64,000 nt of DNA from Deltaproteobacteria bacterium GWA2_38_16 (lineage in GTDB: Bacteria; Bdellovibrionota; JACOXK01; 2-02-FULL-40-11). Under the pieces are notes generated by a model. The model made no database searches, had not been told where the DNA came from, and worked only from the letters and a program-made list of their open reading frames with translations. The stretch covers positions 174,938 to 238,937 of the forward strand of contig MGPE01000002.1 of NCBI GenBank assembly GCA_001797335.1, given 5' to 3'. The translations under genes were made by a program, and so were the position numbers. The first letter of the stretch is position 1; each line of letters starts with the position of its first letter. Below, in pieces: positions 1 to 64,000 of the stretch.

Positions 1-829
1 GGGAATCAATAAGGGCCTTGGTCATTTTATACGAGGAGGAAATAAGCGTTCCCCCACTTTCTCTCGTATGATAAAAGGTATTTTGGTCCACTTCTTTGGC
101 TTGCGCATCGTGAATAATGTACCGGCAAACAATATTGTCGTACTGACTCCTAAGCCAGGTATCAATCCAAAAGGATTCAATCCGAACAATTTCTTTTTGT
201 TCATCGCCCATAGAACCCGACACATCCATAATATAAATAATCGCTGCATTGTATTCCGGACGCGGGGTCGGCTTCCAAAAACGATATCGTTTATCGCGTT
301 TAATGGGAACAATAATAGGGTCTTTTTCATTGTATTCTCCAAAAGCAATCTGTCGCTTGAGGGCTTCTTTATACGTACGTTTAAAATGACGTAAAGATTC
401 TGATCCTGTGGGACGAATACTTGAATATTTATTGGTAAAATTGGTAACTACTCCTCTTCCTCGAGGTTGAATCCGAGGAAGATTGAGTTCTTCGGCCATC
501 ATCTGTGCCAGCTCTTCAAGACTTACTTCTACTTCTAAAATATGCTCACCTGGAAGATTTCCGGCTTGAGAAGCTTGAGCCTCTCCTTCTTGCGCCCCTT
601 TTCCAATCACTGTTCCTACTTTTCCTTCGCCTTGCCCCACTCCTCCCATTTGCTCTTGCCCATATCTAAAACGGGGAATGTCAATTTGGGGCAAGGGAAT
701 ACTAATTAAATTTTTTCCTTGCGCACCTAAGAGTTCTCCCTTGGTGATATATTTTTTAAGATTTTGTTTGATGCGGCCTTTAATAATATCTTTAAAGCGG
801 TTTAAGTCCCGCTTAATTTTAGGAATCAC
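1..829 (-). CDS. yhbH: YeaH/YhbH (DUF444) family protein, partial (C-terminus outside window)
   Basis: Minus-strand frame reads [32 protein letters not shown]...[34 protein letters not shown] (VWA-like MDVSGSMG); GTG start overlaps the prkA stop; prkA partner. Confidence 0.88.
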
Positions 830-2901
830 GAGGCTCTCCTGACGTCCCCCCTCGCGTAGATACTGGCCACAAAATTAAGAACATCGGTCGAACAAATCTC
901 ACAATACCCATAGCTTTTAATGAGACGACTTTTAATAATCCTAATTCTTTCTTGTGTTGCTGGATCCACCGTTCGAGAGACCAAAGATGACAATTTAATC
1001 GTATCCTTCTGATCTTCAAAAATTTTAAGTTCCAGCGCTCGTCTCAACCGCTCATTGGTTCGATAATCAAAAGTTTTGTCTTCCAAAGCAAGCGAGCCAA
1101 TGTAATTCATGATTTCTCGTCTAAAATCATCTTTTCGGCTTTCAGGGATATCAATTTTTTCTTCAATCGAACGCATCAGTCTTTCGTCTGGTTCCTCATA
1201 GTCTCCCGTATAACGATTTTTTACCCGGTCTCTTTGAGTATAGGCTTTCACATTATCCAAATAATTAGAACACAGCCGTGAAACCACCTCGTCGTCACAG
1301 CTAATGGCCCTTTGGACTTCACTTTTGACAATCTCTTCATATTCATGACGAACCATGGCTAAAAGTTCTTCATAACGACGTCGTTGCTCATCTCCCGATA
1401 CCATCACATGGTGCCTCAACCCTTTATGAAGTTCTGAGAGAACTAAGAAAGGATTCAAACAAGCATTTTCTTCATTCACCAAGGAATTGGAAATTTTATC
1501 TTGAATATACCGAGGAGAAATCCCATTTAATCCCTCTCGTAATGTTTCTTTCCTTAACTCTTTCACATTTTCTTCGGTGTAACCGGGGAGCGCATGACCA
1601 TCGTAGAGTTTTAATTTTTGCACCAAAGACAAATTGGCTTTTTTGGGCGATTCCAAACGAGTTAAAATGGCCCACATAGCAGCCATGGTCAGTGTATGAG
1701 GAGCAATATGTTTCCCACGGATACGGTCGCCATTAAAATCCCTTTCATAAATTTTTGTTTCAGCCTTTAGTTTGGTAATATAGGGAATATCAATTTTAAC
1801 CGTCCTATCTCGAAGCGCTTCCATATACTCATTGCTTTGAAGTTTTCTGTATTCTGGCTCATTGGTATGTCCAATAATGACTTCATCAATATCGGTCTGA
1901 GCAAATTTTTTGGGCTTAATTTTATGCTCTTGTGTTGCCCCTAAAAGATCGTACAAAAAGGCTGTATCGAGTTTTAAGATTTCAATAAATTCAATCATCC
2001 CGCGATTGGCAATATTAAATTCTCCGTCGAAATTAAAGGCCCTGGGATCAGAATCTGATCCATAAATGGCAATTTTTCGATAGTTAATATCCCCTGAAAG
2101 CTCGGTAGAATCTTGGTTTTTTTCATCCTTGGGTTGAAAAGTTCCAATCCCAATTCGATCTTTTTCAGAAAGAGAAATTCGACGAACTTTAATATGCTTT
2201 AACACACTCTTCCAATCTCCCTTAAATCGAACCATAAGATGATTAAAAATAAACCGACAGGGGGGACACAGTTCCCCTTCAATTTGAAGTTTATACTGCA
2301 ACTCTTTTCCTTTGGTGAGTTCTTGAATGACAGGCTCTCTAAATTCCTGGGGAACTAAAAGCAGTGGATCTTCGTGCATGGGACACAGAAATTCTGAATT
2401 TCCCCCTAAGAGTTCTTTCTTCATCCATTCATCTTCTCGATCGATCCAGCTAAAACTATACAGAGCGCCCTCAGGAGTTTTTGAAAAATCTTCAAGCCCA
2501 CGTTTTAAAAGGCGGCAAATGGTACTCTTTGCACATCCAACAGGACCATGCAGTAAAATAATCCTTTTTTCTGTCCCATATCGTTGTGCCGCAGATTTAA
2601 ATACATTGACCAATTTCATGAGAGGAATATCTAACCCATACAATGCATCTTTCCCCCCATGGGTAGCATCATCAAAAAACTTATAGTGGGTAATTTTTTT
2701 GCGGGACTCTACGTATTCTATAGTCCCATATGACATAATCATGTCATAGATCCGCTGGTAAGAAGTTCTTGAAGCTAGTGGATTTTCCTTAACAATATCA
2801 AGATATTGCTCAAAAGAGCCTTCCCAAACCAAATTTTCGTAATGAGCTTTCTTTTGAAGTTCTTGTACCAATGAAACAATGTTATCTTCTGGATACGCCA
2901 C
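826..2901 (-). CDS. prkA: PrkA family serine protein kinase
   Basis: 691 aa; AAA-type P-loop [10 protein letters not shown], typical PrkA N- and C-terminal regions; upstream AAGGAGG; adjacent to yhbH. Confidence 0.93.
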
Positions 2902-3023
2902 CCTTGCCTCCTTATGGGGGAATCCTTACTTTAAACTTCACCTATTGATACAGAGAATGAGAAAAAGATGATTTAGAATACCCTTATTCTTGAAGTCAGT
3001 ATATCAGCTTCGACCCTCGTCTG

Positions 3024-3755
3024 TCAAAAAATAAATTTTTTTAAGCTAAAGATACCTTGATCGTATTCCAAATACGTAAAATGAGAAATCCAGTCGCCCG
3101 TATTAAAATAAAATTTCTTTTTCCCCTGAACCATAAATTCCTGCTGATCGGGATGATGCGTGTGACCCAAAATTACGACATCCATATTTTCTGTTTCTAG
3201 TTTTTGTCTTGCGAAATCTCGGAAAAGTTGGATGGCTTTTGGATTGGCGCTTCGATAGTTTCGGCTAACGTGAGAAGAGCGCTGGCTTAATTTCCAAATC
3301 CAGGAGGGAGGAAGAAACTTAACCAACGCTTTTGTAAAACAAGCTCTTAAAAACCACCGAAGGAAAAGATATCCATAATCTTTCCGATTCACCTCGTCCC
3401 CATGGGCCATATAAATTTTAAAATCTCCCAGCTGAAACATACTCTCTTCTTTAATGACATTCACTTTAAGGGCTTCCGTAAAAAACGGCCCCAAAGAAAA
3501 ATCATGATTTCCTTCGATATAATCTATTTTCACTCCTACTTCTTTTAATTCTAATAATTTATTTAAAACGGGTACATATTCATAAAAAACCACAGCATTA
3601 AATCCCATCCAAAAATCAAAAAGATCTCCGCCGATGACCAGGCGAGAAAGCGATGTTTTTTCTTGCTCTAAAAAAGATAGAAAGGCTTTCATCCGGGGAT
3701 CACGGATGCCCTTTAAATGAAGATCTGAAACAAAAATGATTTTTTTTTCATTCAT
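3024..3755 (-). CDS. lpxH: UDP-2,3-diacylglucosamine diphosphatase-like metallophosphoesterase
   Basis: FVSDLHL, GGDLFDFW, EGNHDF, HGDE, GHTHHP metallophosphoesterase motifs; start set at MNEKK. Confidence 0.75.
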   Translation of the reverse strand: MNEKKIIFVSDLHLKGIRDPRMKAFLSFLEQEKTSLSRLVIGGDLFDFWMGFNAVVFYEYVPVLNKLLELKEVGVKIDYIEGNHDFSLGPFFTEALKVNVIKEESMFQLGDFKIYMAHGDEVNRKDYGYLFLRWFLRACFTKALVKFLPPSWIWKLSQRSSHVSRNYRSANPKAIQLFRDFARQKLETENMDVVILGHTHHPDQQEFMVQGKKKFYFNTGDWISHFTYLEYDQGIFSLKKFIF

Positions 3756-4258
3756 ACACAAAGTACTTTTTTTAAACTGTGGCTATAATATTGATTTTTC
3801 CCAATAATGACATGGTCTAAAAGCTCTATACCTATCAGCTTTCCCACCTTTTTCAAGCGCTTCGTCACAGCTATATCCTCAAGACTGGGCATGGCATTTC
3901 CACTGGGATGATTATGCACAATTAAAACAGCCGAAGCTCGAAGCTCAATAGCCGGGGCAAACACTTCTCTGGCATGAATCAAATTGGCATTGACAGTACC
4001 CAACGTCACTAATCGCTCTCCCAAAAGTTCACTTTTTTGATTCAAATAAAGTCCATAGGCTATCTCTTGAGACTTCGTCCACAACCGATAATGAAAATAA
4101 GAAAATACATCTGAACAGTCTTGAAATTTTTTTCTTTCTTTCAGAGAATGATCTTTCCACCGTCGGTCAATTTCTTGTCCCACATAAAAAGCCAATCGCA
4201 TCAGCCTTCCATTAGACCACTGTTTTAAATCCTTGGGCTTCATGCCTTTAAGCAACAA
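3752..4258 (-). CDS. radC: RadC-like JAB domain protein
   Basis: HNHPSGNAMPSLEDIAVTKRL JAMM motif; 168 aa. Confidence 0.8.
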   Translation of the reverse strand: MLLKGMKPKDLKQWSNGRLMRLAFYVGQEIDRRWKDHSLKERKKFQDCSDVFSYFHYRLWTKSQEIAYGLYLNQKSELLGERLVTLGTVNANLIHAREVFAPAIELRASAVLIVHNHPSGNAMPSLEDIAVTKRLKKVGKLIGIELLDHVIIGKNQYYSHSLKKVLCV

Positions 4259-4281
4259 GCAAATTTAATGCCAATGCAAAA

Positions 4282-4310
4282 TTGACTATTTTTTAGGCAT
4301 ATAGTATAGT
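4282..4310 (+). promoter_or_regulatory. sigma70-type promoter TTGACT-N17-TATAGT
   Basis: -35 at 4282-4287, -10 at 4305-4310, 17-nt spacer; ATG at 4321, about 10 nt after the -10. Confidence 0.6.
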
Positions 4311-4320
4311 GCCCACTTCC

Positions 4321-5586
4321 ATGAAATACTTTATTTTATCTTTTGTAATTTTCTTTCTAACACCGGCTTTATATGCCCAAGAATCGATATTTTTCCTAGA
4401 TCCAGATAACCACATTCTTATTGCCAGTAATGGCCAAATTTCTTCTGTGAATCCAGACGTTAGCGGGATTTCTCAAGATCTCTCTGGGAATGTTATTGTT
4501 TTATCCAAGGGAGGTCTTTTTAAAAAATTTGTTCGTCCAGATGGAACAGAAGACAGCACAGCTATCATCGAAGAACCCTCGGCCAGGCGATCCCCCATCA
4601 TCCAATATCAAATAGACACCCTGGGAAGACTTGCTCTTCTTAGAGCGGATGGAACCATTGAAATTAATTTTGTTCCCACCAAGATGGGATTTGATCCGAA
4701 GGCCAATGCCCAAATGGCCTTCTCAGAAAAAGGCCTATGGGTTTTGCAAAAAGATGCTTCCTTGTATAAATGGAATCCTCAAGAACACATTTGGAAATTT
4801 GTCGCCCAAGATGAATCTGTAAGAGCCATCGTAGCTACCCCTAATTCTTTATATGCTTTAAAAGTTTTAGAAAATGGTCTTTTTGCCCTTTGTGAATTTA
4901 AAGAAGCTTTAGAAACCGAAGAAAAAATTGAAATTATAAGAACCAATATATCTTTTGGGAAAAATCTTAATTTTCTTTCTTTACCCACACAACACACAGA
5001 ACCTCTTGCCTTTGGATACCACCAAGGATTTTTGGTGCTTTTAATTCGAGATACCGCCACAAATACGTACCAAGCAGTCTCTCTTCCAGAAGAACTGGTT
5101 CAACGAACACTCCTAGAAGGAATGGTAATTAACCGAAGGGATGTAAAAATAACTTCCCTTGATCTTTCTTCTTGTCCGAAAGATTTGGACTTAAAGCTTA
5201 TGACCTCTAGCGGTATGAATTGTAAAACAATGAAATGGTTTCCCGATCCTAAGCCTGCCGATGCACCACCCTCTTTATCTCAGGCTCTTTCTCATATTCA
5301 AGGGACAGTAAAAGCGAATCCAGATCCTGAGGGATTAAAATCACCATCATTTTTAGATGGCGTTTCCGGTCGAATACTCGATGAATTAACGATATGGGAC
5401 GAATTTACTGCAAAGGGCCCTCCCGGCACAGCTGAAAACATGCGGTTAGTAAAAGAAGCACTCAATAAAGATACGTTAAGAGTCGTTGAGACGTTGCTTC
5501 AAGATCCCCGAATGCGAAGAATAACACTCGAACGGGTCATTGATCTCATCATCGAAGCCCAAAAACGCAATCCCCATCTTAGATAG
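4321..5586 (+). CDS. Hypothetical exported protein, possibly beta-propeller-like
   Basis: Signal peptide MKYFILSFVIFFLTPALYAQ; repeated short segments resembling propeller blades. Confidence 0.6.
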   Translation: MKYFILSFVIFFLTPALYAQESIFFLDPDNHILIASNGQISSVNPDVSGISQDLSGNVIVLSKGGLFKKFVRPDGTEDSTAIIEEPSARRSPIIQYQIDTLGRLALLRADGTIEINFVPTKMGFDPKANAQMAFSEKGLWVLQKDASLYKWNPQEHIWKFVAQDESVRAIVATPNSLYALKVLENGLFALCEFKEALETEEKIEIIRTNISFGKNLNFLSLPTQHTEPLAFGYHQGFLVLLIRDTATNTYQAVSLPEELVQRTLLEGMVINRRDVKITSLDLSSCPKDLDLKLMTSSGMNCKTMKWFPDPKPADAPPSLSQALSHIQGTVKANPDPEGLKSPSFLDGVSGRILDELTIWDEFTAKGPPGTAENMRLVKEALNKDTLRVVETLLQDPRMRRITLERVIDLIIEAQKRNPHLR

Positions 5587-5633
5587 TTTCAGTTTTTCTC
5601 TAGAAATTCCGATACGTTAGAGTGGGGAATTTC

Positions 5634-7526
5634 ATGAAAATATTAGCAATGTGGCAAAAGGTAAGAGACACTTTAGACCCTCAAAAGTCTTTAAAAAGTA
5701 CACTCCGGTTTTGGTTTATGCTGTTTGCCTTAATCCCGCTGCTCGTCATTGTGGGTTATTCTGCCTATCTTTTTAATCAGCGCATGAATCAAGAACTGGT
5801 GAAACGTTTAAACGCCCTAGAAGAAGGCATTACGATTGAGCTTACGGATGTAGAAGAAAAATTACGTCTGGGAGGTATTCGCCATGCCAATGACTATTAT
5901 CTTATGAATCTAGTTCGTTCTCAAAAGAAAGCTGTTTTAGAAAGTGTCACCCAAAGTATTATTGAAAATTATATTACCGATCGAATTTCTTTTTTTAATG
6001 CCAAAGGGAAACTCATCACTTCTATTTTGCCCAAACGTATTGCCAATAATCCTGAAATCATTCTTCCGGAAGATCCCTCTCTCCTCTCAAAAGTAATTCT
6101 GGAATCCCTATCCGAAAAACGACAAATCGTCATGAAAACAGCTCACCCAAATATTGGTTTTTCATTTGACTGCTATACCAGTATGCGTCTGGGAGGAAAA
6201 TTCATTGGAGTCATTAAAGAAACCATTGTTGTGGATCGCTATTATAGCTTAAGCACCAAAGAAAGAACTGGGCTTGAAATATGTATTCTCAATAAAGAGT
6301 ACCAACTTTTGACTTCTACATTATCTCCAGAGCAAGAAAAAATATTTTACACCCCCTCACAACATAAAAAAATTGTTTCCATTCATTTACAAGATGAGTC
6401 TTTTTTAATGCTCACAAAACCCTTTTTAGATGATGATGAAAAACCTCAGGGCTATTTAGCCATTTTGGTGTCACAAGCCAACACTCAGAGCACTTTAAAA
6501 GAAATTAAAATTATTTTTGCTTTAATTTGTATTGTCATCATGATCGTTGTTATTTTCTTTTCTCAAATAGCTTCTCAAACAGTTTTAAACCCCATCGATC
6601 AGCTATTAAAAGCCATTCAAGATATGGAAAAGGGGAAAAACCACCCCTTGGTCCATGTTCCTCCGATGCAAGAAATTGCTACACTTATTCATTCTTTTAA
6701 TACCATGGCAAGCTCCCTAAAAACGACACAAACTCAACTTGTCCATTCCTCTAAGATGACTTCTCTAGGTCAGCTTGTCGCAGGTGTGGCCCATGAGCTT
6801 AATAACCCTATCGGGTATACCCATAGCAATATTCATCATCTAAAAGACTATTTAGAAAAATTAAAAAACATGATTCAAACTTATGAAGAAATGATTTCTA
6901 AGCTTCCCAAACCCCAACAAACCAAAATCCAAGATACTAAAAATGAACTAAACATTGATTTCATTTTAAAAGATATCGATAGCATTATCCAAAGTAGCTT
7001 GGATGGCACTCAACGCACCAAAGACATTGTTTTAAGTCTCAGAAATTTCTCTCGCCTCGATGAAGCAGAAATGAAAGAAGTCGATATCCATGAAGGGCTA
7101 GAAAGTACCCTTCGGCTTTTAAGCAGTGAATTTAAAAATAGGATCACTCTTCACAAAAATTATGGAACACTCCCAAAACTCATGTGCTACCCAAGCCAAA
7201 TTAATCAAGTCTTCATGAATATTTTAAGCAATAGTACCCAAGCCATTGAAGGGCCGGGAGATATCTGGATTACGACCCACGCCGATCCAGAGCAGATCAC
7301 TATTGCCATCCAAGACAGCGGAAAAGGTATTAAACCAGAACATGTGGAACGTATTTTTGATCCCTTTTTTACAACTAAAAAAGTAGGACAGGGAACCGGA
7401 TTAGGGCTTTCCATTTCGTATGGAATTATTCAAAAACATCATGGAGAAATTAAAGTAGAAAGCACCGTCGGAAAAGGATCTATCTTTACCATTATCCTGC
7501 CACTCATAAAAAAGGTATTGATTTAA
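5634..7526 (+). CDS. Membrane sensor histidine kinase (HAMP, HisKA, HATPase)
   Basis: Two TM segments, GVAHELNNPIGYTHSNI H-box, DSGKGIKPEHVERIFDPFFTTKKVGQGTGLGLS. Confidence 0.88.
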   Translation: MKILAMWQKVRDTLDPQKSLKSTLRFWFMLFALIPLLVIVGYSAYLFNQRMNQELVKRLNALEEGITIELTDVEEKLRLGGIRHANDYYLMNLVRSQKKAVLESVTQSIIENYITDRISFFNAKGKLITSILPKRIANNPEIILPEDPSLLSKVILESLSEKRQIVMKTAHPNIGFSFDCYTSMRLGGKFIGVIKETIVVDRYYSLSTKERTGLEICILNKEYQLLTSTLSPEQEKIFYTPSQHKKIVSIHLQDESFLMLTKPFLDDDEKPQGYLAILVSQANTQSTLKEIKIIFALICIVIMIVVIFFSQIASQTVLNPIDQLLKAIQDMEKGKNHPLVHVPPMQEIATLIHSFNTMASSLKTTQTQLVHSSKMTSLGQLVAGVAHELNNPIGYTHSNIHHLKDYLEKLKNMIQTYEEMISKLPKPQQTKIQDTKNELNIDFILKDIDSIIQSSLDGTQRTKDIVLSLRNFSRLDEAEMKEVDIHEGLESTLRLLSSEFKNRITLHKNYGTLPKLMCYPSQINQVFMNILSNSTQAIEGPGDIWITTHADPEQITIAIQDSGKGIKPEHVERIFDPFFTTKKVGQGTGLGLSISYGIIQKHHGEIKVESTVGKGSIFTIILPLIKKVLI

Positions 7527-7554
7527 ACTTCACATTTCACTATTTTTTAATCTC

Positions 7555-7899
7555 ATGAAGCATTTTTTAATATTTCTATTTCTCATATCGATGGCCTATG
7601 CTGGTGAAGAAAAAAAAGAAGCCCTTGAACTTAAACGGCAAGAAAAAATTGAGCACCGCTTATCGCACCAAGAAACCGCCCTTAAAAAACGCTTTGAGCG
7701 AAAGCGATCAGCCATCGAAAAAAAATATCATCGCCGCTTAAAAAGATTAGAAAAGCAGAAAGACAAGGTCTCCCCCACAAAATATGAAAAAGCCCTTACG
7801 CATCTTAATCACTGGTACGCTCGCGAAGAAAAACAACTCAAGTATGAAGAAGAACACGCCTATAAAAGAATGACCTCAAAAAAAGAAACTCTCAAATGA
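7555..7899 (+). CDS. Small exported, highly charged coiled-coil protein
   Basis: Signal peptide MKHFLIFLFLISMAYA followed by a K/E/R-rich helical body; overlaps the next gene by 4 nt. Confidence 0.5.
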   Translation: MKHFLIFLFLISMAYAGEEKKEALELKRQEKIEHRLSHQETALKKRFERKRSAIEKKYHRRLKRLEKQKDKVSPTKYEKALTHLNHWYAREEKQLKYEEEHAYKRMTSKKETLK

Positions 7900-8603
7900 T
7901 TCAGTGCATTTCTTTTTATGTTTTTCTAGCTCTATCCACCCTGTATTATTTTGGAGGAGGCATCATTTTATTGTGTTTTCTCTCACAAGAAAAAGTTATC
8001 GAATGGGCCGCACATGGATGGGGGACCTTTAATTTAAAACAAGCCGGCATTACATTAGAGGTAGTTGGGAAAGAAAATCTAGATAAACGCCCAGCCATTC
8101 TCGTCGTAAATCACCAAAGCATGCTGGACCTTTTTATTATGTGCGCTCTTCGCCCACCTAAAACACTGCCCGTCTCTAAAAAATCTATGAGGTATATTCC
8201 TCTCTTAGGCCTTTTTATGAAATCGGCGGGGGTTATTTTTATTGATCGCTATAATCCCAAAAAAGCCATGGCGGCCATGAAAGAAACGTATGAGGTTGTT
8301 CAAAAAAAAGGCTATTCCATTTTGATGGCTCCAGAGGGAACCCGAACAAAAACAGGAGAACTTTCCCCTTTAAAAAAGGGCGCTTTTTATTTAGCACTTC
8401 AAACAAAACTTCCCATGATTCCCATCACGCTGGTTAATGCCTTTCAACTTTTTCCAAAATCTGCATGGTCTCCAAAACCAGGGAGTATTCAGGTTTTTAT
8501 TGATTCGCCCATTTTAACAGAAACATGGACAGAAGAAAATTTATCCTTTCAAATAGACAACGTACGACGTATTTTTCTTACTCATCTTTCAAGAACTCTT
8601 TAA
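7896..8603 (+). CDS. plsC: 1-acyl-sn-glycerol-3-phosphate acyltransferase
   Basis: NHQSMLDLF (HX4D) and APEGTRTKTGEL motifs. Confidence 0.85.
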   Translation: MIQCISFYVFLALSTLYYFGGGIILLCFLSQEKVIEWAAHGWGTFNLKQAGITLEVVGKENLDKRPAILVVNHQSMLDLFIMCALRPPKTLPVSKKSMRYIPLLGLFMKSAGVIFIDRYNPKKAMAAMKETYEVVQKKGYSILMAPEGTRTKTGELSPLKKGAFYLALQTKLPMIPITLVNAFQLFPKSAWSPKPGSIQVFIDSPILTETWTEENLSFQIDNVRRIFLTHLSRTL

Positions 8604-10686
8604 CACGCTCAGAAAAAAGTCTTACAATCACAGATCTTTTACAGCTTACTGTATAGGTAGAAGGATCCGGAGGCATGGCTGAAGGGAATGCCCCATAGGT
8701 TAATGCATAAAAGAACACATTCTTTCGAATATCATCCCAGCTGGTTGTGTAATAATTCCACGTATCTGACCAGGTAGCTGTGGAGGTACTTACTCCTCCT
8801 TTAGCCTTGTAGTATTCAAAAGCTTCTTTCACCAGAGGTTCAAAATGAGGGTACATTCCTGTCAATTCAGCTAAAGACAAAACACCGTTCAGATCGGTAT
8901 CGTATTTTAAGAAAATATGTTCCACAAGCCTCATAAATCCACAAACCATTCTTAATTGATTGTCTGTAGGAATTTGAGCAGGATCAATATCAAACATTTT
9001 TACAATAAATAATACATAATTATAAAGCACTTTATGGGAAGGAAAACTCCGAACCAATTGCGAAAAATAATTTTGAAATTGCCCAGACTCCACCCATTCT
9101 TCCCAAGAAAGTGGCTTCATCGTTAACGAAGCTAAGAATCGATCATTTTCAATCCCAAAGCTCACCATATCTAAAATTTCAAAACGATCTAGGGCATCAT
9201 CTCTATTACTATTAATTAAAAGCTTATCTCCAATCACCAAAATAATCTTCCCAACTACATCAGGATTTAGAGCCGTGGCCGATTCTACCGAAGAACCATC
9301 CCCCATCAGTTTTTTAAATCCTGATATTAAATGCTGCACAGATCGAACAATGCCTGACAATTCAGAACTCACCACCAATTTCCCATCACGATTCATGTCA
9401 TAAACAGAAATTAAGTGATCAATAAAATAAAGAAGCATAGACGATAACTTTACCTCTGATATCGTTAAGGCATTTACATTGGCTTGATTAGGTTGAAGGG
9501 GATTTTTCCATAGAGGTTTTATTTTTTCGAAATCCGTTTTATTTACATGATTTGAAAAATCTTCTTCTGCCTTTTTAGCACTTTCTCTTGCCCCTAATAA
9601 CAATAGGTGCATTTTTTGGACATCTGTTCTGGTAAAATCAAGATCCTGGTTTTGAAACACATATCCTTTTAACGCCACCAAGGCATTGACAAAAATACCT
9701 GCTTCTTCTTCGGAGGATGCCAGATGTAGCATCCCCAAAAGTCTACTTAAATCTGAAGCCCGAACTTTCTCTCCTTCGCTTTTATAAAAAGCCTCTAAAA
9801 AACTATCGAGAAGTAAATTATATTTTTCAAACATCGCTGAAAATTGGGGAGTATCTAACATTTTTTCTTCATATAAAACTTGAATCTCAAATATTTTTTC
9901 AAAAGTATCCCTCGTCATTTTTAATACAGAGCCAATATCTTCTTTAGCAATATACTGGTCCGAATGATTATAAATAATTCGATTAATTAAATAGGCCGCA
10001 TCGATATACCGATTCCAGGATTCTAAATGAAAATATTTCTGTTGATTTAAAATAACCTTCTTCACAAGCGGAATATTTATTCTGCCCTTTGAATCCTGAA
10101 GAAGAATTTCAACAGCCTTCATAATCTCTGAAAAAACGTCTCTTTTAATTTCCCAATATTGATGTTGGTCCGAAGAAGCGTCCGGTATATTTAATTTCTT
10201 CTGAAGCTCAGAAACATTAGAAATGTGCCGAGCAGTAAGCCTCATTCGCCTAAACATTTCTTTGATATCGGCAAAAGAAATCCGGCTTTGATCAGACCCC
10301 AAGATAATATGAATAATCCCTACAAATCTCTCTACCCACAATTGAATATTTTTAGATTCTGCTAATACACCTGAGGTTAAAATAATTTCGATTTCTTTTG
10401 GAGAATAAGAGTCTTTTTGTTCTCCCATTAATTTTGAAGCTCCTTTTAACAACAAAAATTCACAGCGATCAATCATTTCTTCAAAATCAGCTGCCTCCAA
10501 CGTTCCTGCTTCATATTTTTTATAATTTTTTTCGATTAAATAAAAACTTTCTTTAGTTGCTTTATCATTTTTATCATAATGAACATGAAGTTCTGGAAGA
10601 GAAGGTGTATTTTCTCCAAATCCACAACTTACCCCTATCATGGCAATGCAGCCTAAAAAGAAAAGTCGTTTAAAAAGCATAGGCAC
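8578..10686 (-). CDS. Predicted lipoprotein with EF-hand-like calcium-binding loops
   Basis: Lipobox-like MIGVSC; DMNRDGKLVVSSEL and DTDLNGVLSLAEL loops; 702 aa. Confidence 0.6.
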   Translation of the reverse strand: MPMLFKRLFFLGCIAMIGVSCGFGENTPSLPELHVHYDKNDKATKESFYLIEKNYKKYEAGTLEAADFEEMIDRCEFLLLKGASKLMGEQKDSYSPKEIEIILTSGVLAESKNIQLWVERFVGIIHIILGSDQSRISFADIKEMFRRMRLTARHISNVSELQKKLNIPDASSDQHQYWEIKRDVFSEIMKAVEILLQDSKGRINIPLVKKVILNQQKYFHLESWNRYIDAAYLINRIIYNHSDQYIAKEDIGSVLKMTRDTFEKIFEIQVLYEEKMLDTPQFSAMFEKYNLLLDSFLEAFYKSEGEKVRASDLSRLLGMLHLASSEEEAGIFVNALVALKGYVFQNQDLDFTRTDVQKMHLLLLGARESAKKAEEDFSNHVNKTDFEKIKPLWKNPLQPNQANVNALTISEVKLSSMLLYFIDHLISVYDMNRDGKLVVSSELSGIVRSVQHLISGFKKLMGDGSSVESATALNPDVVGKIILVIGDKLLINSNRDDALDRFEILDMVSFGIENDRFLASLTMKPLSWEEWVESGQFQNYFSQLVRSFPSHKVLYNYVLFIVKMFDIDPAQIPTDNQLRMVCGFMRLVEHIFLKYDTDLNGVLSLAELTGMYPHFEPLVKEAFEYYKAKGGVSTSTATWSDTWNYYTTSWDDIRKNVFFYALTYGAFPSAMPPDPSTYTVSCKRSVIVRLFSERVKEFLKDE

Positions 10687-12070
10687 CTCTCAACCAAATT
10701 CTATCGTTATCTCTAAATTGTCCCCAATAGGTGTCATCTTTCCCAATGATAGAATCTAGGCCCATAGAAACATTAATCTGAGAAATGGGGACCCATAAAA
10801 GTCCATTTTTCCATAGTCCTTGATCCAAAGAAAACGCTACTTCAGAGGCCGAAAATAAAGAAAGTTTTGGAATCGGCTTCCAGCTAATTTTCCCTATAAA
10901 GTTATGAAGCGATGGAGAAGGAATTTTAAAATTAGGATCTATGTAAGGATGAAATTGTTTGGTAGAAGAAAAACCTAAAAGTACCTGTACAGGAGGAAGC
11001 CATAATTTTTCTTTGGTTTGAATAAAGAAGGCATTTTTCCATTCTTGACTTTGAGCCAAATCTTCTCGAATACCTTCAGGGTTATCTGGAATCCGATAAA
11101 GGCTCTCTAAAGAAAGATCGACAAATGAATTTTGAACTTTGCCTTCTAATCCATAGGCAAACTGTCTATAAAATTTAGGATATACATCCACATTTCCTTC
11201 TACAGCACTATTTTGTGGAATATTTAACAGCCCATCAATTTTAATTCTAGGACGTGGATCATAGGTATTTACCATAATGCCGGACAATTTATACTGATCA
11301 AAAAAATCTTTAAGCGTCATCCGAATCATCCAACCCGCTTTAAAAATAACATCACTCACTTTTGGGATATGAAGCTTATAGTTTAAAGGAACCGGCGCTG
11401 TCCCAACAGTAGCCGTGTAATATAGGGGCAATGCCCACCGAGATGGAGAATAAAATTTTCCTTTATCATTGGTATCATAAATAGGGCCTCCGAGATTTGG
11501 GACAAACAAAGGACTTAAAATCAACTCAATATCTAGCAGATCCTGTTGAACAGAGGTTAAAAATCCCACCACCCCGTTAGCGCGGGTTTGAAGAGGATCA
11601 ATCGCAAATTTAGGGAAAAGCTGTTTTATAGGACTATATTCATCGGGGCCTCCCCAGTCTGGCAATATTCGCCCCACCTTAAAAGAAGCAATGGAATGTT
11701 TATAAATGCTATGCCAGCCCACATACGCAGATTGAAGATCAAGCCAACCAGACGATGTTTTAGGAAATGCCCACCAAAGATCCCCCTTGGCTGCAATATC
11801 TATATGATCGCTCAAGGAATACAAAAAATCTGTGCCTAAGCTTATTCTTGATTCAAAAGATTGCCCGGTTCCATGTGAAGAGGCATAAAAAAAGTTATTG
11901 AGCTCAGGTAGAAACTTGGCCTCCTGTGAAGAAGATAAAGAAGAGGGATTACTCTTCCAAAAGGGCTGAATCTGTGTGTTTTCCTGGGCACTTACCAGGC
12001 CATCCATACTGCCTAAAACACAGAGGCACACTCCCAAAACAACACTCCATACACGTCTATTTACCTGCAT
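10670..12070 (-). CDS. Predicted outer-membrane beta-barrel/porin-like protein
   Basis: Start MQVNRRVWSVVLGVCLCVLGSMDGLVSAQ (signal peptide) with SD AAGGAG; C-terminal ...RGAYAF (terminal aromatic residue). Confidence 0.6.
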   Translation of the reverse strand: MQVNRRVWSVVLGVCLCVLGSMDGLVSAQENTQIQPFWKSNPSSLSSSQEAKFLPELNNFFYASSHGTGQSFESRISLGTDFLYSLSDHIDIAAKGDLWWAFPKTSSGWLDLQSAYVGWHSIYKHSIASFKVGRILPDWGGPDEYSPIKQLFPKFAIDPLQTRANGVVGFLTSVQQDLLDIELILSPLFVPNLGGPIYDTNDKGKFYSPSRWALPLYYTATVGTAPVPLNYKLHIPKVSDVIFKAGWMIRMTLKDFFDQYKLSGIMVNTYDPRPRIKIDGLLNIPQNSAVEGNVDVYPKFYRQFAYGLEGKVQNSFVDLSLESLYRIPDNPEGIREDLAQSQEWKNAFFIQTKEKLWLPPVQVLLGFSSTKQFHPYIDPNFKIPSPSLHNFIGKISWKPIPKLSLFSASEVAFSLDQGLWKNGLLWVPISQINVSMGLDSIIGKDDTYWGQFRDNDRIWLRGAYAF

Positions 12071-12071
12071 C

Positions 12072-12099
12072 TTTGCTCCTTCTATATAGAAGGAGCAAA
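12072..12099. promoter_or_regulatory. Perfect 28-bp palindrome spanning the SD of the porin-like gene
   Basis: TTTGCTCCTTCTATATAGAAGGAGCAAA equals its own reverse complement; ends 1 nt before the ATG at 12070 (minus strand). Confidence 0.7.
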
Positions 12100-12153
12100 C
12101 TTTATGCCATAAGTAGCTTTTCATAAGCAACTGATTTTATTGGATTTTTATGA

Positions 12154-14160
12154 TTAGTGTTTTTCAAGAAAAAGGTTGACAGTGCCCATTTTGGGCACCC
12201 AAAGCTCTTCTTCATAAAGTTCAAGGTCTAAGGTTGGATAAAGGCCAATATCCCCCCTATATTTACGAAAAAGTCTTTCTTGAACCCCAGGGGCCTCTTT
12301 TAAGGTCTCTGTCAAAACCAGCTGATCTTGCAAAAGAGACATCATCTGCCCATAGACATCAGAACTTAACTCATCTATTTCTAAAAAATGCTCTTCTTCC
12401 AATTCCATCCATTGAAATACTGTCAGAGAGGGTTCTGGATCATTCCAAAAATAATATACCTCCTGATCAGAAGGTTTTTTTCGATCTTTCCCATAAAAAG
12501 AAGTGTATTCAATTTCAGGAATAGAAAAATTCTCTCCCCGTGAAATCCAATCAGGCTCCACAAAAACAAATTCCAACGGATATTGCGACTGAAATTCTTG
12601 AATCACTTTTTGAAAAATTTTTACTTTTTCTTCTGCAGTCATCTCTTGAGAAATTAACGAATGATACGCCTTCTCAAATTGTGACTTTCTTCCTTCTAAA
12701 TGAGAAAACATCTGATCTCTCATTTTCATATTCATAATGCCCCCGCAAAACCACATCAGGGCAGCCAACATGAAATCCCCCCCAGAGCTTAAATATTGTC
12801 CTTTGGTTTCTTCCAAAGCGTTGACTAAAGCAATGGCAGGGGGATAAGCCGATGTCTTGTCTTGAGACAAAATCTCCTGAGCCATTGTAAAATAAAATTG
12901 CAATGCTTCTTTTAATTTCTCTTGGGTAATGTGTGAATATTTTTTAAGTTCACGGGCTAAAAGTATTTTTTGCTCATCTAAATCAGATTCTAATTTTTGA
13001 ATATGATCTTTCGACCCCCGATCAGAGTCGGAGGCGACAACGGAAAGATCTAGATCAAAAATAGACAGGGCTTCTTGTTCCAATACTCCTAAAAATTCTT
13101 TAGAAAAAATATCACGATAAAAACCCTGAATGAGCGTTTTGGCTTCTCCTGCATGAGCCGGATCTTTTTCTTTATAGACATCTAAAGAAGGAAACGTAAA
13201 CCACACGGCTTGAAGTTTAGCTTTAGGTATTCTTAAAAGAATTTTCACTTCAGAATGTTCTTTTAAAAATTGATCCACCTCTTCAGGAGTCCGAGTTTCA
13301 TCCGGATGATTCTGCTTAAATTGGGCATAACTGTTTTTTAAAGACTCATGATAATCCGAAATGTGATCTCGTAAGTATTGAGGGCCAAAGTCATCTCGGT
13401 AGCGCCCTTTTCTCCGAAGTTCTTCTTCAATTAAATATTTTAAAATCTCTTTTTTGGTCTGGCGATAGATATTTTCTTTAATCTGTGCCTTAGTCTCTTC
13501 CATCCATCGCCGCCAAATATACTGCTTTAATTTAGAAATTGTATAATATTCCAAAACGCCTTGAGACGCATTAACCCCCAGCAATAATTTATCCATCAAT
13601 GCTTCTTGAAACAGTGGATGTTCATATCGCTTTAAAAGATCTCCCATGCTTTTTTCAACATGTCCGTCCAGTTGACTTCGACTTGGAAGTGCACGCCCCC
13701 GACTGCTGCTATAAATAGATTCTGAAATTCTTTTTCCCGCATAAGTATCTATTTCTAGATCCAAGATTTTATCTAAAAGATAAAATTGACTAAAGGCCTG
13801 AGCATCCCCTTTCCAGGGATCTTCTTTTATTTTTTCTTGAAACAGGGTCTTTCGAAGGGAAAAATCCTGATTTTGATGATGAAAAGATAAAATAACAACA
13901 TCTTCTTGAAATAAAAATCGCTGCATTTCTCGTCTAACCGTTCTGGCAGCAGAAACAATATCCGCATTAGGTTCAAGCTCAATGACTTGAAGTAAAAAAT
14001 CCAATGCATGAGAAGATGGAAATTGAGCTAAGTCCAAAACCAATGTTTTACGAACGGTAGGATCTATCTCAGAATTAAGACGCTGAACAATATCAGAATA
14101 TGTTTCCGATATGGAAATTCCAGGAATCAGTAAAAAAATGAAAAGAAGCTTTTTTACCAT
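12154..14160 (-). CDS. Hypothetical exported protein
   Basis: 668 aa, signal peptide MVKKLLFIFLLIPGISISE; start overlaps the previous gene's stop. Confidence 0.55.
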   Translation of the reverse strand: MVKKLLFIFLLIPGISISETYSDIVQRLNSEIDPTVRKTLVLDLAQFPSSHALDFLLQVIELEPNADIVSAARTVRREMQRFLFQEDVVILSFHHQNQDFSLRKTLFQEKIKEDPWKGDAQAFSQFYLLDKILDLEIDTYAGKRISESIYSSSRGRALPSRSQLDGHVEKSMGDLLKRYEHPLFQEALMDKLLLGVNASQGVLEYYTISKLKQYIWRRWMEETKAQIKENIYRQTKKEILKYLIEEELRRKGRYRDDFGPQYLRDHISDYHESLKNSYAQFKQNHPDETRTPEEVDQFLKEHSEVKILLRIPKAKLQAVWFTFPSLDVYKEKDPAHAGEAKTLIQGFYRDIFSKEFLGVLEQEALSIFDLDLSVVASDSDRGSKDHIQKLESDLDEQKILLARELKKYSHITQEKLKEALQFYFTMAQEILSQDKTSAYPPAIALVNALEETKGQYLSSGGDFMLAALMWFCGGIMNMKMRDQMFSHLEGRKSQFEKAYHSLISQEMTAEEKVKIFQKVIQEFQSQYPLEFVFVEPDWISRGENFSIPEIEYTSFYGKDRKKPSDQEVYYFWNDPEPSLTVFQWMELEEEHFLEIDELSSDVYGQMMSLLQDQLVLTETLKEAPGVQERLFRKYRGDIGLYPTLDLELYEEELWVPKMGTVNLFLEKH

Positions 14161-15539
14161 ATGACTTCAAAATCGGTGGTAAAAATAATTTCTCCATCTC
14201 TGTCTGGATCTGAGGATTCAAGCACGTATCCCAAATTTAATTTAAGTGCGACACTATAATCCACCAAGGGATATAAGAGGCCAACTGAAAATACCGAACC
14301 ATCGGACAAGGCTATTTGCGGATCATCTTGTTGAGACTGAAAACGAGCCCCAATTTCTATGGGGCGAGCCGGTTTTAATTTTTTACCCGGTTCTGGCTCT
14401 GGATCAGAAGGTTTAATCTTTTTCGTCCACCCCACAACCCACGACTGATCGGTAATATCTCCCGTTTTACGACGACGAACAAATTCAGTAAAAATTTCTC
14501 CCAGTTCTTGTCCTGTTAATAAATTTAAATCAATTTTCATTCCAAACACAGACATTTCTTGAGTTAAGGTGGGATCTGTCACGGCATCTGTCTCACCAGC
14601 CGTTGATTTGCCAGAACCAATTCGGGCAAATCCACCCCAAAGATCAATGGGTTTAAAATTAAACACCTTAAAGCGATTTAAGACAGATAAAGACATCAAA
14701 ACTCTCACCGCAAAATCATCCATTCCCCCATTATCTTTATCCAAATTAAAACTAGCTGCCTGAACCCAAACTTGTCTTTCGATGATATCGGGATTGGGAT
14801 TTGGCGGATCCATATGTCCCAAACCAATATCTGCACGAATGGCCATAGAAGTATTGAGTTTATATTTATCTAAAATCGATTTATTGGAAAAAACAGAGGC
14901 TTCTACCACTTCGTGAAGAAAAGGCTCTTGAACTTGTCCTAAATATACTTTGACCTCCACTTGATCTTTATTGATGGGACGATAATAAATATAGGCACTT
15001 TCAAAATCGAGTTTTGAAACTTGATCCCTAAGCTCTCCTTTGACAACTTCATCTTCCAAAAATTTTCGAACGTTTAAAGAAATTTCAGAGCCCCATCCTG
15101 AAACCCGAACAAAAGGAGTAATTTTGGCATAATACACACTCATCCGATCTGTACCACCACTGCTTCTCGAATTCATCCCAGGGTTAATGTCAAACTTAAC
15201 CCCATAAGCACCGTCTGAACCAATGGAGTTGACCATGTAGCGCCCTCTTAAATCTTGGTTTCTTTCTAACCAACGCTCTTGTTTATCTTCCTCTTCTTTC
15301 TTTTTATCTGCAAGTTTTCGAGCAATAGCGCCGGGAAGACGTCGTTGAACTTCTTGCTCTACCTGCGCTGGCAACTGTTCATCCAAAGCCTCTTGAACGG
15401 CTTTTCGAATTTGGGCTTCTAAATCTGGATTGGTAATGGGAGGTTCTGGTTCTGTCCCCTGACCAAAGCTAATGGGACTATATAAATAGACCAGTAATAA
15501 AAATAAGACAAAACACAGTAACCGATTGATATTTCTCAT
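14154..15539 (-). CDS. Hypothetical outer-membrane protein with N-terminal helical region
   Basis: Signal peptide, charged helix (DLEAQIRKAVQEALDEQLPAQVEQEVQRRL), beta-rich body ending ...FEVIW. Confidence 0.55.
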   Translation of the reverse strand: MRNINRLLCFVLFLLLVYLYSPISFGQGTEPEPPITNPDLEAQIRKAVQEALDEQLPAQVEQEVQRRLPGAIARKLADKKKEEEDKQERWLERNQDLRGRYMVNSIGSDGAYGVKFDINPGMNSRSSGGTDRMSVYYAKITPFVRVSGWGSEISLNVRKFLEDEVVKGELRDQVSKLDFESAYIYYRPINKDQVEVKVYLGQVQEPFLHEVVEASVFSNKSILDKYKLNTSMAIRADIGLGHMDPPNPNPDIIERQVWVQAASFNLDKDNGGMDDFAVRVLMSLSVLNRFKVFNFKPIDLWGGFARIGSGKSTAGETDAVTDPTLTQEMSVFGMKIDLNLLTGQELGEIFTEFVRRRKTGDITDQSWVVGWTKKIKPSDPEPEPGKKLKPARPIEIGARFQSQQDDPQIALSDGSVFSVGLLYPLVDYSVALKLNLGYVLESSDPDRDGEIIFTTDFEVIW

Positions 15540-15570
15540 GTTTCCCCCCATAAAAAAGGCCATAAAAAAA

Positions 15571-15595
15571 GGGCATCGGTAAAGAACCGATACCC
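15571..15595 (-). terminator. Rho-independent terminator-like hairpin
   Basis: Minus strand GGGTATCGGTTCTTTACCGATGCCC followed by TTTTTTT, downstream of the PLD genes. Confidence 0.7.
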
Positions 15596-15648
15596 TTATT
15601 ATTGGGCATCAGAAATAGCATAAAAACTAGTCAAAGACAAGGCTGGAA

Positions 15649-17859
15649 TTAATATGAAAATCCGGGCGTGTAGGAGTTATTTTTATTGGGCTCCCAATCA
15701 GACGGTTTACTATAATGTCTTAACCCATACCAATAAAGTGCATATTGATCACTGGCATAATTTTCCTGATGTACCTCAAAATTATCCCAATCAAAATCCC
15801 TATGAATTCTTTCTAAAGACTGTCCTTTGGAAAGTTTGAGTTTAAATTGCTTCCCTCCTCCTAATAAGAAATCTACAAAATCTCCCATCACTGAAAGAGA
15901 AAAAGCACCATTCACATCAAACCGATCAGAAATCGTAAATTTATCGGGATAAAAAAGAGTAACAAAATTATAGGGCATTAATCCATTGCCCACCATGCTA
16001 TCTCCAGGATCTGAACATACAAAAAGTTTTGGATAAAATTCATAAAATTCTTTAGGCTTTCGGCCATGAATAGCTTCAAATTGCTCAGAGAATTGTTCTA
16101 AAAAAGGTTCCAAATATTCTAATTTAAAATCTCTTCCCACAATAAGTCCATACTCTCCAGGCTCCAAAGTTTGAAGTTCTGGATGTAAAAAATACGCTTC
16201 TTCAGGATGATTAAGCCCATACGTATTATTGAGAGGATCATTGTAGTAAGAGACTAAATCATCGGTCGTCCCACTGAGCTTTGGATCTTCATACCAAGGA
16301 ATATTCCCATTCCAAAGCTTCCATCCCGTTATATCCACTTCTTGTCTATTGGGATTATAAAGTTCCACATACCGTCCATCTGTACCCTGGGGAGAATCAA
16401 ATAAAATTTCTGAAATCTCTAGCGGCTTTTGATCTTGAGGAAATTCATCGATTTGCCATTGAGGAGGCGCATATTCTGGATACGCATTTTTATAAGTTGG
16501 CGCAAACACTTCTTGATAAACCTGCTCTACCAACTCAGGATCTCGAATAATAATCGCACTTTCATCATTTGTATTTTCAGCGCTGGTACTAAAATTATAA
16601 GATCCTAAAATTAAAATCTTTCGATCAATAATAATAAATTTATGATGCAGCATCCCTCGAAAAGCGGCCATGCGAACGGGAATATTCATATTTAACATTT
16701 CTTGATAGGGCCCTTTGGTAGCTCCTAAGCGATTAAAAATTCCATACACATATACTTTTTGAACCCGTCCTCCAAGTTCCCCGGGAGGGTAAAAATAAGT
16801 AGCTGCATTGTAAAATTTCCCTTCGTTTTCTTTTCCACCGTAAGCAGAAATTAATTCTTTCCATTGAGTATCTGGAATAATACTGTCAGAAAAAGTGCCA
16901 TCGTCATTTCCTGTTCTTAAAATCCCTTCTTTAATATTTTGCCAAGGTTCTTCACGAATGGCGACGGGATAAATATTATAAGGATTATATTGTGTTTTAT
17001 CGGTGAGAGCTTTGTTCATGATAGTTTGATAAATCATGGCATTGTCTAACGTATACGTAGCAAAGTGAATGGATTCTTGAGCAGAATATAAGGCTTCCAC
17101 TACCTGTTTTTGAATATTATGAAGAGGAGCAAAATAAAATTCTATTTTTGATCCATTAATCTCTTTTGAAGGATAGGAAATAGCATCTCCAAGTCCAAAA
17201 AAATCTTTGGCATCTAAGCCATTAATGGTAGAGGGTTGATCTGAAACTACCTGTAGATTTTCTCCAACACTAAACACTCCCCCTTTTTGTTTTTGAAATT
17301 TTCCCTCAACCATTTGTTTAAAATCTAAATAAAAAATATCAGCCACTTCGGAGTCTCTAATTAAAAAGGACAGATTCCCATTTTCCAATGAACACGAAGG
17401 AGTAATATTAGTAGACCCCATCCAGACTCGAGCCCTGGAAGTTCCTCGATCTATAATGCAATACTTATTGTGTTGAAGACGTTTGTGGTGAGCATCAGAG
17501 GCACCATCATCGATCATTTGAACGCCTGCCGCTTCTAATTTTTGTCGTTGAGCCACATATTCTGCCACCCCATGTTCAGCAGCATCATACCATTCCGCAT
17601 CTGTCGTGAGCGTTACTGAAACTCCTCGTTTTTTAGCTCGAATAAACGCATCCGCAATTTTAGGATCACTAATTTGAAAAAAAGAACCTTCTAATGTTTT
17701 TTTAGCTGCATCGATTTCTCGGATTAAATTAGGCCTAGGCCCCTTACCATTGGGATTATCATTGGGAGGAAGTGTATAAAAAAAATCAATAGATGAAGCA
17801 AAAACTGAAATAGACGTGAAATAAAAAACAAAGATAATACTTTTTAAAAATGGCCTCAT
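15649..17859 (-). CDS. Exported phospholipase D-like protein with C-terminal lamin-tail-like domain
   Basis: HNKYCIIDRG and HHKFIIIDRKI HKD motifs; LEISEILFDSPQGTDGRYVELYNPNRQEVDITGWKLWNG resembles LTD. Confidence 0.78.
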   Translation of the reverse strand: MRPFLKSIIFVFYFTSISVFASSIDFFYTLPPNDNPNGKGPRPNLIREIDAAKKTLEGSFFQISDPKIADAFIRAKKRGVSVTLTTDAEWYDAAEHGVAEYVAQRQKLEAAGVQMIDDGASDAHHKRLQHNKYCIIDRGTSRARVWMGSTNITPSCSLENGNLSFLIRDSEVADIFYLDFKQMVEGKFQKQKGGVFSVGENLQVVSDQPSTINGLDAKDFFGLGDAISYPSKEINGSKIEFYFAPLHNIQKQVVEALYSAQESIHFATYTLDNAMIYQTIMNKALTDKTQYNPYNIYPVAIREEPWQNIKEGILRTGNDDGTFSDSIIPDTQWKELISAYGGKENEGKFYNAATYFYPPGELGGRVQKVYVYGIFNRLGATKGPYQEMLNMNIPVRMAAFRGMLHHKFIIIDRKILILGSYNFSTSAENTNDESAIIIRDPELVEQVYQEVFAPTYKNAYPEYAPPQWQIDEFPQDQKPLEISEILFDSPQGTDGRYVELYNPNRQEVDITGWKLWNGNIPWYEDPKLSGTTDDLVSYYNDPLNNTYGLNHPEEAYFLHPELQTLEPGEYGLIVGRDFKLEYLEPFLEQFSEQFEAIHGRKPKEFYEFYPKLFVCSDPGDSMVGNGLMPYNFVTLFYPDKFTISDRFDVNGAFSLSVMGDFVDFLLGGGKQFKLKLSKGQSLERIHRDFDWDNFEVHQENYASDQYALYWYGLRHYSKPSDWEPNKNNSYTPGFSY

Positions 17860-19274
17860 CTTCTTTCTCCTCTTTTCTTTTTCTTCTTTGTATTCCTGGA
17901 GTTAATTTTTCTTTTTGCCCAATACATATCTTCTGGTTTTATTTTTTCAAAAAATCCTGGGACTTCTTTTTCTAAAAGATCATATAACTCATCAATTTCA
18001 GATACCCATAAACTCATAGGATCAAAGTGAAGAGGGATGCGACTTTGTTTTTGAATATCTCGTTTATGATCTTGAAATGAATCCCGATTTTTATCCCAAA
18101 TATTTAAAAAATTCTCCGTGTAACTTTGCGCCACCTCTGAAAGTTCTTCTCCGCTGTAATGGACCACGTTTTCAAACGTATTAAACTCTGCATTCCTGGA
18201 CCAATTATAGCTGCCGCTCCACACATCGGTTCCATCAATAACCATATATTTATGGTGCATTTGAGGATCAATGGCATAATAAAAAATATACGCAGCATAT
18301 TTAATTCGAGTATCAATTCCCCCTTCTGAAAGATAGCGACTAAACTTCATTTTCCCCGCTAATTCATCAGGACGTTGACGATATCGGCTCATTTGTTCTT
18401 CATGGGCCCGAGGAGTAATATGTTCTTGTGTGTCTAAAATCACCCGAATATCTAAATTTGGATTTTCTTTTTTGGCTTCAATCAAGGCATCGGCCAATGG
18501 CTTTAACCTAAAATGTCCGGTGGCTACATAGATAGATTTTTTGGCACTGCGAATGGCACTTTCAAGACTCCAAGATACCACTCGATTTCCATTTAATGGA
18601 AATTTAACAGTGGTTTTAAAATTGCTACTGGTAAAAACCGGAGCAATCGATGGCGAAGAAGAAAGCGTTGTTTGATAAGAAGGCCGGTCGGATTGCTCAG
18701 AGTCATCAGGGAAATCATAACTATAATTCCACATCAGCTGAAATTCTTTTTGAAAATCGGTGGTAATTTCTGGCTCATTTCTGATTTCTGCCAAATTCTC
18801 ATCATGCCCCGTGTCAGCCCGACTTGAAAAATTTCCACTTCCGTTCAGTAACACCGTATGAGAAAAATCCTCATCTCCTTTAAGCCCGTCCGGAAATCCA
18901 TCGATAATCACAAATTTATGGTGCATGATCTTAGAAACATATCGAATATCGACCCCTAGATGTTCTAAAGCTTCACTTTGATCTGACTTAGAGGTGGCAC
19001 CGGGAGCATCCCCTTCTGTATTGGCAGCATCATCAAAAATCATTCGAATCGCTATTCGAGGCTTCTTTTTCTTTACCGTTTGAAGAGCCCCTAAAATCTT
19101 GGAACTACTAAAGTTATACATGGCAATATCAATACTTTTTTTAGCCTCTAAAATGTCCCTGACAATGGCATCGTGGGCTCCTCCATGAGGGCTAAAATAA
19201 GTCTGTACGGAAGTCCATCCAGAGATTGAAAAGATTAAAAGGAGGGAGAAAGAGAAGAAAAAGCGTTTAAACAT
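17856..19274 (-). CDS. Exported phospholipase D-like protein
   Basis: Signal peptide; two HKD motifs MHHKFVIIDG and MHHKYMVIDG; 4-nt overlap with the next gene. Confidence 0.8.
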   Translation of the reverse strand: MFKRFFFSFSLLLIFSISGWTSVQTYFSPHGGAHDAIVRDILEAKKSIDIAMYNFSSSKILGALQTVKKKKPRIAIRMIFDDAANTEGDAPGATSKSDQSEALEHLGVDIRYVSKIMHHKFVIIDGFPDGLKGDEDFSHTVLLNGSGNFSSRADTGHDENLAEIRNEPEITTDFQKEFQLMWNYSYDFPDDSEQSDRPSYQTTLSSSPSIAPVFTSSNFKTTVKFPLNGNRVVSWSLESAIRSAKKSIYVATGHFRLKPLADALIEAKKENPNLDIRVILDTQEHITPRAHEEQMSRYRQRPDELAGKMKFSRYLSEGGIDTRIKYAAYIFYYAIDPQMHHKYMVIDGTDVWSGSYNWSRNAEFNTFENVVHYSGEELSEVAQSYTENFLNIWDKNRDSFQDHKRDIQKQSRIPLHFDPMSLWVSEIDELYDLLEKEVPGFFEKIKPEDMYWAKRKINSRNTKKKKKRGERR

Positions 19275-19323
19275 TAGGTAGCTTTATAATGATGGTTTTA
19301 AGGAAAGTCAATCTTCAAGAAGC

Positions 19324-19436
19324 GAAGGCCAGCTTTCGTATTTCTGATTCTCTTATACTTCTAAGAAGGACCTATGTCGATTTCAGGCCTTGGGCAGGGC
19401 ATCATCGACAATTCTTGAATCGCAAAGCTGGCCTTC
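19324..19436. repeat. Nested inverted-repeat element
   Basis: GAAGGCCAGCTTT (19324-19336) and AAAGCTGGCCTTC (19424-19436); inner TGTCGAT (19375-19381) and ATCGACA (19404-19410). Confidence 0.55.
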
Positions 19437-19591
19437 TTAATTAATATCGTGTGATGGCTTAACTGTAGCTAAAATTGATGCAGCATGTCAAGAATAAAAA
19501 ATTAAACTATTTTTAAAAACAACCGATACGTGCTCATGCTAGGTTGAGGATGGTCCTCTTCCGCATTTAATAAAATAAGGAGAAAACAATA

Positions 19592-19951
19592 ATGAAAACC
19601 GTTAACTATTCACAGCTCATCAAAATGATTGAGCCAGGGAAAAATCACCCCATATTGATCAATACTCTTCCTAAGGAAGATTTTTTGAAAAATCATATCC
19701 CGGGATCGATTAATATTCCCGCAGAAAAAATCACACAAACCGCTCCTCAACTATTTGCAAAACATGATTGGATTGTTGTCTATTGTGCCAATCCAAAATG
19801 CACAGCCAGCCACACAGCCGCTGAAGAGTTAGAACAGGCTGGATTTGAAAATGTGTATCGTTTTGTAGGTGGATTAGAAGAGTGGAAGCAATTCAATAAA
19901 TATACTTGCACTGAAACAGGAACTCAAACACCCAAAAGATCCGCAGCTTAA
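19592..19951 (+). CDS. Rhodanese-like domain protein
   Basis: IVVYCANPKCTASHTAAEEL; SD AAGGAG. Confidence 0.82.
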   Translation: MKTVNYSQLIKMIEPGKNHPILINTLPKEDFLKNHIPGSINIPAEKITQTAPQLFAKHDWIVVYCANPKCTASHTAAEELEQAGFENVYRFVGGLEEWKQFNKYTCTETGTQTPKRSAA

Positions 19952-19961
19952 TTTAAGTGCT

Positions 19962-19992
19962 GTCATTCCCCGGTCAAAAGCCGGGGGATGAC
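19962..19992. repeat. Palindromic GTCATTCCCCGG...CCGGGGGATGAC element (possible terminator)
   Basis: Inverted-repeat arms; resembles the elements at 34978 and 35706. Confidence 0.65.
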
Positions 19993-19997
19993 ACACG

Positions 19998-20888
19998 TTA
20001 TTTTCTTACTGTTCTAAACCCTTCATTCACAAGAGCACGGACAAGATTCGGCAAACGCTCTAAAAGATCTGCTGAGCGCCCTCTGCGCATCATTTCACAC
20101 ATGACTCTAAAAGCAGTGGAATCTCGATCAACAGTAAGCTCATTTAATTCTTGATATGCTAAGTGAGCATCAATCGTTCTCGCTAAAAATTCTGAAAATG
20201 CTTCTGATTTTAAAAATGTTTCTGTACTTTTTAAAAGAACATCTCTATCCAAGGCATCCACAAGATCACTTCGAAGGTAATCCACATCCACTTTGGCACT
20301 CATAATTACTCGTACACGCTCACATGTTCTTGCTAAAGAAGGGCCACTAGAAACAGCAGAAGGATCATTCGGGAAATATCCCATTTTATATTTCGCAGAA
20401 ATCAACCCATAATCTTCTTGCTCTAACACCACTCGATGCTCAGCGTCTTGGAGCACAATTCTGTTGCCATGTTCTTCAATACTTAACCCACTTGCATCGG
20501 AATCTTGTCTAGAATAATCCAATAGGGCTTTGTAAAGAATTCCTTGCACAGAAGTAGGGCGAGTCGTAGGAGCTGCTTCTGTTTTAGACCAATCTGAAAT
20601 CCATTTTTCAAAATCCAAAGTCATAGAAAATTTATCAGCATGAGAATTCCACATAACTGAAATAGAATTTTTTCCATCGCTCACCGTAATACTCACACCA
20701 TTTCGGACAGATTTAATAGAAAGACCTATGCTGCTAGGTAGTCTTTTATCTGTCTGAGCCCATAAAGCATGAAATACCGTAGCCTGCATAGAATCAGCAC
20801 CTGCCCAATCGAACCGGATAGTTTCTTGGGCTTTGGCATTAAAAGAAAACAAAAGAACTAGAATCAAAAAAACATATATTTTTTTCAT
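19998..20888 (-). CDS. Hypothetical exported protein
   Basis: Signal peptide MKKIYVFLILVLLFSFNAKAQ; 296 aa; SD AAAGGAGTG. Confidence 0.55.
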   Translation of the reverse strand: MKKIYVFLILVLLFSFNAKAQETIRFDWAGADSMQATVFHALWAQTDKRLPSSIGLSIKSVRNGVSITVSDGKNSISVMWNSHADKFSMTLDFEKWISDWSKTEAAPTTRPTSVQGILYKALLDYSRQDSDASGLSIEEHGNRIVLQDAEHRVVLEQEDYGLISAKYKMGYFPNDPSAVSSGPSLARTCERVRVIMSAKVDVDYLRSDLVDALDRDVLLKSTETFLKSEAFSEFLARTIDAHLAYQELNELTVDRDSTAFRVMCEMMRRGRSADLLERLPNLVRALVNEGFRTVRK

Positions 20889-20953
20889 AAAAAGACACTC
20901 CTTTGTTGTAGCAGGGCAGCACAGTATATATAATGGAAAGCCTCAAAAGTCAA

Positions 20954-20985
20954 AAAGCCCAGGGGAGATGTCTCCTCTGGGCTTT
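20954..20985. terminator. Hairpin AAAGCCCAGGGGAGATGTCTCCTCTGGGCTTT
   Basis: Inverted repeat with flanking A and T runs, downstream of the 21008 gene. Confidence 0.7.
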
Positions 20986-21007
20986 CTATCATTAACCCCA
21001 TTCCCAT

Positions 21008-21997
21008 TTATTTACTTCTTTGGATCATAAATTGAATTGTTCGGTTGGTATTTATAGCTGTAAGAACAATATGAGGGTATCGGGCATGAAATACTCTAAA
21101 AATTTCATCTGCAAAAGCTTGGCCAATGGCTTGAACTCCTTTAAAATCAAATACAATTTCTTGAAATTTTTCTAGGCCAAAAAGCACCCTTTTGGCTTCT
21201 GATCTAGACATAAATTGATCTGCAGTATCAAATAGCGTAATATAAATTCTTGTTTTAGAAAATTTATACTCTTTCGTATAGGTTTTAAATAGCTTAAGAA
21301 GAGTTAGATGTGATTTAAAGGGTATTTGACAGTAGACACTGGTACCTTTAAAGATATCTGAATTCTTAATGGTATAATCTTGATGTATATTGTCTATTTC
21401 TAAAGCTAATTTTAAGCTTTCAATGGAAAAAAGATCGACTGCTTTTGAGGTAAAAAATATTCCTTCTCCTGTGTGATGTTTAGGATCCGTAGTACATTTT
21501 CCTTTTAAAAGTTCTTCAATGGCCCGATATGCATTGGTTAGATTTTTTGCTTTTTGGATATGTTTAAAAATTCCTACACCCTCATCTGTAATTCTAAAAC
21601 CAATATGTGTTGGAGATAGATACAGAGAAATTTTAGCCATTTTGCTTTTAGAATGATCTTTTGCATTATTAAGCATTTCAGTAAACGTATAATAAAGGAC
21701 ATCTGAAGTATTTTTATTAATAGAGTATAATTTTTGAGAAACAATGAACTGTTTATAGATTTGGTCTTCTTCAATGTTTTTTAGAGGGGTTTTTAAGGTT
21801 TTAATGAGAGGAATTTTAGAGAGATAGTAAATTACACCTTTTGTTGCCCCAGTTTTTTGAATAAAGTGCCCCTTTATTAAGGGCTGAAGGTGTCTATTGA
21901 GGGCTTGCCGAGTAATGTGTAAAACCGAAATAAGTTCTTTCCCTGTTAGGAAGTGTTTTTGTTTCAAGAGGAAAAGAATTTTTGCTTTAATATCCAT
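21008..21997 (-). CDS. Winged-helix / GHKL ATPase / STAS-like (DUF4325-type) regulator
   Basis: HTH MDIKAKILFLLKQKHFLTGKELISVLHITRQALNRHL; GHKL EMLNNAKDHS, ITDEGVGIF, HTGEGIFFTSKAVD; C-terminal VFDFKGVQAIGQAFADEIFRVF. Confidence 0.75.
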   Translation of the reverse strand: MDIKAKILFLLKQKHFLTGKELISVLHITRQALNRHLQPLIKGHFIQKTGATKGVIYYLSKIPLIKTLKTPLKNIEEDQIYKQFIVSQKLYSINKNTSDVLYYTFTEMLNNAKDHSKSKMAKISLYLSPTHIGFRITDEGVGIFKHIQKAKNLTNAYRAIEELLKGKCTTDPKHHTGEGIFFTSKAVDLFSIESLKLALEIDNIHQDYTIKNSDIFKGTSVYCQIPFKSHLTLLKLFKTYTKEYKFSKTRIYITLFDTADQFMSRSEAKRVLFGLEKFQEIVFDFKGVQAIGQAFADEIFRVFHARYPHIVLTAINTNRTIQFMIQRSK

Positions 21998-22045
21998 GTT
22001 GACAATTATAAATCTATTTATTATTTTTGTCAACGGATTGTCAAC
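21998..22045 (-). promoter_or_regulatory. Consensus promoter TTGACA-N17-TATAAT overlapped by three GTTGACAA repeats
   Basis: Minus strand GTTGACAATCCGTTGACAAAAATAATAAATAGATTTATAATTGTCAACATG; -35 at 22028-22033, -10 at 22005-22010. Confidence 0.8.
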
Positions 22046-22095
22046 AAATGTAATGCAAGGATTATTGTGTAAAAAGAAGGTATTGATTTAACAAA

Positions 22096-22125
22096 AAAGC
22101 CCAGGGGATATCTCCTCTGGGCTTT
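22096..22125. terminator. Hairpin AAAAGCCCAGGGGATATCTCCTCTGGGCTTTT
   Basis: Near-identical to the hairpin at 20954-20985. Confidence 0.7.
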
Positions 22126-22146
22126 TTGTGTTATGAAATGTTTAAA

Positions 22147-22665
22147 CTATTGAAGCAATTCTTGAACAGAAGAAGGTTTTAAAGAATTGACCTCGTCTCC
22201 TGTAAACTTGCCTTGAGTATCAATCACTAAATCATCATAATCAGGATGCAGCGCTTGGTGTTTGAGTGCAAGGACTCTAAAACGAACATCCTTAAAATCA
22301 GTATCTACGGGCACTTCAACAACAACTTGATTGGTTTTTCCAGGGCTGTCTGGACTTCTCCACACTGACCATGGCGTTAAAACACGAGAAGAATCTTGAT
22401 CTTTTTCAGGATCTAATCCTTCTACCGCTACCATAACTTTACTGATAAATGTTGTTCCTACAACACCAGATTGGCGATCATCCACGAGCACAGAAAATCG
22501 CACACATTTGCAGCGAGGAGCAGCTTCTTCTTTATCTACAAAAACTTGAACTCTGGCTATAGAATTCACTCCTTCCCCTCCAAACTTGAGGGATTTTTGT
22601 CCACCCTTGGCGAATGAAATCGCAGGTAGTGCTAAAACCACTAGCACTAAAAATATTTTTTTCAT
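22147..22665 (-). CDS. Hypothetical exported protein
   Basis: Signal peptide MKKIFLVLVVLALPAISFAKG; SD AGGAGGT. Confidence 0.55.
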   Translation of the reverse strand: MKKIFLVLVVLALPAISFAKGGQKSLKFGGEGVNSIARVQVFVDKEEAAPRCKCVRFSVLVDDRQSGVVGTTFISKVMVAVEGLDPEKDQDSSRVLTPWSVWRSPDSPGKTNQVVVEVPVDTDFKDVRFRVLALKHQALHPDYDDLVIDTQGKFTGDEVNSLKPSSVQELLQ

Positions 22666-22822
22666 ATTACCTCCTATTTAAATATTAAGTCATCGTGAAA
22701 TACAGCCAATTAGTATGATTGTCAATCCCAATAAACCCAATAAAAAACATCTTATAGAACAAAGTGTTCTGTGAAATTTTGTAAATGAAAACTTTTATTT
22801 TATTAAGAAGTGATTTTTGGCG

Positions 22823-22910
22823 TGGTGCGCGAGAGAGGAATTGAACCTCCACGCCCTTTCGGGCACAGGCACCTCAAGCCTGCGTGTATACCGGGTTTCA
22901 CCACTCGCGC
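22823..22910 (-). tRNA. tRNA-Leu (GAG anticodon), CCA encoded
   Basis: GCGCGAG...CTCGCGC acceptor stem, CAGGC-TTGAGGT-GCCTG anticodon arm, long variable arm, GGTTCAATTCC T-loop, terminal ACCA. Confidence 0.92.
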
Positions 22911-22917
22911 ATAAAAC

Positions 22918-23229
22918 TTACTTTTTGGGTTCTGGAGTTTCAGGTAGTTTTTCTGTGGTTTGAGGAGCAGACAACCCTTCGACCACACTTTTTCGAGAGG
23001 CTTTAGAAGATAAAATCGTAAGCAAAATAGAAGTAATCATAAAAATAACTGCCACAGCCGTGGTAAGCCTTGTTAAAAAAGGAGCCGCTCCCCCTCCGCC
23101 AAAGACAGATTGGCTGCTGCCCGCTCCAAACGTCGCTCCCATGTCAGCCCCTTTTCCAGCTTGAAGAAGGACGACAAGAATTAAGAGCACGCAGACAATA
23201 ATATGTAATGTAACAACCAGTGAAACCAT
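22918..23229 (-). CDS. secG: Preprotein translocase subunit SecG
   Basis: Two TM helices with LVVLLQAGKGADMGATFGAGSSQSVFGGGG signature. Confidence 0.92.
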   Translation of the reverse strand: MVSLVVTLHIIVCVLLILVVLLQAGKGADMGATFGAGSSQSVFGGGGAAPFLTRLTTAVAVIFMITSILLTILSSKASRKSVVEGLSAPQTTEKLPETPEPKK

Positions 23230-23232
23230 AAT

Positions 23233-24009
23233 TTAGCTAGGCCCAGAAAAGTTGTATGACATCTGTTTTAAAATTTCAATAAAAGATTTTACTTCCAAAC
23301 TTGCCCCTCCGACCAAGGCACCATCCACATTGGGTTGAGTGGCAACAGAAGAAAAATTTTGAGCGGTAACACTGCCTCCATAGAGAATGGACATTTGAGA
23401 AGCGACTTCCATATTATAAAAATCCCAGACTTTTTTTCTGATAAACTTATGAGCTTCCTCTGCCTGCTCTGGAGTTGCAATTTTTCCCGTACCAATGGCC
23501 CACACAGGTTCATAGGCAATTACCACTTGGCTTAAGGCTTCCTTTGAAATCCCCTTTAGCCCTAAAGACAATTGACGTTCCAAAACTTCAAAAGTCTTAT
23601 GGTGTTCACGTTCGTCCAGTGTCTCACCCACACAGAATATTACAGAGAGTGCATGTTTGATGGCTTGTCCTATTTTTTTATGAATCATGTCATCTGTCTC
23701 TCCAAAAACATGACGTCGTTCAGAATGCCCTAAAATGACGTAGTCACATCCTACGTTTTTAAGCATTGTGGCTGATACTTCTCCCGTAAAAGCCCCTTTT
23801 TCTTCAAAATGCATATTTTGGGAAGACAATTTTATAGAAGAATTTTTCAAACTTTTTGATGCTCCTTCTAAAGAAGTAAAAGGAGGAGCAATGACCACTT
23901 CTACTGCAGTTTTAAAATTCAACAATTTTTTAAAGTCTTCTATAAAAGCAATAGCCTCTAAAGAGGTCTTATTCATTTTCCAATTGGCTGCACATATTTT
24001 TTTTCTCAT
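23233..24009 (-). CDS. tpiA: Triosephosphate isomerase
   Basis: AANWKMN, GHSERRH, AYEPVWAIGTG, YGGSV motifs. Confidence 0.97.
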   Translation of the reverse strand: MRKKICAANWKMNKTSLEAIAFIEDFKKLLNFKTAVEVVIAPPFTSLEGASKSLKNSSIKLSSQNMHFEEKGAFTGEVSATMLKNVGCDYVILGHSERRHVFGETDDMIHKKIGQAIKHALSVIFCVGETLDEREHHKTFEVLERQLSLGLKGISKEALSQVVIAYEPVWAIGTGKIATPEQAEEAHKFIRKKVWDFYNMEVASQMSILYGGSVTAQNFSSVATQPNVDGALVGGASLEVKSFIEILKQMSYNFSGPS

Positions 24010-24076
24010 ATTTTATCCTCATGCCATCTAAGAGGAGATATCTTATCTCCTCTTTCAGAAAACATATCCTCTTTAC

Positions 24077-25258
24077 CTACACCTCTAACGCAGAGATGCC
24101 TGGTAAAATTTTCCCCTCCAAAAACTCCAGCGAAGCTCCCCCACCGGTTGAGACATGGGAAAATTTAAATTGAAGCTTAAATTGAGTAATCGCAGAAACA
24201 CTATCTCCCCCGCCCACCACCGTAAATCCTTTATTCTGGGCCATCGCTTCGGCCACGCGTCTTGTTCCTTCACAAAATGGCGCCATCTCAAAAGCCCCTA
24301 CCGGTCCATTCCACAAAATGGTTTGGCTTTTTTGAATGGTTTCTAAAAAAAGCTGTACCGTCTTAGGTCCAATATCTAATCCCATCCAGTTATCAGGGAT
24401 TTCACTTCCTTCGGTCACCTGGGTAACCGCATCTTCAGAGAATTCTTTGGAAATGATATGATCCACGGGCAGCAATAGCTCTACCTTTCTTTTTTGAACA
24501 CCCTCAAGAATATATTTTGCCAATTCTAATTTATCGTCCTCTACCAACGATGTTCCCACTTTTTTTCCTTGGGCTTTTAGGAGCGTATAGGCCATGGCTC
24601 CCCCAATGAGCATGGTATTTACTTTTTCTAAGAGATGAGTAATGAGATTAATTTTATCCGAAACTTTTGCTCCCCCCAGAATAACCGTAAAGGGACGATT
24701 TGGATTTTTTAGCAACGTAGACAGTGCTTCCATTTCTTTTTTAAGCAAAAAACCAGCACCCTTTTCTTTCATGAGCCTTGGAAGTGCTTCGACCGATGCA
24801 TGAGCCCTATGAACACACCCAAAGGCATCATCAATATATACGTCACACAATTTAGAAAGCTGAGTGGCAAAGTGAGGGCTATTGGCTTCCTCTCCTGGAT
24901 GGAATCTCAAATTTTCTAAAAGCATCACATCGCCTTCTTTCATATCTTGAATCATTTTTCGATTGCCATTGGCTTCGCAATTTTCAGAAAAAATAACTTC
25001 TTTTTTAAGGAGAAATAAAAGCCGCTGTGCAATGGGTTCCAAACTAAATTCTTTAACTTCTTTTCCTTTAGGACGCCCCAAGTGAGAAGCTAAAATGACT
25101 TTCGCCCCTTTGCTTATAGCATATTCAATCGTAGGCAGTGCTGCTTTAATGCGTGCATCATTTGTAATTTGGCCTTTTTGAATCGGTACATTAAAATCAA
25201 CGCGGATAAAAACTTTTTTTTTGGAAAGATCAAGTTGATCAATAAATTTAATGGGCAT
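24077..25258 (-). CDS. pgk: Phosphoglycerate kinase
   Basis: KVFIRVDFNVP, ASHLGRPKG, LENLRFHPGEE, VVGGGDSVSA; start at MPIKFIDQ. Confidence 0.97.
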   Translation of the reverse strand: MPIKFIDQLDLSKKKVFIRVDFNVPIQKGQITNDARIKAALPTIEYAISKGAKVILASHLGRPKGKEVKEFSLEPIAQRLLFLLKKEVIFSENCEANGNRKMIQDMKEGDVMLLENLRFHPGEEANSPHFATQLSKLCDVYIDDAFGCVHRAHASVEALPRLMKEKGAGFLLKKEMEALSTLLKNPNRPFTVILGGAKVSDKINLITHLLEKVNTMLIGGAMAYTLLKAQGKKVGTSLVEDDKLELAKYILEGVQKRKVELLLPVDHIISKEFSEDAVTQVTEGSEIPDNWMGLDIGPKTVQLFLETIQKSQTILWNGPVGAFEMAPFCEGTRRVAEAMAQNKGFTVVGGGDSVSAITQFKLQFKFSHVSTGGGASLEFLEGKILPGISALEV

Positions 25259-26249
25259 ACATGTGTTCTGCAAGATCGAGCATTCGAGCGCTAAACCCTA
25301 CTTCATTGTCATACCAGCCAATAACTTTCACAAGCCGATCTCCGCTGACTTGCGTTGAGAGCGCATCGATCACCGCCGATCGTTCATCTCCCACAAAGTC
25401 AGCCGACACCAAAGGTTCATCGCAATATCCCAAATATCGTTTTAATTTTCCCTGAGCTTCTTTTTTATAAAGATCATTAATCTCATCAGCCGTTACTGTT
25501 TTTTTGACCTCTGCCACTAAATCTACAATCGATACATTGGGCGTAGGGACACGAATGGAAAGTCCTTGAAGTGCTCCCTTTAATTCTGGAAACACTTTAA
25601 AAAGTGCTTTGGTTGCCCCCGAAGAGGTGGGGATCATCGAAAGCCCAGCAGCCCTGGCTCGTCTTAAATCTTTATGAGCTAAATCCAAAACACGTTGATC
25701 GTTCGTATAGGAATGAATAGTCGTCATAAACGCTTTTTCAATGCCGATGTGATCTCTTAATACTTTAACCATCACTCCTAAGCAATTCGTTGTGCACGAC
25801 GCATTAGAGACAATATGATGTTTTTTGGCATCATATTGATCTTCATTAATCCCCATCACCACCGTTAAATCATCGTCTTTACAGGGAGCAGAAACCAAGA
25901 CTTTTTGCGCTCCAGCATCCATATGTTTTTTGGCTGCCTCACGGGTTACAAAATGCCCTGTACATTCAAACACCAAATCTACCTTTAATTCTTTCCAGGG
26001 AAGACTTTCGGGAAGTTGATGCGCTGTAATGATAATTTCTTTACCATTCACTAAAATTCTATCTTTTAAAGCTTGTACTTGGCCCTCAAACGTTCCATGC
26101 ACAGAATCGTATTTTAATAAATGAGCCAGCGTTTTTACATCGCTTAAATCATTGATCGCCATCACCTCTATTTTTCTTTTAGAGGTATGTGCTAATCGCA
26201 GCAGTTGTCTGCCAATGCGACCAAACCCATTAATAGCTACTCGGATCAT
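25248..26249 (-). CDS. gap: Glyceraldehyde-3-phosphate dehydrogenase
   Basis: INGFGRIGR, SNASCTTNCL, WYDNEVGFS. Confidence 0.97.
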   Translation of the reverse strand: MIRVAINGFGRIGRQLLRLAHTSKRKIEVMAINDLSDVKTLAHLLKYDSVHGTFEGQVQALKDRILVNGKEIIITAHQLPESLPWKELKVDLVFECTGHFVTREAAKKHMDAGAQKVLVSAPCKDDDLTVVMGINEDQYDAKKHHIVSNASCTTNCLGVMVKVLRDHIGIEKAFMTTIHSYTNDQRVLDLAHKDLRRARAAGLSMIPTSSGATKALFKVFPELKGALQGLSIRVPTPNVSIVDLVAEVKKTVTADEINDLYKKEAQGKLKRYLGYCDEPLVSADFVGDERSAVIDALSTQVSGDRLVKVIGWYDNEVGFSARMLDLAEHMYAH

Positions 26250-26522
26250 TTAAGCTTTTGCATTCGGGGGAAGTGCCCTACCAAAAAAGTCGTAATTCTT
26301 TTTAATAAACGCATTCCATTTTTCTGGCAACTCTTCCATGGGGAAAATGGCTTCCACAGGGCATGCAGGCACACAGGCCCCACAATCAATGCATTCCTGA
26401 GGATCGATATAGAGCATGTCTGAATTTCCATCGGCGGATTCGTGAATACAATCCACTGGACAAACTTCAACGCATGCTTTATCTTTCACATTTACACAAG
26501 GTTCAGCAATGATATGAGTCAT
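26250..26522 (-). CDS. Ferredoxin with two cluster motifs
   Basis: CVNVKDKACVEVCPVDCIHE and CIDCGACVPACPVEAI; SD AAGGAGGAG. Confidence 0.85.
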   Translation of the reverse strand: MTHIIAEPCVNVKDKACVEVCPVDCIHESADGNSDMLYIDPQECIDCGACVPACPVEAIFPMEELPEKWNAFIKKNYDFFGRALPPNAKA

Positions 26523-26596
26523 AATACGTTACTCCTCCTTACAAGGTTTATAAATTTCGTATCGTAATTAAAAGGCTCTTGTCAACTTAATATCAA

Positions 26597-27559
26597 ATGA
26601 AGCGTTTATATTATTCTTTCAATGATTACTTAAGAGAAAAGTTTCATCAAAAAGTCTATAAAATTTCTCTAGATAGTGGGTTTAATTGCCCCAATCGAGA
26701 TGGCACTTTGGCCGTGGGCGGCTGTACGTATTGCGATGAAGGATCCCGAGCACCTGGGGTAAACCCAACGCTTTCCATTCAAGAACAACTCTTAGAGGGC
26801 ATGGCAAGAATGAAAAAACGATATCATGCCCAAAAATTTATTGCCTATTTTCAAGCCTACACCAATACCTATGACAAGGTAGAAGTTTTACAAGAAAGAT
26901 ATGAAAAAGCCCTAAGCCACCCAGATATTGTAGGACTTTCTGTGAGTACTCGACCAGATACTTTATCTCAAGGCGCGCTTGATCTCTTAGATGATATTGG
27001 GAAAAAATATTTGGTGTGGTTAGAATTGGGACTTCAAACCATTCATGACAGAACCAATGAACTTTTAAATCGCTGGCATACGTTTGAACAATTTAAAACA
27101 ACACTTTTAAAAGCCAAAGAAAAACCCAATTTAAAAATCTGCACACACTTAATATTAGGACTTCCCGGAGAAACGATAGAGGATATGCACCAAACTATTG
27201 ATACCGTCACCCAGCTTCCCATAGATGGATATAAACTCCACCTCTTGCATGTCATTAAAAATACAAAACTCTACGATCAATACTTAAAAGGGGAAATAAG
27301 CGTTTTTGAAGAAGATAATTACGTAACACTTATATGCGATGTCTTAGAAAAAATTCCTTCGACTTCTGTTATCCATCGTCTCACGGGAGATGCGGCTTCT
27401 GAAAAACTCGTAGCTCCCAGGTGGGCTTTAGAAAAAAGTCGGGTCATTCAAAAAATTAAAGATGAGTTACAAAAACGAGGGACATCACAAGGGTATCGTT
27501 TTTCATCCGCTGGAAGCAGCCCCACCGCGCATTACTTCACGGATAATACACTTTTTTAG
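26597..27559 (+). CDS. TIGR01212-like radical SAM protein (YhcC family)
   Basis: FNCPNRDGTLAVGGCTYCDEGS, LGLQTIHDRTNELLNRWH. Confidence 0.87.
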   Translation: MKRLYYSFNDYLREKFHQKVYKISLDSGFNCPNRDGTLAVGGCTYCDEGSRAPGVNPTLSIQEQLLEGMARMKKRYHAQKFIAYFQAYTNTYDKVEVLQERYEKALSHPDIVGLSVSTRPDTLSQGALDLLDDIGKKYLVWLELGLQTIHDRTNELLNRWHTFEQFKTTLLKAKEKPNLKICTHLILGLPGETIEDMHQTIDTVTQLPIDGYKLHLLHVIKNTKLYDQYLKGEISVFEEDNYVTLICDVLEKIPSTSVIHRLTGDAASEKLVAPRWALEKSRVIQKIKDELQKRGTSQGYRFSSAGSSPTAHYFTDNTLF

Positions 27560-28744
27560 AATGGTCCCAATGTGTTTGGGTGTCCAGAAATCTTTTGTTA
27601 ATCGCGATAATCGCTCTAATTCACTAGATGCCATTTTCATATCCAATCTTGCTTTTGGATGCCAAAAATCTCTTTTCAAAAATTCTAAGAATTTCGCTCT
27701 GGATATGCCTTCTAACGGAGGTGAAAAATCACGGGCCAATCGTTCGGCCATATCATTTATATAAGGCGCAACGGGCTGAGCTTGAATTTTTCCTTGCACA
27801 TGTTCCAGTGCCAATGCCAATGAAGAAGAAGTAAAAAAAGAAATTTCGAGAGTTAATCCTTCAAATTTTCCTTCCTCTGTTATAGAAGAAACCAGAGTAG
27901 CTCCCCGCTTTTTTTCAAAAAAGATCTTGGCTAAAAGGAGTGCCAATCCTCCTCCGGCTCGCTCAGCCACTTGCCAAGGATAAATACCTCTGCCCCCTCT
28001 ACTGCTCGTCACATGATAGTCTTTAAGCACAATCACCATTTTTCGACTTTCAAGATCTATAGAAATTTCGGGTTTACCAGAAGCAGTATCTTGATCATGA
28101 TTATAAAAATCGCTTAAAAGCACCATGAGAAAAAATTCTGTCAGAGGATCACCGGTCCTGAGTACCATTTTTATTTCTCTATTAAAAAAAGAGCCTCGTT
28201 CAAGCTCTCCAAACATTCCTGCATCTTCGGCTAACATCATCGTCACTTCCAAATTGGCGCGAAGTGTTTCTAAAGTTTCAAAATGAGTCACATCATGGCC
28301 TTGAGCACTCAGCACTTCTTTTGAAAGCTCTAAGGCGTTCATCACATGCCGTAAATTGGTTAAAACGATTTCTTTTCCTTCCCCTTCCTCCGATAACGTC
28401 CCTATAATTTTTTCTTTGGCTTGTTCTAAAAAATTAAGCGCTGCTTTAATTCTTAAAAATAACTCCCGAGAATTTCTAGGCTGATACGTGGCATTTCTAA
28501 GCTCTAGTATCTTTATCACTCTTTCAAATCTACCAAAGATTCGAATCATCTCAGGATCAGAAGCATGCTTCTGAAAGTCATCGTGAAGATATCCAAAAAT
28601 AGAGGTCAATTTATTATTCAGAATGTGTCTTAAACCATTGTGTATCTCTACACATTCTTCAATGGGGATATCTATAGCTTCTTCCTGGGCAAAAGCGGGA
28701 ATCCAGAGGAAACAAAGAAAAAATAGGGCTTTAATCTTCATCAC
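27503..28744 (-). CDS. Exported protein with histidine-kinase-like (DHp/GHKL-like) features
   Basis: Signal peptide MMKIKALFFLCFLWIPAFAQ; GLRHILNNKLTSIFGYL; PWQVAERAGGGLALLLAKIFFEKKRG. Confidence 0.5.
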   Translation of the reverse strand: MMKIKALFFLCFLWIPAFAQEEAIDIPIEECVEIHNGLRHILNNKLTSIFGYLHDDFQKHASDPEMIRIFGRFERVIKILELRNATYQPRNSRELFLRIKAALNFLEQAKEKIIGTLSEEGEGKEIVLTNLRHVMNALELSKEVLSAQGHDVTHFETLETLRANLEVTMMLAEDAGMFGELERGSFFNREIKMVLRTGDPLTEFFLMVLLSDFYNHDQDTASGKPEISIDLESRKMVIVLKDYHVTSSRGGRGIYPWQVAERAGGGLALLLAKIFFEKKRGATLVSSITEEGKFEGLTLEISFFTSSSLALALEHVQGKIQAQPVAPYINDMAERLARDFSPPLEGISRAKFLEFLKRDFWHPKARLDMKMASSELERLSRLTKDFWTPKHIGTILKKCIIREVMRGGAASSG

Positions 28745-28803
28745 AATAGAGGGGCATTATAATATAAAGTGACACTTTAGTCAAAATTTGTAAATTATTG
28801 AAT

Positions 28804-30198
28804 TTATTCTCGTTTTAATATTCCTGGATTAGTAAGCTTATCAGGCGAAAGATACTTTTTAATTTCTGCTGAAGTCAAGATGCCCTTTTCTTCAATCATC
28901 TTTAAAATAGAGGTGTCGGTTTTAATGGATTCCTTTACCACTTCTGCGGCCTTTGCATAGCCAATAATGGGATTTAAGGCCGTGGCTAATCCCAACGATT
29001 CTTCAAAATATTTTTTGCACTGCTTTTCATTAGCACGAATTCCTTCAATGCATTTTTGAGAAAGCATCGTCATCATGTGGGTTAAAATTTTTGAAGAAAA
29101 TAAAATATTATAAATAATTACAGGCATCATCACATTGAGCTGCAGCTGAGAAGCCTGAGAGGCCATGGACACAGCCACATCATTTCCCACCACTTGAAAG
29201 CACACCATGTTGGTACATTCTAAAATACTGGGATTGACCTTCCCCGGCATAATCGAAGACCCTGGCTGAACCGCCGGTAAAAAAACTTCATTTAATCCCG
29301 TTCTAGGGCCTGATGATAACAGTCTTAAGTCATTGGCAATTTTTGTAATGTCTAATGCTAGATTTTTTAAAGCTGAAGAATACTCTGCGAAATCCGCTGT
29401 AGAGCTAGCAATTTCAATAAAATTGGTGGGATTTTTTAAAGATAATTTTGTAAACCCACTGAGCACCTCAACCATTTTTTTTGCATACTGAGGATGAGAG
29501 TTCATTCCTGTACCGGCTGCTGTGGCCCCAATATTTAAAGACGTCAGAGATTCTTTAGCTTTTTGAATTCTCGTTAAGGCTTTTTCTAACATCACCGCAT
29601 AGGCTTCAAACTCTTGTCCTAATCGAATCGGTACGGCATCTTGCAAATGGGTTCTGGCAGTCGTTGCAATTTTATCAAACTCTTTTCCTTTTTTTCGAAA
29701 CGATTGAACCAATTTTTTAAGCGCTTCTTCTAAAAGAGCGTTTAAGAGGAGAGACGAAATCCGCATGGCCGCTGGAAATGTGTCGTTTGTGGACTGAGCC
29801 ATATTCACATGGTCATTGGGATTGACCCTTGAATAATCCCCTTTTTTCCCACCTAAAATTTCAGTAGCACGATTGGCAATCACTTCATTGGCATTCATAT
29901 TAAAAGAAGTGCCGGCTCCGGCTTGAAAGACATCAATAATAAATTGATCGTGAAACTTTCCACTTAAAATCTCATCACACGCTTGGATAATGGCTTTAGA
30001 AATTTTTACATCTAATACACCTAAAGAGGTATTCACTTGGGCTGCTGCTTTTTTAATGAAGGCATAGGTTTGAATCAAAACTTCTGGCTCTCTTAACCCG
30101 CTAATAGGAAAATTTTCAAATCCTCGCAGGGTTTGAATACCGTAATAAGCATCGTCTGAAACTTTCTTTTCCCCCAAGCTATCTTTTTCTGTACGCAT
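28804..30198 (-). CDS. aspA: Aspartate ammonia-lyase
   Basis: Fumarase/aspartase signature GSSIMPGKVNP; start at MRTEKDSLGEKKVS. Confidence 0.88.
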   Translation of the reverse strand: MRTEKDSLGEKKVSDDAYYGIQTLRGFENFPISGLREPEVLIQTYAFIKKAAAQVNTSLGVLDVKISKAIIQACDEILSGKFHDQFIIDVFQAGAGTSFNMNANEVIANRATEILGGKKGDYSRVNPNDHVNMAQSTNDTFPAAMRISSLLLNALLEEALKKLVQSFRKKGKEFDKIATTARTHLQDAVPIRLGQEFEAYAVMLEKALTRIQKAKESLTSLNIGATAAGTGMNSHPQYAKKMVEVLSGFTKLSLKNPTNFIEIASSTADFAEYSSALKNLALDITKIANDLRLLSSGPRTGLNEVFLPAVQPGSSIMPGKVNPSILECTNMVCFQVVGNDVAVSMASQASQLQLNVMMPVIIYNILFSSKILTHMMTMLSQKCIEGIRANEKQCKKYFEESLGLATALNPIIGYAKAAEVVKESIKTDTSILKMIEEKGILTSAEIKKYLSPDKLTNPGILKRE

Positions 30199-30263
30199 AC
30201 ATTTCTCCCTTCCCCGTTTCTTATCTTGATTTTTCACCCAATTTCCAATACCTTATCGCAAAA

Positions 30264-31106
30264 ATGAATGATGAAGATCATACTATAGAAAAATTAACCC
30301 AAATTGCAAGGGAACTGCGTATCTTAGCGCTCAAAGCCATTACCGAAGCCAAATCTGGCCACCCCGGAGGGTCCCTTTCAGCAGCAGATATTGTGACCAC
30401 TCTTTTTTTTCATCAGATGAGCCACGATCCACAAAATCCCCATTGTCCAGACAGAGACCGCTTTGTCCTCTCTAAAGGCCATGGCTGTCCTATTCTGTAT
30501 GCAGCGTTGGCTAAAGCCGGTTATTTTCCAGAAAGTGAGCTTTTAACAACCCTTCGAAAAGTGAATAGTCGAATCCAAGGCCATCCAGACCACGTACGAT
30601 TTCCTTTTATGGAAACTTCTTCTGGATCTTTAGGCCAAGGCCTTTCCATTGCTCAAGGTATGGCTCTCGCCGCTCAAATCGACAAAAAGAAATATAAAAT
30701 TTATTGCCTTTTAGGCGACGGAGAAATCCAAGAAGGCCAGATTTGGGAAACCGCCATGTCAGCTCCTAAATATCATTTAGATAATTTGATTGCGATTATT
30801 GATGCCAACAAAGGCCAAATCGATGGGTATACAAAAGATGTCATGAATCTTTCTCCTTTAAAACAAAAATGGGAAGCGTTTAATTGGGAAGTTCAAGAAA
30901 TTAATGGGCATAATTTTTCTGAAATTTTAAATGCGTTTAATAACACACAAAAAGAACAAAAAAAACCTCACTTGATTATTGCCAATACAATTAAAGGCAA
31001 AGGGGTTTCTTTTATGGAGAATAATATTGAATGGCACGGAACCGCTCCCACTCCCGAACAACGAGACAAAGCAATTCAAGAACTTACAAGTGAGAAATAT
31101 TCATGA
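30264..31106 (+). CDS. Transketolase, N-terminal subunit
   Basis: GHPGGSLSAADI, LGDGEIQEGQIWE (TPP-binding). Confidence 0.92.
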   Translation: MNDEDHTIEKLTQIARELRILALKAITEAKSGHPGGSLSAADIVTTLFFHQMSHDPQNPHCPDRDRFVLSKGHGCPILYAALAKAGYFPESELLTTLRKVNSRIQGHPDHVRFPFMETSSGSLGQGLSIAQGMALAAQIDKKKYKIYCLLGDGEIQEGQIWETAMSAPKYHLDNLIAIIDANKGQIDGYTKDVMNLSPLKQKWEAFNWEVQEINGHNFSEILNAFNNTQKEQKKPHLIIANTIKGKGVSFMENNIEWHGTAPTPEQRDKAIQELTSEKYS

Positions 31107-32071
31107 CAGAATATGTAAACATTAATCCAAAAGTTCAAAAGGCATCTCGAGCGTCTTTTGGAGAAGCATTGGTTTCTATTGGAGAAAAATATCCCGAAGT
31201 CGTGGTCTTGGATGCAGATCTTTCTGTATCGACAAAAAGTGCGGGATTTTCTAAGAAATTTCCAGAGCGCTTTTTTCAAATGGGCATTGCAGAAAGCAAT
31301 ATGATTGGCACCGCAGCCGGTCTTGCACTCAGCGGAAAAACTCCTTTTTTATGTAGCTTTGGGTGTTTTGTCGTCGGCAGATTTGAAACCATTCGCATCT
31401 CTATCGCCTATAATCAGGTGAATGCCAGAATCATTGGAACCCATGCAGGCCTTGGAATTGGAGAAGACGGCTATACCCAAATGGCTCTAGAAGATATTGC
31501 GCTCATGCGCTCTCTTCCTGGAATGGGCGTTCTTCAACCAGCCGATGCCATTGAAACAGCCAAGATGATTGAATATTTAGCCGGCCATCACAAAGGCCCA
31601 GTGTATGTTCGGCTCACACGGCAAAATTTGGTAACTCTTTTTAACCAAGACTATGAATTTCAATACGGAAAAGGAGTCATGTTAAAAGAAGGTAAACACA
31701 TAGCCATTTTGGCAACGGGAGGAACTGTATATAATAGTTATTTGGCTTGTGAAAAGTTGGACAAAGATGGCCTTTCTACATCTCTTATTAACATCCACAC
31801 CTTAAAACCCATCGATGAAGATTTAATTCTAAAGCTGGCACGCTCCCACAAACGCATAGTTACCGTCGAAGATCACAACATTATTGGAGGCCTAGGAAGT
31901 GCTGTGAGCGAAGTTTTGGCAGAAGAAGGTGCTTCTATTCCCCTTCTTCGCTTGGGCGTTCAAGATATTTATGGTGAATCTGGCACCGCTGAAGATTTGT
32001 ACGAAAAATACGGTCTCTCCCCTCAGAAAATTTATGAATCCATTTGCACTGACCATTTGCAACTTACATAA
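31103..32071 (+). CDS. Transketolase, C-terminal subunit
   Basis: Pyrimidine-binding and C-terminal domains; ATGA overlap with the N-terminal subunit. Confidence 0.92.
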   Translation: MTEYVNINPKVQKASRASFGEALVSIGEKYPEVVVLDADLSVSTKSAGFSKKFPERFFQMGIAESNMIGTAAGLALSGKTPFLCSFGCFVVGRFETIRISIAYNQVNARIIGTHAGLGIGEDGYTQMALEDIALMRSLPGMGVLQPADAIETAKMIEYLAGHHKGPVYVRLTRQNLVTLFNQDYEFQYGKGVMLKEGKHIAILATGGTVYNSYLACEKLDKDGLSTSLINIHTLKPIDEDLILKLARSHKRIVTVEDHNIIGGLGSAVSEVLAEEGASIPLLRLGVQDIYGESGTAEDLYEKYGLSPQKIYESICTDHLQLT

Positions 32072-32771
32072 GAACTTTCATTCATTAGAAGTATTAAAAG
32101 GGATTAATTTAAATATTAAATCCGGAATGTTTTTTGGTCTCTTAGGCCCCAATGGGGCTGGCAAAAGCACCACCATTAATATCCTTGCGGGACTCACCCT
32201 AAAATCTAAGGGCGATGTAAAGATTTTTGGTTATGATATTGAAAAAGACTATAAAACCGTACGCCAGTTTATTGGACTTTCCCAACAAGAATTTAATCTT
32301 GATCGTTTTTTTACGCTACATGATCTTTTGCTCTACCAAGGAGGGCTATACGGATTACGTCAGACAGAAGTAAAAAAACGAGTAGAAGAACTGCTTCAAA
32401 GATTTGGACTGTGGGAACATCGCCACCAAAAACCTCACCGGCTTTCTGGAGGCTTAAAACGCCGAGCCATGATTGTAAAAGCCCTGATTCATGATCCAAA
32501 AATTTTAATTTTAGATGAACCCACCGCTGGCGTAGACGTAGAACTTAGGCATGATCTTTGGAATTATTTAAAAAAACTCAATCGCGAAGGGAAAACCATT
32601 ATTTTAACCACCCATTATTTAGAAGAAGCCAAAACGCTGTGCGATGAAATTGCCATTCTTTTAGAGGGAAAAATTTTAATTCATGATTCCATTGAAAAGG
32701 TCATTGAACATTCCAAAGGAGATCTCATTAACTATTTTATTGAGGAAGATCAGGAGCAAGTCCATGCGTAA
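32034..32771 (+). CDS. ABC transporter ATP-binding protein
   Basis: GPNGAGKST, LSGGLKRR, LILDEPTAGVD; start at MNPFALT. Confidence 0.92.
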   Translation: MNPFALTICNLHKNFHSLEVLKGINLNIKSGMFFGLLGPNGAGKSTTINILAGLTLKSKGDVKIFGYDIEKDYKTVRQFIGLSQQEFNLDRFFTLHDLLLYQGGLYGLRQTEVKKRVEELLQRFGLWEHRHQKPHRLSGGLKRRAMIVKALIHDPKILILDEPTAGVDVELRHDLWNYLKKLNREGKTIILTTHYLEEAKTLCDEIAILLEGKILIHDSIEKVIEHSKGDLINYFIEEDQEQVHA

Positions 32772-33534
32772 TCACTATTGGATTTCTTTATGGACCCTCA
32801 TCCGTCGAGAAATTGCCCGGTTTATGGGAATGAGAAACATGACCATTTTCCCACAAATGATTTCAACAGCGCTCTACATTATTATTTTTGGATTTTCTCT
32901 GGGCGGTAGAATTAAAGAAATTCATGGATTTCATTATATTGAGTTTATTTTTCCTGGACTTGTCTTAATGGGAGTTATTACTTCTAGTTACAACAATGCT
33001 TCAAACTATCTTTTCATGGCTCGCTATGACACAAGTATTCAAGATATATTATTGACTCCGTTATCCTATCTTCAAATGGTCTTTGCCTTTACGATTGGGT
33101 CGATTATTCGGGGGCTCATCGTGGGTGTTTTGGTTTTAGCCACGGGATGTATTCTTTTAAAACTTCCCATTTATTCGATGGCAGCCACGCTTATATTTTT
33201 ACTTTTGACCTCTCTTATTTTTGCATCATTCGGCATTATCACAGGGCTTTGGGCAGAGCGCTGGGAAGATTTAGCCCTATTTATTAATTATATTGTCACG
33301 CCTTTAAATTTTCTGGGAGGAATTTTTTATTCTATTGATATGCTTCCTCCGTGGTGGAGGCATTTGAGTCTATTGAATCCTATTTTTTATATGGTGAATG
33401 GCTTTCGCTATGGCATTTTAGGATTTAACGAAATCCCACTGTCTATTTCTTTTGCGCTAATGAGCGCTTTAAGCATATTTCTCTTCTTCTGGACCGTCTA
33501 TCTTTTTAAAATCGGGTATAAGTTAAAAACGTAA
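32764..33534 (+). CDS. ABC-2 type transporter permease
   Basis: Polytopic; start at MRNHYWISLWTL overlapping the ATPase gene. Confidence 0.88.
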   Translation: MRNHYWISLWTLIRREIARFMGMRNMTIFPQMISTALYIIIFGFSLGGRIKEIHGFHYIEFIFPGLVLMGVITSSYNNASNYLFMARYDTSIQDILLTPLSYLQMVFAFTIGSIIRGLIVGVLVLATGCILLKLPIYSMAATLIFLLLTSLIFASFGIITGLWAERWEDLALFINYIVTPLNFLGGIFYSIDMLPPWWRHLSLLNPIFYMVNGFRYGILGFNEIPLSISFALMSALSIFLFFWTVYLFKIGYKLKT

Positions 33535-33561
33535 GGGCATTGATCGAATTCCATAGTACCC

Positions 33562-34863
33562 TTATAGTGTCGAAACAGCATAAATCGGGATTACTTTTAT
33601 TTTTTCCAGACGAGAAAAATTTTCATGTGAAAAGCGAACTCCTAATTTCATCCCCTTTTCTTCGAGAAATAAAAAAAGACTTCGCATCCCCCCTTTTGTC
33701 CCAGCTTTAACTTCAATGGGAAGAATTTCATTTTCTCTTTGGACGACATAATCAACTTCAGCATTGCTTGCCCGAGATTCTCTATGCCAATAATATAACT
33801 GGGGACGAATAGTGGGATCGTGATAAGCCATTAATTCCAATCCTACAAAAAGCTCAGCCAAATTCCCTTTACTAATGAGATCCATCGGATCTTTGAGCAT
33901 ATGGTCAGAGAGATTAAGGCCTAGGAGACGCTGATGGATCCCTAGATCAAAGAGAATAACTTTGAATTTTTTTTGATTGATCTGTGCCCCCAGAGGAATT
34001 CCGTTGGCTGATGTATGATACACACGATAAATAAGTCCCGACTTAATCAATAATTCTAAAGCCACTTTATACCCATGAATCGCCTCTTGCTGAGCAACTT
34101 TGGAATATTGAAACTTCCCGCCAGCCTGATGAGCAGCAGACCGAAAAACCTCCATCAGGCGGATAACAGACACTTTTTTTTTATACTTGGCAAAATCATC
34201 TTGGAAGGTCATTACAAGCTCATCGATTATTTTCTGACAGGAAGGAAGATCTCTCCCAGAGATAAAGGCAGAGATGACAGCAGGCATTCCTCCCAAAACC
34301 TGATAGATTCTAAATTTTTCTAGTAATTCACGATGCAAAGTAGTATCCAAAGGTTGACTAACGTTTGCGTTTTGTACCATCTGATCCAATTCTTCACGAC
34401 CTAAAGCCCATAAAAATTCTCGAAAAGAAAGAGGATAGAGAAAGAGATTTGAAATTCTTCCAACGCCGAAGGAGGGAATCTCAGAGAGGGCAAATTCCAG
34501 CATAGACCCCGCCGCGATGACATGAAGATTGGGCATCTTTTCATTATAAAAGCGTAAAGCACGAATTGCATTAGGACAAGCCTGAATCTCATCAAAAAAG
34601 AGCAAACTCTTTCCTGGCTTAAGAGAAACTCCCGAATAAGCAATCAATTTTTGATTGATTTCAGAAGGGTTTAATGCCCCCTCAAAAAAAGAAATAAGCC
34701 TTGGATCTTCTTCAAAATTAATCTCCATAAAGGTCTCAAATGTCTCGGCAAGCCTGCGAACACAATAGGTTTTCCCAACTTGCCTAGCACCCCGAAGAAG
34801 CAACACTTTTCTTTCCTGATCTTCCTTCCAAGCTTGAAGATATCTATCTATTTGTCTTTTCAT
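33562..34863 (-). CDS. AAA-family ATPase with DUF4143-like C-terminus
   Basis: LLRGARQVGKTYCVRRLA P-loop, LLFFDEIQ, C-terminal YYWHRESRASNAEVDYVVQ. Confidence 0.88.
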   Translation of the reverse strand: MKRQIDRYLQAWKEDQERKVLLLRGARQVGKTYCVRRLAETFETFMEINFEEDPRLISFFEGALNPSEINQKLIAYSGVSLKPGKSLLFFDEIQACPNAIRALRFYNEKMPNLHVIAAGSMLEFALSEIPSFGVGRISNLFLYPLSFREFLWALGREELDQMVQNANVSQPLDTTLHRELLEKFRIYQVLGGMPAVISAFISGRDLPSCQKIIDELVMTFQDDFAKYKKKVSVIRLMEVFRSAAHQAGGKFQYSKVAQQEAIHGYKVALELLIKSGLIYRVYHTSANGIPLGAQINQKKFKVILFDLGIHQRLLGLNLSDHMLKDPMDLISKGNLAELFVGLELMAYHDPTIRPQLYYWHRESRASNAEVDYVVQRENEILPIEVKAGTKGGMRSLFLFLEEKGMKLGVRFSHENFSRLEKIKVIPIYAVSTL

Positions 34864-34875
34864 GGTATTTTAAAT

Positions 34876-34952
34876 AAATCAAGGCAATAATACACGTTAA
34901 TTATAAAAAAATCAAGGCATAAATAATAATATACACAAGGAAAATCAAGGCA
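34876..34952. repeat. Three AAATCAAGGCA iteron-like repeats at exact 33-bp period
   Basis: Copies at 34876-34886, 34909-34919, 34942-34952, directly upstream of the ATPase gene. Confidence 0.75.
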
Positions 34953-34977
34953 AACTTAGCTATAAGCTAAAAACGTA

Positions 34978-35007
34978 GATCCCCGATCAAGTCGGGGATG
35001 ACGATAT
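34978..35007. repeat. 30-bp palindromic repeat GATCCCCGATCAAGTCGGGGATGACGATAT, copy 1
   Basis: Identical to 35706-35735. Confidence 0.9.
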
Positions 35008-35054
35008 CGGACGGATTTCCGTCCGCATTTTTCGCCATTTGAGCTCAAAACCCC

Positions 35055-35070
35055 TGGCACAGGCTTTGCA
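35055..35070 (+). promoter_or_regulatory. Sigma-54-type -24/-12 promoter TGGCAC-N5-TTGCA
   Basis: CTGGCACAGGCTTTGCAT; GG and GC at canonical 12-nt offset, about 40 nt upstream of the toxin ATG. Confidence 0.5.
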
Positions 35071-35111
35071 TATTATTCTACTTGAAAAATACTTCTGAAA
35101 GGAGTACTCTA

Positions 35112-35402
35112 ATGATAGAACATGCTTACAAAGTCTACTGGGGACCTGAAGTTGATAAAACTCTTAAAAAGATTCCCATGCATATAAGAAGAAAATATTA
35201 CACATGGGTAGCTCATATTGAACTAGAGGGTTTAGAAAAAACTCAAAAACAAGTTGGACTTCATGATGAGCCCTTAAAAGGAAATAGATGGGGTCAACGA
35301 TCCATCAGGTTAAATCGATCGTACAGAGTTATATATGAACTTTCTAGAACTGAAAGTATAAAAAGTATTGAAGTAAAGGAGGTAACCAAACATGAGTATT
35401 AA
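35112..35402 (+). CDS. Type II toxin, RelE/ParE (HigB-like) family
   Basis: DEPLKGNRWGQRSIRLNRSYRVIYEL; SD AAAGGAG; overlaps the HTH antitoxin gene. Confidence 0.82.
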   Translation: MIEHAYKVYWGPEVDKTLKKIPMHIRRKYYTWVAHIELEGLEKTQKQVGLHDEPLKGNRWGQRSIRLNRSYRVIYELSRTESIKSIEVKEVTKHEY

Positions 35403-35703
35403 AAAGAAATTCTATACCATCAAAGATTTAGAGGAAAAATATGGACCACTCACATTTGCAGACTTTTTAAAAAGCTGGAGACTCTGCGATGAATATTCCC
35501 AAACCGAGTTTGCCAAAAAATTGAGTATTTCTAAAGCAAATCTATGCGATCTCGAGAAAGGAAGAAAGCATGTGAGCCTTGAAAGAGCTGTTAAAATCGC
35601 TAATATATTGGGATTATCACCACAATTTTTAGTTCAACTTACCCTTCAAGATATGCTCAGAGATTCAAAACTAGATTATAAAATCGAAGTAAAGGCTGCG
35701 TAA
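35392..35703 (+). CDS. XRE-family HTH antitoxin
   Basis: YSQTEFAKKLSISKANLCDLEKGRKHVSLERAVKIANILGLS. Confidence 0.85.
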   Translation: MSIKKKFYTIKDLEEKYGPLTFADFLKSWRLCDEYSQTEFAKKLSISKANLCDLEKGRKHVSLERAVKIANILGLSPQFLVQLTLQDMLRDSKLDYKIEVKAA

Positions 35704-35705
35704 TG

Positions 35706-35735
35706 GATCCCCGATCAAGTCGGGGATGACGATAT
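35706..35735. repeat. 30-bp palindromic repeat, copy 2
   Basis: Identical to 34978-35007. Confidence 0.9.
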
Positions 35736-36887
35736 TTGAATCACTTCACTCTGCTCAATCGCCTCTTCGATGAGGGATGGCAAAGAAGGAATTTTTTCTT
35801 CCTCCATTAGCACTTGAGAAAGTTTAGCCTGAGTAGCTGGGTTTTTAGGCTGGAAAAGCGTACAGCAATCATCAAACGGACGAATGGAAATATCAAACGT
35901 TCCAATGTGTTTAGCCAAATTAACGGTTTCTTGTTTATTAAAAGCCACAAGCGGGCGAAGAATAAGAATATCGGTTGATTGGCTAATGGTAGACAAATTT
36001 CCCAAGGTTTGACTGGCCACCTGCCCCAGGCTTTCTCCCGTCACCAAAGCCTTATACCGATTCTTTTGAGCCACCGCTGTTGCAATCCGTTGCATAGCTC
36101 TTCGATAGAGAACAGTTCGAAATCGTTCATTGGAATGTTTAGCAATTTCTTCTTGAATTTTACTAAAAGAAATTAAAAAAAGACGAGAAGGATGCTGATA
36201 CTGAGTGACTGTTTTTGCCAACTCAATTACTTTTTCTTTGCTCTGTTCTCCAGTATAGGGATACGAGTAAAAATGAATAAATCCTACAGTACATCCCCTC
36301 TTCATCATCAGATAAGCCGCTACGGGAGAATCAATTCCTCCAGAAAGTAACGTCAAGACAGATCCACCGGTTCCCACGGGTAATCCACACAATCCTTTTT
36401 CTTTTTCCAAATACAAAAAAGTTCCTTCTTGCCTGATCTCAATGCCCAATTCAAGATCTGGATGAGTGAGATTCACAGACAACATGGGAAATTGAGGAAG
36501 TAAAAAATTAGCTATTTCAATATTGGTATCCTGAGAAGTCAGTGGAAAACGCTTGTCTACTCGATTCGTGGTCACCCGAAAACTTTTAGCTGTTAAAAGC
36601 CCACAGGAATGTAGCAATTCTAATGATCGTTTTTTAATTTCTTCCAAATCCGGTGCGCATTCTACAATGGGACTAAATGAAGCAATACCAAATATTTTTT
36701 TAAGCTTCTCACGAATAGATTCTTCGCGTTGCTCAGAATGACCGGAAAGAAAAATTCGCCCCCATAAGCGTTCACATCGAGGAGCACAGTCTTTTAACTG
36801 ATGACGAATATTAGCAATAAGTTGTTTTTCAAAGATGCGTCTATTTTGCCCTTTGAGAGCCAACTCATCATATCTAATGAGATACAT
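35715..36887 (-). CDS. thiI: tRNA 4-thiouridine synthase ThiI
   Basis: YDELALKGQNRRIFEKQL, SGGIDSPVAAYLMMKRG PP-loop, VTGESLGQVASQT. Confidence 0.93.
   Translation of the reverse strand: MYLIRYDELALKGQNRRIFEKQLIANIRHQLKDCAPRCERLWGRIFLSGHSEQREESIREKLKKIFGIASFSPIVECAPDLEEIKKRSLELLHSCGLLTAKSFRVTTNRVDKRFPLTSQDTNIEIANFLLPQFPMLSVNLTHPDLELGIEIRQEGTFLYLEKEKGLCGLPVGTGGSVLTLLSGGIDSPVAAYLMMKRGCTVGFIHFYSYPYTGEQSKEKVIELAKTVTQYQHPSRLFLISFSKIQEEIAKHSNERFRTVLYRRAMQRIATAVAQKNRYKALVTGESLGQVASQTLGNLSTISQSTDILILRPLVAFNKQETVNLAKHIGTFDISIRPFDDCCTLFQPKNPATQAKLSQVLMEEEKIPSLPSLIEEAIEQSEVIQISSSPT
36717..36745. repeat. In-frame palindromic element inside thiI
   Basis: AGATTCTTCGCGTTGCTCAGAATGACCGG, translated as SGHSEQREESI in the thiI frame. 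Confidence 0.65.
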
Positions 36888-38022
36888 ATCGTAACCGTTC
36901 TAAGATCCTGGGGAGTATTTCCAATGTTTTATCTATTTCTTCTTTTTTTGTCTCAGGAGAAAAACTAAATCGAATCGTCCCAAAAATATCTTTATCCGAA
37001 AGGCCAATCGCTTTTAAGACATGTGAAGATTTTCGATGCCGGCTATTACACGAGGCTCCAGAAGAAGTAAAAATATTTTCTTCTTCTAACATTCGAATGA
37101 GCACTTCAGATTCACATCCCTTAAAAGATATATTTAAAATATAAGGGGAACTTTGTTCAGGAGAATTCATCTGAATATCGCATGATAGCTTCTTAAGCCC
37201 TTCCATAAAATAGGCTTTTAGTTCCAAAATTCTTTGATGGTTTTCTAACTGATTTTTTAAGATATCTTCGGCGGCCCAATAAAAGCCCAAAATCATCCCA
37301 ACACTCTCAGTCCCAGATCGAAGTCCGTCTTCCTGCCCTCCTCCGTACAGAAGAGGCTCTAACAAAACACGATCACTCATGATGAGAGCTCCGGCCCCAA
37401 TAGGCCCATGAATTTTATGAGAAGAAATCGATAATAAATCTATATTCCAGTTTTTAAATTCTAAAGGCACTTTTCCAAAAGCTTGCACCGCATCCACATG
37501 AAAAAGAATATTACGATTCTTTTTTCGTATAATTTCCCCCATCGTTTTTAAAGGCGCTATGGTTCCAATCTCATTGTTCACAGCCATCACAGAAACTAAA
37601 GCCGTTTCCGCAGAAAGTTTTTGAGCCAGATCATCCAAATCCACTTGCCCCTGAGAGTTTATTTTTAAAAAACAAAGTTCAAAGCCTCGCTTGGCCCAAC
37701 TTTCGAGTGTTTTTAAAACTGAGGCATGTTCAATGGGGGTAGTAAGAATAATTCTTCTCTTGGATCTCTGAAGCATCCCACTTAAGGCTAAATTATTAGC
37801 CTCTGTCCCGGAAGCTGTAAAAATAACCTGCGTAGGTTTAACCTGAAAAGAGGTTGCAAAAAATTCCCTGGCTTCTTGAATCAACTTTGCAGATTTAAGA
37901 GATAGCTTATGTACTCCGGAAGGATTTCCATGGGGCATTGAAAAAAACTCTGCCAGTTTTTGCGCGACGATTTGAGAGCAAAATGTCGTTGCGGCGTTGT
38001 CTAGATAAATAAGATTATTCAT
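36874..38022 (-). CDS. Cysteine desulfurase (NifS/IscS family)
   Basis: YLDNAATT, SSHKIHGPIGAGAL PLP lysine, SSGASCNSRHRKSSHVLKAIG. Confidence 0.93.
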   Translation of the reverse strand: MNNLIYLDNAATTFCSQIVAQKLAEFFSMPHGNPSGVHKLSLKSAKLIQEAREFFATSFQVKPTQVIFTASGTEANNLALSGMLQRSKRRIILTTPIEHASVLKTLESWAKRGFELCFLKINSQGQVDLDDLAQKLSAETALVSVMAVNNEIGTIAPLKTMGEIIRKKNRNILFHVDAVQAFGKVPLEFKNWNIDLLSISSHKIHGPIGAGALIMSDRVLLEPLLYGGGQEDGLRSGTESVGMILGFYWAAEDILKNQLENHQRILELKAYFMEGLKKLSCDIQMNSPEQSSPYILNISFKGCESEVLIRMLEEENIFTSSGASCNSRHRKSSHVLKAIGLSDKDIFGTIRFSFSPETKKEEIDKTLEILPRILERLRYVSH

Positions 38023-38056
38023 ATGGATGGGACTTATGTATCGATCTTCTAAGGCT

Positions 38057-38085
38057 TTGACAATCCCTTAAAATACCATTAAATA
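38057..38085 (+). promoter_or_regulatory. sigma70-type promoter TTGACA-N17-TAAATA
   Basis: -10 ends 8 nt before the ATG at 38094. Confidence 0.55.
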
Positions 38086-38093
38086 GAAGAAGA

Positions 38094-39344
38094 ATGAAAA
38101 AGACCTGGTATTTAATATTGGGCACGGTCTGGTTCTTTCAGTTGACTCTTTGGGCATGGCCAAAGTTTGAGTATGATCCTCACCATCCTTTTTTAAGCAC
38201 GGACTTTCAAAAAGAGATAAATCTCCTGACTCAATCCGAAGTCACGTATGGCAACCACGTAGAACTTTTAATTGATGCCCTCTCTTCTTTGACCAAAAAA
38301 ATTGAGCTTGCTAAAAGTGCACAAAAAACCATTTTTCTATCTACGATGATTTTTTTGACCCACCTAGATCCTTTAATGCAAGAATTCTGCGATATTCTCA
38401 TTGAAAAAGCAAAATCTGGGGTTTCCGTTTATTTTATTATGGACGAAGCCAATTCTTATGTCGATAGTGGCATCTTTAAAAAACTAGAAAGAAATGGGAT
38501 CCACATTGTCTATTTTAATCCCTTATTTGGGGGTTCTGATCCCATCCCTTTTAGTATCCGGATGCATGAAAAATATATGGTCGTTGATGGGACACAGGCC
38601 GTTATCGGCGGACAAAATATGTATGATGAACGCTATCCCTTTTTACCTTTTGAGGCGATGAACTGGAGAGACACCGATATTTATGTAGAAGGCCCTGCGG
38701 CTCAACAAATGGCCAATCACTTTGTCGATGTCTGGGCTTCCATTACCAATCAGACGGGGCCACAAAAAATAGAGATTACTCCCGGCGAATTAGAGCTAGA
38801 TCCCCAAAAACGTTCTTCCCATTTAGGAGAAGCACGTTATCTCTATAATGAACCTTATACGGGAAACAAATGGATTAATGCCTATTATTTAAAACTTATT
38901 CGGCAGGCCCAGCATCACATTATCTGGGCTGCAAATCAGGTTGTCCTCACAGAAGAATTTGAAATCGCTTTAAAAGAAGCAGCCAATCGGGGAGTGAAGG
39001 TTCTCCTCATGACGAATTCCTGGAGCACGGCTTGGTGGCAACCGGTGTGGTATCAATACTTTTTCTGGACGGGGTATCGTCCTTTTTTTGGGTCTAACGT
39101 CGAGCTTCGCCTGTATCAAAGTCGATTTAATCATTCCAAAATCTTATATGTGGATGGGGTCGTCACTTCCATTGGAAGCTTCAATCACGACTACATGAGC
39201 TTACAAAACGATGCAGAGTCTACCGTTGTTAGCTATGATCGCGATTTTAATGAAAAAGTTCTTAAGCAACTTGTCATGGATCTTGAAGATACCTCTGGCC
39301 CTGGATTTTGGGCATGGCTTTTTCAGCTATTTTCTCGTAACTGA
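38094..39344 (+). CDS. Phospholipase D / cardiolipin synthase-like protein
   Basis: HEKYMVVDG and NHSKILYVDG HKD motifs; signal peptide. Confidence 0.85.
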   Translation: MKKTWYLILGTVWFFQLTLWAWPKFEYDPHHPFLSTDFQKEINLLTQSEVTYGNHVELLIDALSSLTKKIELAKSAQKTIFLSTMIFLTHLDPLMQEFCDILIEKAKSGVSVYFIMDEANSYVDSGIFKKLERNGIHIVYFNPLFGGSDPIPFSIRMHEKYMVVDGTQAVIGGQNMYDERYPFLPFEAMNWRDTDIYVEGPAAQQMANHFVDVWASITNQTGPQKIEITPGELELDPQKRSSHLGEARYLYNEPYTGNKWINAYYLKLIRQAQHHIIWAANQVVLTEEFEIALKEAANRGVKVLLMTNSWSTAWWQPVWYQYFFWTGYRPFFGSNVELRLYQSRFNHSKILYVDGVVTSIGSFNHDYMSLQNDAESTVVSYDRDFNEKVLKQLVMDLEDTSGPGFWAWLFQLFSRN

Positions 39345-40759
39345 GCACGTTCAAGAGGTTCGAGTGCCTGAATTTTATAAATATTGGGCGAGACAATCGG
39401 CTGATACATAAACGTCTCATAATCAAAATCTTCAATTTGTTTATTTAATAAAATATAGGCCAGGCAAAAACTAATAAGAGATGAAATTAAAAATCCATAC
39501 CCGTAAAATGGAAAACCTAATTTTAAGGTAATGAGCGTCAGCACCACATTGGTAGAAAAAAATACAAAATTTAAAATAATCGCTTTTTTAATTCCATTAA
39601 AATATAAAATAATAATCCCCATCATCACCACCATGACTTGTAAAAATACTCCTAAAATACCCAACTGAAAAATAGCCAAAAGTTCTTGCCGAAGCTTAAA
39701 GAAATTTAAGATATGGGGGGCAAAAACAATACAACAAAAACTCAAACCCGATTGAAATACAATGAGTGGCTGAGCAGATTTTCTTAAAGATCCCACGAGC
39801 TCTTCTTTAATGGCCAAAAGTTCTTGAAAGCCTTTTTTATTCTGAACCGCTTGGTAATAAGCACGAAATGCAATATAAAAAGAAGTTTCAATTTTAACCA
39901 AAAAAATCGTAAGCGCCGGAATCATCGTTAGATAACTTAAATATAAAGCAGCCCCATACAGCTCATCATTATAAAAAATACCAGAAAGACGCAGAGAGGG
40001 ACCTAAAAACCAAAATAAAATTTTATCCCCCCACAAAGCTCCATTATATAGAAAACCTATCCACATCAGACTTGAAAATTTTTGGTAATAACTAAAAATT
40101 TCATTTGAAAAAAAAGGATAAAATCCAAACTCTTTATAAATGCGCCAAATGAGAAGCGCTAAAATCGTAAATTGTCCCAAAGCCATTCCTGCCATGGCGC
40201 CACTGATTCCATAATTTCTAGAAAATTCAATGGCACAAAGACTACTGATGATAGCTCCCACTAAAAAAGCCTGGGCAATAAAAACATAATTTTTAGTGGC
40301 GCTTAAAAAAATCATGACAAGCCAAATAGAACTCATGGCAATATATAAAATAAGTGAGGCAAAACGAAAGCTCAGAGGAAAATCACAAAAACTATAAAGG
40401 ATAACCCCTACTGCGGTTTGAAAAAATAAGACCACCCCCCAAATGGATAAAAAGGAAGTAAAAATAACTCTGGATTCTTTTAAAAAAAGTTTATCCGCAA
40501 GATAGCGTGTAATGACCATATCCATACATCCAAAAAAAAGAAGGCTAAAGGCAAAGGTGTAGGTAATAATGGTGGTAAAGATATCCGCTTCTTCAATAGT
40601 TAAGAAACGAGAAGCAAAAAGTTGAATCACGGCTAAACATACAATGGTAAATATCCAGGGGCCGGAAGAAATAACAGAACCGAAGAGATATCCTTTGAGG
40701 ACTCCGGTATAGGTGTCTGCCTCTAGAGCTTTTTTTAATCTAAATCCAATCCCCGCCAT
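39323..40759 (-). CDS. pelG: Pel polysaccharide export protein PelG
   Basis: MAGIGFRLKKALEADTYTGVLKGYLFGSVISSGPW, polytopic; directly follows pelF. Confidence 0.9.
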   Translation of the reverse strand: MAGIGFRLKKALEADTYTGVLKGYLFGSVISSGPWIFTIVCLAVIQLFASRFLTIEEADIFTTIITYTFAFSLLFFGCMDMVITRYLADKLFLKESRVIFTSFLSIWGVVLFFQTAVGVILYSFCDFPLSFRFASLILYIAMSSIWLVMIFLSATKNYVFIAQAFLVGAIISSLCAIEFSRNYGISGAMAGMALGQFTILALLIWRIYKEFGFYPFFSNEIFSYYQKFSSLMWIGFLYNGALWGDKILFWFLGPSLRLSGIFYNDELYGAALYLSYLTMIPALTIFLVKIETSFYIAFRAYYQAVQNKKGFQELLAIKEELVGSLRKSAQPLIVFQSGLSFCCIVFAPHILNFFKLRQELLAIFQLGILGVFLQVMVVMMGIIILYFNGIKKAIILNFVFFSTNVVLTLITLKLGFPFYGYGFLISSLISFCLAYILLNKQIEDFDYETFMYQPIVSPNIYKIQALEPLERAQLRENS

Positions 40760-42246
40760 TACAAATATTTCCTATACATCAAATGATACTGATCCAAAAT
40801 ATCCTCCTGCTGATAAAAGCGACTTACTCTTTTTTTAGCTACTTCTCCCAAATATTTTTTTAGCTCCGTATCTTTGAGAATTTTAATAATCGCCTCAGCC
40901 GTTTCATGCGGAGAAGCCAAAGAGGTTAAAATCCCACTTCTCCCCAGCACCTGATCTTCATGAGACCGTCCATACAAAAGTTCCCGATTAGCTCCCACTT
41001 CTGTTGCCACAACAGGAACCCCGCAGGCTCCCGCTTCTAACACCACCAAGGGCTGTCCTTCTGAAATACTGGTCAACACCAAAACATCTAAAGTAGAATA
41101 ATAATTCTCTGAAGAAACTCTTCCTAAAAATTCAATAACCGTATCCAAACCTAAAAGTTCGGTTAGGAGCACACATTCCTCATAATATTCCTCATCCTCT
41201 TCTGTAGGTCCCATGATTAAAACCTCAATATTAGAAACGTGTTCTTGAACAATCTTAATAGATCTTAAAAATGTTTTTACATCTTTAATGGGAACAACCC
41301 GGCCAATAAAACCAATTCGAAAACATTGCGGATTTTTTTTCTTAGGGCATTGATCCTCTGTCACGTGTGAAAATCGCTCTACTTCAATACCATTAGAAAT
41401 AATGGATATTTTTTCTGGATCCGCTCCTCCTTGAATTTGTTTAATACGATTCCCATCATAAATCGTTGAAATATGATCTGCATGGGCATAACTTAAACTG
41501 CCTAAAAATTGAAACGTCGATATCCACCATTGTTTAAAAAAACCTGGATTTTTTTGTGCTTTAACATCTGATTCCGATATAAGCGTTGGGATCCACTGGG
41601 CTTCAGAAATATCAATCTTTCGTTCTTCTGTATAAATTCCATGTTCTGTTAGCAAATATGGCTTTTGATATAATAGTTTTGCCGCTACGGCGTACAATCC
41701 TGCATATCCTGTACACATTGAATGATAAAGGCGTGCTTTTGGAATGGGACTGGATAAAATTTTAAAAATCGGAAAATAAATAAATCTAAAATTCCAAAAA
41801 AAATCTGAAAAATCTGTTTTTAATCCACCTTCTTGATAGAGCTGAATAAGAATATTCCAAACCTCTTTTCGATACAAAAGATCTCCTATTTCTACTTTTT
41901 TAGTTCGAGGATTAAAAAATGTTTCATACATCTCTGAAAATAAAGAAACATCGCCACGTCTGGCACATCGATGAAATTCAATAACACGATCCCAAAGATG
42001 AGGATCTATTTTTTGAGAAGTCATTTCATCTGAAAAATTAAAATCAAATAAAAAAATTTCATGAAATTCTTTAATATTATTAGGGATAGGATACTTAAGT
42101 TCTTTTACAGAATCACCAGAAGCCGCTAAATGAATAATTGAAAAATTAAGATGAGGAAGATTTCGAATTAAATCGTATACACACACCGACACTCCCCCTG
42201 CAACATACGGATATGTTCCCTCTAAAATAAGGCATACATCATTCAT
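40759..42246 (-). CDS. pelF: Pel glycosyltransferase PelF
   Basis: MNDVCLILEGTYPYVAGGVSVCVYDLI, GT4 features (GFIGRVVPIKDVKTFLRS; SISEGQPLVVLEAGACGVPVVATEVG). Confidence 0.93.
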   Translation of the reverse strand: MNDVCLILEGTYPYVAGGVSVCVYDLIRNLPHLNFSIIHLAASGDSVKELKYPIPNNIKEFHEIFLFDFNFSDEMTSQKIDPHLWDRVIEFHRCARRGDVSLFSEMYETFFNPRTKKVEIGDLLYRKEVWNILIQLYQEGGLKTDFSDFFWNFRFIYFPIFKILSSPIPKARLYHSMCTGYAGLYAVAAKLLYQKPYLLTEHGIYTEERKIDISEAQWIPTLISESDVKAQKNPGFFKQWWISTFQFLGSLSYAHADHISTIYDGNRIKQIQGGADPEKISIISNGIEVERFSHVTEDQCPKKKNPQCFRIGFIGRVVPIKDVKTFLRSIKIVQEHVSNIEVLIMGPTEEDEEYYEECVLLTELLGLDTVIEFLGRVSSENYYSTLDVLVLTSISEGQPLVVLEAGACGVPVVATEVGANRELLYGRSHEDQVLGRSGILTSLASPHETAEAIIKILKDTELKKYLGEVAKKRVSRFYQQEDILDQYHLMYRKYL

Positions 42247-44234
42247 GCACTTACCATCCTTTGGTTTACAATACTTCTAATCGCCACTTTGGCATATTGA
42301 GAAACACGAGGGTCCGGATCTTGATATGCCAATGTACATAAATTTTCTAACGCCTCACGATTTGAAATTTTTTCTAAAATACGTGCACACAATTTTCGAA
42401 CATCTGAACACGAATGTAAAAGCCCTCGTTTTAATGCGGCTATGGGCAAAATAGAATTTTTAGGATCTTTTTCATTCATTCGGCCATTAATCACTTCTAA
42501 AATATCTACCATGAGGGGATCTGACCAGGTCGTTTGTTCTAAAAGATGTAAGAGAATATCTAAGTCTTCTCCCACCAAATTCGTCAATGCAGAAATAAAA
42601 TATAATCGATGAGAAAGCGATGCCTGCTCCATGACCATGAGCAGTTTTATCAACGCATCCGATTTATGGGCCACATCGCAGTGAAAAAAAGACAAAGACA
42701 CTAAAATTTCTTGATATAAAGTCGCCTCCACAAAACGGCTGGATAAAAGTTTAATGAGCAATGCGACATCCCCATCAATAATACAATTAATAGCTTCTTT
42801 GGCCTTTAATTTCACTTGAGCATCTTGAGATCTCATTACTAATTGAAATAATGGAATAACAGCAGAAAGATCATAGCTTTCTCCTAAAATTTGTGCGGCC
42901 AAATAGGTAATATTGACATCTGGGTAAGAAAGCTTATTCAACAAAACATCAATGAGTTTTTGAGTAAAAAATATTTTTTTATCTTTCGCCTTTAAAGCAA
43001 TATGTTTTAATAAAAGCTGTTGGGTTAATTTAGGAGTTTTTTGATTTTCCAAAAGTTCTACCACAAAAGGCACTTCTTCAGGTCCCATGAGCTGTGCTAA
43101 AGAAAGCATGGCAGAATAACTAACCACTGGATTTCCATCTAATACCTTTTTTAAAATCGGGATAGCTTTTTTATTTTCAGTATAGGCCAGAGCTTCTGCA
43201 GCAGCGGCCCTAATATGAAGGTCTAATTCTTTTAATACAACCTGTGATAAATACAAAAATGCTTTTGGATGCTGCGTCTTAGCCATTTGGATAAAAAGTT
43301 GTACCCGAACTTCTTTATTTTGAGTCTTCCTCATCTTGTAATATTGCTGAAAAGCAATGCCAGAGGATACTTGGTCCAAACAAAATATTGCTACATTTTT
43401 AACATTTTGATCGGAATTGAGTGCTGCTACGTCCAATAACATAGGAACCACTTTTTTATCTTGAATTTTGCTTAGACGCTTACAGGCTTCTATTTGACAC
43501 GTGGTATTCTTATCCTCCCTCAATATGTTGGCTAAATCTGAAATAACTTTTTTTTGCCCCAGTCGGCCAATGGCCCAAATAGCTACGTGACGAATGGTTG
43601 CTCTTTCATCTTTTAAAAATGGCCTTAATTTTCTCCAACCTTTTAAAGATGAAAAACCCATATCTCCTAAGGCAAAGAGGGTTGCATACAACACATCGGT
43701 ATTCGTATCTTGCAAACAGATTTCAAGTTGAGGGATGGCCCTTCTTTCTTGCAATTCCCTAAGCGCATCCACACATTCTTTTTTAAGTTTTGGAGAGCCT
43801 CCTTCAGCCAGCACACGGACTAAAATAGGCCCACAGGCGTTTTTACGATATTTAGCGGCCATTCGGGCTGCAAAAATTTTTCCCTCTTCTTTTGCTTGTA
43901 ATAAAATTTGAACCAGCACATTAATTTTATTTTTTTCAGAGATCACATCCTGTTTTAGAATTTTTTCAATGGAGAACATCGCTTCTTTAGAAATTCTCAA
44001 GCGAGCATCTGATAAAAGTTCCAAAATATACTTTAAGGATGACACAAACATATTTTTTGAAATCCAGCGGCAAAAATAAATCATCATTAAATCATCTGTT
44101 TTATCCATCATCTCCCAAAATAGGGGGAGCGCTTCTTCTGAAGTCGTGTCCATTAAATTTAAATAAGCCTGATTTCTAATCCTCCAATCACTGTGTTGAA
44201 GGCCTTCTAGAATATGTGAAATTTTTTCTTTCAT
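42243..44234 (-). CDS. HEAT-repeat protein encoded within the pel operon
   Basis: Repeated HEAT-like helices (IRHVAIWAIGRLGQKKVISDLANILRED etc.); 4-nt overlaps on both sides. Confidence 0.78.
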   Translation of the reverse strand: MKEKISHILEGLQHSDWRIRNQAYLNLMDTTSEEALPLFWEMMDKTDDLMMIYFCRWISKNMFVSSLKYILELLSDARLRISKEAMFSIEKILKQDVISEKNKINVLVQILLQAKEEGKIFAARMAAKYRKNACGPILVRVLAEGGSPKLKKECVDALRELQERRAIPQLEICLQDTNTDVLYATLFALGDMGFSSLKGWRKLRPFLKDERATIRHVAIWAIGRLGQKKVISDLANILREDKNTTCQIEACKRLSKIQDKKVVPMLLDVAALNSDQNVKNVAIFCLDQVSSGIAFQQYYKMRKTQNKEVRVQLFIQMAKTQHPKAFLYLSQVVLKELDLHIRAAAAEALAYTENKKAIPILKKVLDGNPVVSYSAMLSLAQLMGPEEVPFVVELLENQKTPKLTQQLLLKHIALKAKDKKIFFTQKLIDVLLNKLSYPDVNITYLAAQILGESYDLSAVIPLFQLVMRSQDAQVKLKAKEAINCIIDGDVALLIKLLSSRFVEATLYQEILVSLSFFHCDVAHKSDALIKLLMVMEQASLSHRLYFISALTNLVGEDLDILLHLLEQTTWSDPLMVDILEVINGRMNEKDPKNSILPIAALKRGLLHSCSDVRKLCARILEKISNREALENLCTLAYQDPDPRVSQYAKVAIRSIVNQRMVSA

Positions 44235-45202
44235 GAATTAACCCATTGAATATCTTTCCAATTTCCCAATTCCAAATTAGATTCTGATATTAGAATTGCA
44301 CATTCTTCATCGTTTGCATTGAGTTCACAGGCTCGTTTCAAAATAAGCAGCGCTTGATCCGGACGATGAATAGCCAAATAATTTTTAGCCATATTTTTTA
44401 AAATATGAGACTGTTTGGGATCTTCTTGTAAAGACAATACATATTCATTGAGCGCTAATTTATAATAATAATCCGAAGTGACTGAATCTAAAATTCCTAA
44501 AGAACAAAAGTGCGAATAGAGATCACCCAAATGATTATGCGTTTCCTTATTTTTTGTGTGTTTCAACTTTTCTTTAAACATTAAAATCTGTTCATTGCAT
44601 TCATCTTCTATTTTTTTTAGTTTGAGGGAAGCACAATATCGAAGCTCAGGGTTGGGATCTTTTAAAATACTTTTAATCAAATATACGGATTCTTTGGTTT
44701 TTATTTTAGAAAGCTGATCGAGGGCTCCTTTTTTTAGCTCACTATCGTTATTTTTTAAAATATCAATATAAGGTTCCACCTCTAAACTTTCATGAATGGT
44801 TTCTGCGATATCTTCTTCTGTCATGTCGGGGGGCATGATGTGTAGAGATTGACTCCACTCTTCCTCTTCTGTCTCTTCCTCTAAAAAATCTTGCTTCTGA
44901 GGAGTTAAAAAGAAGGCCCCTCCTAAAAAAAGAAGAGCCCCCACCATGAGAAATAACGAAAAAGAAAAAGCCCCGAGAAAAAATGTCCAAAATAAATGCC
45001 ATGAAAAAATGTTTTGAGAAAGTCTAAAAAATAAAACTACGGAAAAAGAAAATAAAAGACTGGAAAATACATGTACATAAAGAGCGGGAAAAAGATGAGG
45101 GAAATGAGTATTGTGAATATAGGGCCAAAGAAAATAAAGTTCGCCCGCCAGAGACAAACTATAACTTAAAATGGCTAACAAATATTTTACAAGTCTTATC
45201 AC
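44231..45202 (-). CDS. pelE: PelE-like membrane protein (N-terminal TM helices, HEAT-like segment, C-terminal TPR)
   Basis: Two TM regions, ALDQLSKIKTKESVYLIKSILKDPNPELRYCASLKL, TPR-like C-terminus; position between pelD and pelF. Confidence 0.65.
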   Translation of the reverse strand: MIRLVKYLLAILSYSLSLAGELYFLWPYIHNTHFPHLFPALYVHVFSSLLFSFSVVLFFRLSQNIFSWHLFWTFFLGAFSFSLFLMVGALLFLGGAFFLTPQKQDFLEEETEEEEWSQSLHIMPPDMTEEDIAETIHESLEVEPYIDILKNNDSELKKGALDQLSKIKTKESVYLIKSILKDPNPELRYCASLKLKKIEDECNEQILMFKEKLKHTKNKETHNHLGDLYSHFCSLGILDSVTSDYYYKLALNEYVLSLQEDPKQSHILKNMAKNYLAIHRPDQALLILKRACELNANDEECAILISESNLELGNWKDIQWVNS

Positions 45203-46632
45203 ATTAACATATTCAAAAGTTCAATCTCTGACTGCATCTTTGGGCTAAATGAACTTTCTGAAATCACAAATTCCAATTCTTTCTCAACCTCTTGAAAAGG
45301 CTTAAATCCATAAGAATGAATTTCTTCTACTATCTTGGTTTTTATTTTTTGAAGTTCTTCCCCCTGCACGGTCGGTAACATCATCCCAAATGCATATCGT
45401 GACTCATACTGAGAAATTAAATCAATATCCCGAAGTTGATGTTTTAAAATCAAATAAATAGATTTTAAGAGAGAAAGCTGCTTAGATACTTCTACACTGT
45501 CTACTTCCTTTAGTTTTAAAACAAGCACGGACAGGGGTAGGGCATATTTCTTCGCTCTTAAAAATTCTTCTCGAAGTCTTTGCTTAAAATAATCATACGT
45601 ATAACACCCCACAATTTCATCTTGAATATTTCTGGCTTTAACGGTTTGAAAATATAATGCATTTTCCAAAGAAGAAGAAAGCCAATCTAAAATAATAGAA
45701 AACATCTTCATCGTAGAAGGCGTAAATCGAAGAAAAGACAATTTTTCAATCGTTAAAATGCCCATTACCGATCCATCTTTTTTCACCAACGGGCCAGCCA
45801 TGAGCGGCCCCCCTTTTAGGGTTGAAAATTCATGAGAGGTTAAGGCTTCGCGAATGGAAATCATTTTTTTAGTTTCAAAAGCAATGCCGATCAATCCCTC
45901 TGTCTTTGAAACCGCCTTCCCCTCTTCATACGTCAATCTTCCGGGTCCTGTCGCTGAAGGACGCTCTCCATCGTCCGTCCTCGTAAACTGCGGGCGCGGC
46001 GATGGAGCCTCTCCTTCAGCGCCACCCGCACGATAAGTAGTTTTTAAAGTCAAAAGACCATTTTCCAGCATATACAAAGACGATTGCGTTACCTCTAAAT
46101 GGTCACTTAAAATCTGGAGGGCTCCTGCATAAATATCTTCTAGTTTAAAAGATTCTAATCGCTTAGCCGTCTCATAGAGAGTCGTCACCGTTGTCAACTC
46201 CCCCACAATGCGTTTTTCAAGTTCATTTTTAGCTTTTTCTAAAAGTGCTCGTTCTTTTTCAATTTGAAAAAGTGTTTTTTGAAGTTGATTGTTCCTCTCT
46301 TTAAACTCAAAAATACGATAAATTTTCTCCTGACTGATTTGTCCAACCAATCCCCCCATCAATATAAATAGCGCCGGTTCTAAAAGATATTTTAAATCCC
46401 AAAATGTTTCTAAAGCTTTCTTATCAAGCGAGGCATAAAGAAGGGTTGAAAATAAAATAGCTGAACATGTTCCGCTCACCACTCCTGCTACCACTCCATA
46501 GCGAACTGCCATCATGAGAGTCACTAGCCAAAAATAATAGGGATGAAGCTTAAATTCAGGTAAAAATAAGAAAAAAAGGGAAATAACACCCAGCGCAACC
46601 GCTGTTTCCAACAAAAAAGAAGTTGTTTTCAC
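45199..46632 (-). CDS. pelD: PelD-like c-di-GMP receptor (TM, GAF, degenerate GGDEF)
   Basis: N-terminal TM helices; GAF-like region; RDID five residues before degenerate ESRYA at the GGDEF position. Confidence 0.8.
   Translation of the reverse strand: MKTTSFLLETAVALGVISLFFLFLPEFKLHPYYFWLVTLMMAVRYGVVAGVVSGTCSAILFSTLLYASLDKKALETFWDLKYLLEPALFILMGGLVGQISQEKIYRIFEFKERNNQLQKTLFQIEKERALLEKAKNELEKRIVGELTTVTTLYETAKRLESFKLEDIYAGALQILSDHLEVTQSSLYMLENGLLTLKTTYRAGGAEGEAPSPRPQFTRTDDGERPSATGPGRLTYEEGKAVSKTEGLIGIAFETKKMISIREALTSHEFSTLKGGPLMAGPLVKKDGSVMGILTIEKLSFLRFTPSTMKMFSIILDWLSSSLENALYFQTVKARNIQDEIVGCYTYDYFKQRLREEFLRAKKYALPLSVLVLKLKEVDSVEVSKQLSLLKSIYLILKHQLRDIDLISQYESRYAFGMMLPTVQGEELQKIKTKIVEEIHSYGFKPFQEVEKELEFVISESSFSPKMQSEIELLNMLM
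45941..46029. repeat. GC-rich palindromic element inserted in frame in pelD-like gene
   Basis: CGGGT..GCTGAAGGACGCTCTCCATCG ... CGATGGAGCCTCTCCTTCAGC..ACCCG inverted repeat; translated as GGAEGEAPSPRPQFTRTDDGERPSATGPGR. Confidence 0.75.
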
Positions 46633-47000
46633 TGCTTCGTCATTTCTTTAATTTTTGTCACTAATTCGTTGGGCTGATACGGTTTTTTTACAATATATAC
46701 GTTTAACTCTAAAAGTTTTTGATGCTCATCATGAGTAAGTCCTTTAGCAGTCAGCATCATAATATGGAGGTCTTTGGTTTTTAAAGACCGTCGGATTTCT
46801 TGGCACAATTTTAGCCCATCTAGCCCGGGCATCATGTAATCTGTCACTATCAGTGTATAGGAATTTTTTTCTAATTCTTCCATAACCCCTGCAGGGTTAT
46901 TTCTGGTGGTCACAGAAAAATCATGAAATTCCAATAAGGAAGATAATAAAAATGTCACATCTTCTTCATCATCTACGACCAATATTTTATTTTTCACCAT
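46629..47000 (-). CDS. Stand-alone response regulator receiver (CheY-like) protein in pel operon
   Basis: ILVVDDEED, TDYMMPGLDG, MLTAKG, KKPY receiver motifs; overlaps pelD start. Confidence 0.9.
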   Translation of the reverse strand: MVKNKILVVDDEEDVTFLLSSLLEFHDFSVTTRNNPAGVMEELEKNSYTLIVTDYMMPGLDGLKLCQEIRRSLKTKDLHIMMLTAKGLTHDEHQKLLELNVYIVKKPYQPNELVTKIKEMTKQ

Positions 47001-47033
47001 ATGAAAATAATATACTAAAAATGAACCTATTGT

Positions 47034-49343
47034 CTAATGAAAGGAATAATTAAGCTCGGCAATTGCAACAGACTGAACCCCCTTGCTCACTAAAGAGCTT
47101 TCAGAGCTATAAGCATAGGTAGCGGACAAAAATAAACGATCAGACGCTTTCCATTCTCCCTTAAAAAAATAATTCCAAAGGGCCGTATCTTTTACATATA
47201 ATTTTCTTTCTCTATCCTCCCCGATGGCCCCACTCATGAATAACCGAAATTTCGACCACGGGGAATAATCCAATTGACTAACGATATAGTGAGAGAGGAT
47301 ACGCCCCACTAAAGGAGAATGAGCCACTAACAGTTCATTTTGAACGGCATGCTGATAGTCTAAAAAATATCCTATTTCAATCTTTGGTTTTTTAAAAAAA
47401 GCAAAGAGCGTTTTAACGGCCCCTGTTCCCACATGAGCCTTCCCTTTTCCTCGATCTGTAAAATACGCATTCCATCCTGTTCCTGTAATGAGAGTAAAAC
47501 GATTATCCAAAAAATATTCTGGCCGATATTCCCCGTATAGATCTCCTCCACTTTTAGTGCCTTTATATCGAATGGCATCAAGCGGAGAAGTCCAAAGCTC
47601 ATGAAAACGTCCCGTCATATCCACATAAAGTCCTTTGGCCATATCCCAGGTGATCTCTCCTACCGTCCCCATCGTTGAAAAAAGTCCTCCCATATACGCC
47701 TGAGGTTCTATGCTGATATTGATATTGTGGGTCACATCATATTTTATCCCCATTCCTACCGTTGAAATATCTTCCCGAATAGCAGGTGCTAAAGCGGTAT
47801 CTTTAACGCTAAGCCATCGATATCTCCCTGCCATTTGAAAACGATTAACCAAATATTTAGAAGCCTTAGTTTCCGAATGATGCGTAAATTCTCCCTGCCT
47901 TGATTTTTTATCCACCGTCTCTATATATTTATATTCTGTAAAAACCTTCCAGGCAGTTTGCTTTTTAATTTCTTTTCTAAACCATTCTAAAGAAGGATCT
48001 GAAAGATCTTGGAGAGCCCGGAGAGAATAAGAAGCTTTAAAATAGTCTTTTTGACTCACAAGCTGGGGCACTTTTAAAGACACCAATGCCACCTGCACTT
48101 CTTTGTCTTTAAGATGACGACTCACATATGCTTCTAAATAGGTTTTGGCTTGCTCAGAGTCTCCTTGCCAAAAATATAAAAATCCTAATTGACGTTTATA
48201 GCTGTCATTATGGGGCTCAAGACGACTCAAGTATTGATAAGCCGTCACGGCTTCTCCATGACGATTAGACCAAAGAGCTGTCTGAGCGATGCCTTCCCAA
48301 GCTCTTTTATTGTTGGGATCTTCCTCTTTAATTTGTTGATATGTTTTTAAAGCCTCTTTCAACTCATGTTTCCAAATATAAATTTGTGCCAGTTCGAATT
48401 GATAATCTTTGTTTTTAGGAAATTGCTGTGCCAAAAGCATATAGGCCGTGTGCGCCTTATCCAACTGGTCGATCTGAACATAAAAAGCTGCTTTCTTTTC
48501 TTGCCAATAAATTTTATTTGGCCAAGAAATTTTATCTGGAGAATTTTTCTCTAAATTTTCATACCACTGTTCAGCTTCATCAAATTTCTTTTGTTCTATT
48601 TTAATCTGCCCCACATGATCAAATACCTGAATATCAGTATCATTCATTTTTTTTGACTTATAAATCTCAGGAGATCTTAAATCCACGTAGGCCAAATATT
48701 GTTCCAGTGCTTTATCTAAATGTTCTTTCCATTCATAGGCATCGGCCAAAATAAATCTAAATTCAGGGTCTTTCTTATTTTTCCGAACCAAATCTTCGTA
48801 AATAGCGATTCCTTTTTCATACTCTCCTAAATGCATATAGGTATCTGCCAAGTCGTGATAATAAGAAGTTTCTTTGGGTTTAAGTTTAATCAGTTCTTGA
48901 TGATGAGGAACAGCCTTATCCAATTTTTTATACCAATGGTAAAAATCCGCTAATCGCTCATGTGTCTCAACATTGTTCGGAGCCAGGCGAGCCATTTCTT
49001 CTAACTGTGCCAGTTCATCCTTCACCCGATTACTCCATCGATATAATTGTGCCAATCGCTGTCGATATCCCACATGATGAGGGCGAAGCTCTACCAATCG
49101 TTCATAGAGTTTAAGTTCTTTTTCTGAAGCTCCTTGAGATTCTGCATACAAAGCTAAATCTTTTAAAAGCCGTGGGTCATCGGGATGTTTTAAAAGTTCC
49201 GCCTCTAAAATTTGAAATGCTTCTTCCCACTGAAAGCTTGCCATATACATTTCTGCTAAACGTCGTCCTCGAGGAAAAAGGGCATAAGCCACCGCTATAA
49301 AAATGATAATAAGCACAACCACTTTCCAAGAGTTAAATTTCAT
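47034..49343 (-). CDS. pelB: PelB-like TPR plus outer-membrane beta-barrel protein
   Basis: N-terminal TM, many TPR motifs, C-terminal beta-rich region ending ...AIAELNYSFH; pel synteny. Confidence 0.72.
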   Translation of the reverse strand: MKFNSWKVVVLIIIFIAVAYALFPRGRRLAEMYMASFQWEEAFQILEAELLKHPDDPRLLKDLALYAESQGASEKELKLYERLVELRPHHVGYRQRLAQLYRWSNRVKDELAQLEEMARLAPNNVETHERLADFYHWYKKLDKAVPHHQELIKLKPKETSYYHDLADTYMHLGEYEKGIAIYEDLVRKNKKDPEFRFILADAYEWKEHLDKALEQYLAYVDLRSPEIYKSKKMNDTDIQVFDHVGQIKIEQKKFDEAEQWYENLEKNSPDKISWPNKIYWQEKKAAFYVQIDQLDKAHTAYMLLAQQFPKNKDYQFELAQIYIWKHELKEALKTYQQIKEEDPNNKRAWEGIAQTALWSNRHGEAVTAYQYLSRLEPHNDSYKRQLGFLYFWQGDSEQAKTYLEAYVSRHLKDKEVQVALVSLKVPQLVSQKDYFKASYSLRALQDLSDPSLEWFRKEIKKQTAWKVFTEYKYIETVDKKSRQGEFTHHSETKASKYLVNRFQMAGRYRWLSVKDTALAPAIREDISTVGMGIKYDVTHNINISIEPQAYMGGLFSTMGTVGEITWDMAKGLYVDMTGRFHELWTSPLDAIRYKGTKSGGDLYGEYRPEYFLDNRFTLITGTGWNAYFTDRGKGKAHVGTGAVKTLFAFFKKPKIEIGYFLDYQHAVQNELLVAHSPLVGRILSHYIVSQLDYSPWSKFRLFMSGAIGEDRERKLYVKDTALWNYFFKGEWKASDRLFLSATYAYSSESSLVSKGVQSVAIAELNYSFH

Positions 49344-49346
49344 ACT

Positions 49347-51170
49347 TTATTTTTTTACCACCAATTCATAGGGGCCCACATCTTTAAGTGAAATATAAAA
49401 AGCCCCCCCCTGTGTTTTAATTCCTTTAATCCCACGGGATTTTTTTAAATCTATCTCTATCCCTTGATCAAATCTCAAGGTTCTTAATTTCCCAACATCT
49501 TCCACTTTCCATCCAGAGGAAGTTTTAAAAATTTTCACACTTAAAAATCCTTGCAATATGTCTATATAATGCGTTGTAAAAATGGGAAATACAGGCTGAG
49601 AAAGCACCCACTCATAAATTGCTTTTAAGCTATTTAAAGCTGCCGATCTTTCTCCAATATAAAAATGATAATAAATATTAATAGGAGAAATTCTTCTGGG
49701 ATTTTCTGTCCGTTTAAAAGTTTCAATCACATTTTTAAATGCTCCATAATTTTCTGTCCAAAATTCCGTGTAAAGATATTCAGACCCTGCTCGAGACAAA
49801 GGTTGAGCATATTCCCCCACTTGTCGAAACAATGGCTTTACATAAAAATAGGAGGGATGATCTTCATCAAAAAAAGATTCATGGCCATTGATGTTATAAA
49901 GCCCCGCTTTTTGAGTCAGTGCGATGGCCTCTTCGGGAGGATTACACATGCCACTCCATAACATCATCGTTACTTTTTTATTTTTTTGGAGAAGATGCTG
50001 ATTAATAAAATTCCGACAGCCCACAATTTCTTTTTCAGTGCTAAACGTATATCCCCGTAAATTCATCCCCATGGTTTTAGTCTCCCAATCCATCGGATGA
50101 GAATATCCATGACACCCTGCTTCTACGGTAGGAAGACTAAAAATATCTTTAGCCACTCGAATACTTTGGCTATTGCCATAGTGTTTTTCATCCACCTCAG
50201 CGGCAATCACAGAAATCGTATGAGGAATTTTAAATTTTCGAAGAATTTCTTCTAAAACTATTTCAGAACTATATTGTTTGTGTTTAATTTGGCTGACATT
50301 GATGAATCCATCTCCATCCACATGAATAAATAAAATTCGTTTACCTTCCAAGGTTGTTACATCCGGGTGGGGAACGTGTTTAAGGTCCAACACTTCTTCT
50401 AAAAATAAAAAAGGATTAAGTCGCCATTGTTTAAATCCTGTATTTTGATCCTCATAAAACGTATATTCCTGAGCAACATATCCACCCATCGGTGTTTTAA
50501 TCACCTCATCAAAAGATTCTAAAGAAGATCTTTCTTTTACAGATAAATATACCTTATTTTGGGGATTTTGAGACTTCACCTGAACATAATTTTTCACTTC
50601 ATTGGAAAAGGAACGCTCAAATTCCACCATCTGACTTACTTTTTTCGTTATTTCTAAACGCCAGGGACTTTCTTTCTTTCCCCCTTTCCATTCCAGCCCC
50701 ATCCTTTTAAATACATCTCGAGCTTCTTCACTATCTGGAGCTGCCCCCACCTCTCCCAAAATAATTACCTTTCTCCCCTCTTTCAGCTGCTGAATCAACC
50801 ATTGTCCATAGGCATGTGGATCTGTCATGATATTATCTTCAAACCAACTCATCACAGCTCGATACTTTTTCATCTCTATAGACGAGGGGAAATGCCCCTG
50901 GTTTACATCCCAGTAGGTCACTTTCATTCCTAAATAATTTAGGGGCATTTCAAGAGCCTCAAAAATAAGATTTTGATCTGAACGATTGCCTTTGGATAAA
51001 ATCACTTTTTGTTTTCCCCGAACACCGGCATGGGGATTTTCAAAATATTCCCCCATTTTTTTATCCTTCCCTTCTGAGCTGTCATATAGAGCTAAAATAT
51101 CTCTCTTCACCTCTACTTCTTCGGCATAGCTCAAGAAAGACATCAGCATTATTGCTAAAATTATATACAT
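49347..51170 (-). CDS. pelA: PelA-like polysaccharide deacetylase, N-terminal hydrolase region absent
   Basis: ILFIHVDGDGFINVSQ and EAGCHGYSHPMDW deacetylase motifs; signal peptide; first gene of pel operon. Confidence 0.78.
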   Translation of the reverse strand: MYIILAIMLMSFLSYAEEVEVKRDILALYDSSEGKDKKMGEYFENPHAGVRGKQKVILSKGNRSDQNLIFEALEMPLNYLGMKVTYWDVNQGHFPSSIEMKKYRAVMSWFEDNIMTDPHAYGQWLIQQLKEGRKVIILGEVGAAPDSEEARDVFKRMGLEWKGGKKESPWRLEITKKVSQMVEFERSFSNEVKNYVQVKSQNPQNKVYLSVKERSSLESFDEVIKTPMGGYVAQEYTFYEDQNTGFKQWRLNPFLFLEEVLDLKHVPHPDVTTLEGKRILFIHVDGDGFINVSQIKHKQYSSEIVLEEILRKFKIPHTISVIAAEVDEKHYGNSQSIRVAKDIFSLPTVEAGCHGYSHPMDWETKTMGMNLRGYTFSTEKEIVGCRNFINQHLLQKNKKVTMMLWSGMCNPPEEAIALTQKAGLYNINGHESFFDEDHPSYFYVKPLFRQVGEYAQPLSRAGSEYLYTEFWTENYGAFKNVIETFKRTENPRRISPINIYYHFYIGERSAALNSLKAIYEWVLSQPVFPIFTTHYIDILQGFLSVKIFKTSSGWKVEDVGKLRTLRFDQGIEIDLKKSRGIKGIKTQGGAFYISLKDVGPYELVVKK

Positions 51171-51252
51171 ATATTTATAGTGTACGTAAAAATGATGTTT
51201 ACTTGAAGGCTTTTTTTATCTTATGATGGTATCTATAATAAGGAGGTATCGT

Positions 51253-51795
51253 ATGCGCACTTTTCAAAAGTTTGGCATTTTCTTTTTGGCCTTTATTCTA
51301 TGTACATTCTTTCAATCCACCCTTTTTGCTAAAACTACACCCAAAAAAGCATCTACCAAGAAAACAAAAACGGCCCCTGCAAGCCATAAAACTCCCTCTT
51401 CCACTGCTAAGTTATGGGGATTAGGACCTTTTATTGGTACCGACATCGGTGTTAGTTACAAATACTGGTTTGGAGATACCTCTCCTTTTGCCGTCCAAGC
51501 GGCTTTTGGATATGATTTTAGCGATGGACTCATGCTATTTTCAGACACCCTTTACCACTTTAAAAATTTAACAGAGGTCAATTTCTTTTCTCCCGGAGAT
51601 CTTCATGCCTATACCGGAGGAGGTGTTAAAGTCACGTTTTATGAACCCACCGTTTATATTCGAATACCGGTGGGAGCTAATCTCGTCTACCACGAGCCTT
51701 ATGACTTATTTTTTGAAATCGCTCCTGCTATTAAAGTAACTCCTGCCATTGGAGGAAAAGTGGATGTCGGCCTGGGAGGCAGGTATTATTTTTAA
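51253..51795 (+). CDS. Small exported beta-barrel-like protein
   Basis: SD AAGGAGG before MRTFQKFGIFFLAF; C-terminus ...GLGGRYYF. Confidence 0.55.
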   Translation: MRTFQKFGIFFLAFILCTFFQSTLFAKTTPKKASTKKTKTAPASHKTPSSTAKLWGLGPFIGTDIGVSYKYWFGDTSPFAVQAAFGYDFSDGLMLFSDTLYHFKNLTEVNFFSPGDLHAYTGGGVKVTFYEPTVYIRIPVGANLVYHEPYDLFFEIAPAIKVTPAIGGKVDVGLGGRYYF

Positions 51796-51797
51796 TT

Positions 51798-52436
51798 ATG
51801 TCTAAGGCATCGTTATTTCAGCTTGAGTATATTATTTTTGACTTTGAAACGACAGGTCTCAACGCTGATAAGGACGATGATATTATTGAAATTGGAGCCC
51901 TAAAATTGAAAGGATCAGAACCCACAGGAGAAGTGTTTGAAACTCTGGTTCGTCCTTCTAAAAAAATCCCTTTAAAAGTATCTCAGGTTCATGGCATTAC
52001 GGACAAAGATGTCGAAAATAAACCCACCATCGAAGAAATTTTTCCAAAATTTATGAGTTTTATTGGAAATAAAATTTTAGTGGCCCACAATGCAGAGTTT
52101 GATCTATCGTTTATTAAAAAATATTTAAAGCGTTTTACTCAATTTCCTTTTAACAATTCTTGTATTGATACCTTACAACTTTCCAGACAGCTCTATTCTT
52201 ATGAAAAAGGCCATAGTTTAAGCGCTATTGCTTCTCGCTTTGAAATTAGAAAAAAAGTAGATCGACATCGCTCTTTGGGAGACTGCTATTTAACCGCTGA
52301 AATTTTCTCAGAAATGCTTAAAACATTAAAACGAAGAAAACTGGATATGCTCCATCATATTAAATCGTGTATTTTCCTCCCTCCTCCCCGAATAGCGGTT
52401 GAAGCACTCACTCAGGAGCCCTTAAGGCTCCTGTAA
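51798..52436 (+). CDS. DnaQ-like 3'-5' exonuclease (Pol III epsilon-type)
   Basis: IIFDFETTGLN, ILVAHNAEFDLSFI, HRSLGDCYLT ExoI-III motifs. Confidence 0.88.
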   Translation: MSKASLFQLEYIIFDFETTGLNADKDDDIIEIGALKLKGSEPTGEVFETLVRPSKKIPLKVSQVHGITDKDVENKPTIEEIFPKFMSFIGNKILVAHNAEFDLSFIKKYLKRFTQFPFNNSCIDTLQLSRQLYSYEKGHSLSAIASRFEIRKKVDRHRSLGDCYLTAEIFSEMLKTLKRRKLDMLHHIKSCIFLPPPRIAVEALTQEPLRLL

Positions 52437-55085
52437 ATGGACTCCTCCTTTCATTTTAAAAAAATAGATACTGTCATTCAGGATTTAAAAACCAATCTAG
52501 ATGATGGGCTCATAGAAACAGAAGCTCAGGGTCGACTCATCACCTATGGATATAACATTCTACCCACCAAAGAAGGCTTTTCCATCTTTAAACTTCTTTT
52601 AAAACAATTAAAAGATTTTATGATTTTGGTCCTTATAGCCGCATCCATGGTTTCCTATCTCATTCATGACATCAAAGATGCCATCATTATTATGGCCGTT
52701 GTGATCATTAATACCCTCTTAGGTTTTCTTCAGGAGTATAAGGCAGAAAAAACGATTGAAGCCTTAAAACGCACCGCTTCCCCAAAAGCTAAAGTCATTC
52801 GAGATGGTAAATATAAGATGATCCCAACAGGGAGAATCGTTCCGGGAGATATTTTAATTCTCGAAGAAGGAGACATTGTTCAAGCCGATGGAAGAATTTT
52901 TGAAGTGGTTAATCTTTCGACTCAAGAATCGTTTCTCACAGGAGAATCTTTACCGGTTGAAAAAATGACAAGACATCTTCCTGAAAAAGCGCCTTTAGCC
53001 AGCCGCCGAAATATTATTTTTAGAGGATCCACCATTACTCAAGGACATGGAAAAGCTATTGTCACAGCCACAGGAAAATACTCAGAATTGGGAAAGATTG
53101 CTCACCTTATTACCCAAATTAAAGATAAACCCACCCCTTTGGAATTAAAACTTCAAGTATTAGGGAAAAATTTAGTCATGCTCACCGTCATCTTATGTCT
53201 ACTGATCGCCACCATTGGCATTTTACAAGGCCTCCCTGCTTTTATGATGATTGAAACAGCGATTGTCTTGGCCGTGGCGTGTATTCCAGAAGGGTTAGTC
53301 GCTGTCACAACGATTGCATTGGCTCTGGGCATCCAACGCATGGCCAAAAAAAATGCGATTATTAGACGTTTACCCGCCGTAGAAACGTTAGGATCTGTTA
53401 CCACCATTTGCTCAGATAAAACGGGAACTCTCACCGAAGGTAAAATGGCCGCTCAGTACATTTATATAGGGGATCAAATTTTACCCCTTACCGGCTCTTA
53501 TCCAATTTCTCAATTTCTCTTGGCTCATGAAGATTTAAAACTTCTTTTTACCATTGCCATGCTTTGCAACAATGCCACTCTCCAAAAAAAAGGAAATACT
53601 TGGGAAGTATTTGGAGATCCCACAGAAGGAGCTTTAAAACTTTTGGCTGTCAAAGCAGGCTTTTTAGAAGAACCTCTTTTAGAGCAATTTACCTTTGTTT
53701 CAGAAGCTCCTTTTGACGCCAGAAGAAAATGTATGAGTAAAATTTATAAAACAGCCCCTCACCCTTTTATTTTTACCAAAGGTGCACCGGAACAAATTTT
53801 TAAACTGTCTAAACCAGAGCAGCTTCAATCTCGAGAAGCAGCTGTTCGAAAAGTTACCAATGATTTTGCCTCTAAAGGATTTAGGGTCTTGGCCTTTGCC
53901 TATCGCCCTCTGACAGAAACAGATCTGGCAGCCGATATTATGACCTATGAAAATAATCTTACTTTTTTAGGGCTCATCGCCATTGCGGATCCCATTCGGG
54001 AGGAAGCCCTTTCATCCATTGAACGATGCAAACAAGCTGGCATTAAAACCATGATTGTCACCGGCGATCATCAACACACGGCAAATTATGTGGCTAAACA
54101 ATTACGCATGGTTCAAAGCGATCATGAGGTTATTAATAGCCAACGACTGGAATCCCTTCCAGATGATGAATTCGACAAAGCCGTTCGAGAGTATAAAGTT
54201 CTTTCCCGCGTTTCTCCCCATTTAAAATTAAGAATTGTAGAAAGTTTAAGACGACAAGGTGAAATTGTCGCCATGACGGGAGATGGCATTAATGATGCTC
54301 CTGCCATTAAGCGTGCCAATGTGGGCATTGCCATGGGATTAAGTGGCACGGATGTAGCCAAAGAAGCAGCAGATATTGTTTTGGCAGATGATAATTTTAC
54401 AACCATTGTTTCTGCCATTGAAGAAGGCAGAACCATTTATAGTAACATCCTAAAATTTATTCGATATCTTCTGGCTTGTAACATGGGAGAAATTTTTATG
54501 ATGCTTCTAGCCTCTCTCTTTAGGCTTCCTTTTCCCTTTTTACCCATTCAAATTTTGTGGCTCAATCTTGTAACCGACACTCCTCCCGCTTTGGCTTTAG
54601 GAGTGGATCCTGCTCCACCCGATGGCATGAAAAAACCGCCTCGCTCTCCCAAAGAACCTATTTTTTCTAAATCTCTCATGAACGATATTTTAATGAACGG
54701 ACTTGTCATGGCACTGATCACTCTAGGGATATTTTATATAGAGCTCTTTATTTTTCATGAGAGTCTTAAAAAAGCCCGAACGCTGGCTTTTGCTACCACG
54801 GTCTTAGTACAACTTCTTCATGCATTTAATTGTCAAAGCCATGAAAAATCTATTTTTTCTATTGGCCTTTTTACCAATAAATATTTACTGGGGGGGATCC
54901 TTTTCTCTTTAGTACTTTTGCTCATTGGCATGTATCTTCCCTGGTTAAAAGATATTTTTGGACAAGAAGGTTTAACTCTCAAAGATTGGATATTTAGTTT
55001 TTTTGCATCGTGTGGAATTTTAGTGTCCGTAGAAATTCAAAAATGGGTTCGATCACATCAAATATTTAATCAAAAGAGTCGATAA
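52437..55085 (+). CDS. Cation-translocating P-type ATPase (P2 type, Ca2+-ATPase-like)
   Basis: CSDKTGTLTEG, ACIPEGL, TGDGINDAPA. Confidence 0.93.
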   Translation: MDSSFHFKKIDTVIQDLKTNLDDGLIETEAQGRLITYGYNILPTKEGFSIFKLLLKQLKDFMILVLIAASMVSYLIHDIKDAIIIMAVVIINTLLGFLQEYKAEKTIEALKRTASPKAKVIRDGKYKMIPTGRIVPGDILILEEGDIVQADGRIFEVVNLSTQESFLTGESLPVEKMTRHLPEKAPLASRRNIIFRGSTITQGHGKAIVTATGKYSELGKIAHLITQIKDKPTPLELKLQVLGKNLVMLTVILCLLIATIGILQGLPAFMMIETAIVLAVACIPEGLVAVTTIALALGIQRMAKKNAIIRRLPAVETLGSVTTICSDKTGTLTEGKMAAQYIYIGDQILPLTGSYPISQFLLAHEDLKLLFTIAMLCNNATLQKKGNTWEVFGDPTEGALKLLAVKAGFLEEPLLEQFTFVSEAPFDARRKCMSKIYKTAPHPFIFTKGAPEQIFKLSKPEQLQSREAAVRKVTNDFASKGFRVLAFAYRPLTETDLAADIMTYENNLTFLGLIAIADPIREEALSSIERCKQAGIKTMIVTGDHQHTANYVAKQLRMVQSDHEVINSQRLESLPDDEFDKAVREYKVLSRVSPHLKLRIVESLRRQGEIVAMTGDGINDAPAIKRANVGIAMGLSGTDVAKEAADIVLADDNFTTIVSAIEEGRTIYSNILKFIRYLLACNMGEIFMMLLASLFRLPFPFLPIQILWLNLVTDTPPALALGVDPAPPDGMKKPPRSPKEPIFSKSLMNDILMNGLVMALITLGIFYIELFIFHESLKKARTLAFATTVLVQLLHAFNCQSHEKSIFSIGLFTNKYLLGGILFSLVLLLIGMYLPWLKDIFGQEGLTLKDWIFSFFASCGILVSVEIQKWVRSHQIFNQKSR

Positions 55086-55086
55086 T
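55048..55086. repeat. 39-bp direct repeat, copy 1 (3' end of P-type ATPase gene)
   Basis: TTCGATCACATCAAATATTTAATCAAAAGAGTCGATAAT. Confidence 0.97.
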
Positions 55087-55131
55087 TTAAAAGTGAAGTA
55101 TCTTGAGCCTCTTCTCCGCTATAAACTTAAG

Positions 55132-57228
55132 CTAAAGGTTATTCGAAATATCTTCTAATTGAAGTTTGCTTTGAGAATGCGTGTGCTTAATGACTTTTTT
55201 CGTAAGTTCAATGGCTTTTTGAGGATTAATATAGCCGCTTGTTTTGACTCTTCCTTTTAATGACTCAGTTTTTGTCACCGCCATTAGAATAATTGATTTT
55301 ACGATTACGGGTGAAATTTTATCAAGATTAAAGCCAGCTTTTAAAAAAAGATCATATATAACTGAAGAAAGCTTTGAAACTTGTGCAGCAGCAGAAGAAG
55401 TGCCACCGATAACTGTCCTTCGGGTCCTTTGATCCTGCGGATCTAATAAGTTCAACTCGTCTCCCTTGGCTGCAACGTCAACCATGTCTGGACTCCAATT
55501 AGAGTAAGTTGATAACTTGCCTTGCTGAGTGACTGAAGCAACGATAATAACATTATCTAAATGATGTGCATTTTGAGGAAAGATTGGACGAATGAGCTCA
55601 GATGCTTCCCCTGAATTACCTGCTCCCACTACAAATAATAAATTATCTTTTTCTTTTTTTATTCTTTCTAGAGCTTTATTTAAGTTTTCATGAGACGGTC
55701 TGTATTCGTTATTTAAGAAATCTAGAATATCTTTATGGCCAGTGACTTTAATATTAAAATGCAGAGCTATTTCCTTGAAATCCATTTCATCTAAGTCAGC
55801 CAAATCTTGCCAAAATTCAATGCTTGTCTCTTCCCAATCCCTAAAGTAGCGTAACTGAGGATGTAGCCCCATTCCAAAGCTCATATTAAGAACTTTTATT
55901 CCATTTTTCCTAAGATTTTTAAAAATGAGATCAAAATCAGGGATGGGATCATACGAAGTTAATCCGAATTTAATACCCAGCATTGAAATATCTTGCAAAA
56001 GTTCGGGATGGAGAGAGTAAAAATCATTATCACAATCTGAAGTAACGCAAATACCCATCATCTTTGTACCATGGGCATCATCTATAGGGATTAAATTATC
56101 ATAGGGGAGTCCCGATGCATCTTGTAGATTTACACCACATGCATCATCGATAAATCCATTATCATCATTATCCTTACCGTCTATTTCTTCATTTGTATTT
56201 TTCCAATAATGGGAAACAATATCTTTGTGATTAAAATCAAATCCAGTGTCCATAACAGCTAATAAGGGGTGATTTTTGGAAAATAATTTTTCCTTTTCTA
56301 CTTTTGCTGTTTTTTGTTCAATAAAATGTTCCCCATCCCAGGTAATCGCAAAATTTAAAAGGATACCATCTTGGTAAAGTGCCTTAACTCTTCTAGCCAG
56401 GCGATCACCTTCATATTCAATCATTTCAGACGTTTCTAAATCATTCTTTTCATAGTTAAATTCTTTTTTGGAAATAAGTAATCCTTTAAAATAATAATTA
56501 ACTTGCTTAATCCTTTCACCCATTGCTATTTTTTCTTTAATGGTTTCAATTTTATAATATTCACTTCCATCTTCAAAATAGATTTGAACATAGCTAATAA
56601 ACAGACCCAGCTCAGTAGGTGATTTATGACTTATATATTTGTAAAGTATTTCAGATGAATTAAAAGGGTTATATGAAATTATAAAAAATGTATCTTTTTC
56701 ATCACGAAACGTTTCTTGGGATTTTACAAGAATGTCATTAATGAATACTCTTTCATATTGATGGCCATCTTTTGAAAAATAATCAGTAAGCTTCCATTGT
56801 TTTGAATCCTTATATTCTTCGGCAATACGATGCTCATCTTTCTCGTATTCTTTGTGTAAAATATTTCCATCTGGGTCTTTAATTAACTTGATCTTTTCAT
56901 GAAGCGTTTCTTTATCTAAGAGACGGATGATGATTTTTAATAATTTTTCATTTGGATCATATTGAGAAGTCTTTTCTTCAGTTGTGGTGTCTTCAATCTT
57001 TTCGATGCGAAAAAGTTGATCAAACATGTTGTAATATTTTTTTATTAAGATTCCATCTTCATAAGATTTCCTAATTTTGACTGCAAGAATCCCCTTAGAT
57101 GATGTAATTCGCTCTTCTGTTCCTTGATTTATGTCCAAATCAAAATTTGTTTGAGCATATGAAATGCCCATGCTTACATTGAGGACAATAAGCATTGTTA
57201 TAAAATGATAGCTAATGTTGCGCCACAT
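55132..57228 (-). CDS. Subtilisin-like S8 family serine peptidase
   Basis: LAVMDTGFDFNHKDI, DDAHGTKMMGI, VVGAGNSGEAS, IGGTSSAAAQVS; signal peptide. Confidence 0.9.
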   Translation of the reverse strand: MWRNISYHFITMLIVLNVSMGISYAQTNFDLDINQGTEERITSSKGILAVKIRKSYEDGILIKKYYNMFDQLFRIEKIEDTTTEEKTSQYDPNEKLLKIIIRLLDKETLHEKIKLIKDPDGNILHKEYEKDEHRIAEEYKDSKQWKLTDYFSKDGHQYERVFINDILVKSQETFRDEKDTFFIISYNPFNSSEILYKYISHKSPTELGLFISYVQIYFEDGSEYYKIETIKEKIAMGERIKQVNYYFKGLLISKKEFNYEKNDLETSEMIEYEGDRLARRVKALYQDGILLNFAITWDGEHFIEQKTAKVEKEKLFSKNHPLLAVMDTGFDFNHKDIVSHYWKNTNEEIDGKDNDDNGFIDDACGVNLQDASGLPYDNLIPIDDAHGTKMMGICVTSDCDNDFYSLHPELLQDISMLGIKFGLTSYDPIPDFDLIFKNLRKNGIKVLNMSFGMGLHPQLRYFRDWEETSIEFWQDLADLDEMDFKEIALHFNIKVTGHKDILDFLNNEYRPSHENLNKALERIKKEKDNLLFVVGAGNSGEASELIRPIFPQNAHHLDNVIIVASVTQQGKLSTYSNWSPDMVDVAAKGDELNLLDPQDQRTRRTVIGGTSSAAAQVSKLSSVIYDLFLKAGFNLDKISPVIVKSIILMAVTKTESLKGRVKTSGYINPQKAIELTKKVIKHTHSQSKLQLEDISNNL

Positions 57229-57469
57229 ATATTTTCTTAATTATAGATAGAGCAAAATTCATGCCACTCACTAGCCTAATAAGTAAGAATATTCATAAAT
57301 AATATCAAGGTGTTATAATAAGACAGCTATGGGCTAAATATAGTTAAATAAAAATGACGTAAATTGTCACACAAATGCCAAGGTTTATTGCATTTTCATC
57401 TGCTACTGATTCAGGGCAGAACCAAACCTGTAATCACTGCTTCTCTAAATCAAAGTCGGGGGGTTTAGA

Positions 57470-57508
57470 TTCGATCACATCAAATATTTAATCAAAAGAG
57501 TCGATAAT
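57470..57508. repeat. 39-bp direct repeat, copy 2 (intergenic)
   Basis: Identical core to 55048-55086. Confidence 0.97.
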
Positions 57509-57545
57509 TTATCAGTTGTACATATGTGAGTTAGGAAAACTTTAG

Positions 57546-57574
57546 TTGACAGAATGTCTTATTTATGAGACATT
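57546..57574 (+). promoter_or_regulatory. TTGACA box and AATGTCT-N8-AGACATT palindrome upstream of TA module
   Basis: -35-like box 57546-57551; palindrome 57553-57574 ends at the GTG start. Confidence 0.5.
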
Positions 57575-57895
57575 GTGCAAGTGATTACTCCCCTAAGGCA
57601 GTGCGAGCGAGAATTGGCAGACTTTCCGAAAGTCATTCGAGAAGATCTCGCTGATGTGTTAGCAAGATTAGAAGAAGGACATATGCTTTCCATGCCTCTT
57701 TCTCGTCCCATGCCAAGTATTGGGAAAGGAGTTCATGAGCTTAGGTTTCGAGATCGATCCGGAATTTATAGGGTCATTTACGTGATCATTAAATCAGGGG
57801 TTATTTATTTGTTACATGCGTTTAAAAAGACAACTATGGAAACTCCACTTCATAATATGGAAGTAGCTAAAAAACGATTAAAGGAGGTCATTTAA
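57575..57895 (+). CDS. Type II toxin, phage Gp49-like / HigB-like family
   Basis: VHELRFRDRSGIYRVIYVIIKSGVIYLLHAFKKTTMETP. Confidence 0.82.
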   Translation: MQVITPLRQCERELADFPKVIREDLADVLARLEEGHMLSMPLSRPMPSIGKGVHELRFRDRSGIYRVIYVIIKSGVIYLLHAFKKTTMETPLHNMEVAKKRLKEVI

Positions 57896-57897
57896 AT

Positions 57898-58179
57898 ATG
57901 AAAAAAACTTCAGGATATGATCTAGCCAAAAAACTAAATATTTCTCCATCCCGCGGAATGGAAGCGGTTCTTAAAGCCCAACTTATTACGGCCGTACTTA
58001 GAGAAATAAAAAGACAACGCCTCACGCATGCACAAATAGCAGAAAGATCAGGCCTTCCTAGAAGTGCCGTAACGGGAATCTTATCGGGAAGCCTTCAGAA
58101 GATTACTATTGATCGGATATTAAGACTTATTGAGGCGGTAAATTTAACTACAGAAATCAAACTTAAAAAAGCCGCATAA
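57898..58179 (+). CDS. XRE-family HTH antitoxin (HigA-like)
   Basis: RLTHAQIAERSGLPRSAVTGILSGSLQKITIDRILRLIEAV; immediately downstream of toxin. Confidence 0.85.
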   Translation: MKKTSGYDLAKKLNISPSRGMEAVLKAQLITAVLREIKRQRLTHAQIAERSGLPRSAVTGILSGSLQKITIDRILRLIEAVNLTTEIKLKKAA

Positions 58180-58193
58180 CAGCATGCAACTTT

Positions 58194-58224
58194 GAGATCC
58201 TTCGGGCTTTGCCCTCAGGATGAC
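58194..58224. repeat. Palindromic GAGATCCTTCGGGCTTTGCCCTCAGGATGAC element
   Basis: Imperfect inverted repeat just after antitoxin stop; same style as other GATGAC elements. Confidence 0.7.
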
Positions 58225-58256
58225 AATAAACGAAGTTAATAACCATTGGATTTAGA

Positions 58257-58295
58257 TTCGATCACATCAAATATTTAATCAAAAGAGTCGATAAT
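58257..58295. repeat. 39-bp direct repeat, copy 3 (3' end of mgtE)
   Basis: Identical core to 55048-55086. Confidence 0.97.
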
Positions 58296-59608
58296 CCTAA
58301 AAAGAAAAAGAATCCAAAGCAGTCTGTAAAAGTTGTTACAATAACCGTAGATGCAATAGCAGGATCAATTTTTAATGCTTTCATCCCCAGAGGCACTAAA
58401 ACTCCAGCCGCTCCAGCCACAAATAAGTTACCAATCATAGCCAGCATCAACACAAATCCAAGCATGGGCATCCCTTTCCAATAATACGCAATCACAGCCA
58501 CAATGATGCCATTAATCACCCCATTGGCAACGCCCACCCAGATTTCTTTTATTAAGGCTTTCTTCATTTCTTTAAACGTCAATTCTCCCAACGCAATTCC
58601 TCGGATAATGATGGTTAAGGTTTGGGTCGCCGCATTGCCACCCATGCCTGCAACAACGGGTAAAAACGCAGCCAGCATGACCACCTTTTGAATGGTCCCT
58701 TCAAAAAAACCAACTACTTGAGCTGCCAAAACAGCCGTGGCTAGATTAATAATAAGCCAGGGAGCTCTGTTCTTAATAGAACTTCTAATAGGCGTAAATA
58801 CCCGCTCATCTTTTTCAACCCCAGACATTCGGTATAAATCCTGAGTCGCTTCTTCTTGAATAACATTAATCACATCATCAATGGTTACCACTCCCAACAA
58901 TTTTTTATTCTCATCCACTACAGGAATAGCCAAAAAATTAAACCGTTTAATAAGCTGTGCCACTTCTGTTTGCGGTTGATTGACCGTTATAGAAATCACA
59001 TTGCTATCCATAATGTCTTTAAGAAGAACTGTCCCTTGAGACATCAAAAGCTGTCTTAAAGAAACAATGCCCATCAAGTGACGCCCCTCGTCTACCACAT
59101 ACAAATAAAATACCATTTCTAGCTGTGTTTTGGTTCGAAGCAGCTCAATCGCTTTATTAATGGTAGAATCCTGAGAGAGCGTAAAAAAATTGGGATTCAT
59201 AATCCCACCGGCCGTATTTTTCCCATAGGTAAGCAATTTTAAAATCTGTGTTTTTTTGACAGGATCCAGCTTATCCAAAAACCATTGAGATTGTTCTTGA
59301 GGAAGCTTTCCCATTAAATCAGCCGCATCATCTGGCTGAAGCTTTTGAATCAAATCCAAAGCGACCTCTAAAGAAATATTATGAAAAATTTCTTCTAAAA
59401 CCTCTTGAGATAAATCTCGAATGGTTTGAGAAACAACTTTTTGATGAAATAAAAGATTAAAAAAAGCACTCTTTTGAGAGGCATCTAATTTCGAAAAAAT
59501 AAGCTGAATTTCCGATGGAGAAGATGTTCTTAAAATTTTCTCAAGTTTTTCAGAAGCTCCCACTCGAAGAAGCTTAGAAATAATTTTTACGAGGACTCCG
59601 TTTTCCAT
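58262..59608 (-). CDS. mgtE: Magnesium transporter MgtE
   Basis: MgtE N-terminal domain, CBS pair, C-terminal TM domain (FLPVVAGMGGNAATQTLTIIIRGIA). Confidence 0.95.
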   Translation of the reverse strand: MENGVLVKIISKLLRVGASEKLEKILRTSSPSEIQLIFSKLDASQKSAFFNLLFHQKVVSQTIRDLSQEVLEEIFHNISLEVALDLIQKLQPDDAADLMGKLPQEQSQWFLDKLDPVKKTQILKLLTYGKNTAGGIMNPNFFTLSQDSTINKAIELLRTKTQLEMVFYLYVVDEGRHLMGIVSLRQLLMSQGTVLLKDIMDSNVISITVNQPQTEVAQLIKRFNFLAIPVVDENKKLLGVVTIDDVINVIQEEATQDLYRMSGVEKDERVFTPIRSSIKNRAPWLIINLATAVLAAQVVGFFEGTIQKVVMLAAFLPVVAGMGGNAATQTLTIIIRGIALGELTFKEMKKALIKEIWVGVANGVINGIIVAVIAYYWKGMPMLGFVLMLAMIGNLFVAGAAGVLVPLGMKALKIDPAIASTVIVTTFTDCFGFFFFLGLSTLLIKYLM

Positions 59609-59976
59609 ATTTTCTCTAGCGTCTCCAATAAACGGGCCGCTTCAAAGGGTTTGGTCAAATAATCATCCGCACCAGATTCAACCCCCCAAAAACGGTCACT
59701 TTCCTGAGCTTTGGCGGTAAGCATCACAATGGGAATGGTTTTATATTTAGGATCTTTTTTAAGTTCTCGACACACTTGGTATCCATTAAGTCCTGGCATC
59801 ATGACATCCAATAAAATTAAATCCGGCTTTTCTTTTTTGGCCTTTTCAAGACCATCAATACCATTATAGGCTTCACTCACCTGATATCCCTTGGATTCTA
59901 ACAAAACTCGGATGACATCGACTAAATCCTTCTCATCATCTACCAAAAGAATTCTTTTTGGTTTTTCTTTATTCAT
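59587..59976 (-). CDS. Response regulator receiver protein
   Basis: ILLVDDEKDLVDVI, LLDVMMPGLNGYQV, TAKA, LTKPF. Confidence 0.93.
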   Translation of the reverse strand: MNKEKPKRILLVDDEKDLVDVIRVLLESKGYQVSEAYNGIDGLEKAKKEKPDLILLDVMMPGLNGYQVCRELKKDPKYKTIPIVMLTAKAQESDRFWGVESGADDYLTKPFEAARLLETLEKIWKTESS

Positions 59977-61411
59977 GGTCGCTCACCTCTCTAACTTGTC
60001 GTTGAACGAGTGTTTGAACTTGTTTTTTTAAGATAGATAATAATTCTTTTTCCCAATTTTTTTTGTAAACAACAGGCATTTCTTTTAATTTTTCTCGTTT
60101 CCCTTGATCTATTTTTTCAATTTTTTGATCACTTAAAAAGATAAAGGGCAAATCTTTTAAAACAGGTACTTCTTTTAACCGATTCATGCATTCTATTCCA
60201 CTTAAATCTGACAATTCCATATTTAAAATAACCAAATTTGGTTTTGCTTCCTGACATTCTTCAATCCCTCGGAAAGCCGAGTGACACTGCTTCATCTTAT
60301 ATCCTTCCTCTTCTAAATAATGAGATAATTTTTCACTAAATTCCATATCTTCATCCACCAAAACCACAATGGGAATTGCCGTTGCCGGCAATGTAAATTG
60401 AAAGGTAGCACCTTTTCCCAATTCACTGGTTGCCAAAATCTTTCCTCCTTGTGCTTCCACTAAACTTTTAGCAATGCTCAATCCCAGCCCGGTTCCTTTC
60501 ATATGATGCTGGGCATCCGTAATGCGCACAAATCGCTTAAAAAGAAGGTCCATTTTTTCAGCTGCAATCCCACATCCGGTATCGCTCACCGAAATTTCTA
60601 AAAAACCATCCACTAATTTCGACGACAATGTAATCTTTCCGCCTTTAGGAGTGGCCTTAAACGCATTATTAATTAAATTTGCCATCACCTGTTCTGTCTT
60701 TAATTCATCCGCATAGATGCAATGACTACGATCGCACTGAAAAGAAATCTCGACTCCTGATTCTTTTGAAAGATGATCAAAATGATGAAGCATCGTTCTA
60801 AAAAGTCTATACACAGATATTTTTTCAAGATGATAATGCATAATACCCGCTTCAATTTTAGAAATATCCAAAAGGTCATTGGCAATAGCAATCATCTGGT
60901 CAATATGCCGAGACATGATGTGAAGGATTTCAGAACGTTTTTTAACACTGAGTTTTGTATTCTCTAATACCCCCAACGTACTTTTAAGTACGCTCAAAGG
61001 ATTTCTAATTTCATGAGACACCATCGAAACAAAATCACTTTTTAACTGATTACTTTTATGAAGCGTTTCAATGGCTAATTTTAAGTCAGCCGTTTTTTCT
61101 GAAACCGTTTTTTGAATTATCGTTACATCTTTAATAACCATAAAAAGATGCTGATGGTGTTCTAGCTCAATTAACTCTAGATGAAGCACCAAGGATCTTT
61201 TTTCCTGGTCATTTATTTCAATAACCTGTTGTTTTCTTTCTTGAATGGCCTTTTGCAATGCTTTTTTCACTTCTTCTTGAAGAAGAAGTGCTTTGGGCTC
61301 TTTTAAAAGTTCCAGGGCTTGCTTATTCACTTCTTCAATAGAAAGATCCGATGGATTTAAAATCATCATCGCATCTAAAGAATTTTGAAAAATGACACGA
61401 TACTTTTCCAT
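59969..61411 (-). CDS. PAS-HisKA-HATPase-REC hybrid histidine kinase
   Basis: VSHEIRNPLSVLKSTLG, VSDTGCGIAAEKMDLLFKRF, GTGLGLSIAKSLVEAQGG, C-terminal receiver-like domain. Confidence 0.9.
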   Translation of the reverse strand: MEKYRVIFQNSLDAMMILNPSDLSIEEVNKQALELLKEPKALLLQEEVKKALQKAIQERKQQVIEINDQEKRSLVLHLELIELEHHQHLFMVIKDVTIIQKTVSEKTADLKLAIETLHKSNQLKSDFVSMVSHEIRNPLSVLKSTLGVLENTKLSVKKRSEILHIMSRHIDQMIAIANDLLDISKIEAGIMHYHLEKISVYRLFRTMLHHFDHLSKESGVEISFQCDRSHCIYADELKTEQVMANLINNAFKATPKGGKITLSSKLVDGFLEISVSDTGCGIAAEKMDLLFKRFVRITDAQHHMKGTGLGLSIAKSLVEAQGGKILATSELGKGATFQFTLPATAIPIVVLVDEDMEFSEKLSHYLEEEGYKMKQCHSAFRGIEECQEAKPNLVILNMELSDLSGIECMNRLKEVPVLKDLPFIFLSDQKIEKIDQGKREKLKEMPVVYKKNWEKELLSILKKQVQTLVQRQVREVSDHE

Positions 61412-61447
61412 GTCTAACTTATCGGAATCTTTAAGAAAAAAGTTTAA

Positions 61448-62206
61448 TTAGTGTTTCTTTACAACTACTAAGCTTACCCCTGTGGCAATAGCCCCCCACA
61501 ACACAATGACGATCAGAGATAGGCCCAAAGAAGGCATATCGGATACTCCGGGATTCCCCAAATAAAGTAAATGCCTCACGGCTGCCAAACCATAGGTTAA
61601 AGGATTTATGGCCATCACCCCTTTTAAGATCCAGGGAAGCCCTGAAGAAGGGAAAAAAGCACCTGATAAAAACCACAATGGTAAAAGCACAAGCATCATC
61701 ATGGCATGAAACCCTTGAATGGAATCCATTCTCCAGGCCAAGCAAAATCCAAATGCTGTAAGACTTAAAGCAATTAAAAATAAACACTTTAAAGACCACA
61801 CAAATGTCCAAAACGTTAAAGGGATGTGAAGTAAAGGAGCCAAAAGCAAAAAAAGAAGAGCCTGAAGAGTTGCAATCGTAGCTCCCCCTAAAATCTTGCC
61901 TAATACTAAACTCAATCTAGGCGTAGGAGAAACCAAAACGGCTTGTAAAAACCCTTCCTTTCGATCTTCAATAATTGAAAAAGAAGAAAAAATAGCCGTA
62001 AATAAAACAATCATGGTTAAAACACCGGGGAAAAAATATTCTAAATACCCCATATTTCCCATCTTAAAAGAAGCGCTGAAACTCGTTCCAAAGAGAAGCC
62101 AAAAAATAAGGGGTTGCCCTAACGCTCCAAAAACGCGGTTTTTTTGCCTTATAAATCGAACGATTTCTCTTAACCAAAGCGTGTAGAGAGGAAGTAAAAA
62201 TGTCAT
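61448..62206 (-). CDS. ABC-2 type transporter permease
   Basis: Polytopic ABC2 membrane protein next to ATPase gene. Confidence 0.88.
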   Translation of the reverse strand: MTFLLPLYTLWLREIVRFIRQKNRVFGALGQPLIFWLLFGTSFSASFKMGNMGYLEYFFPGVLTMIVLFTAIFSSFSIIEDRKEGFLQAVLVSPTPRLSLVLGKILGGATIATLQALLFLLLAPLLHIPLTFWTFVWSLKCLFLIALSLTAFGFCLAWRMDSIQGFHAMMMLVLLPLWFLSGAFFPSSGLPWILKGVMAINPLTYGLAAVRHLLYLGNPGVSDMPSLGLSLIVIVLWGAIATGVSLVVVKKH

Positions 62207-63135
62207 CGATTCTCCTCTAAAAAAGTGTGGCCTGTTTTATGCACAAACACATTTTCTAAGCTGGGCTTTGAAAGCGTTGCAGCATCAATGAGCTCTGGAA
62301 AGCTTTTCATCACCTTCATTAAAAACTCTGATGCATTTTCTTTTTCAATCCTTAATTCTTGATCCATTCTTAAAACAGTCACCTGAAATTCTTTTTCTAA
62401 AGAAGCTTTTAAAATATCACATTGAGTACTTTTTAAAATGATCACCTCTCCCCCAATTTCTTTTTTAAGGTGATTTGGCGTATCAAAAGCAATGAGTTTT
62501 CCTTGATCTAAAATTCCAACCACATCACACCGCTCGGCTTCTTCAATAAGATGTGTGGTCACTAAACAAGTTACCCCTTTTTCTTCCTTTAATTGTTTTA
62601 AATAAGCCCAAATATCAATACGAGCGGCAGGGTCTAGACCTGTCGTTGGTTCATCTAACAGTAAAATTTGGGGATGATGCAAGAGCCCCTTGGCAATTTC
62701 TACTCTACGCTGAAGCCCACCCGATAATTTTTCAACGAGCTCATGCTCTCGATCTTTTAGTTTCACGGCTCCTAAGACTTCTTCTATTCTTTGGGTGAGA
62801 TTTTCTCCCCACAAACCATAGAGATGTCCTTGGTGAATCAAATTTTCTTTAACGGTTAATTTTTTATCAAGACTGGGGTGTTGAAACACAACCCCCAGAA
62901 GTTTTCTAACCTCATTACTCTCTTTTAAACAATCCCATCCGCCCACCGTAATCTCTCCTCCCCCATTGGGAGTAAGAAAGGTAGATAAAATCCGAAAAAG
63001 GGTTGTTTTCCCTCCCCCATTGGGTCCCAAAAAACCCACCATTTTAGCTTCTTCTACCTGGAAAGAGACATTCGATAAGGCTTTTCGTTCACCATAAACA
63101 TGACTTAAATTTTGAACTTTCAAAAGAGCTGACAT
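62203..63135 (-). CDS. ABC transporter ATP-binding protein
   Basis: GPNGGGKTT, LSGGLQRRVEIAKGLL, LLLDEPTTGLDP. Confidence 0.93.
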   Translation of the reverse strand: MSALLKVQNLSHVYGERKALSNVSFQVEEAKMVGFLGPNGGGKTTLFRILSTFLTPNGGGEITVGGWDCLKESNEVRKLLGVVFQHPSLDKKLTVKENLIHQGHLYGLWGENLTQRIEEVLGAVKLKDREHELVEKLSGGLQRRVEIAKGLLHHPQILLLDEPTTGLDPAARIDIWAYLKQLKEEKGVTCLVTTHLIEEAERCDVVGILDQGKLIAFDTPNHLKKEIGGEVIILKSTQCDILKASLEKEFQVTVLRMDQELRIEKENASEFLMKVMKSFPELIDAATLSKPSLENVFVHKTGHTFLEENR

Positions 63136-63167
63136 TGTTTTCTTTCTTTGGTAAAGTCAGTTATTCT

Positions 63168-63890
63168 ATGCCCCAAGCTCTAATTGTAAAGAAAAAAATT
63201 ATAACTAATACCTTAGTCATCATGTGGCTAAAACCCGATGAACCTTTTACATTTAAACCCGGCCAATATTGTACCGTAGGTATTCAAGGCCTTGAACGCC
63301 CTTATTCCATTGCCTCAGCTCCCCCTCCCTATGAAGAGCTAATTGAATTTTTTTTAGAAGTCGTCCCTCAAGAACAACGAACCGAAAAATCTCTTTCACC
63401 GAAACTCTATGATCTACCCCAAGGAGAAACCGTCACCCTTCGCCCCACAGCTAAAGGCCATTTTTTACTCGAAGAAAATTATCCCACTCAGGTTATGGTT
63501 TCTACGACAACCTGCATTACTCCCTATGTCAGTATGCTTCGCGCTTATCTTCATGGATATTATAAAACCACTTTTTCAAAACCTATTTATGTTTTTCATG
63601 GGGCAAGCTACCAAACCGAATTTGGGTATTTTGAAGAATTAAAAACCATGGAAAAAACAGGGAAAGTCATCTATATCCCCACGATTAGTCGCCCTACAGA
63701 AACGCCGAATCAGTCATGGAAAGGGCAAACAGGTCGGGTGAATAATATTCTCTTAGAATCTTTCAAAAAATTTAATATCTCTCCTTCAGAAAGCCTCGTG
63801 TATTTATGCGGAAATAAAAAAATGATTGAAGCTGCCAAAGCCACCCTCACCCAAGCAGGCTACAAGACTAAGCAGGAAGTTTTTTTCTAA
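63168..63890 (+). CDS. Ferredoxin-NADP reductase-like FAD/NAD(P)-binding oxidoreductase
   Basis: FKPGQYCTVGIQGLERPYSIASAP; C-terminal SLVYLCGNKKMIEAAKATL. Confidence 0.85.
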   Translation: MPQALIVKKKIITNTLVIMWLKPDEPFTFKPGQYCTVGIQGLERPYSIASAPPPYEELIEFFLEVVPQEQRTEKSLSPKLYDLPQGETVTLRPTAKGHFLLEENYPTQVMVSTTTCITPYVSMLRAYLHGYYKTTFSKPIYVFHGASYQTEFGYFEELKTMEKTGKVIYIPTISRPTETPNQSWKGQTGRVNNILLESFKKFNISPSESLVYLCGNKKMIEAAKATLTQAGYKTKQEVFF

Positions 63891-63999
63891 AAATAGATGC
63901 TAAAATAGATACCCCCAGCACGGCCACAATGATACCCAACGAAATACTAATGGGGATAGGCACCAAAGATTCAATAAGCATTTTGATTCCGATAAAAAT
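63868..63999 (-). CDS. Partial membrane protein C-terminus, TerC-like
   Basis: Minus frame IFIGIKMLIESLVPIPISISLGIIVAVLGVSILASIFRKKLPA*. Confidence 0.5.
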   Translation of the reverse strand: MFIGIKMLIESLVPIPISISLGIIVAVLGVSILASIFRKKLPA

Positions 64000-64000
64000 T

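Follow-up and report, generated by a model that had tools for sequence, protein, structure and literature searches.

Positions 39323-51170 of the 64,000-nucleotide stretch of Deltaproteobacteria bacterium GWA2_38_16 DNA analysed here (the window) hold eight intact, contiguous minus-strand open reading frames that, judged by sequence, are certainly a Pel locus. We consider it probable that they form a lineage-wide variant of the Pel-type exopolysaccharide operon with two extra cytoplasmic proteins, a receiver (REC) and a HEAT-repeat scaffold. The window ORF listing confirms the minus-strand operon and the gene order given in the initial annotation, which in the direction of transcription reads pelA, pelB, REC, pelD, pelE, HEAT, pelF, pelG; its description of the operon as atypical, with REC and HEAT as additions to the canonical pelABCDEFG set, likewise stands. 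The locus lies well inside a 334-kb contig of a genome given as 100% complete, and comprises the following features:

39323..40759, minus strand: pelG, polytopic inner-membrane exporter, 478 aa (Pfam PelG PF16933, E 4.8e-118)
40759..42246, minus strand: pelF, GT4 glycosyltransferase, 495 aa (NCBIfam PelF equivalog NF038011, 440 bits; DUF3492, E 5e-77)
42243..44234, minus strand: HEAT-repeat protein, 663 aa, without transmembrane (TM) helix or signal peptide (HEAT_2, E 4.9e-44)
44231..45202, minus strand: pelE-like, 323 aa, TM helices with HEAT-like and TPR segments (BLASTP to Pseudoalteromonas PelE, E 9e-11 over 258 residues)
45199..46632, minus strand: pelD-like, 477 aa, TM region, GAF and degenerate GGDEF (GAF_3, E 1.1e-6)
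46629..47000, minus strand: single-domain receiver (REC), 123 aa (Response_reg, E 3.9e-21)
47001..47033, minus strand: 33-nt spacer at the canonical pelC place, no pelC remnant (spacing and sequence scan)
47034..49343, minus strand: pelB-like, 769 aa, N-terminal membrane anchor, TPRs and a C-terminal region with barrel-like alternating strands (TPR families)
49347..51170, minus strand: pelA-like, 607 aa, mixed alpha/beta domain and CE21-type deacetylase, without the N-terminal GH hydrolase domain (PelA structure 9cgy_A)

Spacings in transcription order are +3 nt between pelA and pelB, +33 nt between pelB and REC, -4 nt at each of the REC-pelD, pelD-pelE, pelE-HEAT and HEAT-pelF junctions, and -1 nt between pelF and pelG. 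The pattern of 1-4-nt overlaps with a 33-nt gap after pelB that had been described thus holds for most junctions, the exception being pelA and pelB, which are 3 nt apart. The 4-nt overlaps suggest translational coupling. On one flank, a convergent plus-strand gene resembling phospholipase D and cardiolipin synthase (38094-39344) overlaps the end of pelG and is found at the matching place, with 60-62% identity, in three of three sister-genus genomes; on the other, a divergent plus-strand gene directly upstream of pelA (51223-51792) encodes a predicted secreted protein of 190 aa without a family match. Elsewhere in the window, a minus-strand ThiI-like ORF (35715-36887) contains HSEQREESIREKL, which resembles an in-frame translated short repeat insertion.

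The identities of PelF and PelG are certain at the level of sequence: both score far above curated cut-offs (100 bits for NF038011), as their earlier description as clear had implied. pelG adjoins pelF, and PelG is single-copy in a search of the genome. Among the relatives, pelF of genome G001 is broken into two ORFs (L015:4714-6207), by frameshift or sequencing error, and is intact in G004 and G005; pelE of G001 is also broken. PelA and PelE are clearly identifiable by similarity, PelE showing weak HEAT_2 and TPR matches comparable to the weak pattern in canonical PelE. PelD is assigned from its domains and from matches to PelD structures, and PelB from its layout and a profile comparison. 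The product is predicted to be a partly deacetylated GalNAc polymer.

Inspection of PelD points to a putative c-di-GMP site within a degenerate GGDEF domain. Through its GAF domain, a PelD profile matches the PelD structures 4euv and 4dmz (E ~1e-7); it also matches the GGDEF domain of the diguanylate cyclase DgcR (6zxm, E 1.3e-9), in an alignment that takes in the I-site region. Aligned with other PelD proteins, the window protein has RDID, an RxxD motif, at the I-site and lacks the GGDEF signature. Of the eight sequences in that alignment, two (L019 and L021) lack a clean RxxD. In a Pfam scan the window PelD does not match PF16963 (PelD_GGDEF), a family that also fails on the experimentally verified PelD of Bacillus cereus (PMC7112168). 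The genome encodes four GGDEF-domain proteins over cut-off, and no EAL-domain proteins were found in it.

The two additional genes are conserved members of the pel loci of this phylum. Full-length PelG occurs in 22 of the 369 same-phylum genomes searched, and all 22 (one cut by a contig end) have a gene of ~635-690 aa between pelE and pelF; HEAT_2 repeats were detected in each of the eight interval proteins scanned, the remainder being assigned by BLAST and position. The place before pelD is visible in 19 loci; 18 of them have a receiver-position gene of ~113-127 aa there, and the other, G170, has no REC gene. Neither finding that would have refuted the initial annotation, a pelC in the operon or the lack of the extra genes in every relative, was made: the operon contains no pelC, and both extra genes occur in nearly every pel-bearing relative with a visible stretch. 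In a tree of PelF and PelG, all 20 sampled REC/HEAT loci fall on one side of a branch with 94/93 support; the comparators were eight plasmid-borne loci without the extra genes, mostly from Proteobacteria, and since those from outside the phylum are few and plasmid-borne, we do not claim that REC and HEAT are exclusive to it.

An alignment of 18 receivers shows the acidic pocket, phospho-acceptor Asp, Thr and Lys to be intact in the window protein. The pocket is intact in 14 of the 18, most of which share a helix-1 motif close to FLLxSLLxFH, and degenerate in G047, G134, G157 and G189; the receivers of G134 and G189 were assigned by position and size, without a family match. Given its absence from G170 and its degeneracy in four loci, the receiver appears to be dispensable as a phospho-switch. 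The AlphaFold2 model of the HEAT protein is an alpha-solenoid of ~41 helices (mean pLDDT 80), and a fold search with this model returned only generic solenoids at low TM-score, among them the eukaryotic binding scaffolds CAND1, karyopherins and SF3b.

No pelC lies between pelB and pelD, as had been noted from the letters, and the absence extends to the whole genome: two PelC profiles, one built from sister-genus PelCs and one from three plasmid PelCs, gave no match at E<=10 in this 100%-complete assembly. The possibility that a pelC had been overlooked within the operon or close by was also rejected: tblastn over the window gave chance-level matches only, and a lipobox scan that recovers all three known pelC genes of relatives turned up no gene for a small lipoprotein in the neighbourhood. 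Those three relatives, G001, G004 and G005, belong to one sister genus (g2), in which a lipoprotein gene of 169-171 aa ends 3 nt before REC; its product matches the PelC structures 5t0z, 5t10, 5t11 and 9h80 and, used as a query, finds the PelC proteins of distant Proteobacteria (E ~1e-8). Nor did the two profiles find PelC in the phylum's 18 remaining pel-bearing genomes, where absence is less certain than in this genome because the proteins are more diverged.

The initial annotation had placed REC in the position of pelC within a single remodelling. This reading fails, as does the candidate role of REC as a PelC stand-in: genus g2 has pelC and REC side by side. Because pelC adjoins REC there, the simplest history suggested by these comparisons has REC and HEAT in place first and pelC lost later and separately in this genome; in other families of the phylum, pelC may have been separately lost or may be unrecognised. 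Between pelB and pelC, G001 carries ~2 kb with two HNH-endonuclease-like ORFs (L023:3405-5534), and G005 has an antitoxin-like ORF just upstream of pelC. These insertions suggest that the pelB-pelC junction is labile, with the look of an insertion site in this family.

The PelA-like assignment holds, and one feature of the protein had been missed, namely the absence of the N-terminal hydrolase domain. A profile of five PelA homologues matches 9cgy_A at E 5.4e-96 over chain residues 257-829 only, and BLASTP aligns the window protein with residues 278-817 of Pseudoalteromonas PelA (E 1e-65). In the published structure of P. thermotolerans PelA, the hydrolase domain comprises residues 37-292 (PMC12022489); since the 9cgy match begins past the bulk of this domain, the window PelA lacks it. 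Counterparts of the Pseudomonas aeruginosa deacetylase residues H526, D528, D530, H600, H604 and H761 (PMC12022489) are clear, as HVDGD, HGYSH (HxxxH; H354 and H358) and YYHF (H502). No PF03537 match, and hence no GH114-type gene, was found anywhere in this genome. In 12 loci of f9, a large family, such a gene immediately follows pelG, and in G004 one lies near pelG; in G050 the gene immediately following pelG, a position taken by GH114 in most relatives, encodes an M74 murein endopeptidase (L018:8147-9004). Work on P. aeruginosa connects the processing of Pel by the hydrolase with the mechanics of the biofilm (PMC9894940). Given that link and the lack of a hydrolase here, it is a reasonable inference that the Pel product would be long and cell-attached.

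PelB has a single TM helix at residues 5-23, and its anchor and TPR scaffold are supported by sequence features; the outer-membrane barrel is putative. The protein is 52% identical to the 932-aa protein at the matching position in G001 and ~160 aa shorter than sister-genus PelB, a point not previously remarked on, and PelB of other families is only 17-19% identical to it. A phylum PelB profile aligns with canonical PelB (probability 98%, E 4.6e-14, 589 columns including the anchor), a score of a kind that repeats inflate. hhalign of the barrel regions of window, other-family and canonical PelB gave no match, so that sequence comparison is no test of this barrel, and single-sequence AlphaFold2 of PelB reached pLDDT 41, too low for use. 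In G047, pelB is apparently divided between two genes, a TPR gene of 358 aa and another of 472 aa (L022:8040-10569).

In the working scheme that we propose as probable, PelF would polymerise the chain, PelG, PelD and PelE would carry the polymer across the inner membrane under c-di-GMP control through the PelD RxxD, the PelA deacetylase would render it cationic, and PelB would export it here without the PelC ring. The roles of HEAT and REC are those that we infer: HEAT would be a cytoplasmic solenoid that holds PelF to PelD and PelE as an adaptor of the PelD/E/F/G synthase. REC would dock on the HEAT/PelD/E/F assembly, where a receiver with an intact pocket would act as a second, phosphorylation-dependent input and one with a degenerate pocket would have a structural part. 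To the boldest form of this scheme, in which a dedicated HEAT-solenoid adaptor and a receiver together would add a phospho-signal to c-di-GMP control and PelB would export without a PelC ring, we give somewhat less than an even chance.

In P. aeruginosa, PelB is described as bearing an essential dodecameric ring of PelC (PMC12141448), and modelling of PelABC led to PelC being proposed as an electrostatic funnel (PMC12022489). A Gram-negative machine without PelC may thus function poorly or fail altogether, and the absence here would mean that PelB is less demanding or else that the machine is weak. The latter would be expected of a decaying or low-function operon, in which pelC and the PelA hydrolase were lost and PelB shortened under relaxed selection, the rest persisting for now. 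The essential role of PelC, a PelB of 769 aa against 932 in G001, a genome without a hydrolase gene and the foreign ORFs just upstream of pelC in G001 and G005 all fit such decay. We nevertheless regard it as unlikely, since all eight ORFs are intact and tightly overlapping, the deacetylase motifs and the PelD I-site are retained, and the 18 other genomes without recognisable PelC keep the remainder of the operon, which makes the absence compatible with long-term retention. Less probable again is that a lipoprotein gene elsewhere in the genome, unrelated to pelC or diverged beyond the reach of the profiles, maintains the function of PelC. PelC is a short, fast-diverging protein, and the low identity of other-family PelB to the window protein implies that PelC in those families could be unrecognisable; however, the other Pel proteins of the window are roughly 47-70% identical to those of the sister genus, whose PelC reaches distant Proteobacteria and yet finds nothing here.

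Most doubtful, in our estimate, is a passenger role for REC and HEAT, in which the two would work in another pathway and have only the transcript in common with the pel genes. Stand-alone receivers and HEAT proteins are promiscuous, the operon has no histidine kinase gene, and G170 does without REC; against this stand the fixed positions of both genes over ~20 divergent loci, their translational overlap with neighbours and their co-inheritance with pelF and pelG. The locus is useful in two respects. Assembly of the Pel inner-membrane synthase and passage of the polymer are unsolved, and two extra cytoplasmic subunits conserved across the lineage are natural handles on them; and the natural loss of pelC, with a sister genus that retains the gene at hand for comparison, lets the contribution of the PelC ring be tested. 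An earlier survey used PelC as its search query (PMC7112168), and would have missed loci such as this one. A layout in which a pel operon or PelF is accompanied by a HEAT-repeat protein or response regulator is not described in the literature that we searched.

With P. aeruginosa pelABCDEFG the present operon shares the A-B-...-D-E-F-G order, PelF, PelG, PelE, the PelD RxxD, the PelA deacetylase and the PelB layout; it differs in lacking pelC and the PelA hydrolase domain, and in having REC before pelD and the HEAT gene between pelE and pelF. The B. cereus pelDEA(DA)FG operon (PMC7112168) likewise combines a deacetylase-type PelA with a PelD whose degenerate GGDEF domain has a c-di-GMP site and escapes PF16963, but is Gram-positive, without PelB and in another gene order, with no REC or HEAT genes described. 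Pel-like plasmid clusters of Cetobacterium, Sulfitobacter and Cereibacter also have pelF and pelG without an annotated pelC, together with a separate endo-alpha-1,4-polygalactosaminidase gene; they differ in having no PelB-type gene seen beside pelF/pelG and no REC or HEAT among the pel genes, and those of Sulfitobacter and Cereibacter include a polysaccharide export gene (Wza-type annotation). The loci of phylum families f9 and f4 differ from the present operon in a longer PelA, a mostly longer PelB and, in 12 cases, the GH114 gene following pelG; like this operon they have no PelC that was found, and they share with it REC (or a degenerate REC) and HEAT in matching places.
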